Below the pieces are notes generated by a model. That model ran no database searches. It was not told the origin of the DNA and saw nothing but the letters and a program-made list of their open reading frames with translations. Source: Fibrobacter sp. UWR4 (GTDB taxonomy: Bacteria; Fibrobacterota; Fibrobacteria; Fibrobacterales; Fibrobacteraceae). From it: DNA of 64,000 nt. The translations under genes were made by a program, and so were the position numbers. Shown here piece by piece: positions 1 through 64,000 of this stretch (positions are counted from its first letter, which is position 1; each line of letters starts with the position of its first letter). Location of the stretch: positions 1 to 64,000 of the forward strand of contig NZ_QGDU01000017.1 of the NCBI RefSeq assembly GCF_003149045.1. The letters are read 5' to 3'.

Positions 1-58
1 ATTAAATTTTAGAAAATAGCCCATTTTTTGTTTAATTTAGGCGAAAGTCAACAAAAAA

Positions 59-75
59 GGGTGGCGAAGCCACCC
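59..75 (-). terminator. Hairpin with T-tract on the minus strand
   Basis: A 7-bp perfect stem (59-65 with 69-75, loop GAA) is followed by a T-run only when read on the minus strand. It would stop minus-strand transcription or form a structured leader for galE. No gene is visible in positions 1-128 apart from this hairpin and the galE ribosome-binding site. Confidence 0.4.
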
Positions 76-128
76 ACACATGTTGATGAAGAGCCAAATT
101 TTTTTAAGAAACAATAAGGATTTGCACT

Positions 129-1139
129 ATGAATATTCTTCTTACCGGTGGTGCTGGCTATATTGGTAGCCATACGATTGTTGAATTGGATAAGGCTGGC
201 CACTCCGTCGTGGTTGTTGATAATCTTGTAAATTCAAGCGAAGAATCCCTTCGTCGTGTGTCTCAGATTATTGGAAAGCCGGTACCCTTTGTAAAGGCCG
301 ACGTTCGTAACGCTGTTGCCATGAACGATGTGTTCAATGAATATTCCATTGATGCTTGCATTCATTTTGCTGGACTCAAGGCTGTTGGCGAATCTGTTGC
401 CAAGCCGCTTGAGTATTACGAGAACAACATGAATGCTACCTTCGTCCTGCTGGACGTGATGCGTAAGCACAACTGCAAAAACTTCATCTTCTCTTCTTCT
501 GCAACGGTGTACGGCGATCCTGCTATTATCCCCATTACGGAAGAATGTCCCAAGGGTCAGTGCACCAATCCCTATGGCAAGACCAAGTCCATGCTGGAAG
601 AAGTTCTGATGGACTTGCAGAAGGCCGACCCGGAATGGAACGTGGTTCTGCTCCGCTACTTCAATCCCATTGGCGCCCATCAGAGCGGTCTCATTGGCGA
701 AAATCCCAATGGCATTCCCAACAACTTGATGCCTTACATCACCCAGACTGCAGTAGGCCGCCGTGCAGAACTTGGGGTGTTCGGTAACGACTACGATACT
801 CCTGATGGCACAGGCGTACGCGACTACATCCACGTTTGCGACTTGGCTAACGGTCATGTTTGCGCTTTGCAGGCTATTGAACGTAAGTGTGGTCTCGCTA
901 TTTACAACTTGGGTACGGGTCACGGCTATTCTGTGCTGGATGTTGTCCACGCCTTTGAAAAGGCAAACAACCTGAAGGTCCCTTATAGCATCAAGCCCCG
1001 CCGTCCGGGCGATATCGCTACTTGCTACTGCGATCCCGCAAAGGCCAAGGCCGAACTGGGTTGGGAAGCAAAGTACGGCATCGAAGAAATGTGCCGCGAT
1101 TCCTGGAACTTCCAGAAGAATAACCCTGAGGGGTATTAG
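129..1139 (+). CDS. galE: UDP-glucose 4-epimerase
   Basis: This 336-residue protein interconverts UDP-glucose and UDP-galactose in the cytoplasm, feeding galactose use and surface polysaccharide synthesis. It is an extended short-chain dehydrogenase with the N-terminal NAD motif GGAGYIGS (residues 7-14), the SSSATVYG segment (about 122-129) and the YxxxK pair Y149/K153. The length is normal for GalE. The start is set by AAGGA at 116-120, eight bases before the ATG. It stands alone; a heptanucleotide-repeat block begins two bases after its stop codon. Confidence 0.95.
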   Translation: MNILLTGGAGYIGSHTIVELDKAGHSVVVVDNLVNSSEESLRRVSQIIGKPVPFVKADVRNAVAMNDVFNEYSIDACIHFAGLKAVGESVAKPLEYYENNMNATFVLLDVMRKHNCKNFIFSSSATVYGDPAIIPITEECPKGQCTNPYGKTKSMLEEVLMDLQKADPEWNVVLLRYFNPIGAHQSGLIGENPNGIPNNLMPYITQTAVGRRAELGVFGNDYDTPDGTGVRDYIHVCDLANGHVCALQAIERKCGLAIYNLGTGHGYSVLDVVHAFEKANNLKVPYSIKPRRPGDIATCYCDPAKAKAELGWEAKYGIEEMCRDSWNFQKNNPEGY

Positions 1140-1140
1140 G

Positions 1141-1280
1141 TAGTAGGAAGTAGGCGGTAGACAGTAGGCAGAAGGAAGTTGTTTTTTATCATATTGAAAT
1201 AGTAATCTTTAACCCTGTAGAATGTAGATTGTTGATGGTTTGCTCATAACTTCCGACTTCCAACTTCCTACTTCCTACTA
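1141..1280. repeat. Inverted heptanucleotide-repeat blocks flanking the galE-dxr gap
   Basis: Degenerate 7-nt units of the type GTAGGAA/GTAGACA run from 1141 to about 1179, and their complement (ACTTCCT type) runs from about 1249 to 1280. The outer 14 bases (1141-1154 and 1267-1280) are perfect reverse complements, so the whole gap could fold into one long stem. Similar units recur at 7907, 13878, 13960, 16339 and 56842. Confidence 0.75.
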
Positions 1281-1290
1281 ATAATTAATT

Positions 1291-2436
1291 ATGAAAAATG
1301 TCGTTCTTCTCGGTGCTACTGGTTCCATCGGAACTTCTACTGTAGATGTTTGCCTTCAGCATTCTGACCTCTTCAAGGTTTATGCGGTGGCTGCAAATTC
1401 CAGCGTTGAAAAGGTGGCTGAAATTGTCCGCAAGTTCCATGTCGAACGCGTCTGCATGTTCAAGCCCGAAGCCGCCAAGGAACTAAGTGCCATCCTCAAC
1501 ATGCCGGTGCTCTCCGGTATGGAAGGTCTCTGCGAATTGGCCGCCGATCCCAAGGCCGACATTATCATCAACGCCTTGATGGGTGCTGTTGGCTGCCTTC
1601 CTACCATTACCGCCATCGAACATGGTAAGCATGTGGCTCTGGCCAACAAGGAAACTATGGTGATGGCCGGCCCCGTTATTTGGGACAAGCTGGCCGAAAA
1701 TCCCAAGGCATTCATTACTCCCATCGACTCTGAACACAGTGCCATTTTCCAGTGTCTGGCAGACCGCCCTAACAAGGAAGTGGAATGCCTGGAAATCACC
1801 GCTTCCGGTGGCCCCTTCCGTACCTGGGATATTGAACGTTTTGAAAACATCACCGTGGCTGACGCCCTCAATCATCCGGTGTGGAGCATGGGCCGTAAGA
1901 TTACCATTGACTCCGCTTCCATGATGAACAAGGGCCTTGAAGTTCTGGAAGCCCACTTCCTGTTCCACATTCCCTACGAACAGATCAAGGTGGTGGTTCA
2001 CCCCCAGTCTATGGTACATTCCCTGGTGCAGTTCCGCGACGGTTCCCTGATGGCGCAGCTGGGCGCTCCCGACATGCGCATTCCTATCCAGGTGGCTCTC
2101 ACTTGGCCGGAACGTCTGCCTCTGGAAACCAAGCGTCTCGATTTGCCCACCCTGGGTCAGCTCACCTTCTTCGAACCGGACTTCAACAAGTTCCGCTGTC
2201 TGGCTCTCGCTTTCGAAGCTGGCCGCCGCGGTGGTGTCGTGCCTGCCATGATGAACGCAGCCAACGAAGTCCTGGTGGACCGTTTCCTGGATGGCAAGTT
2301 GAAGTTCACCGATATTCCCCGTCATGTGGAAACCATCATCAATGGCGCTCCCAACTTGAGCGGTCACCTGACTCTCGATCAGGTTCTGGAAGCCGACGCA
2401 GAAGCCCGCCGCCTGACCCTGGACCTCATCAAGTAA
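1291..2436 (+). CDS. dxr: 1-deoxy-D-xylulose 5-phosphate reductoisomerase
   Basis: This enzyme makes 2-C-methyl-D-erythritol 4-phosphate, the committed step of the MEP isoprenoid pathway, using NADPH and a divalent metal. At 381 residues it is slightly short but complete. Visible motifs are the NADPH-binding GATGSIGTST near the N-terminus, ALANKE, the metal/substrate segment DSEHSAIFQCL and ASGGPFR. No ribosome-binding site precedes the ATG; TAATAA lies six bases upstream in A/T-rich DNA. In many genomes dxr directly precedes rseP; here a cellulase gene separates them. Confidence 0.95.
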   Translation: MKNVVLLGATGSIGTSTVDVCLQHSDLFKVYAVAANSSVEKVAEIVRKFHVERVCMFKPEAAKELSAILNMPVLSGMEGLCELAADPKADIIINALMGAVGCLPTITAIEHGKHVALANKETMVMAGPVIWDKLAENPKAFITPIDSEHSAIFQCLADRPNKEVECLEITASGGPFRTWDIERFENITVADALNHPVWSMGRKITIDSASMMNKGLEVLEAHFLFHIPYEQIKVVVHPQSMVHSLVQFRDGSLMAQLGAPDMRIPIQVALTWPERLPLETKRLDLPTLGQLTFFEPDFNKFRCLALAFEAGRRGGVVPAMMNAANEVLVDRFLDGKLKFTDIPRHVETIINGAPNLSGHLTLDQVLEADAEARRLTLDLIK

Positions 2437-2465
2437 TCCAGCCGTCATCCTGAACCGCTTCGAAT

Positions 2466-2502
2466 CGTCATCCTGAACCGCGCAGCGGTGAAGGATCCAG
2501 TG
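2466..2502. repeat. REP-like palindromic repeat, copy 1
   Basis: The copy reads TCATCCTGAACCGC, then GCA, then GCGGTGAAGGA, then TCCAGTG, giving a hairpin with arms TCCT/AGGA and ACCGC/GCGGT. A truncated copy of the left arm lies just before it at 2442-2458. Related copies follow the GH9 gene (4532-4567) and rseP (6058-6093), each within about 60 bases of a stop codon. Confidence 0.7.
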
Positions 2503-2506
2503 ACAT

Positions 2507-2543
2507 AAAAACGACGCTTTTGAGTAAAATCAAGGCGTCGTTT
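2507..2543 (+). terminator. Terminator downstream of dxr
   Basis: AAAACGACGC (2507-2516) pairs with GCGTCGTTTT (2534-2543) around a 17-nt loop, with T-rich sequence on both ends. It can act in both directions. Confidence 0.7.
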
Positions 2544-2628
2544 TATGTTTATTCCTTCGAAATTTGAGCTAGAGCACACATAGAGAACATTTGTTACACA
2601 TGTAAACGTATTCCTGAACGAATTTGTT

Positions 2629-2657
2629 TTGAAAATAAGCAAAAAGGCTTATATTAT
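2629..2657 (+). promoter_or_regulatory. Promoter of the GH9 cellulase gene
   Basis: TTGAAA (2629-2634), a 17-nt spacer and TATTAT (2652-2657) form a good sigma-70-type promoter. An in-frame TTG at 2629 is therefore the -35 box and not a start codon. Confidence 0.65.
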
Positions 2658-2685
2658 ATCTTGGAAAATTTTCAAGGAGTATGTT

Positions 2686-4521
2686 ATGATTTCAAAGTTT
2701 GGCCTCAAGCAGTTTGCCCCTTTGGCAATTTCTGCCCTGGCTTTCGCCACTACTGCCTTTGGCGCAACCGCTTTCATTAACCAGATTGGTTATCGTGCCA
2801 ACGATGCCAAGGAATTTACGCTTCTCGATGGTAATGGTCCGGTTGAAATTGTGGATGCTAATGGCCAAACCGTTATGACTGCAAATCCTTCCGTAGCATC
2901 TTTTTGGGATGCTAGTGGCCAGAACGTCTCCCTGGTGGATTTTTCTGAATTGAAAACTCCTGGCACTTATGCCATCAAGGTTGGCGGTCAGGCTCTTCGC
3001 GGTGATTTGAACGTTACGGATAAAACCTTCGAAGAAGTAACAAAGGCTGCTCTCAAGTGGTTCTACTACCAGCGTGCATCCATGGCTCTGGATGAAGCCT
3101 ATGCTGGAAAGTGGAAACGTGCCGCGGGTCATACCAACAGCACTATCCAGAAGCATAACTCTGCAGGTAATGGCAGCATTACTTCCTCCAAGGGATGGTA
3201 TGATGCTGGCGACTATGGCCGTTACATTGTAAACTCCGGTATTACCACTTATACTCTGCTTTCTCTGTTTGAACACTATCCGGACTATTTCAAGACTCTC
3301 AAGTGGAACATCCCCGCTGAAGGTACCTTGCCGGATCTTCTTGCCGAAATCAAGTACAATCTTGACTGGATGCTTACCATGCAGGATACTGATGGTGGTG
3401 TGTTCCACAAGATGACTTCTCTGGGCTTCCCCGGTGATGTGATGCCGGCTAAGGATACGGATCCTATTTACGTCATTGGTAAGGGCACTGCTGCTACTTT
3501 GGATTTTGCTGGCGTAATGGCTGCTGCATCTCGTGTTTTCAAGACTTATGACGCTGACTTTGCTGCCAAGTGCCTGGCTGCCGCCAAGAGTGCATACGTT
3601 TGGGGTACTCAGAACTCTAATGTTCGTTTTAAGAACCCCTCCGACGTTTCCACGGGTGAATATGGCGACAGCTACTTTGGCGATGAAAAACTCTTTGCTG
3701 GTTCTGAACTTTACCTTGCTACCCATGACGACTCCTATAAGCAGAATATCAGCGAAGCCGGCGTTCCTAACTGGGGCGATGTTGCCGGTCTCGCCGTTTA
3801 CGGTTCTGCAACTTACGGTGCCAACGCCAATAGCAAGCAGCTTCTGACTAAACTGGCCGATGAATTCGTATCCCGCGCAAGCAAGGGCTTTGGCGTTGTC
3901 ATGGGCAAGGACGACTTTGTCTGGGGTTCCAACGCGGTTGCTGCAAACCAGGGTGTTTGGCTTCTCCATGCCTATTATCTCACAGGTGAACAGAAATACT
4001 ATGACGCTGCTCGCAAGGTCTTGGATTATCTCCTTGGCAAGAATCCGCTGGATATGTCCTTCATGACTGGTTTTGGTACCAAGTCCCCTAAGAAGCCTCA
4101 TCACCGTCCCAGTACTTCCGATGGCGTTTCCGCTCCGGTGCCTGGTATGCTTGTTGGCGGTCCCCAGCCTGGTGGTGAAGACATCGGTTCTGAATCCTGG
4201 GAATGTAAGGATTACCGCACGGGAGTTCCCGCAACTTCCTACACCGACCACAATTGTAGCTATGCATCCAACGAAGTGGCTATCAACTGGAATGCTCCTT
4301 TGGCATACCTCGCTGGAGCAATTGAAGCTCTTAACTCCGGTTATGCTCCCAGTTTTGCCGCTCCTGGCGTGGCCCGAGGTGGTATTGATGCCATTAAGCC
4401 TGCTGTTTCTGCAAATCGTCCGTCTTCTGAAGGACAAGTTCGTCTCCGCTTTGCTGACCAAAAGGTGTTCCTGGAAAGGAATGGCAAGCGTTACGACCTG
4501 AAGGGAATGCAGATAAAGTAA
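2686..4521 (+). CDS. Secreted glycoside hydrolase family 9 cellulase
   Basis: This is a 611-residue endoglucanase/cellodextrinase-type enzyme that cleaves beta-1,4-glucan. The ATG at 2686 follows AAGGAG and opens a signal peptide ending near FGATA. An Ig-like CelD_N domain (about residues 24-110, starting FINQIGYR) precedes the GH9 barrel. The barrel carries WYDAGDYGRY with the nucleophile-activating Asp pair, and near its C-terminus NEVAINWNAPL with the acid Glu. No carbohydrate-binding module is seen. The last 30 residues form a basic tail ending in YDLKGMQIK, which could be a reduced sorting tail; that is inference. It has its own promoter and terminator. Confidence 0.92.
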   Translation: MISKFGLKQFAPLAISALAFATTAFGATAFINQIGYRANDAKEFTLLDGNGPVEIVDANGQTVMTANPSVASFWDASGQNVSLVDFSELKTPGTYAIKVGGQALRGDLNVTDKTFEEVTKAALKWFYYQRASMALDEAYAGKWKRAAGHTNSTIQKHNSAGNGSITSSKGWYDAGDYGRYIVNSGITTYTLLSLFEHYPDYFKTLKWNIPAEGTLPDLLAEIKYNLDWMLTMQDTDGGVFHKMTSLGFPGDVMPAKDTDPIYVIGKGTAATLDFAGVMAAASRVFKTYDADFAAKCLAAAKSAYVWGTQNSNVRFKNPSDVSTGEYGDSYFGDEKLFAGSELYLATHDDSYKQNISEAGVPNWGDVAGLAVYGSATYGANANSKQLLTKLADEFVSRASKGFGVVMGKDDFVWGSNAVAANQGVWLLHAYYLTGEQKYYDAARKVLDYLLGKNPLDMSFMTGFGTKSPKKPHHRPSTSDGVSAPVPGMLVGGPQPGGEDIGSESWECKDYRTGVPATSYTDHNCSYASNEVAINWNAPLAYLAGAIEALNSGYAPSFAAPGVARGGIDAIKPAVSANRPSSEGQVRLRFADQKVFLERNGKRYDLKGMQIK

Positions 4522-4531
4522 CATTTATTGC

Positions 4532-4567
4532 ACCATTCTGAACCGCATAGCGGTGAAGAATCCAGTG
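4532..4567. repeat. REP-like palindromic repeat, copy 2
   Basis: This is a diverged copy of the element at 2466-2502 (ATTCTGAACCGC, ATA, GCGGTGAAGAATCCAGTG), ten bases after the GH9 stop codon. Confidence 0.65.
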
Positions 4568-4601
4568 TTGAACTGATTACGGTTCTAAAATTACAAGCTT
4601 T

Positions 4602-4628
4602 AAGGCGCTCCCTCGGGGGCGCCCTTTT
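4602..4628 (+). terminator. Terminator downstream of the GH9 gene
   Basis: GGCGCTCCC (4604-4612) pairs with GGGGGCGCC (4615-4623) through one G-T wobble and is followed by CTTTT. Confidence 0.75.
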
Positions 4629-4664
4629 GCTTTGCATAATTGCTTTTTTCTATCTTTCAAAACG

Positions 4665-6044
4665 ATGGAACATGTCCTTGATAATGTCTTGATGTTTGTG
4701 CTGGGCCTCATTGGTCTCAGTTTTTTGGTGACTATTCATGAATTGGGCCATTTTTTGGTGGCTAAGTGGAATAACGTCAAGGTAAATACCTTTAGCGTTG
4801 GCTTTGGAAAGAAACTTTTCAAGTTTAGAAAGGGTGAAACAGAATATTGCATTTCTGCGATTCCTTTTGGCGGCTATGTTGCTATGGCCGGTGAAAATCC
4901 TGACTCCTTTAAGGATGGCCGAGCTCCTGGTGAACGGGACTTTACTGGCAAGTCCGTGGGGGCTCGTGCTGCGATTGCTTTTGCAGGACCGTTTATCAAC
5001 GTTGTTTTTGCCTTTATTCTCCTGATGATCCTCTACATGGTGGGTGTGCAGGAACCGGTCAATAAGGAATTGATCATTGGGTTCGTGGGGAAGGAATCTC
5101 CTGCAGCAACTGCTGGTATTCAACCTGGGGATACCATTACTGCTGTTAATGGAAAGCCTACTCAGGGATGGGATGATTTCCGTGAATTGATTGGCGTGAG
5201 CCTCGGTGCCAATGTGGAACTGGAAGTCCATCGCGGTGGCGAACCTCTGATGGTTACTGTTGTTCCTGAGGAATTGGTCATTCCGGCAAAGGATTCTACT
5301 GGCTCTGTAACCAAGATGGGTATTGGCGATATTGGCATTTTCCCGCAGAATCGTGTTGTCGTACGTGATGCTCCTTTTGCAGGATCCGCAGCCGAAAAGG
5401 CTGGTATCCAAGCTCTGGATACCCTCTTCGAAATTAATGGACAGCATATTGGCCGCTATGAAGATGTGGTCCGTATGATTGATGGCTCCAAGGGTGAAGA
5501 AGTGAAGGTCACTGTCATTCGTGCTGGCGATACCTTGACTCTTCCCATGAAGGCTGTCTACAACGAAGAAACCAAACGCTATATGGTGGGGATCCCTCTT
5601 GGTTACGTTCTTTTTAGGGAAACGCATTTGGTTCGTCGTGGTCCTCTCGAAGCTTTGGAAAAGACCTGTGCTACTAGCCTGAAGATGACAACCAGCATCT
5701 TCCGCTATTTTGGCCGTCTCTTCAAGGGCCAAGTGAAGGTAGATGCATTCTCCGGACCAGTCTCAATTGTCGCTGTCATGGGTAACGTATGGATGAGTGG
5801 TTTCCAGGATTTCCTCATGCTTCTTGCCCTCATCAGCATTAACCTTGGCGTCATGAACTTGCTGCCGCTGGCCATTACCGATGGCGGCCTCCTCATGTTC
5901 CTCGGAATAGAAAAGCTCCGCGGTAAACCTTTGTCTACAAAGACTCAAACCATTATCCAGAACGTTGCTGCCGCCTTCTTCATTTCCTTCTTTGTGTTCA
6001 TCACAATCCTGGATTTCGGAAAGCTGTCCCTGTTCTTGAAATAG
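4665..6044 (+). CDS. rseP: RseP-type site-2 intramembrane metalloprotease
   Basis: A roughly 459-residue polytopic zinc protease that cleaves transmembrane segments, typically of anti-sigma factors and signal-peptide remnants. The zinc motif HELGH sits in the first membrane helix (H25, E26, H29 from the ATG at 4665). Two PDZ domains (about residues 135-200 and 225-295) lie in the periplasmic loop. The second metal motif reads NLLPLAITDGG, where most relatives have LDGG. The ATG at 4665 is preferred over an upstream ATG at 4632 because the family starts just before the first helix. There is no ribosome-binding site; TATCTT ends 8 nt upstream, so the mRNA may be leaderless. Confidence 0.92.
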   Translation: MEHVLDNVLMFVLGLIGLSFLVTIHELGHFLVAKWNNVKVNTFSVGFGKKLFKFRKGETEYCISAIPFGGYVAMAGENPDSFKDGRAPGERDFTGKSVGARAAIAFAGPFINVVFAFILLMILYMVGVQEPVNKELIIGFVGKESPAATAGIQPGDTITAVNGKPTQGWDDFRELIGVSLGANVELEVHRGGEPLMVTVVPEELVIPAKDSTGSVTKMGIGDIGIFPQNRVVVRDAPFAGSAAEKAGIQALDTLFEINGQHIGRYEDVVRMIDGSKGEEVKVTVIRAGDTLTLPMKAVYNEETKRYMVGIPLGYVLFRETHLVRRGPLEALEKTCATSLKMTTSIFRYFGRLFKGQVKVDAFSGPVSIVAVMGNVWMSGFQDFLMLLALISINLGVMNLLPLAITDGGLLMFLGIEKLRGKPLSTKTQTIIQNVAAAFFISFFVFITILDFGKLSLFLK

Positions 6045-6057
6045 TCGCCGCAGACGC

Positions 6058-6093
6058 GTCGTCCTGAGGAGCGTAGCGACGAAGGATCCAGTG
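6058..6093. repeat. REP-like palindromic repeat, copy 3
   Basis: GTCGTCCTGAGGAGCG, TA, GCGACGAAGGATCCAGTG is the third copy of the family, lying 14 bases after the rseP stop. The arms differ from copies 1 and 2, but TCCTGA and GAAGGATCCAGTG are conserved. Confidence 0.65.
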
Positions 6094-6137
6094 GCCTTGT
6101 AAAATGCTAAGTTTGAAAACAAAAAAGGAAACACAGT

Positions 6138-7421
6138 ATGAACATTCTCGTAGTTGGTAGCGGCGGTCGTGAACACGCCATCGCCCTCGCTGTTAAGAAG
6201 TCCCCCATGTGCGACACTCTCATTTGCGCACCGGGCAACCCTGGCATGGCAAATCTTGGCAAGTGCATCCCCGTGGATGTAGCCGACCCCAAGGCTATCG
6301 CAGACCTGGCTGTGGCAAACAACATTGATCTCGCCATCATCGGACCGGAAATTCCCCTGGTCGCAGGTGTGGTAGACGAATTCCGCGCCCGCGGTCTTCG
6401 CGCCTTCGGCCCCACTGCCGGTGCTGCCGCTCTGGAAGGATCCAAGGCTTTCAGTAAGGACATCATGAAGAAGTACAATGTTCCTACTGCTGCTTTCGAA
6501 ACCTTTACTGACCTCGCTTCCGCCAAGAAGTTCCTGGCCGAACATCCCGCTCCCATCGTGGTGAAGGCTTCCGGCCTTGCCGCTGGTAAGGGCGCCATCG
6601 TCTGCATGACCGACAAGGAAGCAAACGACGCTGTGGAAGAAATGCTTGGCGAAAAGGCAGTCTTTGGCGAATCCGGCAAGACTGTGGTGATTGAAGAATT
6701 CATGGACGGCGAAGAAGCCTCCATCTTCGTAGTTTCCGACGGCAAGGATTACACCATCCTCTCTTCCGCCCAGGACCACAAGCGCGTCTTCGATGACGAC
6801 AAGGGCCCCAACACCGGTGGAATGGGTGCCTACTCTCCGGCTCCGGTCGTTACCGACGCCCTGCTGGACGAAGTGAAGAAGACCATTATCGAACCTACCC
6901 TCAAGGGTATGGCTGCCGAAGGCAAGCCCTACACTGGCGTGCTCTATGTGGGCATCATGGTAACTTCCAAGGGTCCCAAGGTTGTGGAATACAACTGCCG
7001 TCTGGGTGACCCGGAATGCCAGATTGTTCTGCCTCTCTATGATGGCGATGTTCTCGCATTATTCGACGCTGCTGAAAAGGGCGAACTGGCTAAGCTTGGC
7101 GCTCCCAAGGCTCCCAAGGGTTCCGCTGCAATCGTGGTTCTCGCAAGCGCAGGTTACCCCGGCTCCTACGAAAAGGGCAAGGTAGTTACCGGTATTGAAG
7201 AAGCCGAAAAGAATGGCGCACAGGTTCTCCACGCTGGTACCAAGATGGCCGATGGCAAGCTGGTCACCAACGGCGGCCGCGTGTTCGGTGTCGTGGGGCA
7301 TGGCGCCACCCTGCAGGACGCTCTGAACGTTGCTTACGAAGCCTGCGAAAAGGTGCAGTTCGAAGGCAAGTTCTACCGCAAGGACATTGGTAAGAAGGGC
7401 CTGGCCCGTCTGGCAAAGTAA
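6138..7421 (+). CDS. purD: Phosphoribosylamine-glycine ligase
   Basis: This 427-residue ATP-grasp enzyme joins glycine to 5-phosphoribosylamine in de novo purine synthesis. The N-terminal VVGSGGREHAIA, the ATP-grasp lysine segment VVKASGLAAGKGAIV and the metal/ATP region CRLGDPECQ are all present. The length is normal for the family. AAAAAGGA precedes the ATG by seven bases. purE follows after 11 bases, so the two are probably co-transcribed. Confidence 0.96.
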   Translation: MNILVVGSGGREHAIALAVKKSPMCDTLICAPGNPGMANLGKCIPVDVADPKAIADLAVANNIDLAIIGPEIPLVAGVVDEFRARGLRAFGPTAGAAALEGSKAFSKDIMKKYNVPTAAFETFTDLASAKKFLAEHPAPIVVKASGLAAGKGAIVCMTDKEANDAVEEMLGEKAVFGESGKTVVIEEFMDGEEASIFVVSDGKDYTILSSAQDHKRVFDDDKGPNTGGMGAYSPAPVVTDALLDEVKKTIIEPTLKGMAAEGKPYTGVLYVGIMVTSKGPKVVEYNCRLGDPECQIVLPLYDGDVLALFDAAEKGELAKLGAPKAPKGSAAIVVLASAGYPGSYEKGKVVTGIEEAEKNGAQVLHAGTKMADGKLVTNGGRVFGVVGHGATLQDALNVAYEACEKVQFEGKFYRKDIGKKGLARLAK

Positions 7422-7432
7422 GAGGATTTAAG

Positions 7433-7909
7433 ATGTTTAACTATACTGAAAATGCAAAGGTCGGCATCGTTGCTGGTAGCAAGAGCGACCAGGAAGTTGT
7501 AGACAAGATCTCCGCCGTGCTGGATAGCTTCGGCATCAAGTGGGAATTGAACATTCTCTCCGCACACCGCACTCCAAACGCTACTGCAAAGTACGCCAAG
7601 GAAGCTGCCGACCGCGGTCTCCAGGTCATCATCGGTGTTGCTGGTCTCGCCGCCGCTCTTCCGGGCGTGCTGGCTGCCCACACCATTCTCCCCGTAATCG
7701 GTCTGCCCTGCGCTGGTGGTCCCCTGAACGGTGTTGACGCTCTCCACTCCATCGTCCAGATGCCCGGTGGCATTCCCGTTGCAACCGTGGGTATCGGTAA
7801 CGGCAAGAACGCCGGCTACCTGGCTGCCCACATCGTGGCACTCTCCGATGCTGATGTCAAGGCTAAGCTCGTTGCCTACCGCAAGGGCCTGGGCGACATT
7901 GGTGAGTAG
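7433..7909 (+). CDS. purE: N5-carboxyaminoimidazole ribonucleotide mutase (PurE)
   Basis: A 158-residue enzyme of the AIR carboxylation step of purine synthesis, co-transcribed with purD. AGSKSDQEVV and the catalytic-His segment LSAHRTP are conserved. The loop usually written AAHLPG reads AAALPG here, a change worth noting because the loop borders the active site. No purK partner is in the window, so whether it acts as the class I mutase or as a class II carboxylase cannot be settled here. Confidence 0.9.
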   Translation: MFNYTENAKVGIVAGSKSDQEVVDKISAVLDSFGIKWELNILSAHRTPNATAKYAKEAADRGLQVIIGVAGLAAALPGVLAAHTILPVIGLPCAGGPLNGVDALHSIVQMPGGIPVATVGIGNGKNAGYLAAHIVALSDADVKAKLVAYRKGLGDIGE

Positions 7910-7960
7910 TAGGAAGTAGACGGTAGGAAGTAGACAGTGGGCAGTAGGTTGTAGGGAGTG
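7907..7960 (+). repeat. Heptanucleotide-repeat block after purE
   Basis: Seven or so degenerate units of the GTAGGAA/GTAGACA/GTAGGTT type start in the purE stop codon and run into the ribosome-binding site (AGGGAG) of the next gene. The repeat therefore supplies translation signals as well as spacing. Confidence 0.7.
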
Positions 7961-7963
7961 GCG

Positions 7964-8767
7964 ATGCGGACTTATATGGGTAAAGGCTGGCTTGACTTTG
8001 CGTTCACGCTTGTCTTCTTGTTCGCATTTCTGCTTTCTGCTCCCGCTTTTGCTGGTGAACCGAATCTTCCTGTAGTGGATGCTCCCTGGATGAAGGGCGA
8101 ACGTCTGACCTTCAGTTTAGGTTGGGGGCCTATTACCGCAGGTACAGCCACCTTGGAAGTAAAACCCACCAAGGATGGTAAGACGGAATTCTACACTCTG
8201 GCTCATGATGAGGGGGCTCTCAAGAAGCTGTACCCAGTTTCCGATACGATCTATACCCGCGTCCGTAACAAGGGCTTGATGACGGAAGTGTTCCGTAAGA
8301 CCTTGAATGAGGGAAGCTACCATAATAAGTCCGTCATTCGTTTTGATCGAAAGGGCGAAAAGGCCTGGCTGTCCGACACCGTTTTCACCGATGACAAAGT
8401 CCGTAAGGTGAAGCGTTCTGCTGACACGGTTTTGTCCATTCAGGGGATGGAACATAGTATCATGTCTGCCTTCTATCTCGTTCGTACACTTCCGTTGGAA
8501 AATGGCAAAACTTCCAAGTTTTCTGCGGTCAGTGGCAAGAAACGTTACGAATTGAAGGTGATTGTCCATGGTCGAGAGACTCTCAAGACTAAACTTGGGG
8601 AGTTTAATACTGTAAAAGTGGAACCGGTTCTGGATGGAGATGGCATTTTTGTGTCAAAGGGCCGTATTTTCATCTGGCTTACCGATGATGAACGTCGTAT
8701 TCCGGTCTTGATGGAGTGTGAAATAGCTTTGGGTTCTATTAAGGCTAGACTGCTAAAGATGGAATAA
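7964..8767 (+). CDS. DUF3108 domain secreted protein
   Basis: A 267-residue exported protein with a signal peptide (hydrophobic core about residues 8-25, ending APAFA). The body matches the DUF3108 pattern, with a conserved WGPITAGTATLEV stretch early and a GEFNTVKVEP segment late. Such proteins are predicted periplasmic or outer-membrane-associated beta-rich domains of unknown function. The ATG at 7964 follows AGGGAG; a GTG two codons upstream is possible. The purE-DUF3108 pairing has no evident functional logic. Confidence 0.75.
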   Translation: MRTYMGKGWLDFAFTLVFLFAFLLSAPAFAGEPNLPVVDAPWMKGERLTFSLGWGPITAGTATLEVKPTKDGKTEFYTLAHDEGALKKLYPVSDTIYTRVRNKGLMTEVFRKTLNEGSYHNKSVIRFDRKGEKAWLSDTVFTDDKVRKVKRSADTVLSIQGMEHSIMSAFYLVRTLPLENGKTSKFSAVSGKKRYELKVIVHGRETLKTKLGEFNTVKVEPVLDGDGIFVSKGRIFIWLTDDERRIPVLMECEIALGSIKARLLKME

Positions 8768-8811
8768 CCCGCAAAAACCAGTTTTTTTTATCAACTTTTA
8801 CAAATTGGTTT

Positions 8812-8840
8812 TTGCATATAGGCTGTTTAAAATTTATATT
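8812..8840 (+). promoter_or_regulatory. Promoter of the acidic outer-membrane protein gene
   Basis: TTGCAT (8812-8817), a 17-nt spacer and TATATT (8835-8840). Initiation near 8847 would leave a leader of about 27 nt. Confidence 0.7.
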
Positions 8841-8873
8841 CCAAAGGCGATTTTATATAATCAGAGGCTTTTA

Positions 8874-9866
8874 ATGCTTAAAAAACTTTTATTGACCACC
8901 TGCCTTACTCTGGGTTTGTCTGCTTTTGCGTCCACTTCCTGGGCCCAGGATGAAGACGATGATGATTTCGTTTCCGCACCGGCAGCTTCCGCAGATGATG
9001 GTAGCGAAGATGAATTTGTTTCTGCTCCTGCAGCAAAGAAGTCCAAGGCTCGTGCATCCGTAGCCGAAGACGATGATGAAGAGGAAGAAGCCGATGCTGA
9101 CGATGGTAGCATGGATATCAGTGCTTCCCAGAAGAAGGAACTGGCTGCTCGTAAGAAGTTTGAAGAAGAACAGCGTCAGGACGAATATGCAAACTCCCTG
9201 CGCCGTCGTGACTGGCTCCGTAACCGTCTGATTTTCCAGATGGGTATGGGTTCCCGTTATGCTTTTATGGGTGAAACAGGCATGGGCATGAGCTTCGGTA
9301 TCGGTGCGGAATATATTCTGCCTTTCCACCTGGCTCTCTATGGTTCTTTCGGTCTCCTGCCTAAGGGCACTGACAGTGAATTTGATGACTGGGAACTGGA
9401 AGGCGGTACTGGTTGGAAGGCCGGTATTAACTACTACCTCTTCCCCAAGAATCCTCTCCATCTTGGCCTTTCCGTTTCTTACGGTACGGTCTATTTCGAC
9501 CACGACATTATTCCTGAAGACAATGTTCGTTCCATCATTTCTGTTGAAGGTATCCAGGGCGATATCCTGATTACCTACCTTACCAACGAATGGTATTATC
9601 TGCAGTTCTCCATCGGTATGTACTATGCTCCGGAGCTGACCAAGGATAAGAAGGATAACATTAGCTTCCGTATGGAATCCAACGCAGAATATAAGAGCGA
9701 AGAAGAAATCGAATACATCTCTCGTGTCGTGAATAAGAAGGGCATGAGCAAGACTGGTATCGTGTTCGGTATTGCAATCGGTTATTCCTTCCCGGAATTC
9801 TTCCCGGATGATACCGAAAAGCGCCGTCGTCAGCGTGAAAAGGAACGTGCTCGTTCTGGTCGCTAA
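8874..9866 (+). CDS. Outer-membrane beta-barrel protein with acidic periplasmic linker
   Basis: A 330-residue protein of no recognised named family. A signal peptide (MLKKLLL to about residue 24, ending TSWA) is followed by a strongly Asp/Glu-rich low-complexity region (about 24-85) holding the repeated peptide FVSAPAA. A charged helical stretch (about 90-120) comes next. From about 125 to 310 alternating strands rich in Gly and aromatic residues suggest a beta-barrel, and the end is a basic tail rather than the usual terminal Phe. The ATG at 8874 follows AGAGG; an upstream in-frame start would overlap the promoter. Confidence 0.7.
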   Translation: MLKKLLLTTCLTLGLSAFASTSWAQDEDDDDFVSAPAASADDGSEDEFVSAPAAKKSKARASVAEDDDEEEEADADDGSMDISASQKKELAARKKFEEEQRQDEYANSLRRRDWLRNRLIFQMGMGSRYAFMGETGMGMSFGIGAEYILPFHLALYGSFGLLPKGTDSEFDDWELEGGTGWKAGINYYLFPKNPLHLGLSVSYGTVYFDHDIIPEDNVRSIISVEGIQGDILITYLTNEWYYLQFSIGMYYAPELTKDKKDNISFRMESNAEYKSEEEIEYISRVVNKKGMSKTGIVFGIAIGYSFPEFFPDDTEKRRRQREKERARSGR

Positions 9867-9900
9867 TCAAATACGCTTGAGTTTGGATAGACTTAAAAAA

Positions 9901-9926
9901 AAGACCACCATCGGTGGTCTTTTTTA
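9901..9926. terminator. Bidirectional terminator between the OMP gene and tRNA-Arg
   Basis: AAGACCACC (9901-9909) pairs perfectly with GGTGGTCTT (9913-9921) and is flanked by A-runs and T-runs, so it can serve both converging transcripts. Confidence 0.88.
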
Positions 9927-9947
9927 GTTTCGTTATGAATTTTTTAA

Positions 9948-10019
9948 TACCCATGTCCGGAATCGAACCGGAATAACTCCCTTCGGAGGGGAGGACACTA
10001 TCCATTGTGATACACGGGC
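9948..10019 (-). tRNA. tRNA-Arg (CCG)
   Basis: A full cloverleaf reads on the minus strand: acceptor GCCCGTG/CATGGGT (with a G-U first pair), anticodon stem CTCCC/GGGAG with loop CTCCGAA giving anticodon CCG, and T-arm TCCGG/CCGGA around TTCGATT. CCA is not encoded. Confidence 0.93.
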
Positions 10020-10041
10020 GTGTCGGCGCAATATAGCAAAA

Positions 10042-11355
10042 CTAGAGCAGGCGGACGATCAGCTCGTGCGGTTCTGCGTCAATGACTAATGCTTGCCTAA
10101 ACGTTCCTACTTCGCCGTCCCCTTCCAGAACCTTGACGATATCGTCGGTGTCCATGGAATTGCCCTCGGTGCGACCATAGAAATGGTACTCGCTTTCCTC
10201 GGCTACTTCGTCAAGAATGACTGTGACAGTCTTTCCGATCATGTCTTCGGCGTACTGTGCGGCCAGTTCTTCCTGGAAGTCGGTGACTGCTGCCAGACGG
10301 GCGCGAGCTTCGCTTTCGTCTACGGGTGCCAGCTTCTTCATGGACATGACCGGGGTGCCTTCTTCTGGGCTGAACACGAAACCGCCCAGGTGCTCGAACT
10401 TGATTTCCTGAAGCAGGTCCATCAAATCTTCAAAGTCTTCGTGGGTTTCGCCCGGGAAGCCTACCAGAACGGTGGTTCGTAAGGTGACATCCGGAAGCTT
10501 GGCGCGAATCTTGCGGAGAATGTCGCGAAGTTCCTGGCGGGTGTACTTGCGGAGCATGTTCTTCAGCACGCTATCGCTGCTGTGCTGGATGGGCATGTCG
10601 ATGTACTTTACCAGTCGCGGCTCCTTTGCCATCAGGTCCAGCAGTTCATCGTCAATGAATGCTGGGTACCAATACAGCATACGGATCCAGGGAATGTTCG
10701 TTTCCGCAAGGATTGCCTTCAGCAAGTTGGTGAGGGTTTCGCTCTTGTTCTTCTTTTCGCGGCCGAAGTAGGTGGTGTCCTGGGCGATGAGGGTCAATTC
10801 CTTGATGCCCTGGGCTTCCAGTTCCTTGGCTTCCTTCACCAGGTCCTCGATGGGCGTGGACTTCTGGAGTCCGCGGATGTTAGGAATGGCGCAGTAGGCG
10901 CAGCGGCGGTTACAGCCTTCCGCAATCTTCAAGTAAGCATGGTGGGGGAATCCGCCTAAATTCAAACGGGGAAGTTCTGCGGGATTGCAGCCAGCAGGCT
11001 GGTCAGTCCCTATTTTTGCCAGAAGTTCGCCGGGCTTGTAAGTGCCTACCCAGTAGTCTACCTCGGGAAGTTCCTTTTCCAGTTCTTCGCCGTAGCGACC
11101 GCTGAGGCAGCCTGCCACAATCAGTTTCTGCTTTGTCTTCTTGCTTTTCGCTTGGGCGAGAATGGCGTTGATGGATTCTTCCTTGGCGGCTTCAATGAAT
11201 CCGCAAGTGTTTACCAGGATGTAGTCTGCCTTGGAGGCGGTTTCTGTAGTCTGGAAACCTGCGTTTAACATTTCTCCAACGAGGCGCTCTGCGTCGACCT
11301 GGTTCTTGGAGCATCCCAGGTGAACAACAAAAATTTTGGGCTTTCTTGTAGGCAT
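10042..11355 (-). CDS. rimO: Ribosomal protein S12 methylthiotransferase RimO
   Basis: A 437-residue radical-SAM enzyme that methylthiolates an aspartate of ribosomal protein S12. The N-terminal UPF0004 domain has VHLGCSKNQVDAE and NTCGFIEAAKEES, the RimO rather than MiaB pattern. The radical-SAM cluster CNRRCAYC (about residue 150) and a C-terminal TRAM-like domain follow. The length is normal. TATATT ends 6 nt before the ATG and no Shine-Dalgarno site is visible, so the transcript may be leaderless. It diverges from the lipoprotein gene at 11445. Confidence 0.95.
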   Translation of the reverse strand: MPTRKPKIFVVHLGCSKNQVDAERLVGEMLNAGFQTTETASKADYILVNTCGFIEAAKEESINAILAQAKSKKTKQKLIVAGCLSGRYGEELEKELPEVDYWVGTYKPGELLAKIGTDQPAGCNPAELPRLNLGGFPHHAYLKIAEGCNRRCAYCAIPNIRGLQKSTPIEDLVKEAKELEAQGIKELTLIAQDTTYFGREKKNKSETLTNLLKAILAETNIPWIRMLYWYPAFIDDELLDLMAKEPRLVKYIDMPIQHSSDSVLKNMLRKYTRQELRDILRKIRAKLPDVTLRTTVLVGFPGETHEDFEDLMDLLQEIKFEHLGGFVFSPEEGTPVMSMKKLAPVDESEARARLAAVTDFQEELAAQYAEDMIGKTVTVILDEVAEESEYHFYGRTEGNSMDTDDIVKVLEGDGEVGTFRQALVIDAEPHELIVRLL

Positions 11356-11386
11356 AGTCCAAATATAGATTTTAGGATACCTCGCG

Positions 11387-11415
11387 TTTTGTGGGGTAAG
11401 AAAAAAGAATATATT
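11387..11415 (+). promoter_or_regulatory. Possible promoter of the 153-residue lipoprotein gene
   Basis: TTTTGT (11387-11392), 17 nt, and TATATT (11410-11415). The -35 match is weak and the -10 is strong. Confidence 0.4.
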
Positions 11416-11444
11416 TGCGGTGATTCATTTTTTTTGGAGGTATA

Positions 11445-11906
11445 ATGAAATTGAACAAGCTGGCTATGACGATGCTTGCAGGATGCGCTATTGCACTTAT
11501 TGGTTGCGGTGGGGACAGTGGTACTGCTGCGACAGGTGACTCTTCGGGCTATTACTGCAAGGTCACTAGGGGTGCAAATTCCGTGAGCGTGGATAATTCC
11601 TATAAGGGAGCTTCGTATACTTCTACTGCGACGATTACTAGTGACACTCAGATTTCTTTCCATTCCATTTTCGGTTACCCGACTCAGGCTATGGCTGATG
11701 AAGCCTGTGCTGCGCAGAAGGATGAGGAATCTTATTGGCAGGATGGCAGCTATAAGGTTTCCTGCTCTGGAAGGAATGTGACCGTAGATGACTATAGCGA
11801 ATATTTTTCAGTCGGTCCGGACACTTTGGAAGAAGTTGCTCTGGAATTCGAGGAAATGTGTCAGGAAGGCCAAGATCGCGTTGACCGCGGTGAAGTTGAT
11901 TTTTAA
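11445..11906 (+). CDS. Small lipoprotein of unknown function
   Basis: A 153-residue predicted lipoprotein: signal peptide with lipobox LIGC (Cys at about residue 21), then a Gly/Ser/Thr-rich linker and a small cysteine-containing domain (Cys near residues 37, 86, 102 and 138) that could form disulfides. I do not recognise a family. GGAGG lies four bases before the ATG. It is monocistronic, flanked by divergent rimO and a strong terminator. Confidence 0.75.
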   Translation: MKLNKLAMTMLAGCAIALIGCGGDSGTAATGDSSGYYCKVTRGANSVSVDNSYKGASYTSTATITSDTQISFHSIFGYPTQAMADEACAAQKDEESYWQDGSYKVSCSGRNVTVDDYSEYFSVGPDTLEEVALEFEEMCQEGQDRVDRGEVDF

Positions 11907-11932
11907 TCTGGCTCTGTAGGACGCATAAAAGA

Positions 11933-11960
11933 AGCCCCGTTCGAAGGAACGGGGCTCTTT
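11933..11960. terminator. Bidirectional terminator
   Basis: AGCCCCGTTC (11933-11942) pairs perfectly with GAACGGGGCT (11947-11956) around loop GAAG, with an A-run on the left and CTTTT on the right. It is shared by the converging genes at 11445 and 11979. Confidence 0.9.
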
Positions 11961-11978
11961 TCGTAATAGCAGTTTCGG

Positions 11979-12851
11979 TTAATCCCAGTCGTCGAAGTCT
12001 TCCGGTTCGGAAGCGGCGGGCTTTGCTGCGGGAGCGGGTGCCGGAGGCGTTGCCGGAGCGGCTGCAGGAGCAGGTGCCGGAGCAGGAGCAGGTGCCGGAG
12101 CAGGAGCCGGGGCCGGAGCAGGAGCCGGGGCCGGAGCGGGTGCCGGGGCCGGTGCGGGAGCGGGTGCAGGTGCAGGAGCAGGTGCAGGAGCGGGTGCCGG
12201 CTTGGACGGAGCAGGAGCCGGTTCTTCTTCTTCGTCATCCTCCCATGCTTGGGAATTGGAATAAGAATCTTCTGTATCGGGGTTGGGGTTGCCGACCGTG
12301 TCGTTTTTGGTCTTGTCGACCCACCATGCGAAGTTCAGCGGAGACAGGGCCTGCTTACCGTAGTTCTGTGCGTCGGCGCTATTTGCGAAATAGCCTACGC
12401 GGATTCGGTAGTAGGTGCCTTCCAGTTCGCCCGGATTTTCGACTTCCACAATGTAAGCTTTCACGTTGTTTTCGGCTAGCTTCTTGACGATGTCATTTGC
12501 GACCTTCTTGGAAGCCTGGATGCTGACCTGGATAACGTAATCGCCGGAGGTCAGAGGTGCTGCACCTCCAATTGCAGGTGCTGCTGCCTTGGCGGGAGCT
12601 TCTTCTGTGGTTGCGGAAAGGGACTGGAGGGGAACCAGCTGGGGTTCATCGCCCTGGGCTGCCGGTGCAGAGGGGGCTTCTGCTGCAGGCTTTGCGGGGG
12701 CAACCTTGGCCGGAGCCTTTTCGGGGGCCTTGGGGGCTACTTTAGCCGGTTCCATCTGAGGAACCAGATCCTGTTCTTCATCGTTACAGCCGACCATCAG
12801 GGAACAGGCGAGAGTCACTACGCCTAAAGAAATAGCAGATAACCTTTTCAT
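11979..12851 (-). CDS. SPOR-domain lipoprotein with long Pro-Ala tract
   Basis: A 290-residue lipoprotein (lipobox MVGC, Cys22) with a Pro/Ala/Lys-rich linker, a SPOR-like domain at about residues 104-180 (starts DYVIQVSIQA, contains TYYRIRVGYF), then an acidic patch, about 50 residues of almost pure Pro-Ala repeat and the acidic tail EPEDFDDWD. SPOR domains bind denuded peptidoglycan glycans at division sites. Here the domain is internal instead of C-terminal, and the Pro-Ala rod would hold the acidic tail away from the wall. GGAGATTGG precedes the ATG. Confidence 0.8.
   Translation of the reverse strand: MKRLSAISLGVVTLACSLMVGCNDEEQDLVPQMEPAKVAPKAPEKAPAKVAPAKPAAEAPSAPAAQGDEPQLVPLQSLSATTEEAPAKAAAPAIGGAAPLTSGDYVIQVSIQASKKVANDIVKKLAENNVKAYIVEVENPGELEGTYYRIRVGYFANSADAQNYGKQALSPLNFAWWVDKTKNDTVGNPNPDTEDSYSNSQAWEDDEEEEPAPAPSKPAPAPAPAPAPAPAPAPAPAPAPAPAPAPAPAPAPAPAPAPAPAPAAAPATPPAPAPAAKPAASEPEDFDDWD
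12040..12215 (-). repeat. Low-complexity Pro-Ala coding repeat
   Basis: A GC-rich 6-nt-period tract (GGAGCA/GGTGCC type on the plus strand) encodes the alternating Pro-Ala rod of the SPOR lipoprotein. Such tracts can change length by slippage in multiples of two codons. Confidence 0.8.
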
Positions 12852-12904
12852 CCAATCTCCATTTGTGTTAAAATCAATGAAACTAACGCCCCGAATTGTA
12901 AAGA

Positions 12905-12933
12905 AATATACATAAGTCTTTGGTGTTCCGCAA
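12905..12933 (-). promoter_or_regulatory. Promoter of the SPOR lipoprotein gene
   Basis: On the minus strand TTGCGG (12933-12928), 17 nt, and TATATT (12910-12905). Confidence 0.7.
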
Positions 12934-12967
12934 GTTATTGATAATAAAATGCGTTTTTTTTGCCCCC

Positions 12968-12996
12968 TTGACGGAATTTACAATTATAGGTATATT
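12968..12996 (+). promoter_or_regulatory. Promoter of rpsU
   Basis: TTGACG (12968-12973), 17 nt, and TATATT (12991-12996), one of the two best promoters in the window. Initiation near 13003 gives a leader of about 40 nt. Confidence 0.78.
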
Positions 12997-13041
12997 TGGC
13001 TATCCAAATTTGAATTTTTAATTATTAACCAAAGGATTATC

Positions 13042-13251
13042 GTGATCGGCGTTATTGTTAAGTCCAACGAACCTTTCGAACGCGCTCTCAAGCGTTTCAC
13101 CAAGTCTTGCGAAAAGAACGGCATCATTTCCGATGTCAAGAAGCGTCAGCGCTTCGAAAAGCCTTCTGAAGAAAAGAAGCGCATCGAAACTGCTGCTCGT
13201 CGCAAGCGCCTGAAGGAAATCGCTGACCAGAACCGTAAGCGTCTCTACTAA
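13042..13251 (+). CDS. rpsU: 30S ribosomal protein S21
   Basis: A 69-residue basic protein with the S21 pattern: GVIVKSNEPFERALKRF at the N-terminus and a Lys/Arg-rich C-terminal helix. It binds near the 3' end of 16S rRNA and supports initiation. The start is GTG at 13042, five bases after AAAGGA; upstream in-frame codons lie within the promoter and are rejected. yqeY follows at 156 bases. Confidence 0.92.
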   Translation: MIGVIVKSNEPFERALKRFTKSCEKNGIISDVKKRQRFEKPSEEKKRIETAARRKRLKEIADQNRKRLY

Positions 13252-13349
13252 TTCCCTAGGCGTCAAGCCTGTCGAATTGTGGCCGCTCCTTGCTTGCTAG
13301 TCTACGCGTATCTAGTAAGCGAGTTCAAAAGCGAAACTTTGTAATCTGT

Positions 13350-13376
13350 GAGTCGCTAACCTTTGGTTAGTGGCTC
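13350..13376 (+). other. Leader hairpin between rpsU and the yqeY-like gene
   Basis: CTAACC (13356-13361) pairs with GGTTAG (13365-13370) and the stem extends imperfectly to GAG/CTC. There is no T-run, so it is more likely an mRNA structure or processing site than a terminator. Confidence 0.4.
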
Positions 13377-13406
13377 ATTAGGTGTTTATAGACAAAAGGA
13401 TGAAAT

Positions 13407-13877
13407 ATGGCAAGCGAATTGCTCACTCGTATTCTCGATGATGTCAAGGCCTCTATGAAGGCTCACGACTCTGAAACTCTTAGTGTTCTCCGTACCCTTC
13501 ATTCCGATATCAAGAATGAAGCAATGAAGTCCGGTGCAACTCCTGCTCAGATTACTGACAGCATTACCGACGAAATGTGCGTCGATGTGCTTGCTAAGAG
13601 CGTTAAGCAGAAGCAGGAAGCCATTGAAATCCTCAAGAAGGGTGGCTTCATGGATAAGATTCCGGCAGAAGAAGCCGTTATCGCTATCTACAAGAAGTAC
13701 ATGCCCGCCGAAATGACCGAAGAAGAAGTGAAGGCCCTCATTGCAGAAATCAAGGCTGCAACTGGCGCAACTTCCCCCAAGGACATGGGCAAGATCATGA
13801 AGGAATTGCAGCCCAAGGTCAAGGGCCGCTTCGATGGCAAGCGCGTTAGCGCCCTGGTCCAGGAAGCATTGAAGTAA
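13407..13877 (+). CDS. GatB/YqeY domain protein
   Basis: A 156-residue YqeY-like protein, homologous to the tail domain of the GatB amidotransferase subunit. The pattern (LLTRILDDVKASMKA, then KQKQEAIEILKKGG, then a C-terminal GKRVSALVQEAL helix) is typical. These free-standing proteins may bind tRNA, but their role is not established. The gene commonly sits beside rpsU, as here. AAAAGGA precedes the ATG. Confidence 0.88.
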   Translation: MASELLTRILDDVKASMKAHDSETLSVLRTLHSDIKNEAMKSGATPAQITDSITDEMCVDVLAKSVKQKQEAIEILKKGGFMDKIPAEEAVIAIYKKYMPAEMTEEEVKALIAEIKAATGATSPKDMGKIMKELQPKVKGRFDGKRVSALVQEALK

Positions 13878-13977
13878 TTAGTAGACAGTAGAAAGTTTAA
13901 AATGGCGCGACTGGTGTCGCGCTGAATAAAGGCACGGGCGACCACGCCCGTCAAAATTAACTTCCTACTTCCTACAA
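13878..13977. repeat. Heptad-repeat ends enclosing two hairpins
   Basis: Heptad units of GTAGACA type (13878-13897) and their complement (ACTTCCT, 13960-13977) flank two strong hairpins: GCGCGAC/GTCGCGC with loop TGGT, and ACGGGCG/CGCCCGT with loop ACCA. Neither hairpin has a long T-tract. The gap is otherwise empty. Confidence 0.65.
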
Positions 13978-13990
13978 TCTGCCGCATTTT

Positions 13991-15523
13991 ATGCAATATG
14001 GTGAACAAAGTAAGATTCAAGAATTGGAGCTGCTCTACAAGATCAGCTCCATTTTGAACCAGAGTCTAGACTTCGAAAATGTGGCTCATCCCATTCTTGA
14101 AGTGCTGGAATCGACTATGGGTGTGCAACATGCCACCCTTACTTTGTATAACCGCCATACCGGCGAAATCTCCATTGAAATTGCGGAAGGTTTGTCCAGC
14201 CGCCAGGCCCGTAAGGGCCGCTATAAAGTGGGCGAAGGCGTCACCGGCCGTGTGGTCGAGACGGGTAAGCCCGTGATCATTCCTTCCGTGGGTAAGGATC
14301 CGAACTTTTTGGACCGTACCGGTCGTGGTAAAGATGAAAACCGAGCCTTCCTTTGCGTTCCTGTGATTATGGAACACGAGGTCATTGGCGCCTTGAGTGC
14401 CGACGTCCAGGATCCCGTGGAAACGGAACTTCCCGAAAAACTTCGCCTACTGGAAATTATCGCCCAGATGCTTGCGGGTGCCGTGAAGTTGCGCCGCCAG
14501 GCCCGCGAAGAAAACGAAATCCTGAAGGCGGAAAACGAACGTCTGACTATGGAGTTGAAGGATCGTTTCCAACCGGACAATATCATCGGACGTTCCAGCG
14601 AAATGCAGCGCGTCTACGCCCAGATAGATCAGGTTTCCAAGAATCCTCTTCCGGTTTTGATCGTGGGGGAGGTGGGTACCGGCAAGGGCCTAGTTGCAGA
14701 AGCCATCCATTACCGTTCCGACCGCAATTCCCATCCTTACATCCGCGTCCATTGCGCCTCCATGCCGGAATCCGTGCTGGACCGCGAACTCTTCGGAAGT
14801 GAACGTGGCGCCTTGGTGGGCGTCCTTACGGAAACTCCGGGCCGTGTGGAACAGGCCGACGGTGGTACGCTTTTCCTGGATGAAGTGGCGGAACTTTCTC
14901 CCAACCTTCAGGTAAAACTCTTGCGCTTGCTGCAGGATGGAGAAATGGAACGTGTGGGCGCCCGTTTTTCAAAGAAGGTAAACGTTCGCATTATTGCCGC
15001 CACCACCAAGAACTTGCAACAGATGGTGGCAGAAGGGACCTTCCGTGAAGACCTTTACTACCAGCTCCACATTTCGCCCATTTATGTTCCCGCACTGCAT
15101 AACCGCAAGACGGACATCGTCCTTCTGGCGGATCACTTTGTGGAACATTACTGCCGCATTGTGGGCAAGAACGTGCGCCGTCTGGCTCGCACCACCATCA
15201 ACATGCTCATGAGCTACCCTTGGCCCGGCAACGTCCGTGAACTTGAAAACGCCATCGAACGTGCGGTCCTCGTGACCGACGAAGATGTCATCTACCCCCA
15301 TCATTTCCCCACAACGCTGCAGACCGCAGAAACTTCCGGTACCCAGGTGTCCGGTAACCTGAAGCTCATGGTGGAAGCCTACGAACGGGACATCATCTGC
15401 GATGCCCTCAAGAGTTCCAAGGGCAAGATGGCTGCCGCCGCCCGCAGCCTCTCCACGACACCTCGCATCCTTACATATAAAATAAAACAGCTAGGAATTG
15501 ACCTAGCTGCATTTACGCGCTAA
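13991..15523 (+). CDS. NifA-like GAF/AAA+/Fis regulator with altered GAFTGA loop
   Basis: A 510-residue regulator with a GAF sensor domain (about 15-165), a short coiled segment, a sigma-54-activator AAA+ domain (about 195-420) and a Fis-type helix-turn-helix (about 465-505). Walker A is GEVGTGKG (226-233) and Walker B GGTLFLDEV (291-299). FREDLYYQL and WPGNVRELEN are intact. The loop that contacts sigma-54, normally GAFTGA, reads GALVGV (273-278). It could still hydrolyse ATP, but activation of sigma-54 holoenzyme is doubtful. TACAAT 12 nt upstream and no Shine-Dalgarno site suggest a near-leaderless mRNA. Confidence 0.88.
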   Translation: MQYGEQSKIQELELLYKISSILNQSLDFENVAHPILEVLESTMGVQHATLTLYNRHTGEISIEIAEGLSSRQARKGRYKVGEGVTGRVVETGKPVIIPSVGKDPNFLDRTGRGKDENRAFLCVPVIMEHEVIGALSADVQDPVETELPEKLRLLEIIAQMLAGAVKLRRQAREENEILKAENERLTMELKDRFQPDNIIGRSSEMQRVYAQIDQVSKNPLPVLIVGEVGTGKGLVAEAIHYRSDRNSHPYIRVHCASMPESVLDRELFGSERGALVGVLTETPGRVEQADGGTLFLDEVAELSPNLQVKLLRLLQDGEMERVGARFSKKVNVRIIAATTKNLQQMVAEGTFREDLYYQLHISPIYVPALHNRKTDIVLLADHFVEHYCRIVGKNVRRLARTTINMLMSYPWPGNVRELENAIERAVLVTDEDVIYPHHFPTTLQTAETSGTQVSGNLKLMVEAYERDIICDALKSSKGKMAAAARSLSTTPRILTYKIKQLGIDLAAFTR

Positions 15524-15537
15524 TCCCTTCAAAGTCA

Positions 15538-15555
15538 TGCTGACGAAAGTCAGCA
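15538..15555. other. Hairpin with GAAA tetraloop
   Basis: TGCTGAC (15538-15544) and GTCAGCA (15549-15555) form a perfect 7-bp stem around a GNRA loop in the gap between two converging genes. No T-tract follows, so termination is uncertain. A second perfect 8-bp hairpin (15488-15509) lies in the last codons of the preceding gene. Confidence 0.5.
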
Positions 15556-15600
15556 CCGGCATTTAGTTCCAGGTAGCGGTAAGTTGTTCTTATCTCTCGA

Positions 15601-16221
15601 TTAGTTGATGCTCAGAGTGAACAACAGGGAGAATGAATTTGTGGAGGCTTCATTCTTTTCGTCGTCGTATTCGCCATCGGCAGAAGTGTGGGTGTAGGAG
15701 AATGCTGCGCCAAGGAGCATGTTGTCGCCAACCCACCATTCCTTACCGGCCATCAAGTTGAATCCAAAACCGGCATCCAGGTTGTCGAATTCATAGTCTT
15801 TGTCTTTAAAGGTAACGCTGTAATCGGAAATGCCGAAAGATGCGCTTGCGAAGAAGTTGTCGGTGTTGGGGATATAGTAGGTTGCGCCGATTCCCAGAAG
15901 GAAGGTGTTGAAACCGTCGTGGGAGATAGATCCCTGCTTTTTGCCGTCCAGGTAGGTTTCAAGATCACTGTAAATCGGAGTTACGCTTATGGTTGCGTGC
16001 AGGGCAAGATTTTCGATGATGGAATAGCCAATTCGGACGTTTGATTCTGCCTGCAAACCACTGTTTTTTAGTTCTCCGAGACCACCTTCAATTTGGTCGT
16101 TAAAGCTTCCGTATCCGAAGCCGAGGCCAAGGCTCATGAAGAGACCGTCGTGTGTTTTGGGCTGGGGACCTGCAAATGCAGAAATAGCGGCTGCAGAAAG
16201 CAGTACTGCAATCTTTTTCAT
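15601..16221 (-). CDS. Outer-membrane beta-barrel protein (OmpX/OmpW-like size)
   Basis: A 206-residue exported protein with signal peptide MKKIAVLLSAAAISAFA and about eight alternating amphipathic strands typical of small beta-barrel domains (for example YSIIENLALHATISVTPIY, and FSLLFTLSIN at the end). The final residue is Asn, not the usual aromatic. The function is unknown. AGGAG precedes the ATG, and a TATATT -10 box lies about 40 bases upstream. Confidence 0.72.
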   Translation of the reverse strand: MKKIAVLLSAAAISAFAGPQPKTHDGLFMSLGLGFGYGSFNDQIEGGLGELKNSGLQAESNVRIGYSIIENLALHATISVTPIYSDLETYLDGKKQGSISHDGFNTFLLGIGATYYIPNTDNFFASASFGISDYSVTFKDKDYEFDNLDAGFGFNLMAGKEWWVGDNMLLGAAFSYTHTSADGEYDDEKNEASTNSFSLLFTLSIN

Positions 16222-16338
16222 TGTTTCTCCTAACGTTTAGTAATGTTGTGCGAAAAATATAGTGTTTTCATCTCTTGATTAGGATTCGGATGGACACTTT
16301 GTTGCCTAAAATGCTATCTTTACCCCCGAAAAGTAAAC

Positions 16339-16372
16339 CTCTAACCCCTAGACCCTAGTCTCTAGACCCTAA
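16339..16372 (+). repeat. Heptanucleotide-repeat block before tyrS
   Basis: Five 7-nt units of a different motif (CTAACCC, CTAGACC, CTAGTCT, CTAGACC, CTAAATT) end directly at the tyrS ATG. The period matches the other blocks though the unit sequence does not. Confidence 0.65.
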
Positions 16373-16375
16373 ATT

Positions 16376-17593
16376 ATGCAATTCCGTCCTGTTAAAGAAC
16401 AGCTTGATATTTTGATGCGCGGCGTTATCGACATCGTCCCGCAGGATGAACTCGAAAAGAAACTCCAGAAGTCTTACGAAACTGGCGTTCCCCTTCGCAT
16501 TAAGATGGGCGTGGACCCCACTGCACCGGACGTTCATTTCGGCCATACCGTCGTTATGCGTAAGCTCCGCCAGTTCCAGGACCTGGGTCATACCGTGGTT
16601 CTTATCGTCGGTGACTACACCGCCCAGATTGGCGACCCCAGCGGCCGCAACAAGGCACGCCCCCGTCTCACTCACGAACAGGTTCTGGAAAACGCCAAGG
16701 AATACCAGGAACAGTTCTTCAAGGTTGTCCGTCGCGATCAGGTGGAAATCCACTACAACGGCGAATGGTTCTCCAAGCTTGACTTCAGCAAGGTCACCGA
16801 ACTCATGGGTCAGTTCACTGTAGCCCAGATGCTGGAACGCGAGGACTTCCACAACCGCTACACCGCAAATACTCCCATCAGCCTCCATGAATTCATGTAC
16901 CCCATGATGCAGGGCTACGATTCCGTCGCCATCAAGTCCGACGTGGAACTTGGCGGTACCGACCAGAAGTTCAACGTGCTTCGCGGTCGCGACCTTCAGA
17001 TTTTCGAAGGTATGGAACCCCAGATCGGTCTCTTCATGCCTATCCTCCTGGGTACCGACGGCAAGGTCAAGATGTCCAAGTCCATCGGTAACTACGTGGG
17101 CCTCAACGAAGCTCCCGACGTCATGTACCACAAGATCTACAGCCTGGCTGATAGCATCGTTGAAAACTGGTTCGAACTTTTGACCGAAATCCCCATGGAA
17201 GAAATCAAGCAGATGATGGCTGACGTGGCTTCCGGCAAGATGAACCCCAACGAAGCAAAGCATCGTCTGGCCATGGACATCGTGACCCAGTACTATGGCG
17301 CAGAAGCTGCAGAAGCTGCCGCCGCTCACGAAAAGGAAGTCCACAGCGGTAACGCTATTCCCAGCGACGCTGCAGAATGCTCTGTGGCTGCTGGTTCCTA
17401 TGGCGCTCTCGACCTCCTGGTGGAAGTGAAGGCTTTTGCCTCTAAGGGCGAAGCTCGTCGCATGGTCCAGAACGGTGGCGTAAAGATCGGCGGCGAAAAG
17501 CTGGCTGATCCCCAGGCCCAAGTTGAAATCAAGGGCAATGACCAGCTGGTCATCCAGGTGGGTAAGCGCAAGTTCTATAAGGTGAACTTCTAA
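16376..17593 (+). CDS. tyrS: Tyrosine-tRNA ligase
   Basis: A 405-residue class I aminoacyl-tRNA synthetase charging tRNA-Tyr. The HIGH motif appears as HFGH in the N-terminal region, the KMSKS motif as KMSKS (about residue 236), and an S4 RNA-binding domain occupies the last 60 residues. The length and HFGHTVV context fit the TyrZ-like branch. No ribosome-binding site is visible because a heptad repeat abuts the ATG. Confidence 0.95.
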   Translation: MQFRPVKEQLDILMRGVIDIVPQDELEKKLQKSYETGVPLRIKMGVDPTAPDVHFGHTVVMRKLRQFQDLGHTVVLIVGDYTAQIGDPSGRNKARPRLTHEQVLENAKEYQEQFFKVVRRDQVEIHYNGEWFSKLDFSKVTELMGQFTVAQMLEREDFHNRYTANTPISLHEFMYPMMQGYDSVAIKSDVELGGTDQKFNVLRGRDLQIFEGMEPQIGLFMPILLGTDGKVKMSKSIGNYVGLNEAPDVMYHKIYSLADSIVENWFELLTEIPMEEIKQMMADVASGKMNPNEAKHRLAMDIVTQYYGAEAAEAAAAHEKEVHSGNAIPSDAAECSVAAGSYGALDLLVEVKAFASKGEARRMVQNGGVKIGGEKLADPQAQVEIKGNDQLVIQVGKRKFYKVNF

Positions 17594-17624
17594 GACTTCA
17601 TCAAGGTTAGGATTGGTAAGTTCT

Positions 17625-18581
17625 ATGGCTCAGGATATTCTCATTCTCGGTTTGAACCCAGCATGGCAGCGCTTGTTCTTCCTGGACAAGTTTGAATTGG
17701 GCGAGGTCCATCGCATTTCCAAGGTCGAAGAGTATGCTTCGGGCAAGGGAATCAACTGCGGCCGCGTGCTACAGCTGTTGGGTGGTTCGCCCCTTCTGAT
17801 GCACTTCCTGGGATCCGAACATGGTTCCCGCATTTTTGACGAGCTTTCCGCCTGCGGTATTCAGCAGGCTCCTGTGTGGATCAAGGAACCGACCCGCATC
17901 TGTACCACTATCGTGAGTGCAGGCGAGTCTACGGAATTGATTGAACCGTCTCCGGTCCTTACCGAAAACGAGAATGGCGATTTTCTCCAGACTCTCAACG
18001 ACTATTGGAGTTCCACCCAGTATGTGGCCCTCTGTGGTACGTTCCCTAAGGGCTTTGCTGTAGAACAGATCAATTCCCTGGATTTTACAGGCAAGAAGGT
18101 CTTTGTGGATGCCGTGGAAAATATTGATTCCTGGCTGGAAAAGGGTGTGGAACTCCTGAAGATCAACATGAATGAATACAGCAAGATTCTGGATCGTCTT
18201 GGAATTCCTCAGGTGATGTCCAGCCCTCAGTTCTGGAAGATGTCCGCCACTGCCGTGCTGGAACGTCTGCCTATCAAGAATCTGGTGGTTACCAACGAGG
18301 ACTCTCCCGTGCGAGCTTTCCGCCTTCAGGAAGGCGCCTTCCAGGGTGTCCAGATTCAGCCCCCTACCATCCAGGTGAAGAATACCGTAGGCGCGGGCGA
18401 TTCCTTCTTTGCAGGTTGGCTTATGGCCGATAGCCAGGGTCTTTCCTTTGAAGAATGCTTGGTGAAGGCTACTGCTGTGGCTGTTGCCCGCTGTGAAACC
18501 GACCGTCCCTGGAATCTTAAGCTGGAACGCGTTGCCGAACTTGAAACCGAGCTAGCCGAAGCTGTAGAAAAGTTGGAATAA
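17625..18581 (+). CDS. PfkB-family sugar kinase (1-phosphofructokinase-like)
   Basis: A 318-residue ribokinase-fold enzyme. The PfkB signature NTVGAGDSFFAGWL, with its catalytic Asp, lies near residue 251, and an N-terminal GKGINCGR substrate motif is present. The opening ILILGLNPAWQ resembles 1-phosphofructokinase and tagatose-6-phosphate kinase, but the substrate cannot be fixed from sequence. A TTG twelve bases upstream is an alternative start. It lies 31 bases after tyrS and is followed at once by mqnB. Confidence 0.82.
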   Translation: MAQDILILGLNPAWQRLFFLDKFELGEVHRISKVEEYASGKGINCGRVLQLLGGSPLLMHFLGSEHGSRIFDELSACGIQQAPVWIKEPTRICTTIVSAGESTELIEPSPVLTENENGDFLQTLNDYWSSTQYVALCGTFPKGFAVEQINSLDFTGKKVFVDAVENIDSWLEKGVELLKINMNEYSKILDRLGIPQVMSSPQFWKMSATAVLERLPIKNLVVTNEDSPVRAFRLQEGAFQGVQIQPPTIQVKNTVGAGDSFFAGWLMADSQGLSFEECLVKATAVAVARCETDRPWNLKLERVAELETELAEAVEKLE

Positions 18582-18584
18582 TCC

Positions 18585-19271
18585 ATGGAGTTTCCTGTGC
18601 ACGAGAACTTTCCCCTGTTTGCATTTGCGACGGCTATGGAATTTTCAAAGGTGTTTCCACAGGACTCCTCCAAGGCGGAATTACACAATTCATTGATTCC
18701 CTTAAGCGGTCCTTTTCGGGGTTGCTTTGCTTGTATTCTAGGCGTGGGCATCCTGGATTTCGCAGCAGGCCTGTCCTGCTTGTTATCCGAATGTAAACAA
18801 ACTAACGTAAAAATTTCTGCTGCCATTAATGTGGGAATCTGTGGCGCCTATCCCAATCGCGGTCTGTCCTTGCTGGACGTTGTAAACGTTTCAAGCGACA
18901 GGGTCGGTGATCTCGGATGCGAAGAACGTGACGGTTCTCATGCCCTGTGGGGAAGTGCGTACACCTCCGCCAGCAGTGCTTCCGTTCCTGCGGTTCTTCA
19001 AAACACGTACGGCAAGCTCCCGCAGGTAAAAGGTGCTACCGTAAATTGCTGCACCGGCACAGAAAATACCGCTCTTGAGCGGGTCAGGAACCTCGGGTGC
19101 GACGTGGAATCCATGGAGGGAGCCGCCTGTTTCGCCGTGTGTGAAAAATTCGGGATTCCCGCCTATCAAGTCCGTGCAGTCAGTAACATCGCGTCCACTC
19201 GGGATAAGTCCCAATGGAAAATCGACGAAGCCTTGGATAGGCTTCATGAAGTTTTAGTCGATAATCTTTAA
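18585..19271 (+). CDS. mqnB: Futalosine hydrolase
   Basis: A 228-residue nucleoside-phosphorylase-fold enzyme predicted to remove the purine base from futalosine or aminofutalosine in menaquinone synthesis. The segment VESMEGAACFAVC carries the conserved ME-GA ribose/base-binding motif. Assignment rests on this fold plus the neighbouring mqnD. It starts three bases after the kinase gene with no Shine-Dalgarno site, so it is likely translationally coupled. Confidence 0.85.
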   Translation: MEFPVHENFPLFAFATAMEFSKVFPQDSSKAELHNSLIPLSGPFRGCFACILGVGILDFAAGLSCLLSECKQTNVKISAAINVGICGAYPNRGLSLLDVVNVSSDRVGDLGCEERDGSHALWGSAYTSASSASVPAVLQNTYGKLPQVKGATVNCCTGTENTALERVRNLGCDVESMEGAACFAVCEKFGIPAYQVRAVSNIASTRDKSQWKIDEALDRLHEVLVDNL

Positions 19272-19301
19272 AACAATCGTTTCTTTAGCCTTGAGGTTAA
19301 C

Positions 19302-20120
19302 ATGCGTCTATCTCTAGGAATATCAACTTGCCCTAATGATACATTCATCTATGAAGCCCTCATTAAGGGACTGGAAAATTCACCTTTTGACTGGGACGTC
19401 CATTTCGCCGATGTCCAGACCTTGAACGAAATGGTTCGCAGGGGAGAGTTGGATGTGGCGAAAGTCAGTGCCCAGGTCTATCCAAAAGTTGAGTCGGAAT
19501 ACAAGTGCCTGGGATGCGGAGGCGCGATTGGCTACGGATGTGGTCCTCTATTCCTTTCCGCTGTGTCGGAAAAATACGACCCGACGTTGCCTGTGGTCCT
19601 ACCGGGAGCGGAAACTACAGCCGCCTTGTTGTTTCGCTTCTGGCATTCCAGAACCCAGTCGGCGTCCAAGGAAATTGAACCTGTGGCAAAACTTAATGTA
19701 AAGTTCGCCCTGTTCGACCAGGTATATCGTTCTCTCCTGTCTGGGGAGGACTCTCAAGGCGTCGTAATCCATGAACACCGTTTTACCTGGAAACGGGACG
19801 GACTCCATCTGCTTCAGGATCTGGGGGCCTTCTGGGAACAGGAAACGGGTACGCCGATTCCGCTTGGAATTGCTGTCGCCCGTAAGAGCCTGGGGGAGGA
19901 AACCATCGCCCTGGTGGAAAGTGAAATCCGAAAAAGTCTAGCGGATGCGCGAGGCCGCAAGGATCCTGTAACGCCTTTTATAGACGAAAAAGCTCAAATT
20001 TCCAGTCGTGAGGTCATGGTTTCTCACATAAATATGTTTGTCAATGATTTCTCCGAAAACGTGGGGGACCGGGGGTGGGCTGCCCTGGAAAACTTATGGC
20101 GGTTGGTTAGGTGTGCATAA
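19302..20120 (+). CDS. mqnD: 1,4-dihydroxy-6-naphthoate synthase
   Basis: A 272-residue periplasmic-binding-protein-fold enzyme converting cyclic dehypoxanthine futalosine to 1,4-dihydroxy-6-naphthoate. The N-terminal STCPNDTFIYEAL is the MqnD signature, and GYGCGPLFLS and TTAALLF follow. It is 30 bases after mqnB. The upstream genes mqnA, mqnC and mqnE are not in the window, while later prenylation and methylation genes are at 44-46 kb. Confidence 0.9.
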   Translation: MRLSLGISTCPNDTFIYEALIKGLENSPFDWDVHFADVQTLNEMVRRGELDVAKVSAQVYPKVESEYKCLGCGGAIGYGCGPLFLSAVSEKYDPTLPVVLPGAETTAALLFRFWHSRTQSASKEIEPVAKLNVKFALFDQVYRSLLSGEDSQGVVIHEHRFTWKRDGLHLLQDLGAFWEQETGTPIPLGIAVARKSLGEETIALVESEIRKSLADARGRKDPVTPFIDEKAQISSREVMVSHINMFVNDFSENVGDRGWAALENLWRLVRCA

Positions 20121-20243
20121 TTTGTTGAATGACAAGAATTTATTGCGATTTTTTTAAAAACTTGCGTAAATTTTAAAAAACAGCGGAATTTTGACGAAAA
20201 CTTTATTTATTTTCCATTTTGCATCTTATTTTGGAGATTTCAT

Positions 20244-20444
20244 ATGAGTTTAGTGAATGATCTCGAACAGGAAGTTGAAAACTTCAAGCGTGAGTATGAA
20301 AAGTTCGAACGCGGTAATAAGTCCGCCGGAACCCGTGCTCGTAAGGTCCTGCAGGACATCAAGAAGACCTGCCAGGAGATTCGTGTGTCTATTCAAGGAG
20401 TGAAGAAGGAAGAGGGTAAGTCCGGTCCTGAGGCCGAGGACTAA
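20244..20444 (+). CDS. Histone H1-like (Hc1-type) DNA-binding protein
   Basis: A 66-residue, highly charged, mostly helical protein. The central NKSAGTRARKVLQDIKK matches the core of bacterial Hc1/histone-H1-like proteins; an acidic tail EGKSGPEAED follows. It probably binds DNA as a nucleoid protein, although the net charge is less basic than in chlamydial Hc1. TTGGAG precedes the ATG. An A/T-rich gap of 123 bases upstream has no convincing promoter. Confidence 0.75.
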   Translation: MSLVNDLEQEVENFKREYEKFERGNKSAGTRARKVLQDIKKTCQEIRVSIQGVKKEEGKSGPEAED

Positions 20445-20452
20445 CCTGAAAA

Positions 20453-20473
20453 GCCTGTAAAACAGGCCTGTTT
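20453..20473 (+). terminator. Short terminator after the H1-like gene
   Basis: GCCTGT (20453-20458) pairs with ACAGGC (20462-20467) around AAA, followed by CTGTTTT. The stem is short. Confidence 0.55.
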
Positions 20474-20517
20474 TCACCGATTTTCACCTAAAATTTGCCA
20501 AATTTTGCGAAAATCGT

Positions 20518-20546
20518 TTGACTAAAGGCCGTTTTGAAGGTATATT
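20518..20546 (+). promoter_or_regulatory. Promoter of the OmpA/TPR operon
   Basis: TTGACT (20518-20523), 17 nt, and TATATT (20541-20546). The roughly 79-nt leader contains a 7-bp hairpin (20563-20569 with 20576-20582). Confidence 0.78.
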
Positions 20547-20631
20547 CCCATTTGGAATTTACGTTTGCCTCTACGGGCAAACTGTAAGCGTATGAATTTT
20601 AAGTGTTCTATGATTGGAGAAACGTAGCAGT

Positions 20632-22149
20632 ATGACCCTAAAGAAACTGGTCTTAATCACGGCCGGGGCAATGCTTCTTACCGGAACCGCCATGGCAAAG
20701 AATATCAATGTGCCTGGTGATTACAGCAAGATTGCAGATGCTCTCGGTAATGCTGACGCTGGCGATACTATTTTCGTTAAGCGCGGTACCTATAACGAAA
20801 ACATCACCTTGATCATGGGTGTTGTGCTCAGAGGCGAAGAACCGACCTCTACCATCATTGATGGTGGCCGTCGCGGTCCTACCGTCATGGGTACTTCGGG
20901 CGCAGAAATGTCCCACTTTACCATTAGAAACGGTCTCGAAGGTATTCTCTGCGAAAACGCAGCTCCTTACATTCATGACTGCTATGTGCTGGACAACCAT
21001 GCAACTGGTGTCGGCGCATTCATTTCTCTTCCGCATCTTCGTAACAACGTCGTCTATGGCAACCGCTGGTCCGGCATTCTTGCCTGGGGCGCTAAGTCTC
21101 TCGACGCTTATATCGAACAGAACGTTGTACTCCGCAATGGCTATTCCGGCCTTGCACTGAAGGGACCGACCAACGTGGTCGCCCGTAACAACATCTTCAT
21201 GGAAAACCACTACTACGGTGTGTTTGCTGACCCGGCTGCCGGTCAGACGAAGGTGGAATACAACAACATCTACAAGAACTATTATCCGTTCAACCAGTTC
21301 ATCAAGGTGAACCGTACGAACGTTTCCCTCGATCCGAAATTCAAGAACGCCTCTCTCTCCAAGCCGGACTTCTTCTGCCAGTCCACCTCTCCGATGCTCA
21401 AGCGCGGTAAGGGTAAGCTGGACATTGGTCTGACTACCGCAGGTCTGGTTAAGGAAGAAGAAGCTGTTGAAGAAACCCGTAATCCGGATACCGATGGCGA
21501 TGGCCTTTGCGATCCTTGGGTTTCCGAAGAAGGCGTCTCCGATAAGTACGCTTCCGTTTGCACCGGCCTCGACAACTGCCCCGAAGAAGCTGAAGACTTC
21601 GACGGCTTCCAGGATGACGATGGCTGCCCGGATCCGGACAATGACCGTGACGGTCTTTGCGATCCTTGGGTAGAAGCTAAGGGCATGCTCTCTAACTTCG
21701 CTCACATTTGTAAGGGTGTTGACCTCTGCCCCGAACAGGCAGAATCCCTGAATGACTACAAGGACGACGATGGTTGCCCGGATGAAGTTCCGCAGCCGCC
21801 TAAGAAGGTCTTCGTTCTTGAAGGTGTGAACTTTGAATCTGGTAAGGCAACCATTACTCCGGACTCCTACATCTCCCTGATGAAGGTGGTGGACATCATG
21901 GAAACCTTCACCGAAGCTACCTTCCAGATTGTCGGTCACACCGATAACGTTGGTAACAAGGATAAGAACAAGCAGCTTTCCGCAGACCGCGCTGCAGCCG
22001 TTAAGAACTTCCTCGTTGAGAAGGGCATTAACGAAAGCCGTATGGTAACTGATGGTATGGGTGACACTAAGCCGGTCGCCTCCAACAAGACCCCGGAAGG
22101 TCGTGCTCAGAACCGTCGTATTGAGTTTATCCGTACGGATATCAATTAA
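20632..22149 (+). CDS. OmpA-family protein with beta-helix and calcium-type repeats
   Basis: A 505-residue exported protein. After a signal peptide (to about residue 22), a right-handed parallel beta-helix (NosD/DUF1565-like, about 25-270) is followed by two Asp-rich thrombospondin-3-like repeats (DTDGDGLCDPW, DNDRDGLCDPW, each ending in a CP element; about 290-385) and a C-terminal OmpA domain (about 395-503) with GHTDNVGNKDKN and LSADRAAAV. The OmpA domain should bind peptidoglycan, while the helix may bind carbohydrate or protein. It is first in an operon with two TPR proteins. The ATG at 20632 is preferred over a TTG at 20614. Confidence 0.88.
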   Translation: MTLKKLVLITAGAMLLTGTAMAKNINVPGDYSKIADALGNADAGDTIFVKRGTYNENITLIMGVVLRGEEPTSTIIDGGRRGPTVMGTSGAEMSHFTIRNGLEGILCENAAPYIHDCYVLDNHATGVGAFISLPHLRNNVVYGNRWSGILAWGAKSLDAYIEQNVVLRNGYSGLALKGPTNVVARNNIFMENHYYGVFADPAAGQTKVEYNNIYKNYYPFNQFIKVNRTNVSLDPKFKNASLSKPDFFCQSTSPMLKRGKGKLDIGLTTAGLVKEEEAVEETRNPDTDGDGLCDPWVSEEGVSDKYASVCTGLDNCPEEAEDFDGFQDDDGCPDPDNDRDGLCDPWVEAKGMLSNFAHICKGVDLCPEQAESLNDYKDDDGCPDEVPQPPKKVFVLEGVNFESGKATITPDSYISLMKVVDIMETFTEATFQIVGHTDNVGNKDKNKQLSADRAAAVKNFLVEKGINESRMVTDGMGDTKPVASNKTPEGRAQNRRIEFIRTDIN

Positions 22150-22160
22150 AGGAGTAGGTG

Positions 22161-24404
22161 ATGCGTTCAAGTTTTCTTAAAACAGCAGCAGTCTTCGGAC
22201 TCTCCGTAGCCAGCACCTCTTTGTTTGCAGATGCCATTTATTCTCCCCATAAGTACCAGCAGAATGACTGGTTCGCAGAATTCGGTGGCAACACCTCCAT
22301 GTATGTGAACCCGGCTTCTATCGCAGAAACCGAACAGCTGGAATTTAGCGCAGCATTCTTTAGCTCCATTAGCGGTGAAGCAAGCCAGGAATACGTGAGC
22401 TTGACTTACCCCATGGACTACAAGCATACTTTGGGCTTCTCTTTCTTCGAAAACGGTGCCGGCATTGATGACGGTCCGGATTACGGTGAATATGCCTTCA
22501 TGCTTGGTTATGCTTACAACCTGATGCAGTGCGTCTCCCTGGGTGTGGACCTCTCCGTCCTCTACATCAACCAGTTCGACGCTGTGAAGCAGGTTACTCT
22601 CGGTGCTGACGTAGGCCTTAGCTGGAATCCGCTGGCATCCTCCAAGTACGGTTACCTCTTGGTTGGCGTTGCTCTCCAGAACATCGCTCAGCCGGCTATC
22701 GCTACTGATCCTGATGCAAGTGCATTCGTTGTTCCGGGCTTCTTCGGTGGTGCCCGCGATGACGCTTACAACATTCCTGCAAACCTGAACCTGTCTTTCT
22801 TCTATCGTGGCTTCAACCGCGCTCTCGAAGTTAAGGCTGAAATCTCCCTCATCGACGTGTTCCACGCCGAAGAAGAAGGTGGTGATGGTCTGAGCCCGGA
22901 AATGAGTTTCACTTTGACTTACTACCTGTCTCCGCATCTTGGTGTTCGCGCTCGCTTCACCAAGGAAGGTTACCCGGTAGTTGGTGCTACTGTTAACGTT
23001 AAGGATGTTTCCATCTTCCGTTACCTGGCACTGGACCTCGAAATGTCTCACGATGACCTCTATGCCAAGAAGAACCGTGGTTTCATCTGGGCCGTGAAGA
23101 TTACTTCCCGCTTCGGTGACACCCGTGAAGAAAAGATTGGTGAAGAACGTTATCGCCGTTTGAAGATTGAACCTGAAAACGACTACCGTGCAGCAATGCG
23201 TCTCTACTTGAACCGTCAGTTCCTCGAAGCAGCTTATGCTTTCGGTAAGGTTCAGACCAAGTACCCCGCATTCCACCTTGTCGACCAGGCTGCCTTCTAT
23301 AAGGCAAAGTCCTTCGAAAACCTCCGTATGCACAAGGCTGCAAAGTCCGTGTACGAAGATGCTATCAAGCGCTATCCCCAGAGTGACCAGCGTGCTAAGT
23401 ACCACTTCCAGTTGATGAACATCGACTATAAGGAAGGCAAGTACACTGACGCTATGTCCAAGTACCAGGGTATTGCCCAGAAGTTTGGTGAAAGCGACGT
23501 TAAGGCTGACGCTGACTACGTTGCAGGTCAGATCAAGTTCGAACAGGGCCTCTATCAGGAAGCTGTTGACCTGCTGGCTGCAATTCTCCCGGGTAACGCA
23601 AACTACTTCTATGCTCGCTATACCATGGGTATCGCTTACAGCCGTCTCGGCAAGTTCGACGAAGCTGAAAACTGCTTCCGCGACATTACCGAACAGCCCT
23701 ACTCCAACCAGTCTGAAAGCGACCTGCAGGACGCTGCTCGCGTGAAGCTGGGTCACCTCTTCTTCTCTGGCGAAAAGCCGGATATTCCGGCCGCAGTAGA
23801 AATGTACCATCAGGTGCAGCCTTCTTCTCCGGTGTACGACGAAGCAGTGCTCGGTATTGCATGGTCCTTCCTGAAGGTGAACAAGCCGGACGAAGCAATG
23901 AAGCCCGCTCAGCTGATCATCAACAAGTATCCGGATTCCTTCCTGGTTTCTGAAGCTTACCTCGTGATCGGTTACTGCCACTTCATGAAGAAGAATTACA
24001 AGAATGCTGTTGAAGCCCTTGAACAGGCTGAAAAGCGTACCGAACAGCCGGTTGTATCTGTGGCTGCTCGTGACTCCGCTCGCCAGGCATTCGATGCAAT
24101 GCAGGACGAATTTGATTCTGTCCAGGTTAAGGCTCTTGACCTCGCTCGTCAGCTCCCCACTCCTCGTGTGCAGAGCAAGCGCGATGCTTTGAAGCCTTCC
24201 TTCGATAAGGCTAACGCAGCTATTGAAGATTATGCAGCCTTCAGCCAGAAGGCCATCCAGAGTGACCGCTTCGAATCCAACCGTAAGCGTATCTTGGATG
24301 ACGCAGGCTTTACCTTGGCAACTGCAAAGACCAAGATGGGCCAGGGCGCTGGTGTTTCTCAGGAAGCTCAGCAGCAACTCGACGAACTGGAGGACCTGGA
24401 GTAA
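22161..24404 (+). CDS. Outer-membrane beta-barrel fused to TPR repeats
   Basis: A 747-residue exported protein whose first half (about 20-315) looks like a PorV/PorQ-type outer-membrane barrel (NTSMYVNPASIA, GFSFFENGAGID, many Gly/aromatic strands). The second half (about 330-650) is a TPR superhelix with units such as YPQSDQRAKYHFQLM, and a helical tail ends in Gln/Glu-rich sequence. A barrel-TPR fusion of this kind would anchor a periplasmic scaffold to the outer membrane. AAAGGAG seven bases before the ATG at 22161 sets the start. It lies 11 bases after the OmpA gene. Confidence 0.8.
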   Translation: MRSSFLKTAAVFGLSVASTSLFADAIYSPHKYQQNDWFAEFGGNTSMYVNPASIAETEQLEFSAAFFSSISGEASQEYVSLTYPMDYKHTLGFSFFENGAGIDDGPDYGEYAFMLGYAYNLMQCVSLGVDLSVLYINQFDAVKQVTLGADVGLSWNPLASSKYGYLLVGVALQNIAQPAIATDPDASAFVVPGFFGGARDDAYNIPANLNLSFFYRGFNRALEVKAEISLIDVFHAEEEGGDGLSPEMSFTLTYYLSPHLGVRARFTKEGYPVVGATVNVKDVSIFRYLALDLEMSHDDLYAKKNRGFIWAVKITSRFGDTREEKIGEERYRRLKIEPENDYRAAMRLYLNRQFLEAAYAFGKVQTKYPAFHLVDQAAFYKAKSFENLRMHKAAKSVYEDAIKRYPQSDQRAKYHFQLMNIDYKEGKYTDAMSKYQGIAQKFGESDVKADADYVAGQIKFEQGLYQEAVDLLAAILPGNANYFYARYTMGIAYSRLGKFDEAENCFRDITEQPYSNQSESDLQDAARVKLGHLFFSGEKPDIPAAVEMYHQVQPSSPVYDEAVLGIAWSFLKVNKPDEAMKPAQLIINKYPDSFLVSEAYLVIGYCHFMKKNYKNAVEALEQAEKRTEQPVVSVAARDSARQAFDAMQDEFDSVQVKALDLARQLPTPRVQSKRDALKPSFDKANAAIEDYAAFSQKAIQSDRFESNRKRILDDAGFTLATAKTKMGQGAGVSQEAQQQLDELEDLE

Positions 24405-24449
24405 TCCGGGTTCGTCCCTTTTTTATGATTTCATAGGTGGATAGAGTAC

Positions 24450-27400
24450 ATGAAAAACCTTTTACTCGTTTCGGCAATTGTGGCCTCTTTGGTAGGCACC
24501 TCTTTTGCCGCAGACCCATGTAAGGAAAAGACTGCAGAAGCAAAGAAAATGATGGCTAAGTGTAAGGCCATCGGTAAGGGCAATGCTGGTTATGAATCCT
24601 GCGCTAGCTCTTATAAGGTTGCAAAGAACCAGGCCGAACAGGCTTGCCGTTCTGGTGGCCTTGATGAAAAGGGTATGACTGATGCCATTGCCCAGTGGGA
24701 AAAGCAGGTGAACAACTGTAAGGGTAAGCAGAATGCACGTTGTGCTTCCGCTCTCCAGCAGCTCGGTCACTATCAGTTCCAGCTGGAAGAAAAGCAGTTC
24801 CTCGACAGAACCGCTCAGTACGAAGAAGATGTTGCATGGTGCGCTGACCGCGATAACAAGCCGGCTAAGTGCGCTAACATCGATGATCTTCCCAAGGCAG
24901 ATCACCAGAAGTCTCTGGGTTACTTCCTGGAATACATCGATAAGTATCCTAAGGAAAGCAAGACTCCGACCGTTATGTACCAGGCTGCAGCAGTTCTGGA
25001 AGCTAGCGGCGAAGACGACAAGGCATTCAAGCTCCGCGATCGCCTTGTAAAGACCTTCCCGGATAACGGCCTTGTTCCCAAGGCATGGCTCCGTATTGCT
25101 GAATACCACTTCATGAACCGTAAGTTTAAGGATGCTATCAACGCCTATAAGAAGGTGACTGGCTTCGATAACTTGACTGGTAAGGAAGCAGCATTGGCCA
25201 TGTACCACTTGGCTGAATCCTACTATGAAACTGCAGAATTCGAAACTGCAGCAATCCAGTACTACAACTACATCATTGGCGCCGACAAGGGTAAATACCC
25301 TGCAGACTTGCGCGGTGAAGCAATGGACTTCATGGCCGCCGCATTCTCTGACTTGGAAGGTGGTGGTGTCCAGGAAGCTGAAGCTTTCTTGAAGGACAAG
25401 AAGGTTAACTTCAAGGACTCCGTCTACTACCGTATCGGTATGAAGAACAAGGACCATGACCGTAACGAAGAAGCTGTCCAGTCCTTCAAGCGTTTGATGA
25501 GTATCAACCCGGACTACATCGATGCTCCGCTGGCTGATATTGCCATGATTGAAATTCTCATTGTCCAGCAGAAGTTCGAAGAAGCTCAGCAGCATCGTTA
25601 CTCTGTTGTGAAGCGTTACGACCGTAACTCTTCCTGGTACAAGAAGAACCAGAAGTATCCTGAATCTGTGAAGAATGCTGAAACTGCAATTCGCGGCGCT
25701 ATGCTCGACATTCCGCAGTATCATCATTCTCGCGCTGCCAAGCTCACCAAGGAAGGTGACTTGGAAGCCGGTAAGAAGCAGTATGCAGAAGCTATTAAGG
25801 CTTACGAAGCATTCCTGAAGCGCTATGCAAAGGAACCGACTTGGGACGAATACAAGGTTCACATCAACCTCGCTCTCGTTTACCAGGAAATGGGTCAGTT
25901 TGCTAACGCTGCCAAGATGTTCAACTGGATCGTCGACACCGATACTACCCGTTACGGTCGTCGTCCCATGGGCTCCGAAGCTCTCCTGAAGAAGGAAGAA
26001 GCTGGTTATAACGCAGTGCTCATGATGGACCAGGCTCGCGAAGCTGCTAAGAAGAATAAGGCTGGTGACGATGCTGTTAAGGCATACGCACTTCCGGAAA
26101 CCAAGGCTTACTTTGAACAGGTTAAGCGCTACATGGCTAAGTTCGGTCAGAACAAGGAAGCTGCAGAACTTGCTTACAACGCTGCAATCGTTCATTACGA
26201 TGCAAAGCAGTTCAAGACTGCAGTTACCGAACTTCGCAAGCTGAAGCAGGATCATCCTAAGCATCAGTACATCTTGCTTATTAGCCGTATGCTTGCTCAG
26301 TCCCTGTTGGAATCTAGCCAGCTGGATGAAGCTCTTACCGAATTCGAATGGCTCTTTGCCCAGTACAGCGACAAGAAGAAGCCGACCTACAATGATTCCA
26401 TGGCTAAGGAAATCGAAAAGGCTATCGCTTACGTTCTGTTCCAGCAGGCAGAAGTCTCTGTCAAGTCCAAGCAGTACGAAAAGGGTGCAGGCGCCTACCT
26501 CGCTCTCGTGAAGCGTTACCCGAAGATCGACATTGCTGACAAGGCTGTGTTCGAAGCTGCTGCAGCTTACGAATCTGCTGAAAAGTATACCATGGCCGCT
26601 CAGACCTTCATGATGTTGCCGAAGCAGTATGCTGCATCTCCGCTCACCATCAAGGGTATCGTTCGTGCCGCAGGTGCATACAAGAAGGAAAGCGCTGCAG
26701 TTCCGGCTAACAGCAAGAACGCTGCAAAGGAAAAGGAACGTCTCCTCCGCGAAGCTGCTAATACCTACTTGTTCATCACCAACAACTTCCCGAAGGATTC
26801 CATGGCATTCCTCGCCATCGCATCCGCTGCACAGACTTACGATTCCATCCCGGATAAGAAGACTGCTGCAATGACCTACGAAATTGCCTACAAGCGCTAC
26901 CACGAAGATGAACGTACTCCGGGTTATCTCTATAGCGCATGCTTGAGCTACGATGAAGCTAAGATGGCTGACGAAGCTATCCGCTGCTCTAAGGACCTGG
27001 TCCGTGACTACCCGAAGAGCTCCTATGCCCTGGATGCTGCATTCTCCATCCCGATGGCTTACGCCAACGTGAAGAAGTGGGATCTGGCTGCTAAGGAATA
27101 CCACACCTTCATCAAGATGTATACCGAAGATAAGGAAAAGCTGATTGCTGCCTATATCGGTGCTGCTCGCGCCTACATGGAACTTAAGGAAGAAGATAAG
27201 GCTATTGCCGACTATGACGCTACCCTTAAGAACTATGATAAGTACGGTCTGCAGATCAAGAACGCTGACCCGGCAGTTCCTGCTGAAGCAGCATTCTATC
27301 TCGGTGAACACGAATATAACAAGATGACTCCGATGGTCATCAAGGGCAAGGATAAGGAAAAGGCTAAGGTCATCAAGTCCCTGGTGGATATCCTCCAGAA

Positions 27401-28259
27401 GGCTATGGGTCAGTACTCCAAGTCTGCAACCTACGCATCTGAAAAGTGGACCTTCCGTGCCACCAACAAGATGGGTAAGCTCTTCGTGACTATGGCCGAA
27501 AAGATCCGCGAACAGGAACTGAACGGCAAGAAGGAAGACGAACGCTTCGCAGAACGTATCGGTATTGTTCAGCAGCTTCCCAGCTACTATGAACAGGCTC
27601 AGCCAATCTTCAAGAAGAACATCGACCTTGCTCGTGACCAGGGTTTCTATAACAAGGACGTGGTGGAAGCAGAAGAAGGCTACATCGAAATGTACTACCA
27701 GAGCGCTGCTGTGTACATGGAAGTTGCCGATGCATTTGCAAACTCTCCGCTGCCTGACTCTGCTGCCATCGTGAAGGAATACGTTGAATACGAAGGCATG
27801 GTCAAGGACGACGCTATGGAAGCTGTCCATGAAGACTTGGAAGCTTACCGTGAAGAATTGTCTTCTCGTTCTGAAGCTGCAAAGCAGGCTGCAATCCCCG
27901 TTTGCCAGACCGGTATCAAGGCTTCTGCCTACTACGGTATTGACAATCAGTGGACTGCTAAGCTGTTCGAACTTCTCAAGTCTATTGATGAAGCTAACGA
28001 AGTGCTGAACACCAAGATCGAAAAGTTCGACCCGTCCACCTTGTTCTCTGATCCGTCTTACTTCAAGACCAAGGCTCGTATTGAACAGATTTCTAAGTCC
28101 GAGGTGATGACTCCGGAAGAACAGATCGCTACCTATCGTGACATCATCAAGGAAGGCAAGGCCGAAAACGAAAAGTTGAAGGCAAAGCTTGCTGAACTGA
28201 AGAAGATGCTTGCTCCGGCTCCTGCACCTGCTGCAGCAACTGGCGCTGGCGAATTCTAG
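24450..28259 (+). CDS. Giant periplasmic TPR-repeat protein (1269 residues)
   Basis: A signal peptide (to about residue 21, FA-AD) is followed by a Cys-containing helical region (about 22-150) and some twenty TPR-like helix pairs (about 150-1130), with recurrent YP and AxxxxxxAxxA patterns. It ends in a coiled segment and an Ala-Pro tail. Such long TPR solenoids act as periplasmic scaffolds; none of its repeats suggests an enzyme. It is third in the operon, 45 bases after the barrel-TPR gene, and is followed by a terminator. Comparison with GltI/PglI-type TPR proteins of myxobacteria is inference from context. Confidence 0.8.
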   Translation: MKNLLLVSAIVASLVGTSFAADPCKEKTAEAKKMMAKCKAIGKGNAGYESCASSYKVAKNQAEQACRSGGLDEKGMTDAIAQWEKQVNNCKGKQNARCASALQQLGHYQFQLEEKQFLDRTAQYEEDVAWCADRDNKPAKCANIDDLPKADHQKSLGYFLEYIDKYPKESKTPTVMYQAAAVLEASGEDDKAFKLRDRLVKTFPDNGLVPKAWLRIAEYHFMNRKFKDAINAYKKVTGFDNLTGKEAALAMYHLAESYYETAEFETAAIQYYNYIIGADKGKYPADLRGEAMDFMAAAFSDLEGGGVQEAEAFLKDKKVNFKDSVYYRIGMKNKDHDRNEEAVQSFKRLMSINPDYIDAPLADIAMIEILIVQQKFEEAQQHRYSVVKRYDRNSSWYKKNQKYPESVKNAETAIRGAMLDIPQYHHSRAAKLTKEGDLEAGKKQYAEAIKAYEAFLKRYAKEPTWDEYKVHINLALVYQEMGQFANAAKMFNWIVDTDTTRYGRRPMGSEALLKKEEAGYNAVLMMDQAREAAKKNKAGDDAVKAYALPETKAYFEQVKRYMAKFGQNKEAAELAYNAAIVHYDAKQFKTAVTELRKLKQDHPKHQYILLISRMLAQSLLESSQLDEALTEFEWLFAQYSDKKKPTYNDSMAKEIEKAIAYVLFQQAEVSVKSKQYEKGAGAYLALVKRYPKIDIADKAVFEAAAAYESAEKYTMAAQTFMMLPKQYAASPLTIKGIVRAAGAYKKESAAVPANSKNAAKEKERLLREAANTYLFITNNFPKDSMAFLAIASAAQTYDSIPDKKTAAMTYEIAYKRYHEDERTPGYLYSACLSYDEAKMADEAIRCSKDLVRDYPKSSYALDAAFSIPMAYANVKKWDLAAKEYHTFIKMYTEDKEKLIAAYIGAARAYMELKEEDKAIADYDATLKNYDKYGLQIKNADPAVPAEAAFYLGEHEYNKMTPMVIKGKDKEKAKVIKSLVDILQKAMGQYSKSATYASEKWTFRATNKMGKLFVTMAEKIREQELNGKKEDERFAERIGIVQQLPSYYEQAQPIFKKNIDLARDQGFYNKDVVEAEEGYIEMYYQSAAVYMEVADAFANSPLPDSAAIVKEYVEYEGMVKDDAMEAVHEDLEAYREELSSRSEAAKQAAIPVCQTGIKASAYYGIDNQWTAKLFELLKSIDEANEVLNTKIEKFDPSTLFSDPSYFKTKARIEQISKSEVMTPEEQIATYRDIIKEGKAENEKLKAKLAELKKMLAPAPAPAAATGAGEF

Positions 28260-28275
28260 CGGTAAAAACAATTTT

Positions 28276-28313
28276 ACGGGGGACCTTGTTCATAGGGCTC
28301 CCCCGTTCTTTTT
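28276..28313 (+). terminator. Terminator ending the OmpA/TPR operon
   Basis: ACGGGGGA (28276-28283) pairs with TCCCCCGT (28299-28306), followed by TCTTTTT. Confidence 0.85.
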
Positions 28314-28445
28314 GAAAAAAATTGGGTATTTCCGTATCGTAAATTAAGTTTTACCACCTAAATCTTCCCAATTTGCTCAAAAAAATTTAATATGAACTTC
28401 AATATTTCAAAAAAACAAAAACCACTCATTTAAAGGAGTACTCTA

Positions 28446-29066
28446 ATGTCTAAAATGCTTCAATCTTTCAGCCCCGAATCCGATGGTTGGCAGTTCATGT
28501 GGATCATCTCGGTCGTCTTCCTGATCGGCCTTGGTTTCTCCATCGAACGTTTTGTCTACATCATGGTTAAGAGCGGTTCTGGCCGTGCTAAGTTCCTGGC
28601 TGACTTTGGTAAGCTCATCTCTTCTCAGCAGTATGATCAGGCTCTGAGCCTCGCTAACAAGACCAAGCTCCCGGTTGCTCGCGTCATGGCTGCAATCGTT
28701 GCTGCTCGTAACGGTGGCCGCGAAACCATGACTGCTGCTTGCGATGCAGTTTTCCTTACTGAAGCTCCCCGTCTGACTCGTTACATCTCCATCATCCAGG
28801 TTATGGCTTCCATCTCTACCTTGCTCGGTCTGATGGGTACTATTTACGGTCTGATCTTCACCTTCGACGCTGTTGCTAACAAGCCTGCTTCTGAACGTGC
28901 AAAGGCTCTTTCTGACGGTATCGCTATCGCTATGGGTACCACCCTCCTCGGCCTTCTCTCTGCAGTGCCCCTGCTGGTTATCGTTGGCCTCCTCAACATG
29001 AACTCCGAACGCCTGATCCAGGAAATGGAAGAAAAGGGCCTCAAGATCATCAACTCCTTGGCATAA
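28446..29066 (+). CDS. TolQ/ExbB/MotA-family proton channel protein
   Basis: A 206-residue inner-membrane protein with three transmembrane helices (about 15-35, 120-142, 160-182). The conserved channel segments LLGLMGTIYGLIFTF and IAMGTTLLGLLSAVP are present, including the Thr residues that line the TolQ/ExbB pore. It should form a pentamer around a TolR/ExbD dimer and convert proton flow into motion. It heads a four-gene block (28446-31481) with two TolR-like genes and a TonB-like gene. AAAGGAG lies seven bases before the ATG. Confidence 0.9.
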   Translation: MSKMLQSFSPESDGWQFMWIISVVFLIGLGFSIERFVYIMVKSGSGRAKFLADFGKLISSQQYDQALSLANKTKLPVARVMAAIVAARNGGRETMTAACDAVFLTEAPRLTRYISIIQVMASISTLLGLMGTIYGLIFTFDAVANKPASERAKALSDGIAIAMGTTLLGLLSAVPLLVIVGLLNMNSERLIQEMEEKGLKIINSLA

Positions 29067-29103
29067 TTGTTTAGGTAATTACAATTAACTGGAGTTAATA
29101 AAT

Positions 29104-29997
29104 ATGGCAAGACAACTTAAGAAACCAGCAAAGCCTGAAGAACCGGACCTGTTGCCGGCAATGGGCTTGTTCACAATCTTGATTCCTATGCTCTTGTCCA
29201 TGGCTGCTTTCTCTAAGCTCGCTATTGTGGAAGTTAACCTGCCCGAACGCAGCGTTATGTCCAACAGCGACGATCAGCCGCCTCCCGATGAGCAGGCTCT
29301 GAACTTGTCTTTGGCAATTACTGGCGATTACCTTGTTATTGGTGCTCGCGGTGGTTTCCAGCCGAACGTCTATTTCAAGGAAATGTGGACGTTCCGTTGC
29401 AAGTCCGATGCCAAGCTGATCACTCATTCTCCGGATGATGTGAAGGCTGCAGTAGAAAGTGGACATGGTCCCAAGTGCCAGGATGGCAGCGAAATGGATA
29501 AGGAAAAGTACCTTTACGAAATCGAAGCTATCCAGCTCTGGGCTATCCAGAAGGAATCTGAAGAAGATCCCGGTAAGATTATCTGGGCTGTTTACTCCAA
29601 CGGTGGTACCGCTGAAGAAGCAGTCGCTGACAGTGCATACGTAGACGGCAACAACAACTTCCTCATGGCAGTTGGTGAAGGTCCTGGTGGCGCTCAGAAG
29701 CCCGCTGGCCTCGTGAAGCCCAGTGCAGGTCAGGCAATCGCAACTCTCGCAGAAAACTCTGTCCGTACTCTGAAACCGGACGTAGCTGCTAAGAATATGA
29801 TTGCTCCTCTGTCTGCTTATGACCTGATCGCTAAGGATCTCATTGCAATCCATACTACGTTCATCGACCTTGATGATGCTGACAACATTATTATCGTTGC
29901 TAACGATGATACTCAGTTCGACAAGATCATTCAACTTATGGACCGTGCTAAAGAAGCCGGTTTTGGCAAGATCAACCTTGCTAAGCTGGGAGGTTAA
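29104..29997 (+). CDS. TolR/ExbD-like subunit lacking the membrane aspartate
   Basis: A 297-residue protein with one N-terminal transmembrane helix (about 17-38) and a large periplasmic region ending in an ExbD/TolR-like fold (about 225-297, DDADNIIIVANDDTQFDKIIQLM). The middle region is an insertion with two Cys. Aligned to its downstream paralogue, position 21 is Gly where the proton-carrying Asp belongs (PAMGLFTIL here, SMMDMMTII there). It may be a structural partner and not a proton-binding one. It sits 37 bases after the channel gene. Confidence 0.82.
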   Translation: MARQLKKPAKPEEPDLLPAMGLFTILIPMLLSMAAFSKLAIVEVNLPERSVMSNSDDQPPPDEQALNLSLAITGDYLVIGARGGFQPNVYFKEMWTFRCKSDAKLITHSPDDVKAAVESGHGPKCQDGSEMDKEKYLYEIEAIQLWAIQKESEEDPGKIIWAVYSNGGTAEEAVADSAYVDGNNNFLMAVGEGPGGAQKPAGLVKPSAGQAIATLAENSVRTLKPDVAAKNMIAPLSAYDLIAKDLIAIHTTFIDLDDADNIIIVANDDTQFDKIIQLMDRAKEAGFGKINLAKLGG

Positions 29998-29999
29998 TC

Positions 30000-30539
30000 A
30001 TGGCAAGAAGAAGTCGTAAATACGGTGAAGACGTCCCGTTCTCGATTACGTCCATGATGGACATGATGACCATTATTCTGGTGTTCATGATTAAGAACAT
30101 GGACGCAGAAGGTCAGCTCTTAACTCAGGCCGAAAACTTGATCCTTCCGGTTTCTGTCTCTAAGAAGCAGCCTGCAGAAGTTTCTCTGGTTGTTATTATC
30201 GATAGAGAATATGTTGTGGTCGATAACAAGAAAGTTGTCCCGACTGATGACGTGTTCAAGCAGGAAGATCTTTGCGTGGCCCCCGTTCTCGCTGAATTGC
30301 ACGAACGTCGTAAGGCTGAACGTGACGCAGCCCTCGCCGCAAACCAGCCCGGTGATGCAGCAGGTAGCGTTGTTGTCCAGATCGACAAGAACATTCCTTA
30401 CGATGTGATGTACAAGGTGATGGCTACCTGCGGTATTGCAGGCGTCCCCACTTGCGATTACACTGGCCCGGATACTCGCCTGAATGGTTACACAAACGTT
30501 TCCTTCGCCGTGATGGAAAAGAACGGTGGGGAGGACTAA
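30000..30539 (+). CDS. ExbD/TolR-family subunit with intact aspartate
   Basis: A 179-residue single-helix protein. The N-terminal MARRSRK is followed by the helix SITSMMDMMTIILVFMI, in which D21 matches the essential membrane Asp of ExbD and TolR. The periplasmic part has the usual strand and helix order (VVVIDREYVVV, then YDVMYKVMATCGIAG, then VSFAVME). It starts three bases after the previous gene, so the two TolR-like subunits are made together. Confidence 0.9.
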   Translation: MARRSRKYGEDVPFSITSMMDMMTIILVFMIKNMDAEGQLLTQAENLILPVSVSKKQPAEVSLVVIIDREYVVVDNKKVVPTDDVFKQEDLCVAPVLAELHERRKAERDAALAANQPGDAAGSVVVQIDKNIPYDVMYKVMATCGIAGVPTCDYTGPDTRLNGYTNVSFAVMEKNGGED

Positions 30540-30542
30540 ACT

Positions 30543-31481
30543 ATGGCTAAGAAAGTATCTCCCGCAGTTGATCCTTTAGTAGCGTCTTTGATGCCGGAAT
30601 CCGACAAGAAGATGGGCGCTATTGCAGGTATCTCTCTTGCAGTTGCCATTGCAATCTGTCTTCTCGCTTCTACCTACGAACAGGTCGTTGACGAAGTCGT
30701 CTTTGATGAAAAGGCTGACACCGAACTCGTCGCTCAGATGACCATGGAAGAAAAGAAGGAAGAGAAGAAGGAAGAAAAGAAGAAGGAAGAGCCGAAGAAG
30801 CCTCGTAAGAAGGCTGGTGGCGGTGGTAAGCCCCGTGGTAAGGGTCAGCCCAACGCTCCCCAGACTCGCGGTGTGCTGAAGCTCCTCACTGCACAGACCA
30901 AGAACGCCAGCGCTGGTGCATATGACCTCATGAAGAACCAGAAGTTCTCTAAGGACATTGACAAGGTGCTGAAGGACGTGGCTGGCCTCCAGACTACTGG
31001 TAAGACTCAGCTCGGTGGTCGTCGCGGTAAGGCAGACGGCGGCTTTAACGAAGGTTACGCAGAAGGCGGTTCCGGTGGTATCGGTGACGGTCTGGCAGGC
31101 CTCCTTGGCGGTGGTGGCGGTGGTATCGCTACTAAGGCTAAGGGTTCTATCAGAACTCCGTCTGAACGTGATATCGACATGGGCGCCGGTGGTGGTTCTC
31201 GTAGTAAGTCTGAAATCCAGAAAGTGGTTAAGCAGCGTACTCCGGGTCTCCGTCACATCTATAACAAGTTCCTGAAGAAGAAGCCTGGCTTTGCTGGTAA
31301 GGTTACCCTGAAGTTCACAATTGCTCCGGGTGGCGAAATCATCAGCATCTCCATCGCATCCTCTACTACTGGCTTCGGTGAATTCGACCAGGAAATCAAG
31401 ACTTCCGTTTCTCGTTGGAAGTTCGGAACTGTTAAGTCCGGTAACACCACTGTGACTATTCCGTTCACCTTCTCTGAATAA
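30543..31481 (+). CDS. TonB/AgmX-like energy transducer
   Basis: A 312-residue protein with one N-terminal transmembrane helix (about 25-43), a Lys/Glu-rich stretch (about 70-95), Gly-rich linkers (about 165-200) and a C-terminal AgmX/PglI-TonB-like domain (about 220-312, with GKVTLKFTIAPGGEI and IPFTFSE). This is the usual plan for a protein coupling a proton channel to the outer membrane. It starts four bases after the ExbD gene and ends at a terminator, closing the operon. Confidence 0.88.
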   Translation: MAKKVSPAVDPLVASLMPESDKKMGAIAGISLAVAIAICLLASTYEQVVDEVVFDEKADTELVAQMTMEEKKEEKKEEKKKEEPKKPRKKAGGGGKPRGKGQPNAPQTRGVLKLLTAQTKNASAGAYDLMKNQKFSKDIDKVLKDVAGLQTTGKTQLGGRRGKADGGFNEGYAEGGSGGIGDGLAGLLGGGGGGIATKAKGSIRTPSERDIDMGAGGGSRSKSEIQKVVKQRTPGLRHIYNKFLKKKPGFAGKVTLKFTIAPGGEIISISIASSTTGFGEFDQEIKTSVSRWKFGTVKSGNTTVTIPFTFSE

Positions 31482-31500
31482 TTCTCAGAAAAGTCTAAAA

Positions 31501-31534
31501 AAGGCTGGGCATTCGTGCTCGGCCTTTTTTTTGT
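31501..31534 (+). terminator. Terminator ending the channel/TonB-like operon
   Basis: AAGGCTGGGCA (31501-31511) pairs with TGCTCGGCCTT (31516-31526), with two G-T wobbles, around a TTCG loop, and runs into eight T residues. Confidence 0.9.
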
Positions 31535-31575
31535 TAAAAATTCTTAAAAAAAATATGTATTTGTTTAAATTTTTA

Positions 31576-31604
31576 TTGCGTTTTTGATTTTATAAAGCTA
31601 ACTT
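31576..31604 (+). promoter_or_regulatory. Possible promoter of the 434-residue OMP gene
   Basis: TTGCGT (31576-31581), 17 nt, and TAACTT (31599-31604). Confidence 0.4.
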
Positions 31605-31632
31605 TAAAACAGATTTTTACAGAGGAGTTTAT

Positions 31633-32937
31633 ATGAACTTAAGAACTGCTGCTGCCGTTGGTGCCGCAATTGGCGTTTTTGGTGTTGGTTCTGCTTTTGC
31701 AACCTTCGCTCGCGTTGAATCCATGGGCAAGAACACTACTTATATCATGGACGATGTAAGCATCTTCGACAACCCGGCTAATGCAAACCTTTATTCTAAC
31801 TATTTGATTGGCGGTTTCGGTGCTTATACCGATAACAACCTCCAGGCTGGCGGCAACTATGATCCGCAGCACCCCACTTTCGGTGGTATCTTTGCTCTGA
31901 ACTTTGGTGATGAAAACAATCCGGATCCGAAGTTCACCATCGGTGGTCTCTTTGGCCGTATCGATGATGATTTGGCTATGTATCTCCCGGGTCGTGTCCA
32001 GGTAGGTAGCTCCAGATATTCTAAGGTTCCCGAAACCGTGACTAACTTTGACGGCTTCCTGGGCTGGACTCTCTCTAGCGGCGACGCTATGGGCTTGCAT
32101 ATCTATATCGCTCACCAGGATGGTGGCGATCTGGACGAAAGCGGTTCCTATCAGCCGGATGAAGATGCTCATGCTTCTATCGTCAAGGCTGATGGTGGTA
32201 TTAACATCCAGACTGGCAGCGGTACTTCCTACGAAGCATCCTTCGGTCTTGCTCGTATCCAATATGGCCCGGGTCACTATGACTTCTTTGAAAATGGTGA
32301 CTTCTCCTTCTTGGCAAAGGCTCGCGCATTCTTCACCCTCGAAGCAATCGACGGTGAACTTGTTCCGGCAGTTTCCATGAAGCTCGCTCAGGCTCCCGGC
32401 ATTGATGACAAGAACGCTCAGGCTGGTCTCGGTATCAATGTTGCCATGAACCGTGGCTTCTTCTGGATGGGTCTTGACTTCGTCTGGCGTCAGCTGAAGG
32501 CTCATGACTACTTCTATGACACTAACCTTGGTAGCTGGATCTACGATGGTCGCGACGAAGATGGTGATCACAACTGGGACAAGCGTTCCGACATCGGTGG
32601 CAAGATCAGCTTCGGTATCGAACGTAACATTTGGTGGGATTGGTTCGTAATCCGTGTTGGTGGTCAGAAGTCCATCATGTACACCGAATGCTCCAAGAAC
32701 GAAAAGAACATCTACAACCGCGAACGCTATGGCATCTGCAAGGATGACGGCACTTTCTTCTCCACCAACCCGCTGGCTGATGGTACTAGCAAGGACCACG
32801 TTGGCTTCGGCTTCGGCATCAACATCGAAGAAAAGCTGAAGATTGACGTGACCGTCGCTGAAGATGTGCTGTTCCGTAACCCGTTCCAGGGTGAAGGCCG
32901 CCTCTTCTCTCGCGTAGACGCTACCTATAGCTTCTAA
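31633..32937 (+). CDS. Outer-membrane beta-barrel protein
   Basis: A 434-residue exported protein: signal peptide to about residue 23 (GSAFA), then repeated Gly/aromatic amphipathic strands and a C-terminal Phe (RVDATYSF) typical of BAM-assembled barrels. I do not recognise a family. It follows the TonB-like operon after a terminator and has AGAGGAG before its ATG. The position suggests it is the outer-membrane client or anchor of the motor; this is inference. A DEDGDHNWD loop resembles a calcium site. Confidence 0.78.
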   Translation: MNLRTAAAVGAAIGVFGVGSAFATFARVESMGKNTTYIMDDVSIFDNPANANLYSNYLIGGFGAYTDNNLQAGGNYDPQHPTFGGIFALNFGDENNPDPKFTIGGLFGRIDDDLAMYLPGRVQVGSSRYSKVPETVTNFDGFLGWTLSSGDAMGLHIYIAHQDGGDLDESGSYQPDEDAHASIVKADGGINIQTGSGTSYEASFGLARIQYGPGHYDFFENGDFSFLAKARAFFTLEAIDGELVPAVSMKLAQAPGIDDKNAQAGLGINVAMNRGFFWMGLDFVWRQLKAHDYFYDTNLGSWIYDGRDEDGDHNWDKRSDIGGKISFGIERNIWWDWFVIRVGGQKSIMYTECSKNEKNIYNRERYGICKDDGTFFSTNPLADGTSKDHVGFGFGINIEEKLKIDVTVAEDVLFRNPFQGEGRLFSRVDATYSF

Positions 32938-32997
32938 TATAGTTGCAAAGGAAGGGGTGTACCCCTTCCTCTGGACTCCTTTCCCCACGTGGGGTTT

Positions 32998-33023
32998 AGA
33001 CCTGCTTTACCGCAGGTCTTTTT
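32998..33023 (+). terminator. Terminator of array unit 1
   Basis: AGACCTGC (32998-33005) pairs perfectly with GCAGGTCT (33012-33019), followed by TTTT. It is also the likely terminator of the upstream OMP gene. Confidence 0.8.
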
Positions 33024-33139
33024 GTTATGTTGCAAAGGGCTGGTTTTCCCCTTCCTCCACATAGAGGACAATTCTCACTAAGGCAACGAAGTTGCCAAGT
33101 GTTCATTAGTCTGGACTCCCACCCAACATTCGGGTGAAT

Positions 33140-33167
33140 GGACCTGCCTAACGGCGGTCCTTTTTTT
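33140..33167 (+). terminator. Terminator of array unit 2
   Basis: GGACC (33140-33144) pairs with GGTCC (33156-33160), with an inner GCC/GGC, followed by seven T residues. Confidence 0.75.
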
Positions 33168-33256
33168 GTTAAGGTGCAAAGGGCGGGACTTCCACCTATC
33201 ACTGGGGTGAAAGGGACTTGCTTGTTGGTGGTCCTTTTTTTCTATTTTATTGGGTG

Positions 33257-33628
33257 ATGATGAAAAATTTAAAGTTTGTTTTGCTTGCCTTTACGGCTTT
33301 GTTTGTGGGGTGTTCTGAACCTACGGATCGTATTGAACACAAGCTGACTCCGTACCTGCAGGAGGATTTGAAATTCATGGTGGCGGAGAATATCCGTGCC
33401 AATGGAAACAAGGATGCCTTGATGGAAGAGCCGTATTATCGCGTGAAAGATTTTCGTTTGTTCGAAGGGGCTGCATCCCGTATTTATGCGGCTTACGCAG
33501 AGGTCGACTTTTTCATCTATAAGGATGTGGCGATGCATGAGAAGAGAAAGTATCGCTATGACGTGCACACTCGTCAGTGGGATCGTTATTCCAAGGAACT
33601 AAAACATGGTAAGGATTCTATTCCTTAG
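33257..33628 (+). CDS. Small lipoprotein of unknown function
   Basis: A 123-residue predicted lipoprotein (signal peptide with lipobox FVGC, Cys at about residue 18) with a charged alpha/beta body and no family I recognise. Two ATG codons in tandem (33257, 33260) can start it. No Shine-Dalgarno site is seen; GGGTG lies just upstream. It lies between the structured array and mreB and has no evident partner. Confidence 0.65.
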   Translation: MMKNLKFVLLAFTALFVGCSEPTDRIEHKLTPYLQEDLKFMVAENIRANGNKDALMEEPYYRVKDFRLFEGAASRIYAAYAEVDFFIYKDVAMHEKRKYRYDVHTRQWDRYSKELKHGKDSIP

Positions 33629-33698
33629 GTTGTTTGTTGTTCTTCTTTTAACTATAATTGTTGCGTAAAGTTTCATCTCATCCAAAAGGGCGTTTACC

Positions 33699-34721
33699 TT
33701 GTTCGGTCTTTTCTCTTGCGACATTGGTATTGATCTCGGTACGGCAAACACTTTGGTCCACGTTGCCGGCCAGGGCATTGTAATCAACGAACCTACGGTT
33801 ATTGCTGTGGACAGCAAGAACAACCGTGTTTCTGCCATCGGTTTCGAAGCGAAGAAGATGCTTGGCCGTACTCCGGGCGAAAGCCGCGCTGTGCGTCCCA
33901 TGCGTGATGGCGTGATTGCTGATTTTGAACTGGTAGAAAACCTTCTCCAGACTTTCATCAAGCGCGTGCAGAAGTACCCGCTTTGGATGGTAAAGCCCCG
34001 CGTTGTTGTGGGTGTTCCTTCCGGTATTACCGAAGTGGAAAAGCGTGCTGTGATCGATGCTGCTAAGCAGGCTGGCGCTAAGGAAGTGCACCTGGTCCAC
34101 GAACCGATGGCTGCCGCTATTGGTATGGGCATTCCTGTTGAAGACCCTGTTGGTAACATGATCGTTGATATTGGCGGTGGTACTTCCGATATTGCTGTGA
34201 TCGCACTGAATGGTACCGTATGTAACGCTTCTGTACGTGTCGGTGGTGACGAAATGGACGAAGCTATTGTCCGTTACCTCCGCACCATGTATAACCTCTG
34301 CGTTGGTGAAAGCACTGCAGAACAGATCAAGATGACTATCGGCTCTGCTAGCCCGCTGGACGAAGAATTGACCATGGAAGTGAAGGGTCATGACTTTATC
34401 GCTGGTATGCCTCGCACCATGACTATCAATAGCGCTGAAATCCGTGAAGCTCTGAATGAACCTGTCACCGCAATCGTTGAAGCTGTGAAGCAGGCTTTGA
34501 GCATTACTCCGCCGGAACTCTCTGCTGATATTTACGACAAGGGCATCATTATGACTGGTGGTGGTTCTCAGCTTCGTGGCTTTGATGAACGTATCCGTCA
34601 GGAAACTGGCCTTTCCGTGAATGTGATTGACGAAGCCCTGATTTGCGTATGTAAGGGTGCCGCTCGCATTCTGGAAGACTTGGACAAGTATCGTCCTGTC
34701 CTTATTGCATCCTCTAACTAA
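33699..34721 (+). CDS. mreB: Rod shape-determining protein MreB
   Basis: A 340-residue actin-like ATPase that organises lateral wall synthesis under the inner membrane. The N-terminal DIGIDLGTANTLV phosphate-1 motif, VVGVPSGITEVEKRAV and DIGGGTSDIAVI phosphate-2 motif are conserved. The start is a TTG at 33699, supported by the standard MFGLFS opening and by AAAAGGG eight bases upstream; no ATG fits. It is first of the mreBCD-mrdA-rodA operon. Confidence 0.96.
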   Translation: MFGLFSCDIGIDLGTANTLVHVAGQGIVINEPTVIAVDSKNNRVSAIGFEAKKMLGRTPGESRAVRPMRDGVIADFELVENLLQTFIKRVQKYPLWMVKPRVVVGVPSGITEVEKRAVIDAAKQAGAKEVHLVHEPMAAAIGMGIPVEDPVGNMIVDIGGGTSDIAVIALNGTVCNASVRVGGDEMDEAIVRYLRTMYNLCVGESTAEQIKMTIGSASPLDEELTMEVKGHDFIAGMPRTMTINSAEIREALNEPVTAIVEAVKQALSITPPELSADIYDKGIIMTGGGSQLRGFDERIRQETGLSVNVIDEALICVCKGAARILEDLDKYRPVLIASSN

Positions 34722-34738
34722 AACTACGATACATTTCG

Positions 34739-35566
34739 ATGTTTAGGGCTTTTCGCTTTATTATCGATTTGTTCTCCCAAAGGCATGGCATTGTTGCTTT
34801 TGCCTTTTTCTTGGCTCTTGGTTTCCTGATGCGTCAGGCTCCCAATGTGGTCAGAGAGAGCATCGTCACGACCGTTACCAGTACCGTGTTCTATCCGGCC
34901 CAGCTGGTTTCAAGTTCCTTGAATGAGTTCCGCTCTATGGCGGAAGAAAACACTCACTTGAAGGAAGAGAACGCCAGACTCCGTCAGGAAACTTATCACG
35001 CGCATGAAGGCTTGCAGGAATTGGCTAGACTGCATACCCTAGTCCGCTTTGACGACAAATGGGATTTCCCCATCGTGACTGCCCGAGTGGTGGGACACAA
35101 TCCCGGCCGTTTTCTTACCACGCTGGTGATTAATCGCGGTAGCATGCATGGCGTCAAGGAACATATGCCTGTGTTCTCCATGAATGGTCTGGTGGGTAAA
35201 GTGACTAGAGCCGAAATGGGACATTCCCGCGTGCAGTTGCTGGTGGACCCGAACCTTAAGTTGTCTGTAATGGAGCGTCGCACTCGCGTGGTGGGCTTCC
35301 TTGAATCCATGGATGGTCATACCTTGACTGCCATGGTGCCGACTCATGCTGGTGTGAAACAGGGCGACACATTGGTAACTTCCGGTCTTGGCGGTATTTT
35401 TCCGAAGGGTATTCCTGTTGGAACGGTAAAGGATGTGCGTAAGTCTAATTTGGATGTCATGCGCCAGATGGACGTGGAACCCTTCCAGGAATTTTCCGTG
35501 CTGGAAGAAGTATTCGTGATGGAAAAGGAACCAGATTGGATTATTCAGGAGTTGCTAAATGAATAA
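34739..35566 (+). CDS. mreC: Rod shape-determining protein MreC
   Basis: A 275-residue bitopic protein: transmembrane helix (about 18-36), a coiled coil (about 65-95, EENTHLKEENARLRQE) and the periplasmic beta domain with VINRGSMHGV and PVFSMNGLVGKV. It links MreB to the elongation synthases. It starts 18 bases after mreB. TACGAT lies eight bases before the ATG, so an internal start of transcription is possible. Confidence 0.93.
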   Translation: MFRAFRFIIDLFSQRHGIVAFAFFLALGFLMRQAPNVVRESIVTTVTSTVFYPAQLVSSSLNEFRSMAEENTHLKEENARLRQETYHAHEGLQELARLHTLVRFDDKWDFPIVTARVVGHNPGRFLTTLVINRGSMHGVKEHMPVFSMNGLVGKVTRAEMGHSRVQLLVDPNLKLSVMERRTRVVGFLESMDGHTLTAMVPTHAGVKQGDTLVTSGLGGIFPKGIPVGTVKDVRKSNLDVMRQMDVEPFQEFSVLEEVFVMEKEPDWIIQELLNE

Positions 35567-36050
35567 CTTGAGCTGGCTTAAAATTCTGTTTTTGTTTGTA
35601 GCGTCTTTTGCTCTGCAGGTTTCTGTAGCTTCCTGGATTTCCATCTTTGGTGCAACTCCGGATTTGGTAATCATTTTCGTTGTTGCTACTGCAATTAAGT
35701 TGGGGCCTGCTGCAGGCTGCTTCTGGGGGTTCCTTGCCGGATTTTCCCAGGACATTTATGCCCCTGTGGAGTGGCTGGGCGCAAATGCTATTGCCATGAC
35801 CGTAATAGGCTTTCTGGTGGGCCAGGTGGAAGAAAAGCTCCTGACTTTGAATAAGCCTGCGAAAGTTGGCATTCTCGGTCTTGCATTCTTTGTGTGTGAC
35901 ATGATCTACTATGCTGTAACTGGACTGTCCCAGGACATCATTACCAACTTGTTCGTGACGCAAACCTTGCCGGAATGCGTTTATACCGTATTCATTGGCG
36001 GTATCCTGTTCTACCTGGATCACGGCGAAAGCAGAAAGAAGCATGCGTAG
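35559..36050 (+). CDS. mreD: Rod shape-determining protein MreD
   Basis: A 163-residue polytopic membrane protein with about five to six helices, of normal MreD length, with the central GLxxD-type segment GFLAGFSQDIYAP. It overlaps the end of mreC by eight bases and the start of mrdA by eight bases, so the three are translationally coupled. Confidence 0.88.
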   Translation: MNNLSWLKILFLFVASFALQVSVASWISIFGATPDLVIIFVVATAIKLGPAAGCFWGFLAGFSQDIYAPVEWLGANAIAMTVIGFLVGQVEEKLLTLNKPAKVGILGLAFFVCDMIYYAVTGLSQDIITNLFVTQTLPECVYTVFIGGILFYLDHGESRKKHA

Positions 36051-37887
36051 TTCTGTAGCCGAAAACGAAATCCAGCAACGTAAAGCTTGGAATGTCCTTG
36101 TCTATTTGGCGGGGGTGGCCCTTGTATTTATCGTACTGTTGGTTCGTCTCTTTTTCCTGCAGTATATCCACTACGATGAAAACGTCCAGCGTTCCGACAA
36201 TAACCGCTTGCGTAAAGTGGACTTGATTGCAAACCGCGGCTTCATTTATGACCGAAACGGTGAAGTCCTGGTTCGTAATAGACCGTCTTACCAGATTGCA
36301 CTTCAGGCTACCAGTTTGCCGCGCAAGAAGGAAGCTAGGGATTCCGTATTTAACAAGTTGCTGCAGATTAGGGACAAGTCCGGTGAACGTCTGTTTGACT
36401 CCCTTTCCCTGGATACGGCGTTCCAGAGGACACGTTGGATTAAGAATCGTCCTATCCGATTTTTTGAGGATGCTTCCCCTGAGCAGGTGGCTGTGGTGGA
36501 AGAACACTCTTCCGAATTACCTGGTGTGGTGACATTGATCGAATCCCGTCGTGAATATCCTTATGGGACGCTGGCGTCACATGTGCTTGGATATACTAGT
36601 GAAATTTCCGATGAACAGCTGAAACTTCCGGAATATGCGGGATACTCCCAGGGGGATCGTATTGGCCAGAAGGGGCTGGAACAGTACTACGATAAAGAGT
36701 TCCGTGGTAAGGATGGCCTGAAGCTTGTGGAAGTGAATGCATCTGGTCGTGAAGTGGGTGTGTATTCGGATGTGGAGGGACAGGAACCTGTTCCTGGCCT
36801 TCACCTGATTTCCACCTTGGATCTGAAACTGCAGAAGGTTGCGGAAGCGGCTATTCCCGATAGTGCTAGAGGTGCCTTGGTGGCACTGGATCCTCGTACG
36901 GGTGAAATTCTTGCAATGGTCAGCTCTCCTCGACTGGACCCGAACATATTCTCCCTGAAGCGTCGTGAACGCAACAAGGGCTGGGCTCATGTGGCTCTGG
37001 ACTCCATGCGTCCCTTGACGAACCGTGCCATTTCCGGTACGTACCCTCCTGCGTCAGTGTTTAAGTTGGTTACGGCTGGAGCTGGTCTTGAAAACGGGCT
37101 CCTTTCGGAATACAAGTATTATCCCAAGGCTTGTACGGGTGGCTATCAGTATGGTACCCGTTACCAGAAGTGTTGGGGCACTCATGGCAACTTGAATGTG
37201 GTTCATGCCTTGAGGCTTTCTTGTGACGTGTTCTTCTATCAGGCTGGACTTGATATTGACATGGAACGCATTAACGAATTCGGCAGACGTTTTGGTCTTG
37301 GCGAAGAATTGCTGGGTGTCGACATTCCTGGCGAACGTCCGGGGTGGCTTCCGGATTCAGTGTCCTTCAACAAGAGAAACAAGCGTAATGGCTGGCGTTG
37401 GGCTCGTGGCTTGATCCTGAATCTTTCCATTGGTCAGGGCCAGATTGTGACGCCTTTGCAGCAGGCTGTGTTGGTGGGATCCCTTGCCACCAATAAGGGT
37501 GTCTATAGGCCTCATTTCATGAAGGAACTGCGTGATGAGCAGGGAAATGTGGTTAAACGCTATGAACCGGAGATCATTCGTTCCGGCACGATGAAGGAAT
37601 CCACCCATCGTGTCCTGATGCATGCCATGGATTCCGTGGTGAACCATCCTGGTGGAACGGGTAAGAGAGGCGCCCTGCCTGGAATTCGAGTGGGGGCAAA
37701 GACGGGTTCCGGTGAATGGAAGCGTGGCCAGAAGACCCATGCCTGGTATGCAGCGGTTGCGCCTCTGGAAAATCCTGAAATTGCTGTTGCAGTCATTATG
37801 GAAGCTGCTGGTGGTGGCGGCGCTGTGTCTGCACCTATCGCAAAGAAGGTGCTGATGGAATACTTCCACATTGAGGATCCGAAATGA
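36043..37887 (+). CDS. mrdA: Penicillin-binding protein 2 (elongation transpeptidase)
   Basis: A 614-residue class B penicillin-binding protein with a membrane anchor (about 20-42), a dimerisation domain containing NRGFIYDRNGEVLV, and a transpeptidase domain. The catalytic SxxK motif is SVFK in TYPPASVFKLVTAG, the second motif is SCD in RLSCDVFFYQ and the third is KTG in GAKTGSG. It cross-links lateral wall peptidoglycan with RodA. The ATG at 36043 sits within the last codons of mreD; an earlier in-frame codon at 35995 is rejected. Confidence 0.95.
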   Translation: MRSSVAENEIQQRKAWNVLVYLAGVALVFIVLLVRLFFLQYIHYDENVQRSDNNRLRKVDLIANRGFIYDRNGEVLVRNRPSYQIALQATSLPRKKEARDSVFNKLLQIRDKSGERLFDSLSLDTAFQRTRWIKNRPIRFFEDASPEQVAVVEEHSSELPGVVTLIESRREYPYGTLASHVLGYTSEISDEQLKLPEYAGYSQGDRIGQKGLEQYYDKEFRGKDGLKLVEVNASGREVGVYSDVEGQEPVPGLHLISTLDLKLQKVAEAAIPDSARGALVALDPRTGEILAMVSSPRLDPNIFSLKRRERNKGWAHVALDSMRPLTNRAISGTYPPASVFKLVTAGAGLENGLLSEYKYYPKACTGGYQYGTRYQKCWGTHGNLNVVHALRLSCDVFFYQAGLDIDMERINEFGRRFGLGEELLGVDIPGERPGWLPDSVSFNKRNKRNGWRWARGLILNLSIGQGQIVTPLQQAVLVGSLATNKGVYRPHFMKELRDEQGNVVKRYEPEIIRSGTMKESTHRVLMHAMDSVVNHPGGTGKRGALPGIRVGAKTGSGEWKRGQKTHAWYAAVAPLENPEIAVAVIMEAAGGGGAVSAPIAKKVLMEYFHIEDPK

Positions 37888-39137
37888 GTTCCTTTAAATC
37901 TGTCGATAGTACCCTCAAGTTTGACTGGTTTTTCATCCTCCTGGTGATTGCCTTGATGTCCTGTGGACTCACCCTGGTGTACTCTGCGACTATTACGGAA
38001 GACATTCCCTTCCAGCAGACATTCTGGTTCAAGCAGCTGCTTCATTTCCTGGGTGGTTCCGTTTTGGCGGGACTTCTTGTATTGGTGCGTATTGAATGGC
38101 TGAAACGAGCTGCCATCCCTCTTTATTTTGTCTCTCTGGTGCTCCTTTGCGTTGTGCTATTTTTTGCAGGTGATGTTGTAAAAGGTGCGGGTCGTTGGAT
38201 TGACCTTGGTTTCTTTAAATTGCAACCTTCCGAGTTTGCAAAGATTGCCTATTTGTTGACCATTTCTTTCTGGCTTTCCAAACATCATGTGAGTTTGTAC
38301 AAGATCAAGACTTTTGTGGTTCCGTTCTTGCTGTTTATTGTTCCTTTTGGCCTGGTGCTGAAACAGCCTGACTTGAGTACGGCCCTTGTTTTCACTGCAG
38401 TGACTTTTGTGGGATTTTTCTTTGCCGGCTTGACCATTACGGATGTGTTCCTGATCGTAAGCCCGGTGGTTTCCGTCCTGTTTTCTCATTCCCAGTCCAT
38501 CGGTTACGAGATTCTCTGGGGGTTGCTGATCTGTGCGGTGGTCTTTGCGCTGGTGCGTAGACGTTTGCCCAAATTCCAGACGATCTTTTTCCTTGCGGCG
38601 AATATCCTTGCGGGCTACGCCAGCTCCATGGTGTGGAATATGCTGGAACCTCACCAGCAGAAGCGCGTGAATACTTTCCTGGATCCCATGAGTGATCCTA
38701 TGGGTGATGGTTATCAGGTGCTTCAGTCCATTACCGCAATTGGTAGCGGCGGCTTGACGGGAAAGGGCTTCGGCAATGGAACTCAGACTAACCTGGCCTT
38801 CCTTCCGGAAGAACATACGGACTTTATCTTTAGCGTGCTGGGCGAACAGTTTGGACTCCTGGGCTGTACCGTTGTCCTTGCGCTGTTTGGCTTGTTCCTC
38901 TGGCGCGCAACATCGGTTTGTAAACTCACCAACGATTCCTTCGTGACTCTCGTAGCTATGGGGGCATCCACGATCTTTGTGTTCCATATGTTGGTGAATA
39001 TTGCCATGACCATTGGGCTTATGCCGGTGACGGGCTTGCCGCTTCCGTTCCTGTCCTATGGTGGATCCTTTGCCTTGACCTGTATGGTGCTGGTGGGGCT
39101 TTTGATGTGTCTCCGTTTCCAGAGCCGTCGTCGCTAA
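37884..39137 (+). CDS. rodA: RodA peptidoglycan glycosyltransferase
   Basis: A 417-residue SEDS-family protein with about ten membrane helices that polymerises lipid II for elongation. The conserved RWIDLGFFKLQPSEFAK and the C-terminal GLPLPFLSYGGS signatures are present. Its ATG overlaps the mrdA stop in ATGA, typical for the RodA-PBP2 pair. Confidence 0.95.
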   Translation: MSSFKSVDSTLKFDWFFILLVIALMSCGLTLVYSATITEDIPFQQTFWFKQLLHFLGGSVLAGLLVLVRIEWLKRAAIPLYFVSLVLLCVVLFFAGDVVKGAGRWIDLGFFKLQPSEFAKIAYLLTISFWLSKHHVSLYKIKTFVVPFLLFIVPFGLVLKQPDLSTALVFTAVTFVGFFFAGLTITDVFLIVSPVVSVLFSHSQSIGYEILWGLLICAVVFALVRRRLPKFQTIFFLAANILAGYASSMVWNMLEPHQQKRVNTFLDPMSDPMGDGYQVLQSITAIGSGGLTGKGFGNGTQTNLAFLPEEHTDFIFSVLGEQFGLLGCTVVLALFGLFLWRATSVCKLTNDSFVTLVAMGASTIFVFHMLVNIAMTIGLMPVTGLPLPFLSYGGSFALTCMVLVGLLMCLRFQSRRR

Positions 39138-39233
39138 TCAGGTAAATATTCTTTTTCCAAAAAAGTTCATTCAAATTGACTGAAAAAAGCGTGTCTAGGG
39201 AGAGCATATGTTACGTATCCCTGGAGGCTTTTT

Positions 39234-39950
39234 TTGAATTGGCTTGATCGTATTGGTGGTTTTGTATTTGGGCAGGAATGCATGGGCTGTGGATGCGCGT
39301 CGGAAGCGCTGGACCCTTGGCTGTGTCCTTCCTGTAGGGGTGAACTGGAAAAAATGTCCAGGGCTCCTCATTTCCCTAATGGGGATGTATTTTGCCTGTT
39401 TCCAATGCGTCCCTTGACGCGTAACTTGATTCATGCGTTGAAGTACAGGAGTATTCCCGGAATGGCGACTTATATGGTGAAGCGTTCCTGTGCCATGAAA
39501 GGGCTGGCGGTACATCAGGAAATGGCCTTGTTACCGAAGCCTCTTTACTTTGTTCCAATTCCGTTGCATCCTGCCCGTCTTCGGGAGCGAGGATATAACC
39601 AGGCGGAAAAGATTGCGGGGGCGCTTGCCTCCGCCTGTGGAGGTAGGGTGTGGAGATTGTTCCGAAGGAAGACCTTTGTGGTGTCCCAGACGAAACTTTC
39701 GAAGGAAGGTCGCGAGTGGAATGTAGCTGGAGCCTTTGAGATGGTTCCCCAGAAGCGGATTCCCGCTTGCGGTACGGTAATCGTGGTGGATGACGTCTAT
39801 ACTACGGGGGCGACGACCACCAGCTGCCTGGGAGCGCTGGGGAACGATTTCCCTCTGCCAGTGAAGGTCTGCACTCTACTATACGATGAACCGGCGACGG
39901 CTGCTGCTGATTTTGCTGCAGATAATCGGACTGCCTGGGATTCTCTTTAA
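39234..39950 (+). CDS. ComF-family phosphoribosyltransferase-like protein
   Basis: A 238-residue protein with an N-terminal double-zinc-knuckle (CMGCGC and CPSC) and a C-terminal PRTase fold with the PRPP loop VIVVDDVYTTGATT. ComF homologues support DNA uptake or processing in competence, but their reaction is unproven. The start is TTG at 39234, six bases after GGAGG, giving the normal N-terminus. It ends at a terminator shared with tRNA-Ser. Confidence 0.85.
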   Translation: MNWLDRIGGFVFGQECMGCGCASEALDPWLCPSCRGELEKMSRAPHFPNGDVFCLFPMRPLTRNLIHALKYRSIPGMATYMVKRSCAMKGLAVHQEMALLPKPLYFVPIPLHPARLRERGYNQAEKIAGALASACGGRVWRLFRRKTFVVSQTKLSKEGREWNVAGAFEMVPQKRIPACGTVIVVDDVYTTGATTTSCLGALGNDFPLPVKVCTLLYDEPATAAADFAADNRTAWDSL

Positions 39951-39968
39951 AATACGGCCGGAAACAGG

Positions 39969-39993
39969 AAAGACCGGCTTTTAGCCGGTCTTT
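39969..39993. terminator. Bidirectional terminator between comF and tRNA-Ser
   Basis: AAAGACCGGCT (39969-39979) pairs perfectly with AGCCGGTCTTT (39983-39993). It serves both converging transcripts. Confidence 0.88.
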
Positions 39994-39996
39994 GAG

Positions 39997-40077
39997 CGGA
40001 GGAAGAGGGACTCGAACCCCCAAGCCTTACGGCGGCGGTTTTCAAGACCGCTGACTTACCAATTAGCCTATTCCTCC
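39997..40077 (-). tRNA. tRNA-Ser (UGA)
   Basis: The minus-strand cloverleaf has acceptor GGAGGAA/TTCCTCC, anticodon stem GCGGT/ACCGC with loop CTTGAAA (anticodon TGA), a long variable arm typical of class II tRNAs and T-arm GGGGG/TCCCT-type pairing around TTCGAGT. The discriminator is G; CCA is not encoded. Confidence 0.93.
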
Positions 40078-40158
40078 AGGGTGGACAAAGGATAGAAAAA
40101 TATTAGCGGTTTCGTCAACAAATCCCCGAAAAATCCCGATTTTAGAGATTCGGCTTGT

Positions 40159-40186
40159 TTGAAATTAAACTTTTATTAACTAAATT
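40159..40186 (+). promoter_or_regulatory. Possible promoter of the HD-GYP gene
   Basis: TTGAAA (40159-40164), 16 nt, and TAAATT (40181-40186). The -10 ends nine bases before the ATG and there is no Shine-Dalgarno site. Confidence 0.4.
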
Positions 40187-40195
40187 AGTTGTTGT

Positions 40196-41341
40196 ATGAT
40201 GGACGTTAACGCAACGCAGAAAATTGAGTCCCAGCGAATCCTGGAACTGTTGTTCTCCTATATGCCTAAGATTGCGGCGGAACGCAGGATGGATAATCTG
40301 CTGGTGCTGATGGCTGACCTTGGTCGGTCCATGGTTTCTGCGGATCGCTGTTCCTTGTGGCTAGTGGACGAGGAAAGTGGCGAATTGTGGACAAAGGTTG
40401 CCCATGGCGTTAGCGAGCTCCGTATCCCCCAGAATGCCGGCTTTGCTGGTTGTACTGTTATTACTGGCGAACCCTTGCTGATCAAGGACGCCTACCTGGA
40501 TCCCAGGTTTGATCGCCGTAGTGACCAGAAGACGCATTACCACACGAAGTCTGTGCTGACGGTTCCCCTGATGGATTCCACAGGATGCGTCATGGGGGTA
40601 TTCCAGGCAATTAACAAGCAGAGCGAGTCCCAGGAATTTTCCGAACAGGATCTGGAGCACTTGCGCCTGACTGCAGTGTATTCCGCAAAGACAGTGGAAT
40701 CCGCAATGCTTACTGCTGAACTTGAAGCGACCCAGCGTGAAATTATTCATACTTTAGGTGAAGCTTCCGAATACCGTAGTCAGGAAACGGGTGACCATAT
40801 TCAGCGCGTTGCTGAATCTGCCAAGAAGCTGGCCGAATACTTGAACTTACCTGCGGATGAAGTGGAAAAGATTCATCTGGCCGCTCCTATGCATGACCTG
40901 GGCAAGATCGCCATTCCCGATGCCGTGCTGAACAAGCCGGGCAAGCTTACGGAAGAAGAATACGCTATCATGAAGACCCACGCTGAACTGGGCTTCAAGA
41001 TGCTTTGCAATTCTAAACGAAAACTTTTGCGTTTCGCGGCAAACGTGTCCCGTTCCCATCACGAACGTTGGGATGGCAAGGGATATCCTTTGGGGCTGAA
41101 GGGCGAAAACATTCCGCTGGCGGGTCGTATTTGCGCCGTGGCGGACGTGCTGGATGCATTGGCCTGCTATCGCTGCTACAAGGCTCCCTGGCCCGAAGAA
41201 AAGGTGAAGGAAGAATTCCTCAAGATGAGAGGCTCCCAGTTCCAGCCGGAAATTGTGGACGCCCTCATTGAACATTGGGATGAAATGTATGCCTGCTATC
41301 GTGTTCAGGCGGATCCCAACGATACTGACAGCAGAAGATAA
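40196..41341 (+). CDS. GAF/HD-GYP cyclic-di-GMP phosphodiesterase-like protein
   Basis: A 381-residue cytoplasmic signalling protein: GAF sensor domain (about 35-175) and HD-GYP domain (about 190-365). Metal and catalytic residues are visible: HD at 233-234 in MHDLGKIAIPD, HH at 288-289 and GKGYP at 294-298. HD-GYP proteins hydrolyse cyclic di-GMP or related dinucleotides. No membrane segment or receiver domain is present, so the signal is probably a small molecule bound by GAF. No Shine-Dalgarno site precedes the ATG. Confidence 0.88.
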   Translation: MMDVNATQKIESQRILELLFSYMPKIAAERRMDNLLVLMADLGRSMVSADRCSLWLVDEESGELWTKVAHGVSELRIPQNAGFAGCTVITGEPLLIKDAYLDPRFDRRSDQKTHYHTKSVLTVPLMDSTGCVMGVFQAINKQSESQEFSEQDLEHLRLTAVYSAKTVESAMLTAELEATQREIIHTLGEASEYRSQETGDHIQRVAESAKKLAEYLNLPADEVEKIHLAAPMHDLGKIAIPDAVLNKPGKLTEEEYAIMKTHAELGFKMLCNSKRKLLRFAANVSRSHHERWDGKGYPLGLKGENIPLAGRICAVADVLDALACYRCYKAPWPEEKVKEEFLKMRGSQFQPEIVDALIEHWDEMYACYRVQADPNDTDSRR

Positions 41342-41394
41342 AATGTGAGGGGTGATGTTGCCCCTTGTGATTCCTTACAAGTGTTTTTGAATGG

Positions 41395-41432
41395 CAAGCC
41401 TCAGGCTTGTTTACTTTGTTTGTTTTTTTTTT
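41395..41432 (+). terminator. Terminator of the HD-GYP gene
   Basis: CAAGCC (41395-41400) pairs with GGCTTG (41404-41409) and is followed by a long T-rich tract. Confidence 0.65.
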
Positions 41433-41446
41433 GAACGAGGGCATAA

Positions 41447-41478
41447 AAAAAGACCTTAGCGTTTGCTAAGGTCTTTTT
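41447..41478. terminator. Terminator downstream of tRNA-Phe (bidirectional)
   Basis: A 14-bp perfect stem, AAAAAGACCTTAGC (41447-41460) with GCTAAGGTCTTTTT (41465-41478), around GTTT. Confidence 0.9.
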
Positions 41479-41480
41479 CG

Positions 41481-41553
<73 letters not shown>

Positions 41554-41610
41554 GTTTTGGTAGCCCAAATATAGTACATGTTGTGAGGCTTGTCAAGGGT
41601 AAATAGAATA

Positions 41611-41639
41611 TTACTGAGATTTTTTCCTTTTTTTATAAT
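41611..41639 (+). promoter_or_regulatory. Promoter of the CotH-kinase gene
   Basis: TTACTG (41611-41616), 17 nt, and a consensus TATAAT (41634-41639). Confidence 0.65.
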
Positions 41640-41718
41640 AATCTTCTAAATTTACGATGAGATGATGATTGGGATTCCGAAATTTTTTTCGGATGAATCC
41701 TTTTTTGTAGGTGGAATT

Positions 41719-44208
41719 GTGCAGATTTTCAAAAAATTGAACTGTTTGGCAGTGTTTGGCTGCCTTGGACTCACCTTTGCCGGTTTGGTTGCCTGTGCCG
41801 ATGAAGAAGCTGCTTCCAAGCCCAATGTTCCCGGTAACGTTGTTGTTAACCCGGATACAGGTGATACTCTCGTTGTGAATCCGGAAACGGGTGATTCCAG
41901 CAAACAGCAGATTGATACCGTTACCCATATCGATCCCATTACTGGCGATACGATCAAGAAGATTGACACTCTTTTGATTCCTCTGGATTCTACCATGCGC
42001 TGGGTGGGTAACTCTGCACTGGTGATTACCGAAATTGCTCCTGTGAACCTGAACTGGCTCGACGAAGAAGGTCGCGATCCGGGTTGGGTCGAAATTTATA
42101 ATGCAGGTTCCGAGGCTGCAAACCTGAAGGGTTATGCGTTGATCGAAACCACGGAAAAGGGACGTAAGTGGATTTTCGGTGATGAACTGATTGCCGCAAA
42201 GAGCTTCCGTACTGTTTTCTGCGACAAGAAGAACCTGGTTACAGCTCCCAGCGATACGGAATTTGGTAAGGGCCGCACTCATACCAACTGGAAGCTGGAA
42301 AAGGATGGCGGTACCGTTTACCTGGTGGACCAGTACTTCGGTATCCGTGACTCCGTAAAGTATCCGTCCCTGGAATCTGGCGTTAGCTGGGGTATTGTGG
42401 ACGGTGGCGCCTGGAAGTATTTTGGCAAGCCCACTCCGGAAAAGGCAAATAATGTAGAAACTGCCTATGAAGGCATGGCTCCGGAATTCAAGTTCAATGG
42501 TTCCCAGGGTGGCTTCTATAACGAGCCCGTCGTTCTGAACGCTCCTACTGTATCTGACGGTATGAAGGTGCGCTGCACCCAGAACGGTTCTGAACCCACC
42601 AAGGATTCTCCGGAATTCAACCAGACCATCACTATCGAAAAGAACACGGTTCTTCGTTGTGCTGCCTTTAAGGATGGCCTTTTGACCAAGAAGACTGTGA
42701 CCAATACCTATTTCATCGGCGAGCAGGTGAAGATGCCTGTGGTTGCCGTGACTGTGGACTCTGTTTTCTTTAGGAATCATTATGTTCCGAAGTCCAGATG
42801 TTCCGGTGATGACCCGAAGACTTGTCCTGAAGGTTTGATGGCCGATGTGGAATTCCCGGCCCACGTGGAATATTTTGCCGAAGGAAGCAAGTCCAAGGAA
42901 AAGGCTTGGGAAATTGATGCTGGAATCTCCCTAATGGGTGGCTGGAGCCGTGTGGCGAACAAGAAGTCTGTGGCTGTGGTGATTCGTGAAGAATACCAGA
43001 ATGGCTGGCTCCATTACCCGTTGTTCGAAACCCGCAAGGATACCCATAGCAAGTTCAAGGGTTTCAACCTTCGTAACAACGGTAATCGTTTTGTCAGCGA
43101 CTATATGGAAGATGCCGTGGGTGGTGCCGCCTTGGAGGGCAGCGGCGTTGATTATCAGCGAAGCCGTCAGGTGGTGGTATTCTACAACGGCAAGTATTGG
43201 GGCATTCACGACATGCGTGAACGCTTCAACAAAAACTACGTAGAAACCAACTACGGAATCGACGCTGGTAATGTTGAAATCATCAAGATTCTGGGCCGTG
43301 CAGATTCCTCTTTGAGTGGAAACACCCTGAGCGCTGTCAACAACTTTAAGGGCTTGCTTGATATTGTCGGCAATGGCGACTTTAGTGGTGACAACAATCC
43401 GAACTATGCTTCTGTGAAGACTCTCATGGATGTGGGTAACTTTGCTGATTACATGATTGCTGAAATCTATTACAAGAATGGCGACTGGCCCAACAATAAC
43501 GTTCGTGCATGGCGCGCTCCGGGTCAGCCCTGGAAGTTCATGATTTATGACCTTGACCATGGTTTTGGCTGGGTCTGGGGCGTGAACGATGGTGAATTTA
43601 AAACGAATTCTACCAACATGTTTAGCTGGATCAAGAAGGGTGGTGGAAATAAGCCCTGTAAGGAATCTGGTTGCTTTGCAAACCTTTACATCCAGTTGAT
43701 CAAGAATCCTGAATTTAAGCGACTGTTCTTGAATCATGCTGCAGTGATGCATCAGAACTACCTGAATACCAGTGTGATTAGCAATGTGGTTGACCGTATT
43801 GAGGCTTCCATGGATGCTGACGATATCGAAAGAGACTACGAGGAGTTCCATTCTAAAGGCAAGACCTACTATGAAGAAGGATTCAGCAAGGACGGAACTC
43901 CGTTCAAGAGCTGGTCGGCTAAGCGCGATGACTCTGTGCTGGAAGACTATGCTGGTGAATTTGGTGTAAGCAACAGGGTGAATGTCACTATCGGTGCAAA
44001 CGGCAAGGGCAAGGTTCTTATGGAAGGCATGACCCTTCCGGGTGGCAAGTCTTCCTATACGGGCAAATTCTATGCTGGCATCGGTATGGAACTTACTGCG
44101 GTTCCTGACGAAGGCGCTATTTTTGCTGGCTGGTCTGACGGTTCTACCGATCCTACCCACCTGATTGCAACGGATAGCGATGTAACTATCACTGCAAACT
44201 TCAAGTAA
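41719..44208 (+). CDS. Secreted CotH-kinase lipoprotein with lamin-tail domain
   Basis: An 829-residue lipoprotein. From the GTG at 41719 (AGGTGG just upstream) the signal peptide reaches lipobox LVAC with Cys26. A Thr/Asp-rich linker with repeated NPDTGDT, NPETGDS and DPITGDT follows. Next come a lamin-tail domain (about 95-210), a chitobiase-type Ig domain (about 240-315), a CotH kinase domain (about 330-680) and a C-terminal bacterial repeat domain. The kinase shows NGKYWGIHDMRERFN and DLDHGFGW, the acidic metal-binding motif. CotH proteins phosphorylate secreted proteins, but the substrate here is unknown. An ATG at 41662 would add 19 residues ahead of the signal peptide. Confidence 0.87.
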   Translation: MQIFKKLNCLAVFGCLGLTFAGLVACADEEAASKPNVPGNVVVNPDTGDTLVVNPETGDSSKQQIDTVTHIDPITGDTIKKIDTLLIPLDSTMRWVGNSALVITEIAPVNLNWLDEEGRDPGWVEIYNAGSEAANLKGYALIETTEKGRKWIFGDELIAAKSFRTVFCDKKNLVTAPSDTEFGKGRTHTNWKLEKDGGTVYLVDQYFGIRDSVKYPSLESGVSWGIVDGGAWKYFGKPTPEKANNVETAYEGMAPEFKFNGSQGGFYNEPVVLNAPTVSDGMKVRCTQNGSEPTKDSPEFNQTITIEKNTVLRCAAFKDGLLTKKTVTNTYFIGEQVKMPVVAVTVDSVFFRNHYVPKSRCSGDDPKTCPEGLMADVEFPAHVEYFAEGSKSKEKAWEIDAGISLMGGWSRVANKKSVAVVIREEYQNGWLHYPLFETRKDTHSKFKGFNLRNNGNRFVSDYMEDAVGGAALEGSGVDYQRSRQVVVFYNGKYWGIHDMRERFNKNYVETNYGIDAGNVEIIKILGRADSSLSGNTLSAVNNFKGLLDIVGNGDFSGDNNPNYASVKTLMDVGNFADYMIAEIYYKNGDWPNNNVRAWRAPGQPWKFMIYDLDHGFGWVWGVNDGEFKTNSTNMFSWIKKGGGNKPCKESGCFANLYIQLIKNPEFKRLFLNHAAVMHQNYLNTSVISNVVDRIEASMDADDIERDYEEFHSKGKTYYEEGFSKDGTPFKSWSAKRDDSVLEDYAGEFGVSNRVNVTIGANGKGKVLMEGMTLPGGKSSYTGKFYAGIGMELTAVPDEGAIFAGWSDGSTDPTHLIATDSDVTITANFK

Positions 44209-44230
44209 TTGAAATTACGGAACGTATAAA

Positions 44231-44257
44231 GCACGGGCGAAAGTCCGTGCTTTTTTT
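44231..44257 (+). terminator. Terminator of the CotH-kinase gene
   Basis: GCACGGGC (44231-44238) pairs with GTCCGTGC (44243-44250) around a GAAA loop, followed by seven T residues. Confidence 0.9.
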
Positions 44258-44303
44258 GTGTCTGGGAAAAGACTGGAGTTTGGCAATTTCTAAATTGCGG
44301 GTC

Positions 44304-45014
44304 ATGAGTTCCAAGAAGAAAGACCCGAATGATAAAAGCTATGTCCGTGCCATGTTCGATGAAATTTCCGGACGGTACGACTTCCTGAATCATTCATTGA
44401 GCTGTTGTCAGGATATTCTCTGGCGAAGGGCCTGCTGTAAGGAACTGAGAAAGGTAAAGCCGGGAAAGCGCCTGCTGGACTTGTGTGGTGGCACTGGGGA
44501 TTTTGCGGTGACCTACGAAAAGTTTAACGGGACTCAGGACTTGGCTATCCTTGGGGATTTTTCCTTCGGGATGTTGAAGGGGGCGGAAGGCAAGAAAACT
44601 TCTGCGGTCCCTGTCCAATTGGATGCCATGAAAATGCCGTTTCAGGATAAGACCTTCGATGTGATCCTGAATGGATTTGGCATGCGTAACGTGCCCAACG
44701 TGGAAGTCGCCCTGAAGGAATCCGCCCGCGTGCTGGATGAGGGGGGCTACCTGCAGATTCTGGAATTTTTTGCGCCCAGAAATATTTTCAACAAGTTTTT
44801 CTACAAGGTTCTCGCCCCGCTGTTTATTCCCATCATGGGTGCCTTCTTTAGCAAGAAGGATGCGTACGAGTATCTTGTAAATTCCGTGACGAACTTTTTG
44901 CCGGTAGCGGATTTTGTATCCCTTGCGGAAAAGAACGGCATGGATCTGGTTCATGTGAAGCCCTGCTTCTTTGGGGTTGCCTACCGCGTGCTTTTGAAGA
45001 AGAGGGCTAAGTAG
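44304..45014 (+). CDS. ubiE: Demethylmenaquinone methyltransferase (UbiE/MenG)
   Basis: A 236-residue SAM-dependent methyltransferase performing the last step of menaquinone synthesis. FDEISGRYDFLNHSLS and the SAM motif LDLCGGTGDF are typical. The ATG at 44304 gives the family N-terminus; upstream in-frame codons lie in the preceding terminator region. It leads a coupled block with ubiX and ubiA. Confidence 0.92.
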   Translation: MSSKKKDPNDKSYVRAMFDEISGRYDFLNHSLSCCQDILWRRACCKELRKVKPGKRLLDLCGGTGDFAVTYEKFNGTQDLAILGDFSFGMLKGAEGKKTSAVPVQLDAMKMPFQDKTFDVILNGFGMRNVPNVEVALKESARVLDEGGYLQILEFFAPRNIFNKFFYKVLAPLFIPIMGAFFSKKDAYEYLVNSVTNFLPVADFVSLAEKNGMDLVHVKPCFFGVAYRVLLKKRAK

Positions 45015-45583
45015 TGGGCCGTTTTATTCTTGGCGTAACAGGGGCAAGCGGGGCGATTTACGCCACGCGAACTGCCATGTACCTGAAGGACCTGGGCCAT
45101 CATGTAACGGCCTTGGTGACGGCTCCTGGCCGCGATGTGGTGGCCTATGAAGGTCAGACGGCCTTGTATGACTATTGCGATGTGCTGCCGGATGTCAATG
45201 ACTTCTTTGCGGAATGTGCCAGCGGGAGCGCGGATTACGCAGGCATGGCCGTAGTGCCTTGCTCCATGGGAACTTTAGGACGTATCGCTAACGGTACTTC
45301 CGATAACTTGCTTGTACGATCTGCGGATGTGTGTCTTAAGGAACGTCGTTCCCTGGTGATTGTGCCTCGTGAAATGCCTTACAACTTGATCCACCTGGAA
45401 AATATGGAACGTCTGACAAGGGCTGGGGCCGTGGTGATTGCGGCTAGTCCCCAGTTCTATAGCAAGCCTTCCTCTATGGAGGAACTGGTGGATACGGTGG
45501 TGGTGAAGGTGCTGAAGCACTTGGGCGTGGATGCTGCTGACTTGGCGAAGATTGTGGAACCCTGGAAGAAAGCTGATGTTTAA
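45014..45583 (+). CDS. ubiX: UbiX-family flavin prenyltransferase
   Basis: A 189-residue flavoprotein that makes the prenylated FMN cofactor needed by UbiD-type decarboxylases. GVTGASGAIYA at the N-terminus, VVPCSMGTLGRIANG and VIVPREMPYN are diagnostic. The GTG start overlaps the ubiE stop by one base (TAGTG). In futalosine-pathway organisms it supports the decarboxylation of prenylated dihydroxynaphthoate; the UbiD partner is not in the window. Confidence 0.93.
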   Translation: MGRFILGVTGASGAIYATRTAMYLKDLGHHVTALVTAPGRDVVAYEGQTALYDYCDVLPDVNDFFAECASGSADYAGMAVVPCSMGTLGRIANGTSDNLLVRSADVCLKERRSLVIVPREMPYNLIHLENMERLTRAGAVVIAASPQFYSKPSSMEELVDTVVVKVLKHLGVDAADLAKIVEPWKKADV

Positions 45584-46469
45584 GAAAATTCAAGAATTTG
45601 GTCACCTGGTTCGTTTGAGCCACTCCTTGTTTGCCATGCCCTTTGCCATTGGCTCCATGTGGGTTGCGGCCAATGGTTTTCGTGACATGCCCGCCATGGA
45701 AATTGTCCGCATTGTCGGGCTGATTGTTCTGTGCATGGTGACGGCCCGCAATAGCGCCATGAGTTTCAATCGCATTGCGGATGCGGATATCGATGCGAAG
45801 AATCCTCGCACGGCAAAACGCCATCTTCCCGATGGTCGACTGAGCAAGAAATCCGTTATCGCTTTCCTTGCCATAAATGGCGTGCTGTTCGTTGTATTTG
45901 CAGCCTTGCTGCAGCCGCTGGCAGGTCTCCTTGCCCTTCCCGTGTGGCTGCTGTTGCTGTCCTATTCCTACTGGAAACGCTTTAGCTGGCTTTGCCATTG
46001 GTTCCTGGGTTTCGCTATCGGTATGAGCCCTCTGGGGGCCTGGATTGCCGTGCGCGGGGAGTTTGCTGTTTTCCCTATTTTCCTGTTGGTGATTCTGATG
46101 CTCTGGATGGGCGGTTTCGATATTATCTATGCCACTCAGGACGAAGAAATCGATCGTCAGATGGGGCTCCATTCCGTGCCGGCCCGCTTTGGCCGCAAGC
46201 GTTCCTTGCAGATTGCCTTCTGGAGTCATGTGGCCATGCTTGCTCTCTGTGTGGCCTTTGGCTTGGTATGGAACATGGGGGCACCCTGGTGGGTGGTAAC
46301 TGGCCTTATGACCGCCGCAATTTGCTACATCCACTTGTTTAGAAAGTCCGACGATCTGGATGCCATGAATAGGGATTTCTTTTTGGCAAACGTGGCCATT
46401 AGCGCCCTTGTGATGGTGGGCCTGATTGTATGGATGATTATGGGAGGAGACGTCAATGTCCTTTTCTGA
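45576..46469 (+). CDS. UbiA-family prenyltransferase (probable MqnP)
   Basis: A 297-residue membrane protein with about eight to nine helices. The first Asp-rich motif is NRIADADIDAKNPRTAKR, and the second is YATQDEEIDRQMGL. It attaches an isoprenoid chain to an aromatic acid; with mqnB/mqnD elsewhere and ubiE/ubiX adjacent, the substrate is most likely 1,4-dihydroxy-6-naphthoate. The ATG lies inside the last codons of ubiX. Confidence 0.88.
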   Translation: MFKKIQEFGHLVRLSHSLFAMPFAIGSMWVAANGFRDMPAMEIVRIVGLIVLCMVTARNSAMSFNRIADADIDAKNPRTAKRHLPDGRLSKKSVIAFLAINGVLFVVFAALLQPLAGLLALPVWLLLLSYSYWKRFSWLCHWFLGFAIGMSPLGAWIAVRGEFAVFPIFLLVILMLWMGGFDIIYATQDEEIDRQMGLHSVPARFGRKRSLQIAFWSHVAMLALCVAFGLVWNMGAPWWVVTGLMTAAICYIHLFRKSDDLDAMNRDFFLANVAISALVMVGLIVWMIMGGDVNVLF

Positions 46470-46680
46470 TAAGAAGTTTACGAACGAAGATAAGATCAAG
46501 ATGTTTGAGCGCATGGGTGCCACTGGCGCCATCGTTGCCTTAATTTTTGTGTTCCTGCTGGAAACGGGTTATGCCGGTCCGTATGTGGAACTGGTGAACA
46601 TGGGCCTTACCGCAATGATCGTGGTCCTTGCGGTTTCCCTGGTGGGTAGCGTCTTCTTTAAGAGCCGCCGAAAAAAATAG
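46456..46680 (+). CDS. Small two-helix membrane protein
   Basis: A 74-residue protein with a charged N-terminus, two hydrophobic segments (about 22-37 and 50-68) and a basic end (KSRRKK). I recognise no family. It overlaps the end of the prenyltransferase gene by 14 bases, GGGAGGAG precedes its ATG, and it may assist the prenyltransferase. Confidence 0.65.
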   Translation: MSFSDKKFTNEDKIKMFERMGATGAIVALIFVFLLETGYAGPYVELVNMGLTAMIVVLAVSLVGSVFFKSRRKK

Positions 46681-46698
46681 TCCTGTATTTTTGAATAC

Positions 46699-47529
46699 CT
46701 AGATTTCCAGGTCCGCGGAGTAGACGGTCTGTACTTCTCCATCATCGGTCTGGAACAGCAGGCTTCCATCGGGTTGCATATCCAGAATGCGGCCCGATTT
46801 TTTTGTGGCGCCTTCGCCACTATTGCGGTTCTCGTCCGTACAACGATTGTTGACGACGATGGTTCCGCGGGCGCCGATGAACTGGTCCATCTTTTTCCAG
46901 GCGGCCACCCACGGGGAAATTCCAAATGCCTTGAACTGTCCTACGGCACGTTCCAGATTCCCGATGAGAGTCTGGAGGAGCTTTTCGCGGTTGATGGTGC
47001 GGCCCGCAATGGCTTTCAGGGTGGTGACGTCACGATCGAGGAAAGCGTAGTCCTGCGGGTCGCTATTGACGTTAATGCCTACGCCCATGTTGAGGGCGGG
47101 CTTTCCCTTCTGGAAGACGATTTCCGCCAGGATGCCGCAGAACTTGCTTTTCCCGAAGAGGATGTCGTTGGGCCATTTTACCGTGACGCGAGTTTCGCCT
47201 GGACCTTGCAGGTCGCGGAAAACTTCAGCGAAAGTCAGGGCCGCTACCTGAGTGATTTGCGGGGTGACGTTCAGGGGAATGCCATCCAGCGGAATCAGGA
47301 TGTTGAAATAGAGGTTCTTCCCTTCGGGGGAGGCCCAGGTACGTTCGTGCCTGCCACGGCCCGCGCTCTGGCTATCTGCTACAAAGAGCGTGCCCGGCTG
47401 GATAGCGCCTGTCACAGCCTGCTGTTTCATCAGGCTATGGGTGCTTTCGATGGTCTTGAATAATTGGGCGGGAGCGCTTGCAAATCCCGAAAGGTTCCAG
47501 TGGTCGAAATCTTTTTCCGGAGTGAACAT
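46699..47529 (-). CDS. birA: Biotin-[acetyl-CoA-carboxylase] ligase
   Basis: A 276-residue biotin protein ligase that attaches biotin to carboxylase carrier domains. The biotin-loop motif appears as GRGRHERTW, with KWPNDI and GVGINVNS following, and a small C-terminal SH3-like domain. The N-terminal DNA-binding domain of E. coli BirA is absent, so it is a ligase only. It lies five bases after the upstream gene on the same strand. Confidence 0.92.
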   Translation of the reverse strand: MFTPEKDFDHWNLSGFASAPAQLFKTIESTHSLMKQQAVTGAIQPGTLFVADSQSAGRGRHERTWASPEGKNLYFNILIPLDGIPLNVTPQITQVAALTFAEVFRDLQGPGETRVTVKWPNDILFGKSKFCGILAEIVFQKGKPALNMGVGINVNSDPQDYAFLDRDVTTLKAIAGRTINREKLLQTLIGNLERAVGQFKAFGISPWVAAWKKMDQFIGARGTIVVNNRCTDENRNSGEGATKKSGRILDMQPDGSLLFQTDDGEVQTVYSADLEI

Positions 47530-47534
47530 GGGGA

Positions 47535-47969
47535 CTACTTGTCCTTTTCCATGTCTTCCAGCATCTTCATGGCTTCTTCCGGGAAGATCAGGAAGTATTC
47601 CTTCTTGCGGTCTTCGAAGAGCTGCAGCATACGTTCCTGTTCGAACTGTTCACGGTCGATATTCTGCATGAAGAATTCGTCACGGGCAAAGTCGCGGGTG
47701 GTCATGAGTTTCTTCATTTCTTCGGAAAGATCCACCTGATCCCAAAGGATGTAGTAGGAACCGGTAAAACCATCGGAGAACACGTTCACGTCCAAGGTTA
47801 CGGCGTTTGCCTTGGATGAATCCACCATCCTGACCGTAGTTTCACGTTTTTCGGGTCGGAAAACATCGACATCTTTTGCTTGGAGGGGGGTATCCTGTGC
47901 CATGGCTGCAGGAACCGCAACAAGTGCTGCGACAAAAAATGGGATGATTCTGGATTCCTCGTAACTCAT
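47535..47969 (-). CDS. Secreted protein of unknown function
   Basis: A 144-residue exported protein with a signal peptide (hydrophobic about 8-24, ending AMA) and a charged helical C-terminal half rich in Glu, Phe and Met. No family is recognised. An in-frame TTG at 48008 would add 13 residues but forms part of a TTGCAA that may be a -35 box; TATATT ends seven bases before the ATG at 47969. The mRNA may be leaderless. birA follows. Confidence 0.65.
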   Translation of the reverse strand: MSYEESRIIPFFVAALVAVPAAMAQDTPLQAKDVDVFRPEKRETTVRMVDSSKANAVTLDVNVFSDGFTGSYYILWDQVDLSEEMKKLMTTRDFARDEFFMQNIDREQFEQERMLQLFEDRKKEYFLIFPEEAMKMLEDMEKDK

Positions 47970-48071
47970 GGGTATCAATATACGTAATTCACGGGAATTT
48001 GGTTGCAACTATCTTATGAGATGATGCAGGATGTGAATTTTCCGTATTTTTAATCACTAAGAAATACGCTC

Positions 48072-49079
48072 TTACAGAGCCAGGGGCATCCAGGGCTTGA
48101 CTACGTCCACGGATGTTAGTTTGTTCTGTCTGACGCGACGGATTGCTGCTGCGGCGATCATGGCACCGTTATCGGTACTTAAACTACGGTCGGGAATGCA
48201 GAAACGTATTCCATGCTTGCCGCAGTAATCCTGCAGGCGAGTGCGGAGCCAGGCGTTGGCGCTTACACCACCGCCCATGACCAAGGTCTTCATCTTGGTG
48301 AGCTTTAGTGCGTTGATGGTCTTGGTCACCAGGCTGTCCACGATGGCGTCTTCCAGTGAGGCGCAGATATCGCCCAGGTTTGCCTGAATGTATTCCGGAT
48401 CGTGAGTTTCCGTGTAGCGGAGAACTGCAGTCTTCAGGCCACTGAAGGAAAATTCGCAGTTGTCATGACCACGGAGTGCGCGGGGGAATTCTACAAACTT
48501 GCGATTGCCGTTGGCTCCGAGACGGCTGATGGTGGCGCCTGCGGGATACTTGAGTCCCAGCAGCTTACCGCATTTGTCAAAGGCTTCGCCAGCGGCGTCG
48601 TCGCGGGTACGTCCAATGCTTGTATACTTGAATCCAGGTTCTTCCAGTACCAGCTCTGTGTGGCCACCAGAAACGGTAAGCGTCAGGAACGGGGGCTCGA
48701 TATCCGGATTACTGAGCCATGCAGCTGCAAGGTGACCCTCCAGATGGTTCATGCCGTAGGCAGGGATGTTCAAATCTCTAGCAAGACCCTTGGCAAAACT
48801 TGCTCCTACCAGAAGCGGTCCCATAAGGCCTGGGCCCGTGGTATAGGCGATGGCATCGATGTCTTCCATCTTGATGCCCGCTTCCTTAACGGCCGCTTCT
48901 GCCACAGGGACTATCTTTTGCAGGTGGGCACGGGCTGCGATTTCGGGAACTACACCGCCATAGAGGGCGTGTTCGTCGATCTGGCTGTAAAGCGGGTTGG
49001 AAAGGACCTTGAGGGGTTCATCCTGCAGGATGGCGCAGGCGGTTTCGTCACAGCTGGATTCAATTCCAAGCCAAATCAT
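48072..49079 (-). CDS. tsaD: tRNA N6-adenosine threonylcarbamoyltransferase TsaD
   Basis: A 335-residue enzyme of the t6A37 tRNA modification, acting with TsaB, TsaC and TsaE. The N-terminal GIESSCDETACAI, the metal-binding NHLEGHL and the C-terminal DNGAMIAAAA segment are conserved. It starts in an ATGA overlap with the end of ybbR. The partners are not in the window. Confidence 0.96.
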   Translation of the reverse strand: MIWLGIESSCDETACAILQDEPLKVLSNPLYSQIDEHALYGGVVPEIAARAHLQKIVPVAEAAVKEAGIKMEDIDAIAYTTGPGLMGPLLVGASFAKGLARDLNIPAYGMNHLEGHLAAAWLSNPDIEPPFLTLTVSGGHTELVLEEPGFKYTSIGRTRDDAAGEAFDKCGKLLGLKYPAGATISRLGANGNRKFVEFPRALRGHDNCEFSFSGLKTAVLRYTETHDPEYIQANLGDICASLEDAIVDSLVTKTINALKLTKMKTLVMGGGVSANAWLRTRLQDYCGKHGIRFCIPDRSLSTDNGAMIAAAAIRRVRQNKLTSVDVVKPWMPLAL

Positions 49080-50107
49080 TGATCTGCCTCCTCGACGGCT
49101 TCTGCTTTAGGCTCCACTTTTTCTTCCTTCTTCTTCAGGTAAACCTTGTCCGGTTTAAGTTCAATAGCCTTGATGGATTTTTCCCGATTGACGGAAGAAG
49201 GTAAAGTCAACTTTGTTGTGGGGGGAAGGCTGTCTGCGTCTTCGATAGCGAAACGGTTGAACTCCATGATGAGTTCGATATGATCCTTGGTGATGGAATC
49301 CAGAACCTGTTCACCGCCGGTAATTTCTACAGAGACGGTGTCCGGAGAAAGGCTGTAGATGTTACGGTCGTAGAAGCCGATGAGGGCGACCGGGACGCGT
49401 TTGAAAACCTTGGAAGCCATTTTCTGGATGTTGACGGAAATCTTGACGCTGGAATCGCTGGGAGAAACAAATCCCGGGAAAGATTCAAAATTCAGGGGGA
49501 CCGTAAAGACCTTACTATCCTTGAGGGTATCGAAGGTCGTGGAGTCCGTGGGGATGTCGATGATTCTTGCTAGAGCGTTGCGGGCACCGGATACCTGGAT
49601 TTCTTCAGGGATAATTTTCGGTTCGTCGGCTAGCAGGTATCCCTGGGCAGCGTTAATAGTGGCATTTGCCCTGACAGGGACGTTACGGACGATTCGGGTG
49701 TCCAGATCCAGGTCTATGAACAACACTCGATTTTCGGGTTCTACAAACTTTACGTTAGCGTAGCCGGGAGCGGAGAAGTTCTTTTGGTCCAGATGTATAC
49801 GGATTGCCCCAAGTTCGGCTTTCTGGAGGTCTACTACCATGGCGACGGCATTTGTATTGCCCTTGGAAATATCGCGATGGAGACGAATCAAGTCCCAGGT
49901 CTTGCCTTCCACGGTAATGTGAATGGAGTGGGGCGGCTTGGAGGCGATAGCCATTGTTTCGGGAAGCTTTACAAAGTTCAGCGGAACTTCCAGGACCAAC
50001 TGATAATCCTGTCGTGAAATCACGATAAACCAGATTGCGATGCCAAAAAGCAGTGCTGTTATCTTTAATGCGATGTTTCCCATAGTCGTCTCGAAAAGAA
50101 CTGGCAT
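49076..50107 (-). CDS. YbbR-domain membrane-anchored protein
   Basis: A 343-residue protein with a transmembrane helix (about 13-31) followed by repeated YbbR-like beta domains (PVRANATINAAQGYLL is a typical start) and a Lys/Glu/Ala-rich C-terminus. In Firmicutes a relative (CdaR) regulates a di-AMP cyclase; no cyclase is visible here. TATAAC lies seven bases before the ATG with no Shine-Dalgarno site. Its start codon is only 22 bases from that of divergent ftsX. Confidence 0.82.
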   Translation of the reverse strand: MPVLFETTMGNIALKITALLFGIAIWFIVISRQDYQLVLEVPLNFVKLPETMAIASKPPHSIHITVEGKTWDLIRLHRDISKGNTNAVAMVVDLQKAELGAIRIHLDQKNFSAPGYANVKFVEPENRVLFIDLDLDTRIVRNVPVRANATINAAQGYLLADEPKIIPEEIQVSGARNALARIIDIPTDSTTFDTLKDSKVFTVPLNFESFPGFVSPSDSSVKISVNIQKMASKVFKRVPVALIGFYDRNIYSLSPDTVSVEITGGEQVLDSITKDHIELIMEFNRFAIEDADSLPPTTKLTLPSSVNREKSIKAIELKPDKVYLKKKEEKVEPKAEAVEEADQ

Positions 50108-50114
50108 AAATTTA

Positions 50115-50122
50115 GTTATAAT
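50115..50122. promoter_or_regulatory. Overlapping divergent -10 boxes of ybbR and ftsX
   Basis: GTTATAAT at 50115-50122 gives TATAAT for ftsX (50117-50122, seven bases before GTG 50130) and TATAAC for ybbR on the minus strand (50120-50115, seven bases before ATG 50107). Both transcripts would begin at or near their start codons. Confidence 0.5.
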
Positions 50123-50129
50123 TCGCTTT

Positions 50130-51017
50130 GTGTTCGGACAACTAGGTTATTTAATATCGGAATCTTTCCGCGGAATGAGGCAGCACCGTTCGGTGATCTT
50201 CCCATCCCTTGTGACGATTTTTCTTTGCTCTCTGCTTCTTGCATCTTGTCTCACTGTTCTGGGGGCTACCATGCGGCTTCTGGACACGGAGAAAAATCTC
50301 TATGCGGTGGAAGCTTTTTTGCCGGATGATATTCCTGCAGACTCCATCAAGGCTGTTCAGCAGAGGCTTGAACACCACAAGTATGTGGACTCCGTATCCT
50401 TCATCAGTGCGGACTCCGCCCTGAGAGATTTTAGAAGTCATTTTTCCGCTGAAATGCTGGACCTGGTGGAAGGAAATCCCTTGCCGCCTTATTTCCGCAT
50501 GACCGTTAAGGAAGAAAATCAAAACCCTGGGGACTTGGCGGTTCTTGTAAACGCCCTGTCCAGTGAGGATTATTTTGAGGAAGTCCAGGCTCCCGTAGAT
50601 TGGGTGGAAAAGATTGCCGCCTGGAAATTCAAGATGATTTTCTGGCCCATTTGCATTAGTATCCTTTTGCTAATTACCCTATCCCTGATTATTTGCAATT
50701 CTGTACGTCTTTCCTTGCTTTCAAGAAAGTTGCTGGTGGAAAATATGAAATACGCTGGCGGAAGCTATTTCTTCATCGAATTTCCTTTTGTCATGCAGGG
50801 GGTAATCCAGGGTTTTTTAGGAAGTGGTTTTGCAGTTGTCCTGCTGTTTGCTTCCATCCGATCCTTGACCCAGTCCTTGCCCATCGTTGATGTTTATGCC
50901 CAGGGGGCAGGCTTTGTCTTTGTCGCTGTAATCTTGCTGGTCACAATCCTTTCCGGCTATTTCAGTTTCAGCACGGTGCGTAGGTTCCTGAATGTCAAAC
51001 GTAGTGAACAGGACTAA
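50130..51017 (+). CDS. ftsX: Cell-division protein FtsX
   Basis: A 295-residue four-helix permease-like protein: helix 1 at about 28-50, a periplasmic domain, and helices at about 178-200, 225-247 and 260-285. With FtsE it drives peptidoglycan hydrolase activators at the septum. The GTG at 50130 opens the typical FtsX N-terminus; upstream in-frame ATGs lie within divergent ybbR. No ftsE is adjacent, unlike most genomes. An EnvC-like gene follows. Confidence 0.85.
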   Translation: MFGQLGYLISESFRGMRQHRSVIFPSLVTIFLCSLLLASCLTVLGATMRLLDTEKNLYAVEAFLPDDIPADSIKAVQQRLEHHKYVDSVSFISADSALRDFRSHFSAEMLDLVEGNPLPPYFRMTVKEENQNPGDLAVLVNALSSEDYFEEVQAPVDWVEKIAAWKFKMIFWPICISILLLITLSLIICNSVRLSLLSRKLLVENMKYAGGSYFFIEFPFVMQGVIQGFLGSGFAVVLLFASIRSLTQSLPIVDVYAQGAGFVFVAVILLVTILSGYFSFSTVRRFLNVKRSEQD

Positions 51018-51020
51018 CGG

Positions 51021-52337
51021 ATGCGCCTGTTCCTTTTCATCCTCTGTCTTTTTGTCGGTGTAAGTCTTGGTGCTCCCAAGGCTTCCGCGAAACCGGCGGC
51101 AAAAAATAACGTTAAGCAGGCAACGCAAAAGACGGATGCCCAGATTAAGGAGCAGAAGGATGCCCTTAAGAAACTGGAATCCGACCTGGCAAAACGTCGT
51201 CAGGAACTGTCTATCCTGGAAACGGAAGAAAAGGGCGTCTTGAATACGATCTCCCTTCTTGACCAGAATTTGAATCAGACTCGCGTCTATATTCATGAAC
51301 TGACCAAGAGCGAGAACATGTTGCAGACTGCCTTGGTAAGGCTCTCCACGGAAATCGACTCGCTGGACAAAAAAATCTCGGAACGCAAGGCGGTCATGAC
51401 CAAACGTGTTAAGACTTTGTATGTAAACGGCCGCAGCAGCGAAGCCAAGGTGCTTGTGAATTTACTGACTCAGAAAGGAAATCCTGAACGTCAAGCTTAC
51501 TGGGTGCATCATATTCTGAGTAAGGATCGCGAGGAAGTGGAATACCTGCAGCGCCTGGTCATTGAACGTAACGAAAAGGCGGAACAGGAACAGTCTCATC
51601 TGGCTGAACTGAAAACACTCCAGTCCAAGAAGGCTGCAGAAGAAAAGGGTCTCGTATCCCAGATGAACGGTCAGGAAAAGATGCTGAAAAACCTGAAGCA
51701 GGACCAGAACATGCAACGTCGCGCTCTTCAGGAATTTGAGCAGAACCAGAAGACGATGCTGGCCTTGATCAAGATGTTGGAAGCTCGTCGTCAGAAGGAA
51801 ATTGAAGCCGCCAAGAAGGCTGAAGCGGAACGTATCGCCAGGGAGAAGGCCGCTAAGGAAAAGGCGACCAAGGATAAGAAGAAAAAGAAGGAAGAACCTA
51901 AGCAGAAGGTGATTACGAAGCCCAAGGTGGTGGTGGCCGCTACGGAAGGTCCCCGCTGCAAACCTTTGGAAGGCGAAATCATCAGTAACTACGGTCTACA
52001 GGAGCATCCTGTGCTTCACATTATGACTCGTAATCTAGGCGTGGAAATTCGTGGTAAGCGTGGCGGAATGGTCCGTGCGGCTGCTGCAGGAACGGTTGCC
52101 ATGGTGGCCGAAATTGATGGCCGAGGCCCGTCCGTAATTATCGAACATCCGGGTGGAACCTACTCTGTGTACGGCCATATGAAGTCAATTCGAGTAAAAG
52201 AAGGCACCAATGTGCGAAATTGCGAGGAAATTGGCGAAGTGGGCGACATCGGTTCCTTAAATGGAATTAAATTGTACTTCCAAGTTAGCGAAGGAACGCA
52301 GACTGTGGATCCTTTGCAGTGGTTGAATACGAAATGA
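51021..52337 (+). CDS. EnvC-like hydrolase activator with degenerate LytM domain
   Basis: A 438-residue exported protein: signal peptide (about 1-23), two coiled-coil regions (about 40-130 and 170-285), a Lys/Glu-rich hinge and a C-terminal LytM/M23 domain (about 315-436). The zinc residues are missing: the first His position is Asn (RNLGVEIRG) and the HxH motif reads KLYFQV, as in E. coli EnvC. It should activate an amidase without cutting peptidoglycan itself. It lies four bases after ftsX, matching the FtsEX-EnvC pathway. Confidence 0.87.
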   Translation: MRLFLFILCLFVGVSLGAPKASAKPAAKNNVKQATQKTDAQIKEQKDALKKLESDLAKRRQELSILETEEKGVLNTISLLDQNLNQTRVYIHELTKSENMLQTALVRLSTEIDSLDKKISERKAVMTKRVKTLYVNGRSSEAKVLVNLLTQKGNPERQAYWVHHILSKDREEVEYLQRLVIERNEKAEQEQSHLAELKTLQSKKAAEEKGLVSQMNGQEKMLKNLKQDQNMQRRALQEFEQNQKTMLALIKMLEARRQKEIEAAKKAEAERIAREKAAKEKATKDKKKKKEEPKQKVITKPKVVVAATEGPRCKPLEGEIISNYGLQEHPVLHIMTRNLGVEIRGKRGGMVRAAAAGTVAMVAEIDGRGPSVIIEHPGGTYSVYGHMKSIRVKEGTNVRNCEEIGEVGDIGSLNGIKLYFQVSEGTQTVDPLQWLNTK

Positions 52338-53458
52338 TTGATTACAGTTTAAAAGGTCCCGTATCCCAGGAAAGGGCGAGAATCCGCCTAATGTCCGCTT
52401 TGAGGGAAAATCGATTTCCTCAGGCCATCTTGATTGATGGTCCTACCGGCATAGGTAAGAAGGCTTTGGCGTTGGAAATTGCCAAGGCTCTTCAGTGTAC
52501 GGATCCTAACGGCAGGCCCTGTGGCCATTGCTTTGGTTGCCGCATGGCTGCCGAAAGCGGTGCCACCGAAAACTGGATCATTCCTCTGGAAGCGGCGGAA
52601 GCCCGTGCAAAGAAAGCGGAAGACGCCACTGCCAGAAGTACCGCAAAGACCATCGAAGATATTAAGCAGGACTACATCAAGGAGATTATCAAGAATCCCT
52701 ACCGTGTAGACGTCTTCAGTGCGGCAGCCTTCATTTCTGTGGAACTGATGCGTTCGATGACCAGCAGTTTCGCCATGAGGGGAGACCGAGTCCGTACGAT
52801 AATTATTGCTGAAGCGGACCGCATGAATGAAGCCGCAAGCAATGCCTTCCTGAAGACGCTGGAAGATGTTCCTCCTGACACCTATTTTATCCTGACCACA
52901 TCTTCCCGAGAGAAGATGCTCCAGACGATCCGCTCCAGATGTCTTGCCCTGCACCTGTTGCCGCTTACCGACGAGGAAGTCCGTAAGGAGGCAGACCGTG
53001 TGGCGGATGAGGAATTTGACCGTGCCTCCCTGACAGACGATGTTATCGGGATGGCCGTAGGTTCTCCGGGCAAGGCGCTTTATTTTGCACCACTCTGTGA
53101 ACAGTGGAATCCCCTGGCGGTAGAGTTCGTCCGAAAGTCCTTGTTGCAGGATTATACAGATTTATTCTTCTCCCTGAAGGAGGCGTCCCTGGACGATCCT
53201 TATGTGGCGAACCGTTTCCTGGAAGTGATGTCCTTCCTGGTGGCTGACCTCCTGAGAGAATTGGGCGGTGCGCCCTTGCGTATGCCTACGACTACCGCAA
53301 GTATTGGCTTGAGGAACTTCCCCCGTATTGATGCGACGGCCCTGGAACTTGCCTTGGTGGATATCCAGGAGACAATGTCCCGCATCGAGTCCCGCCGTGC
53401 AACGACTACCATGAGTCTTCAGACTCTGGCCTTGAAACTTTTCGAGGGCTATAAGTAA
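52334..53458 (+). CDS. holB: DNA polymerase III delta-prime subunit
   Basis: A 374-residue clamp-loader AAA+ protein. GPTGIGKKALALE is Walker A, and a four-Cys zinc module follows (CTDPNGRPCGHCFGC). Between it and the TIIIAEADRMNEAASNAFLKTLED segment is an insertion rich in Ala/Lys. The ATG overlaps the preceding stop in ATGA, better than an upstream in-frame GTG. It is coupled to recJ. Confidence 0.87.
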   Translation: MIDYSLKGPVSQERARIRLMSALRENRFPQAILIDGPTGIGKKALALEIAKALQCTDPNGRPCGHCFGCRMAAESGATENWIIPLEAAEARAKKAEDATARSTAKTIEDIKQDYIKEIIKNPYRVDVFSAAAFISVELMRSMTSSFAMRGDRVRTIIIAEADRMNEAASNAFLKTLEDVPPDTYFILTTSSREKMLQTIRSRCLALHLLPLTDEEVRKEADRVADEEFDRASLTDDVIGMAVGSPGKALYFAPLCEQWNPLAVEFVRKSLLQDYTDLFFSLKEASLDDPYVANRFLEVMSFLVADLLRELGGAPLRMPTTTASIGLRNFPRIDATALELALVDIQETMSRIESRRATTTMSLQTLALKLFEGYK

Positions 53459-55209
53459 TGGATTGCGTTGCCTTGGACGAACGCAGAGCGACTGCTCTTG
53501 CCCACGGACTTCGGATACCTCATGTGGTAGCCCGTTTCCTGGTGTCCCGAGGCATCAATACTCCCCTGGATGCTCGTCGCCTGCTGTGCAGCAGTAAGGA
53601 TGATGAACTGGACCCCTTTACCATGAAAGGCATGGAAGATGCGGTTCAGTGGATTCTGAACGTCCGTGAAAAGGGCGAGAAGGTCTTTATTTTTGGCGAC
53701 TACGATCTGGACGGCATGACGTCTGTAACGCTTCTGACCAAGGCCTTTGAAGACTTGAAGATTGTGTCTGACTGGAGGCTGCCGAATCGCTTCGGTGATG
53801 GTTACGGTCTTTCTGTTTCTGCAGTGGATGAAATGTATGAAGCAGGTGCCCGCTATGTGGTAACTGTGGATACGGGCATTACGGCCAACGCAGAAATTGC
53901 CCACGCCAAGGAATTGGGAATGGCCGTGATGGTCATTGACCACCATCAGCCTTCTGGAGAAGGCCTTCCTTGTTGCGATGTGCTGCTGGATCCCCATCAG
54001 GAAGGGGATCCGTATGAAAATCCGGAACTTTGCGGCGTAGGCGTATCCTACAAGTTTATTTGCGCCCTCTATTCCAGACTTTCCATTCCCTGTCCGACGA
54101 AGTTCCTGGACCTGGTTGCCTTGGGAACTCTGGCTGATCTGGTCCAGATGACTCCAGAAAATAGACTGTTTACCAAGATGGGCTTGACTCAGTTGAAGAA
54201 CAGTCCTTGGCCAGGCTTGCAGGAAATGTATTCCGCCTTGATGAAGCCGGAAAGTACGGTGGGTGGCATTGATGTCATGTATAAGTTTGCCCCCATCCTG
54301 AATGCTCCTGGCCGTATGGAACGTCCGGATCCGGCATTGAAACTTTTGCTGAGCCCAAACCGCGCCCAGGCAAATGCGTTGCTTGCTGAACTGAAGAACT
54401 GGAATACCCGACGCAAACAGAAGGAAGCGGAAATCACGGACATGGCCATGGAGCAGGTCAAGCTCGTCTATGGCGATACCTTGCCGACCGTCCTTGTTGT
54501 TGCGGGTGAAAATTGGCATGTAGGCGTGATTGGTATTGTGGCGGCAAAGCTGGCCCAGGAATACCATCGTCCGGCGGCTGTGCTTTCCATTGTGGAAGGT
54601 GTGGCTCACGCCAGCGCCCGCGCTGTTCCCGGCTTCAACTGGCATCGTGCGCTCTTTGAATGTAGGGACTTGTTCGACCGTTGGGGTGGTCACGCCAATG
54701 CGGCTGGCTTCTCCTTGACTGCGGACAAGATTGATGAACTTCGCAAACGTCTGGAGGTATCTGCCGCCGACCAGAATTACACGGGCGAAGAAACGGTTCT
54801 GTCGGAAGACTATCCTTACGATATCCAGGTGGCGCTCCACGAACTGACCATAGAGACTTCCCAGTACATGCCTTTCTGCCAGAACCAGAATCGTAACCAG
54901 ATGTTGCCCATTCTCTGCTTCCTGGATTTGCTGGAACCTTTTGGCGGAAACTTCCCCTATCCTACGTTCCGTGCGGATAACGTGAAGGTGCACCGCTTCC
55001 GTGAGTTGTCCGGCGGTCATCTCCAGATGGAAATTTCACAGGCGGGTAGCCCGGTGTTCCAGGCTATTGCGTTTGGTCTTCGCAAGCGCAAGACGGTCTT
55101 AACGGGTACCTCTCCGGTATCCATCGTCTTTGAACCTACCTGGAACTACTACAACGGTCACAAGTCCTTGCAGTTGTGCATCAAGGCCATTGAGCAGGGT
55201 AAGTCCTAA
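53458..55209 (+). CDS. recJ: Single-strand-specific exonuclease RecJ
   Basis: A 583-residue DHH-family 5'-3' exonuclease used in recombination and repair. Motifs seen are GDYDLDGMTS, VDTGITAN, the DHH motif as IDHHQPSGEG, ALGTLADLV and, in the DHHA1 domain, GHANAAGFS. The start overlaps the holB stop as TAATG. Its own stop overlaps the next start in the same way. Confidence 0.95.
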   Translation: MDCVALDERRATALAHGLRIPHVVARFLVSRGINTPLDARRLLCSSKDDELDPFTMKGMEDAVQWILNVREKGEKVFIFGDYDLDGMTSVTLLTKAFEDLKIVSDWRLPNRFGDGYGLSVSAVDEMYEAGARYVVTVDTGITANAEIAHAKELGMAVMVIDHHQPSGEGLPCCDVLLDPHQEGDPYENPELCGVGVSYKFICALYSRLSIPCPTKFLDLVALGTLADLVQMTPENRLFTKMGLTQLKNSPWPGLQEMYSALMKPESTVGGIDVMYKFAPILNAPGRMERPDPALKLLLSPNRAQANALLAELKNWNTRRKQKEAEITDMAMEQVKLVYGDTLPTVLVVAGENWHVGVIGIVAAKLAQEYHRPAAVLSIVEGVAHASARAVPGFNWHRALFECRDLFDRWGGHANAAGFSLTADKIDELRKRLEVSAADQNYTGEETVLSEDYPYDIQVALHELTIETSQYMPFCQNQNRNQMLPILCFLDLLEPFGGNFPYPTFRADNVKVHRFRELSGGHLQMEISQAGSPVFQAIAFGLRKRKTVLTGTSPVSIVFEPTWNYYNGHKSLQLCIKAIEQGKS

Positions 55210-55733
55210 TGTTCTTTAGAAATCTGTTTGGCTTGTTCGTTATCATGCTGTTCCTCGCCTTGGTCGTGGGCGTCCTGCTAATGCCTAGACGCGGCTACCA
55301 GACTCCGGTGGATGTGCGTGAAGTGGAGGTGGAGGATGTCCATAAGGTGGAAACGCCTTTTGTGGGCCGTATGATTCTTCCTGAAGCGTCCGACATCGAG
55401 GTGCTGGAAAATTCTGCTGGAAGAGACATGGAACAGATGGCCCGTTTCCTGCAGGGACGTGCAGCTGGCCTCCATTGGCTCGCCAACGAACATTTCAAGA
55501 AGGCCTGGCGTCACTATCGCAAGAGAACGACCGTCCCTGACATCCACGCCAGGTTGATTCTTTCCGTGGATTCCATGGGCGTGTTTCAGGTGGATTCCAT
55601 TATGTCCGATACGGACGATATGGACTTGGCTGCCCATCTTCAGGACCACATAAAAAAATACTGGCGCTACCGTCGTAGCACCAGTGGAAAAACGGATTTT
55701 ATAGTCCCGTTTATTTGGACTTCAAAATATTAA
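55209..55733 (+). CDS. Small single-helix protein with TonB/AgmX-like C-terminus
   Basis: A 174-residue protein with one N-terminal membrane helix (about 6-25), a charged linker and a C-terminal domain (about 105-174) whose pattern ARLILSVDSMGVFQVDSI, then YWRYRR and VPFIW, resembles the TonB/AgmX C-terminal fold seen in the protein at 30543-31481. There is no Pro-rich spacer, so it is too short to span the periplasm. It overlaps recJ by one base and overlaps the 3' end of the next gene, on the opposite strand, by 23 bases. Confidence 0.6.
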   Translation: MFFRNLFGLFVIMLFLALVVGVLLMPRRGYQTPVDVREVEVEDVHKVETPFVGRMILPEASDIEVLENSAGRDMEQMARFLQGRAAGLHWLANEHFKKAWRHYRKRTTVPDIHARLILSVDSMGVFQVDSIMSDTDDMDLAAHLQDHIKKYWRYRRSTSGKTDFIVPFIWTSKY

Positions 55734-56151
55734 GAAGCTGGTCGGCCTTCTTCTCGATGAGGATGAAGGCTTCGAACATACGGGCTTCGCGCCACTTGAT
55801 CAGGTACTTGGCTCGCCAATCATCAGCCACCATTTCGGTGTCTTCGTGATTGCCTTCCTTTTCCTTTTCGTTCTGGTACCATTCTTCCTTCTTGATTTCC
55901 TTGATCATGTCGCCAAGTTCTGCGGCAGGCTGCAGGGAACCCTTGCAAAGGAGAAGTGCGCGGAGGTTGTCCAGGAGAATCTCGTCGGTAGGTTCATCGG
56001 CATCGTCCCGGGCGCAATCCCAGATCTCGCCGCGATGACGTTCCGTCCAGCCAATCAGGTGCTTTTCAGTCTTCTGAAGTTCGCCCTTGGCAAGCTTTTC
56101 CTCGACTGCTTCGCGGGGGTAGTAAATGCTGTTCGGATAAAAGTCGATCAT
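55711..56151 (-). CDS. Conserved-looking cytoplasmic protein of unknown function
   Basis: A 146-residue soluble, charged, mainly helical protein with an ERHRGEIWDCARDDAD segment. A distant likeness to DUF4254 is possible but unproven. The ATG at 56151, preceded by GCGAGG, is preferred over a TTG at 56184 that has no ribosome-binding site. It converges on the TonB-like gene with a 23-base overlap of the coding ends. Confidence 0.6.
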   Translation of the reverse strand: MIDFYPNSIYYPREAVEEKLAKGELQKTEKHLIGWTERHRGEIWDCARDDADEPTDEILLDNLRALLLCKGSLQPAAELGDMIKEIKKEEWYQNEKEKEGNHEDTEMVADDWRAKYLIKWREARMFEAFILIEKKADQLLNILKSK

Positions 56152-56188
56152 GATGACCTCGCTACCTTTTAAAAGTTTGCTCAATTAA

Positions 56189-56271
<83 letters not shown>

Positions 56272-56341
56272 AGGTGTTGAGCGTGGCACAAATATATAAA
56301 AAATTAGGTCTGCTGCCTTAGTATTTGTTAAATTAAAGGAT

Positions 56342-56755
56342 ATGAAAAAGACTATTTCCCTTTTTTCCACATTTATCTTTGCCTTTTTGGTTTTGATTCT
56401 GTTGGTTCAACCCAAGGCCTACGCCTATGATGGCGATATGGATGTGTATCGTGAATTCAAGGAAGACTTGGCTCTTGCACGAGACACCTACATCAGTTCC
56501 CTGAACATGGCCATGGACGAAAAGGAAGTAAGCAATCCGTCCTGGAATGATATTGAATTTGAAGCACCGGATATGAAGTACTGTACTTTGAAAGAACTTC
56601 CCGGGGGCTTCAAGATTAAGGGTGCCCATGGCGCCTATAAGGTGGAAGTCGACATCAAGTTTGTTCCTGGTCGTGAAGACATGCGTTACCAGGTGAAACA
56701 CTCCAAAGGAAGCAACGGTCCTGGTAAGGAAATCGTAGGCGAAGTCTTCAGATAG
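56342..56755 (+). CDS. Small exported protein of unknown function
   Basis: A 137-residue exported protein: signal peptide about 1-28 (ending AYA), an acidic helical region and a small C-terminal beta-rich region with GGFKIKGAHGAYKVEVDIKF. No family is recognised. AAAGGA lies only one base before the ATG, too close for normal use, while TAAATT ends seven bases upstream, again compatible with a leaderless mRNA. Confidence 0.62.
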   Translation: MKKTISLFSTFIFAFLVLILLVQPKAYAYDGDMDVYREFKEDLALARDTYISSLNMAMDEKEVSNPSWNDIEFEAPDMKYCTLKELPGGFKIKGAHGAYKVEVDIKFVPGREDMRYQVKHSKGSNGPGKEIVGEVFR

Positions 56756-56811
56756 CAGGTACACTTCGCTTGAGGTCGGAGCTGCACTCCTAGAGGGATT
56801 AGAAGCCTGTA

Positions 56812-56842
56812 AAAAAAGGATGCCTTTAGGGCATCCTTTTTT
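56812..56842. terminator. Terminator copy A (duplicated block)
   Basis: AAAAAAGGATGCC (56812-56824) pairs with GGCATCCTTTTTT (56830-56842). The context GGATTAGAAGCCTGT just upstream recurs at copy B (57023-57069). Confidence 0.88.
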
Positions 56843-56873
56843 AGTAGACAGTTATTAGTAGTCGGTAGACAGG
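56842..56873 (+). repeat. Heptanucleotide-repeat remnant
   Basis: Degenerate GTAGACA-type units next to terminator copy A, related to the blocks at 1141, 7907 and 13878. Confidence 0.5.
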
Positions 56874-56875
56874 AA

Positions 56876-56911
56876 CTACTTAATGATGAGCATCGAATCG
56901 TCCCAGGCTTC
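56876..56911 (-). pseudogene. Remnant of a second gpmI 3' end
   Basis: Read on the minus strand this encodes EAWDDSMLIIK and a stop, nearly identical to the true gpmI end EAWDDSMLVIK at 57107-57142. The two 33-nt stretches share 27 bases. Four of the six differences are silent third-position changes; the other two give one Ile/Val change. Homology stops immediately upstream. Confidence 0.75.
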
Positions 56912-56918
56912 TCGTGAA

Positions 56919-57022
56919 CCTCCGCAGTTTACTGCGGGAGGTGAGCTTTAGCTCGCCGTTCGGTGAACGAAATCGTTTTTTCTAGAGATGCATCCACTTT
57001 AGTGGATAGCAGCTCTTAAAAA
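56919..57022. other. Cluster of hairpins with TTTA loops
   Basis: No gene is seen in 56756-57106. Between the two duplicated blocks lie CCCGCAG-type stem CCGCAG/CTGCGG, GAGC/GCTC and ATCCAC/GTGGAT, all closed by TTTA, plus CGTTC/GAACG followed by a T-run. Confidence 0.55.
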
Positions 57023-57037
57023 GGATTAGAAGCTTGT

Positions 57038-57069
57038 AAAAAAGGAAGCCTTTGCAGGCTTCCTTTTTT
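57038..57069. terminator. Terminator copy B, downstream of gpmI
   Basis: AAAAAAGGAAGCC (57038-57050) pairs with GGCTTCCTTTTTT (57057-57069); functional in both directions. Confidence 0.9.
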
Positions 57070-57106
57070 AACACCGACGGATGTCGGTGTAGATGACTAA
57101 TTAACC

Positions 57107-58741
57107 TTACTTGATCACGAGCATGGAGTCATCCCAGGCTTCGTGCTTTTCGAAGCCGAGGAGGTTAGCGGTGGTTGCTGCCAAGTTGGACAGACCCCAG
57201 TCGCCTTCCTTGAGGCCCAGCTTGCCGCCAGTAACGTTATCGTACAGAATGCAGGGAACCTTGTTCAAGGTGTGGCTGGTCTTTGCCTTGAAGGAACCAT
57301 CCTTGTTCACCTTGGGCATGCCGGTCTTCTTGTCGATTTCATACATTTCGTCGGCGTTACCATGGTCAGCGGTAATGAGAGCAACACCGCCGGCTGCGTC
57401 GATCACCGGGAGGAGACGAGCGAGGCCGATGTCCACAGCTTCGATAGCCATGGTAGCTGCACGGAAGGAACCAGTGTGGCCCACCATGTCGCCGTTGGGG
57501 TAGTTGCAGCGGAGCGTCTGGTACTTACCGCTCTTGATAGCTTCGATCATAGCGTCGGTAACTTCTGCAGCCTTCATCCAAGGACGCTGTTCGAAGGGGA
57601 CAACGTCGGATTCGATTTCCAGATAAGTTTCGCCGTCAAACTTGCTGGAACGGTTACCATTCCAGAAGTAAGTCACGTGGCCGTACTTCTGAGTTTCAGA
57701 GCAAGCGAACTGCTTCACGCCAGTTTCTGCGAACCATTCGCCGGAGGTTTCCTTGATTGCCGGAGGAGGAACCAGGAAGCGGTTGGGGAGCTTCAGGTCG
57801 CCATCGTACTGGAGCATGCCTGCGTAGCAAACCTTGGGGAAGCGGACGCGGTCGAATTCGTTGAAGGATTCTTCTTCGAAGGCGCGGGTGATTTCGATGG
57901 CACGGTCGCCACGGAAGTTGAAGAACACAACGGAGTCGCCATCGTTGATGGTGCCAACCGGCTGGCCGTTAGCTGCGATAACGAACGGCGGGAGGTCCTG
58001 GTCGATAGCCTTGGTTTCGCCACGGAGAGTTTCGATAGCCTGCTTAGCGGATTCGAACATACGGCCTTCACCCAGAACGTGGGTCTTCCAGCCAAGTTCA
58101 ACCATCTTCCAGTTAGCATTGTAACGGTCCATGGTGATCTGCATACGGCCACCACCGGAAGCGATGCAAACGTCGAATTCAGAAGAACGGAGTTCAGAGA
58201 GGAACTGTTCGAAGGGTTCCACATAGTCCAGAGCGGAAGTTTCAGGAACGTCACGACCGTCGAGAAGGATGTGGACGCGAACCTTCTTCACTGCTTCCTT
58301 CTTAGCCTGGGCCACCATGGCCTTCAGGTGAGAAATGTTGGAGTGAACGTTGCCGTCGGAGAAGAGGCCGATGAAGTGAAGAACAGTGTTCTTTTCACGA
58401 ACGTTGGCGGAGATTTCCTTCCAGGCGTCGCGGCCGAAGATTTCGCCGGAAACGATGGAGTCCTGAACGAGAGCTGCACCCTGGTTGTAAACCTGGCCAG
58501 CACCGATTGCGTTATGGCCAACTTCGGAGTTACCCATGTCTTCGTTGGTGGGCATACCGACAGCGCGGCCGTGAGCCTTCAGAAGAACGTTGGGGTAAGC
58601 CTTGAAGAGGTTGTCGAGGGTCGGCTGACGGGCGGCCTTGATGGCGTTGCCCTGTTCGTTGTTATTGATGCCGTAACCGTCCATAACGATGGTAACGACG
58701 GGACCCTTGATACCGGGGAAGTTGGAAAGCTTCTTAAGCAT
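57107..58741 (-). CDS. gpmI: 2,3-bisphosphoglycerate-independent phosphoglycerate mutase
   Basis: A 544-residue dimetal glycolytic enzyme of the alkaline-phosphatase superfamily, interconverting 3- and 2-phosphoglycerate. VTIVMDGYGIN carries a metal Asp, MGNSEVGHNAIGAG the catalytic Ser, and TADHGNADEM the distal metal ligands. CTGGAG precedes the ATG by six bases, and a GCCCGG/CCGGGC hairpin (58759-58775) sits just upstream in the leader. A decayed copy of its last codons lies about 230 bases downstream. Confidence 0.95.
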   Translation of the reverse strand: MLKKLSNFPGIKGPVVTIVMDGYGINNNEQGNAIKAARQPTLDNLFKAYPNVLLKAHGRAVGMPTNEDMGNSEVGHNAIGAGQVYNQGAALVQDSIVSGEIFGRDAWKEISANVREKNTVLHFIGLFSDGNVHSNISHLKAMVAQAKKEAVKKVRVHILLDGRDVPETSALDYVEPFEQFLSELRSSEFDVCIASGGGRMQITMDRYNANWKMVELGWKTHVLGEGRMFESAKQAIETLRGETKAIDQDLPPFVIAANGQPVGTINDGDSVVFFNFRGDRAIEITRAFEEESFNEFDRVRFPKVCYAGMLQYDGDLKLPNRFLVPPPAIKETSGEWFAETGVKQFACSETQKYGHVTYFWNGNRSSKFDGETYLEIESDVVPFEQRPWMKAAEVTDAMIEAIKSGKYQTLRCNYPNGDMVGHTGSFRAATMAIEAVDIGLARLLPVIDAAGGVALITADHGNADEMYEIDKKTGMPKVNKDGSFKAKTSHTLNKVPCILYDNVTGGKLGLKEGDWGLSNLAATTANLLGFEKHEAWDDSMLVIK

Positions 58742-58819
58742 AGTGTACTCCAGTTATGCCCGGACCTTCCGGGCGTGTTAAATTTACGGGTTAAATTTAG
58801 AAAAAATGGGGGGTAAATA

Positions 58820-58848
58820 AAAGACCCCTCGCAAAAGCGAGGAGTCTT
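58820..58848 (-). terminator. Terminator of the 343-residue lipoprotein gene
   Basis: AAAGACCCCTCGC pairs with GCGAGGAGTCTTT around AAAA (one mismatch); read on the minus strand it runs into T-rich sequence. Confidence 0.82.
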
Positions 58849-58871
58849 TAAAAGGCTAAAATCTTTAAGGA

Positions 58872-59903
58872 TTACTGAACCTTGTAGACTGCCAGCTTTA
58901 CGGTGTAGTTACCGTTGTTGCCGATCTTTGCACCGTTAACAGCGAGTGCGAAGAAGCCTGCGCCAGTAGCTTCGTTGAAAGCCTTGGTCTTACCGACGTA
59001 GATGTCGCCAGTGTAGTTTTCCATCAGGTTGTCAATGGTAGTACCGGTGATGCTCTTGTACTTGAAGTCGCTCATGTGAACGATACCGCCGTTTTCGGGC
59101 TTAGCATCCGGCCAGTAGTCCTGACCGTATTCTTCGGTGTTGCTGATGATGGAGAATGCTGCACCGTTGCCGCTAGTGATGGAGTAGTCGTCACCGCTGG
59201 TGGACTTGGACTTGACAACCACGATATCTGCGGTAGGAGATGCGACTGCAGTGCAGGTGGCCAGATCAAGACCCGGAGCCATGTCGGTAGTGAGGGTTAC
59301 TTCGGGGCAAGCGACCATGACGGGACTTGCAGAGGGCTGTGTGGCAGCGCTGCTTGCAGGAGTATTGGTCTTGCAGTACATGTCCGGACGGTTGAAGCTA
59401 ATGGACTGGGTGTTGGACAAGTCCTGCTTCATGGTGCCATCGTTTGCAGTAGCGGTAATGATGAACTTGTATTCGCCACATTCAGTCAGAGAAGCGTCCT
59501 GCAGGTTAAACATGACGTTTGCTTCCGTGAGGGAAACGCTCTTGTTGGTGGGGAAGGCGGGCAGAATGAAGGTGGGCTGTGCTGCAATAGTCTGCACGTC
59601 TGCGCCAACGACCTTACCAATCTGGATGGTCACGTTGGTGAACTGAAGATTTTCGGAAGCGGCGATGGTGGTGTCGGTGAATGCAAGGCCGATAGAACCG
59701 GTCAGCTTCACCTGGGTACCTGCGTTGACGACATTGAGGCCGGTGAAGGTAATGGAACCATCCTGGCGGGTGTCGATATTAATGGAAGTGCCCGGACCAT
59801 TGCTGGGCTTGGTGGAACCTTCGTCACCGCAAGCGATAAGGCCGAATGCGCCCATTGCGAACACAGAACCTGCCAGAAGTGTCTTTGCAAATTTGTAACT
59901 CAT
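58872..59903 (-). CDS. Lipoprotein with beta-sandwich-like repeats, unknown function
   Basis: A 343-residue predicted lipoprotein: lipobox LIAC with Cys at about residue 25, then a Gly/Pro/Ser linker. Two Thr/Ser-rich beta-domain-like regions (about 45-170 and 200-340) are separated by an Ala/Ser/Pro linker (about 185-200). Several Cys could form disulfides. No family is recognised. AGAGGA seven bases before the ATG at 59903 sets the start and removes a 15-residue upstream extension. Confidence 0.7.
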   Translation of the reverse strand: MSYKFAKTLLAGSVFAMGAFGLIACGDEGSTKPSNGPGTSINIDTRQDGSITFTGLNVVNAGTQVKLTGSIGLAFTDTTIAASENLQFTNVTIQIGKVVGADVQTIAAQPTFILPAFPTNKSVSLTEANVMFNLQDASLTECGEYKFIITATANDGTMKQDLSNTQSISFNRPDMYCKTNTPASSAATQPSASPVMVACPEVTLTTDMAPGLDLATCTAVASPTADIVVVKSKSTSGDDYSITSGNGAAFSIISNTEEYGQDYWPDAKPENGGIVHMSDFKYKSITGTTIDNLMENYTGDIYVGKTKAFNEATGAGFFALAVNGAKIGNNGNYTVKLAVYKVQ

Positions 59904-60060
59904 AGTTAAATCCTCTCTATATGTTTTTTGCCTTTGAAAAATACACAAAATTATTCCAAAACGGACTGTTTAAAAGGGCAAATTAGTGTAAAAAGAAGCT
60001 TTATGTGACTAAAAATTCGCAAAAAAGGCGTTTTTGGGATTTTTTTGATCGTCTGGGGGG

Positions 60061-62268
60061 TTATTTCCCCATATCCCGAATAAGATCGCGGAGACGGGCT
60101 GCTTCCTCAAAATCCAGCTTGGCGGCGGCGGCCTTCATCTGCTGTTCCAGTTCCTCGATAGAAAGGTCGCTTCGCTTTGAGGTATGAGGCCGCTTCGCTT
60201 TGAGGGGTGAGGATTTCTTGGGTTTACCTAAGGGTGCGCCTGTAAACAGCGGTTGGTCGCCGTCTTCTTCGTTGCCCAGGCCGTAGTCGGCATCGTAATC
60301 CGGATCTTCGGCTGCCTGGGGCGTCTTGTCCCCGCGCCAGAGGTCCATCAACGGATCGTTAATGACCAGGTCCCCTTCCAGCTTGCGGCTGACGGACTTT
60401 GGCGTAATGCCATGTTCCTTGTTGAATTCCTCCTGCAGGGTGCGGCGACGGACGGTTTCGTCCACTGCCTTTTGAAGGCTGTCGGTCATGTTGTCGGCGA
60501 ACAGCAATACGGTGCCGTTCACATTTCTGGACGCGCGGCCCATGGTCTGGATCAGGCTGCGGTAGTTGCGGAGGAAACCTTCCTTGTCGGCGTCCAGAAT
60601 GGCCACCATGCTGACTTCCGGCAAATCCAGGCCTTCGCGGAGCAAATTGATGCCCACCAGCACGTCGAACTCGCCGGTGCGCAGCCCTTTAATGAGGTCG
60701 TGACGTTCCAGGGTCTTGATGTCACTGTGTAAATACTTGGCCTTGATACCTGCTTCCACAAAATAGTCGGTCAGGTCCTGAGCCATTTTCTTGGTAAGGG
60801 TGGTGACCAGCACGCGGTCGCCATTCTTGATGGTTTTCTCGATGCGGTAAAGCAACACGTCCATCTGTCCCTGGATGGGGAACATCTCGATCTTCGGATC
60901 CAGAAGGCCTGTGGGGCGGTTGATCTGTTCGGCCACCACGCCGCCGGTCTTTTCAAGTTCGTATTCGCCCGGCGTTGCGCTGACGAACAGCACTTGCTTG
61001 GGATACATGAACTCGAATTCCTTGAAGTTCATGGGGCGGTTGTCCAGGGCGCAGGGCAGACGGAAACCGTAATTCACCAGGGTGGTTTTACGGCTCTTGT
61101 CGCCTTCGGCCATGCCGCCTACCTGGGGAATACTTACGTGGGATTCGTCCACCATCAAAAGCCAGTCATCGCCGAAGTAGTCGATCAGCGTAAAGGGGCG
61201 GGTGCCCGGTTCGCGGTTTTCGATAATGGCGGAATAGTTCTCGATGCCGCTGCACATACCGGTTTCGCGGATCATTTCCATGTCGTAGCGGGTGCGGCTG
61301 GAGAGTCGGGCGGATTCCAGAACCTTACCTTCCTTGTCCAATTCGGCAAGGCGGTCCGTCAATTGCAACTGCATACGCTGCAGGATACCGGCTCGGCCCT
61401 CTTCCTTCGTCACGAAGTGCTTGGCGGGAGCGATGGTCATTTCTTCCAGCTCCTGGATGACCTCACCGGTAATGATGTTGAAGCGCACCAGACGATCCAC
61501 TTCGTCGCCGAACAGCTCGATGCGCATGCCGTCTTCGTCGTAGCTGGGGTGGATTTCGATGACGTCGCCATGGCAGCGGAAGGTTCCGCGTTCCAGGCTG
61601 AAGTCGTTACGGGTGTATTGGATGCGGACCAGTTCGTGAAGCAGGTCGTCGCGGTCCTTGATGTCGCCCTTCTTGATTCGGACCATCAGGTCGAAATATT
61701 CGGCGGGGCTGCCCAAGCCGTAAATGCAGCTGACGGAAGCGATGATGATGACGTCGCGACGAGTCAGCAGGTTAGCCGTTGCACGCAGGCGCAGCTTGTC
61801 GATTTCGTCGTTGATGCTGGCGTCTTTTTCAATGAAGGTATCGGTGTGGGGAATGTAGGCTTCGGGCTGGAAATAGTCGTAATAGCTGACGAAATATTCC
61901 ACCGCATTCTTGGGGAAGAATGCCTTGAATTCCTGATAGAGCTGTGCTGCAAGAGTCTTGTTGTGGGTGAGAATCAGAGTAGGCTTGCCCACGTTCTTGA
62001 TGACGTTTGCCATGGTGAACGTCTTGCCGGAACCGGTTACGCCAAGGAGCGTCTGGAACTGGTCCCCTTGCTTGAAACCCTCGGTAATCTGCTCGATGGC
62101 CTTGGGCTGGTCACCTGCGGCACCATACTGACTGACCAGTTCGAAGTTGGCGCGGGTTGGCGCCTGGAACTGACGTAATCTTCCCGGAAGGCTCTGCTCG
62201 GGGGAGAGAACCTTTGCTATCGGTTTTGCATACGGATCCGGGGTAATTGTCTTGCGCGCTCTAGCCAT
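60061..62268 (-). CDS. uvrB: Excinuclease ABC subunit B
   Basis: A 735-residue nucleotide-excision-repair helicase-like protein. Walker A GVTGSGKTFT (about residue 79), the DESH box in LLMVDESHVSIPQ, helicase motifs VSMVAILDADKEGFLR and QTMGRASRN, and the C-terminal UVR domain (IEELEQQMKAAAAKLDFEEA) are intact. It is longer than E. coli UvrB because of N-terminal and pre-UVR extensions. TATCTT lies six bases before the ATG and no ribosome-binding site is seen. Confidence 0.95.
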   Translation of the reverse strand: MARARKTITPDPYAKPIAKVLSPEQSLPGRLRQFQAPTRANFELVSQYGAAGDQPKAIEQITEGFKQGDQFQTLLGVTGSGKTFTMANVIKNVGKPTLILTHNKTLAAQLYQEFKAFFPKNAVEYFVSYYDYFQPEAYIPHTDTFIEKDASINDEIDKLRLRATANLLTRRDVIIIASVSCIYGLGSPAEYFDLMVRIKKGDIKDRDDLLHELVRIQYTRNDFSLERGTFRCHGDVIEIHPSYDEDGMRIELFGDEVDRLVRFNIITGEVIQELEEMTIAPAKHFVTKEEGRAGILQRMQLQLTDRLAELDKEGKVLESARLSSRTRYDMEMIRETGMCSGIENYSAIIENREPGTRPFTLIDYFGDDWLLMVDESHVSIPQVGGMAEGDKSRKTTLVNYGFRLPCALDNRPMNFKEFEFMYPKQVLFVSATPGEYELEKTGGVVAEQINRPTGLLDPKIEMFPIQGQMDVLLYRIEKTIKNGDRVLVTTLTKKMAQDLTDYFVEAGIKAKYLHSDIKTLERHDLIKGLRTGEFDVLVGINLLREGLDLPEVSMVAILDADKEGFLRNYRSLIQTMGRASRNVNGTVLLFADNMTDSLQKAVDETVRRRTLQEEFNKEHGITPKSVSRKLEGDLVINDPLMDLWRGDKTPQAAEDPDYDADYGLGNEEDGDQPLFTGAPLGKPKKSSPLKAKRPHTSKRSDLSIEELEQQMKAAAAKLDFEEAARLRDLIRDMGK

Positions 62269-62291
62269 GTATCAAAGATACATTTATAGAA

Positions 62292-62872
62292 CTAGAAGGG
62301 CTCGCGACTGTCCCAGATTTCCTTAATAGTTTCGCAAATATCTTTTTTGGATTCAACGGATCTGCCGGTTAACATGTAAATGGAACCATTTACAATGGAA
62401 GCCATTACGCAGCGTTGGTACTGATCGTTTGTGGACTTGATGTAACCGAATTTCTGTTCGTTGTTGTAGACAGGTCCGGTGGTTTCTGCCTGGCTGATGA
62501 CCTCATGACGGGAAGCGGCGTAGTCAAAGTCCCACTTGAGATAATACTTCACGAACTCCTCATCGCTAGCATTTTCTTCGATGGTGAAGGTGGAATCCTT
62601 GTAGAGAAAATTCTTTTTTCGCCTCTCAGAGAGACTTCCTCGTTGCCTTTTACGAAGGTAAATGCCATGAGCTTTTCTTCAAGTGAAAAAGCATCCTGTC
62701 TGAACTTCCAATCAGTTATTGTGAAGGTATATGCTTCAGGGACTGGAATGTTAAGTTTCCATCCAGAGCTTATTCCAAAAACAGAAAATTTCGATACGGA
62801 TGGTGCAACTTTGCTTGGGCCGGAACAGCTGCAGAAGACAAGTGCGATTGCAAGCAAAAGCAATTTTTTCAT
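62292..62872 (-). pseudogene. Lipoprotein gene split by a frameshift in an A-run
   Basis: Two overlapping reading frames (62549-62872 with a lipoprotein signal, lipobox FCSC; and 62292-62552) join into one sensible protein of about 193 residues if a run of six A (plus-strand T-run near 62613-62618) is read as seven. The corrected junction reads GEKKNFLYKDSTFTIEENAS and continues into KYYLKWDFDYAAS. The gene is either a real frameshift, slippage-controlled, or an assembly error. No family is recognised. Confidence 0.7.
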
Positions 62873-62937
62873 TGTAGAACTCCTTTTCTAATTCCTCTAC
62901 ACGAATATAAAAAAACGGAAACAATTGTAAAGAGGCT

Positions 62938-64000
62938 CTACTTGATGCTTAGACTTTCGCGAGCAGAAATTTCCTCTTTCCCGATAAGTTTGTAGAGTTT
63001 ACTACGGAAAAGAGGAATGGTGGCGACAACGCCTGCGACAACGATGATCGGGGCGATCCAAACGATGCTTGGTTTATCCAATTCTGATTTGAAGACAATT
63101 CGCAGGATAAGAAGAATCCACCAGTGTACCGCAAGAATAATCAATGCGTTGCGGGAGATGTTTCGCAGGATTCCCTTGATGATGCGGATGGGGATGTAAT
63201 CTGGTAATCTGGAGACCAGTTGGAATAAACCGATCAGGCCTGCAATTCCAAAGAGGGAACCTCCTACATAGCGAATAAAATCTTTCCCTAGAGTGTTGTT
63301 CATAATGCTGAACCAGGGGTAATGATCTTTCACGAATGCGTAGAGGGTAAAGGCGATAATGGTAAGTGCGAGCAGGAAAAGATTTCCCTTGGAGCCCTTG
63401 ACGTCATTTAGCTTCTTGATAGGATCCTTGCATAGCCAGCCCAATGCAAAGAAGGAGAGACAAGTCAAATCGCGTTCGATGCCTAAGGGAAGGCGGATGT
63501 TGTTGCGACTAAGGAACCAGCCACCAACAAGGCATGCTATAGCAATCCCTGCGGTAATTGCTTTTTGTAGGGATGGATTCTTCGTGGCTTTGCCACTCAG
63601 AATGACGCTGATTTTTTGCGTGACAAAAAATAACAGGCTTATAGAGTATAACGTAAATACAAACCAAAGAGGACCTGACCCGATGCTGGATTTCCCAGCC
63701 ACGAATATTTTAGCCAAGTTCCAGTAGAGATAATCCCATAGTCCCGTGATTTCGGGGCGGATGTTCATCACTGTCATTTTAGGCGCACGGGGAAACCTGT
63801 CAAAATTCCACACCACGGGATCCAACGCCAGGAACAGTAGCGAAAGCCAAATGTAGGGGAGTAACAGAACCTTGGTCTTGTGCTTTGCGTAACTTTTAAA
63901 ATCGCTGAAACGTCGGGTACTAAATAGCTCTCCGGAAATAAAGAAGAAGGCGGACATTCGCATGACGCTCAGTTCTTCCATTCCCAGGTTTACGCATTTG
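62938..64000 (-). CDS. Acyltransferase-3-family membrane protein (5' end outside window)
   Basis: About 354 residues are visible, with roughly nine membrane helices. The pattern MRMSAFFFISGELF followed by YAKHKTKVLLLPYIW is typical of acyltransferase 3/OafA-like proteins that O-acylate surface glycans. The frame stays open to the window edge (…VNLGMEELS), so the start, including the usual catalytic His region, lies beyond position 64000. Its acceptor is unknown. Confidence 0.78.
   Translation of the reverse strand, partial: KCVNLGMEELSVMRMSAFFFISGELFSTRRFSDFKSYAKHKTKVLLLPYIWLSLLFLALDPVVWNFDRFPRAPKMTVMNIRPEITGLWDYLYWNLAKIFVAGKSSIGSGPLWFVFTLYSISLLFFVTQKISVILSGKATKNPSLQKAITAGIAIACLVGGWFLSRNNIRLPLGIERDLTCLSFFALGWLCKDPIKKLNDVKGSKGNLFLLALTIIAFTLYAFVKDHYPWFSIMNNTLGKDFIRYVGGSLFGIAGLIGLFQLVSRLPDYIPIRIIKGILRNISRNALIILAVHWWILLILRIVFKSELDKPSIVWIAPIIVVAGVVATIPLFRSKLYKLIGKEEISARESLSIK

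What the first reader, a model, noticed from the sequence alone, without database searches (positions are those of the whole stretch)
32942..33240. Three tandem related structured units, each ending in a terminator
Between an OMP gene and a lipoprotein gene, three imperfect copies each start with TGCAAAGG, carry a GGACTCC-like box and end in a GACC/GGTC stem with a T-run. One terminator would suffice for the upstream gene. Triplication with conserved internal motifs suggests tandem small RNAs, or an attenuator-like array processed from the OMP transcript.
Basis: seen in the sequence. Interest (0 to 1): 0.66.

Follow-up and report, generated by a model that had tools for sequence, protein, structure and literature searches.

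The report
REP-like hairpin and terminator tandem array
Behind an outer-membrane-type gene of a Fibrobacter, a short repeat hairpin and the gene's transcription terminator have been copied three times in tandem, and one copy holds a second small two-hairpin repeat found in all 80 Fibrobacter genomes searched; this looks like repeat DNA rather than a set of new small RNAs.

Summary
The three units are real: TGCAAAGG starts at 32944, 33031 and 33175, and pairwise similarity beats all 500 shuffles for every pair. Each unit is (i) a REP-like hairpin "A" (GATGCAAAGGG..CCCTCTGGACTCC), degenerate in unit 3, plus (ii) an intrinsic terminator. Of 40 orthologous OMP 3' ends, most carry one plain terminator; only the window genome and five relatives carry A or a remnant. 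A second locus (ferredoxin) shows the same [A+terminator] cassette in 1, 2 or 4 tandem copies. A occurs in 20/80 Fibrobacter genomes (19 copies here), has compensatory stem changes, and 21/55 copies start at a sense stop codon (3.6% at control positions). Unit 2 also holds a 54-nt two-hairpin element "B" (33056-33109), present in 80/80 Fibrobacter genomes (2-50 copies), nested at the same place in A at several loci, and in about 44% of 108 sites inside GATCC..GGATGAC (CGTC-like) palindromes in one orientation. B has no detectable strand bias towards genes. Best reading: REP-like repeat DNA and duplicated terminators ending the ExbBD/TonB-OMP transcript before mreB. Small RNAs or attenuators are not supported. 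A new REP family with a nested repeat: a new variant of a known kind.

The parts
31633..32937 (+). OMP-type gene (no Pfam family), last gene after ExbB-ExbD-ExbD-like-TonB-like genes; TAA stop at 32935-32937
   Evidence: orthologue in 78 of 80 Fibrobacter genomes
32944..32979 (+). Unit 1: REP-like hairpin A; the model match starts 4 nt after the OMP stop codon
   Evidence: R2 match 32942-32986, 63.1 bits; 9-bp stem; stop adjacency
32983..32994 (+). Unit 1: second short hairpin CCCCACGTGGGG
32998..33024 (+). Unit 1: intrinsic terminator T1
   Evidence: (8-bp stem + T-run)
33031..33119 (+). Unit 2: copy of A (TGCAAAGGG ... CTGGACTCC) split by the nested element B
   Evidence: R2 match 33029-33126 with a 73-nt stretch inside
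33056..33109 (+). Element B nested in unit 2: first hairpin (33054-33067) and second hairpin CACTAAGGCAAC-GAA-GTTGCCAAGTG (33076-33101)
   Evidence: R1 match 33054-33111, 73.5 bits; 80/80 Fibrobacter genomes
33120..33136 (+). Unit 2: second short hairpin CACCC..GGGTG
33140..33167 (+). Unit 2: intrinsic terminator T2
33175..33205 (+). Unit 3: degenerate remnant of A (TGCAAAGGGCGGGACTTCCACC)
   Evidence: alignment to unit 2, z 7.9; no R2 match
33214..33241 (+). Unit 3: intrinsic terminator T3
   Evidence: fold only; not listed by the scan
33260..33628 (+). Small lipoprotein-like gene, followed by mreB (33699-34721) and mreC (34739-35566)

Best explanation
The region is the 3' end of the ExbB-ExbD-TonB-OMP transcript. 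An ancestral single intrinsic terminator (shown: conserved position in 40 orthologues) was joined in one Fibrobacter lineage by a REP-like repeat hairpin (A) placed directly after the OMP stop codon (shown). The resulting [A + terminator] cassette was duplicated in tandem (shown by sequence; also at the ferredoxin locus), giving three terminators in a row. A second dispersed repeat, the two-hairpin element B, came to lie inside the second copy of A (shown: A without B at the same locus in G037, G032 and in G040's first unit; the order of events is inferred). Inferred mode of action: in RNA, the stop-adjacent hairpin slows 3'-5' decay of the OMP message and the three hairpin/T-run signals stop RNA polymerase before the lipoprotein-mreBC operon; A and B themselves are repeat DNA kept as palindromes, spread by a transposase or repair process not identified here. 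No stand-alone small RNA is made in this reading.
For: Three terminators fold well. Of 40 orthologous OMP 3' ends most have one plain terminator; A or a remnant only in G040, G029, G037, G032, G030. Same cassette at the ferredoxin locus: four tandem copies in G040, two (each with B inside) in G037, one with B in G000, one in G024, plain terminator in G029 and most others. A: 20/80 genomes, 19 copies in G000, 16 in G040; stem covariation; seven G000 loci matched to G040 A loci; other tandem arrays of A, e.g. seven copies with a 71-bp period at G000 C32. 21/55 A copies abut a sense stop codon versus 115/3179 control positions, Fisher p 7e-16. Wobble pairs 6 of 723 stem cells in A. B: 80/80 genomes, mostly intergenic, no detectable strand bias, enriched between convergent and depleted between divergent genes.
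Against: Stop-codon adjacency in sense orientation also fits an RNA function selected for, not only a REP insertion habit. No transposase was tied to A or B: eight IS200-type Y1 transposase loci have no B copy nearby, and G040 and G029 carry A and B but no Y1 gene over the cut-off. Low wobble content could also reflect recent spread. No expression data. The genome is a draft in 93 contigs, although the three units differ enough that a mis-assembled repeat is unlikely.
Confidence: 0.72

Rival explanations
1. Tandem small RNAs processed from, or transcribed independently after, the OMP gene.
For: Structured units with T-runs and conserved internal motifs; relatives elsewhere with covariation.
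Against: No suitable promoter, array missing in most of 40 orthologues, B without detectable strand bias, few wobble pairs, no Rfam family. Processed 3'-UTR RNAs cannot be excluded from sequence.
Confidence: 0.08
2. A is a selected 3'-UTR RNA element (message stabiliser or stop-codon-proximal translation modulator) and not just an inserted repeat; tandem copies tune termination of strongly expressed genes.
For: 21/55 copies abut a sense stop codon, none of the antisense ones abuts a long gene; cassettes kept at orthologous sites between G000 and G040 with stems that differ but still pair.
Against: Patchy in the genus (20/80), tandem arrays away from stop codons, wobble pairs not tolerated more than other mismatches. 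Known REPs also sit close behind stop codons (PMC3733652).
Confidence: 0.17
3. B is a class of very small mobile element that inserts into the hairpins of other repeats; A+B is then a product of two independent invasions. (Concerns B only; compatible with the best explanation for the array.)
For: B lies in the same place of A at several loci with at least two B subtypes (window, L015, L142, L166, L269/L340, L338), inside CGTC-like palindromes in a fixed orientation (48/108 with both borders; right border motif 55 versus 4 on the wrong side), and in a few loci inside a hairpin of its own kind (L183, L190, L211).
Against: Fixed place and orientation also fit an old composite repeat whose short form has lost B; no target duplication and no transposase were found; flank complementarity is only modestly above shuffles.
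Confidence: 0.3

Closest known systems
REP elements (repetitive extragenic palindromes), GTAG and CGTC superfamilies (PMC3733652)
   Same: Short palindromic hairpins, many copies per genome, intergenic, close behind stop codons, between convergent or same-direction genes, tandem groups; CGTC REPs lack a dedicated transposase.
   Different: A carries neither a GTAG nor a CGTC tag at its borders, and Fibrobacter is not mentioned in that paper; here A is joined with a terminator and the pair is duplicated as one cassette.
REPs nested in larger palindromes (A. variabilis GTAG-15, H. neapolitanus CGTC-1 dimers, PMC3733652)
   Same: One palindromic repeat regularly found inside another palindrome.
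   Different: B is a two-hairpin element and is found inside at least two different repeat families and, in a few loci, inside its own hairpin.
REPs as insertion targets of IS elements (PMC1525189, title and abstract only)
   Same: Repeat palindromes are sites for a second element.
   Different: B is only about 55 nt and codes for nothing; no transposase was linked to it.
Tandem intrinsic terminators (such as rrnB T1-T2; own knowledge)
   Same: More than one hairpin/T-run behind a gene.
   Different: Here the copies are homologous and were duplicated together with a repeat hairpin as one cassette.

Membership tests
REP elements in the broad sense (element A) | Short palindrome forming a stable hairpin, with stem variation that keeps pairing | tested here: met
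   six of 12 pairs change on both sides, 0/500 shuffles reach the covariation score
REP elements in the broad sense (element A) | Many dispersed, mostly intergenic copies in a genome | tested here: met
   19 copies in G000, 16 in G040; contexts
GTAG REP superfamily | Unpaired GTAG tag at one end | tested here: not met
   borders of A are GATG/GACG/GTTG and GGACTCC
CGTC REP superfamily | Unpaired CGTC tag at one end of A | tested here: not met
   however 48/108 B copies lie inside GATCC..GGATGAC palindromes that resemble CGTC REPs
GTAG REP superfamily / REPIN-RAYT | Y1 transposase gene flanked by the repeat | tested here: inconclusive
   no B copy in eight Y1_Tnp loci; G040 and G029 have A and B but no Y1 gene over cut-off; A was not searched around Y1 genes, and diverged transposases could be missed
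Intrinsic terminator | GC-rich hairpin followed directly by a T-run | tested here: met
   for T1 and T2; T3 by fold only
Small RNA gene | Own promoter and discrete transcript | tested here: inconclusive
   no suitably placed promoter-like site; transcripts not testable here
Described RNA family (Rfam 15) | Score above gathering threshold | tested here: not met

The most novel reading that the evidence does not exclude
Element B is a previously undescribed class of minimal mobile DNA (about 55 nt, two hairpins, conserved AN/N internal bulge) that has reached every Fibrobacter species examined by inserting in one orientation into hairpins of other repeat families, mobilised in trans by an enzyme not yet known.
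Probability: 0.25. Interest if true: 0.62.

Novelty: new variant of a known kind. Interest (0 to 1): 0.42.

Why it matters
It turns a suspected sRNA array into a concrete case of how a repeat hairpin, a terminator and a second nested repeat combine and duplicate behind genes. It also gives two searchable models for repeats of Fibrobacter, a main cellulose degrader of the rumen, for which I found no description of REPs: one patchy in the genus and often directly behind stop codons, one present in every genome searched. The presence of filled and empty A copies at the same locus makes the mobility of B directly testable.

Tried and rejected
Rfam at gathering and at permissive E-values: nothing credible; a group II intron domain hit on the minus strand (E 0.07, far below its threshold) was rejected as chance. 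Tandem Repeats Finder on the array: no rows. Y1 transposases as movers of B: no association in the loci tested. A test for complementary flanks around B: no difference with arbitrary windows against re-paired flanks, modest excess of stems of 8 bp or more (13% versus 1.8%) against shuffles. Small RNA and attenuator readings: no promoter, lineage-specific. Look-alikes of B in Alphaproteobacteria and a Bacillota MAG (full-length scores 35-51 bits) were found with a pattern that presupposes the core; common descent is not shown. A B match in a contig labelled Bacteroidales (L154, 70.6 bits) scores like Fibrobacter copies and may be a binning error.

Full report
Observation. Between the stop codon of an OMP-type gene (31633-32937) and a lipoprotein-like gene (33260-33628) the window holds three related units that start with TGCAAAGG at 32944, 33031 and 33175. 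Global alignment of units 1 and 2 (insert removed), 2 and 3, and 1 and 3 gives z-scores of 8.6, 7.9 and 5.0, beyond all 500 mononucleotide shuffles in each case. Each unit ends in a hairpin plus T-run (T1 32998-33024, T2 33140-33167, T3 33214-33241; -13.6, -13.5, -11.6 kcal/mol).

Surroundings. The genes upstream are ExbB, ExbD, a second ExbD-like gene and a TonB-like protein; downstream follow the lipoprotein-like gene, mreB and mreC (the second ExbD-like gene was not scanned, the OMP and lipoprotein genes have no Pfam hit and are named by sequence character). The genome is a draft of 3.6 Mb in 93 contigs; that it is a Fibrobacter is inferred from the named organisms that hold the related elements.

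Comparison of the locus. The OMP gene is found in 78 of 80 genomes of the genus. I read its 3' end in 40 of them. By inspection each has at least one hairpin/T-run before the next gene, mostly a single plain one such as GACGCCCCTTTCGATAGGGGCGTTTTTTG. A palindrome of the TGCAAAGG type lies between stop and terminator only in G040, G029, G037, G032 and, as a remnant, G030. G040 (94% identical OMP) also has three terminators, but with a different order of modules; G037, G032 and G029 have one unit. So the array is lineage-specific and structurally unstable, while termination at this place is conserved.

Element A. The palindrome GATGCAAAGGGCGGGG-loop-CCCCGCCCTCTGGACTCC recurs in the genome. A covariance model from 14 copies shows six of 12 pairs with changes on both sides, no shuffle of 500 reaching the covariation score, and a frequent A-C mismatch at the third pair. 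It finds 19 copies in the window genome, 16 in G040 and copies in 20 of 80 genomes. Some form tandem arrays: seven copies with a 71-bp period at C32 of the window genome. Seven loci of the window genome match G040 loci that also carry A, with different but still paired stems. Of 55 copies, 21 start within 8 nt of a sense-strand stop codon that closes an open frame of at least 60 codons, against 115 of 3179 shifted control positions (p 7e-16); the six antisense cases involve frames of under 200 codons. Wobble pairs make up 6 of 723 stem cells and are no commoner than other mismatches outside the A-C column, which leans towards a palindrome kept at DNA level, though recent spread could give the same picture.

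A second locus. The ferredoxin gene has the same architecture (30 genomes read): stop codon, A, GGAC.., terminator. G040 has four tandem [A + terminator] units; G037 two units, each with element B inside A, plus a partial third; the window genome has one unit with B inside A; G024 one; G029 and most others a plain terminator. Duplication of the cassette is therefore a recurring event, not a peculiarity of the OMP gene.

Element B. The insert of unit 2 (33056-33109) is a member of a dispersed family of about 55 nt with two hairpins. On 40 selected sequences the pair that closes the second hairpin is C-G 23, A-U 8, U-A 7, G-C 2 with no break (the apical GGCAAC stem was part of the search pattern, so its constancy is partly by selection). 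A covariance model finds B in 80 of 80 Fibrobacter genomes, 2-50 copies each, and in the phylum otherwise only in two further genera of the same family and one genome of another family. In 82 intergenic sites B lies more often between convergent (28, expected 23%) and less often between divergent genes (10, expected 24%), p 0.018 and 0.010; in same-direction pairs it lies 19 times with and 25 times against the genes (naive gene calling, and 31 further copies overlapped a called frame). It sits at the 3' foot of hairpin A, or between its arms, in the window, L015, L142, L166 and the ferredoxin units of G000 and G037, with at least two B subtypes. In 48 of 108 sites it lies between GATCC-type and GGATGAC-type borders, with the right border motif 55 times on the expected side and 4 times on the other, so the orientation is fixed. 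In a few loci it lies inside a hairpin of its own kind.

What it is and how it works. The best-supported reading is a 3' UTR built from repeat DNA: an ancestral terminator, a REP-like hairpin behind the stop codon, tandem duplication of both, and a second nested repeat. Shown: anatomy, homology, distribution, duplication at two loci, filled and empty A at the OMP locus. Inferred: that all three terminators work, that the stop-adjacent hairpin protects the message, and how A and B spread. Small RNAs are not supported by any test that could be run here, but transcripts could not be examined.

Known relatives. REP elements are short palindromes that often lie next to stop codons and between convergent or same-direction genes, and some lie inside larger palindromes (PMC3733652). 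A fits REPs in the broad sense but lacks the GTAG and CGTC tags, and no Y1 transposase was linked to B in the loci tested. REPs as targets of insertion elements are known (PMC1525189, title and abstract only). Paper searches combining Fibrobacter with REP or palindrome terms gave no description of such repeats (hits judged by title and abstract; subscription journals are not covered).

Noticed in passing
L010 (own genome C32:32951-33351): Seven tandem copies, period 71 bp, of element A with the spacer CTACAGCCTACCTGAAATGATTTCGTTAC.
   Followed up: partly
L004 1500-1640, L011, L018, L311, L313: A third module often follows A: an AGCTAG..CTAGC hairpin with variable inside (AGCTAGCCTGCTGATGAG..CGGCTAGCGAGAGTCAGG), then at times another GGCGGGG..CCCCGCC hairpin; looks like a further nested repeat.
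   Followed up: no
L183, L190, L211: Element B lies inside the apical part of another B-type hairpin (CACTAAGCACTT[..]AAGTGCTAAGTG), a repeat nested in its own kind.
   Followed up: no
L191 5908-5967 (also L036), L124, L218, L226: Some B copies appear to lie inside long open frames (the one in L191 looks like an ABC transporter ATPase), as known for REPs and Rickettsia palindromic elements; naive gene calls only.
   Followed up: no
L163, L174, L186, L207, L168; L137, L150, L213: B-like elements with full-length scores of 35-51 bits in Alphaproteobacteria and a Bacillota MAG (Soudan_17), where some are also present in more than one copy; relationship or convergence open.
   Followed up: partly
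L040, L263: A further hairpin stretch GATGAAGCATTTGTTAGTGCTTTAGCACTTACAAAGACTTGTCC lies next to B in G032 and in the window genome.
   Followed up: no
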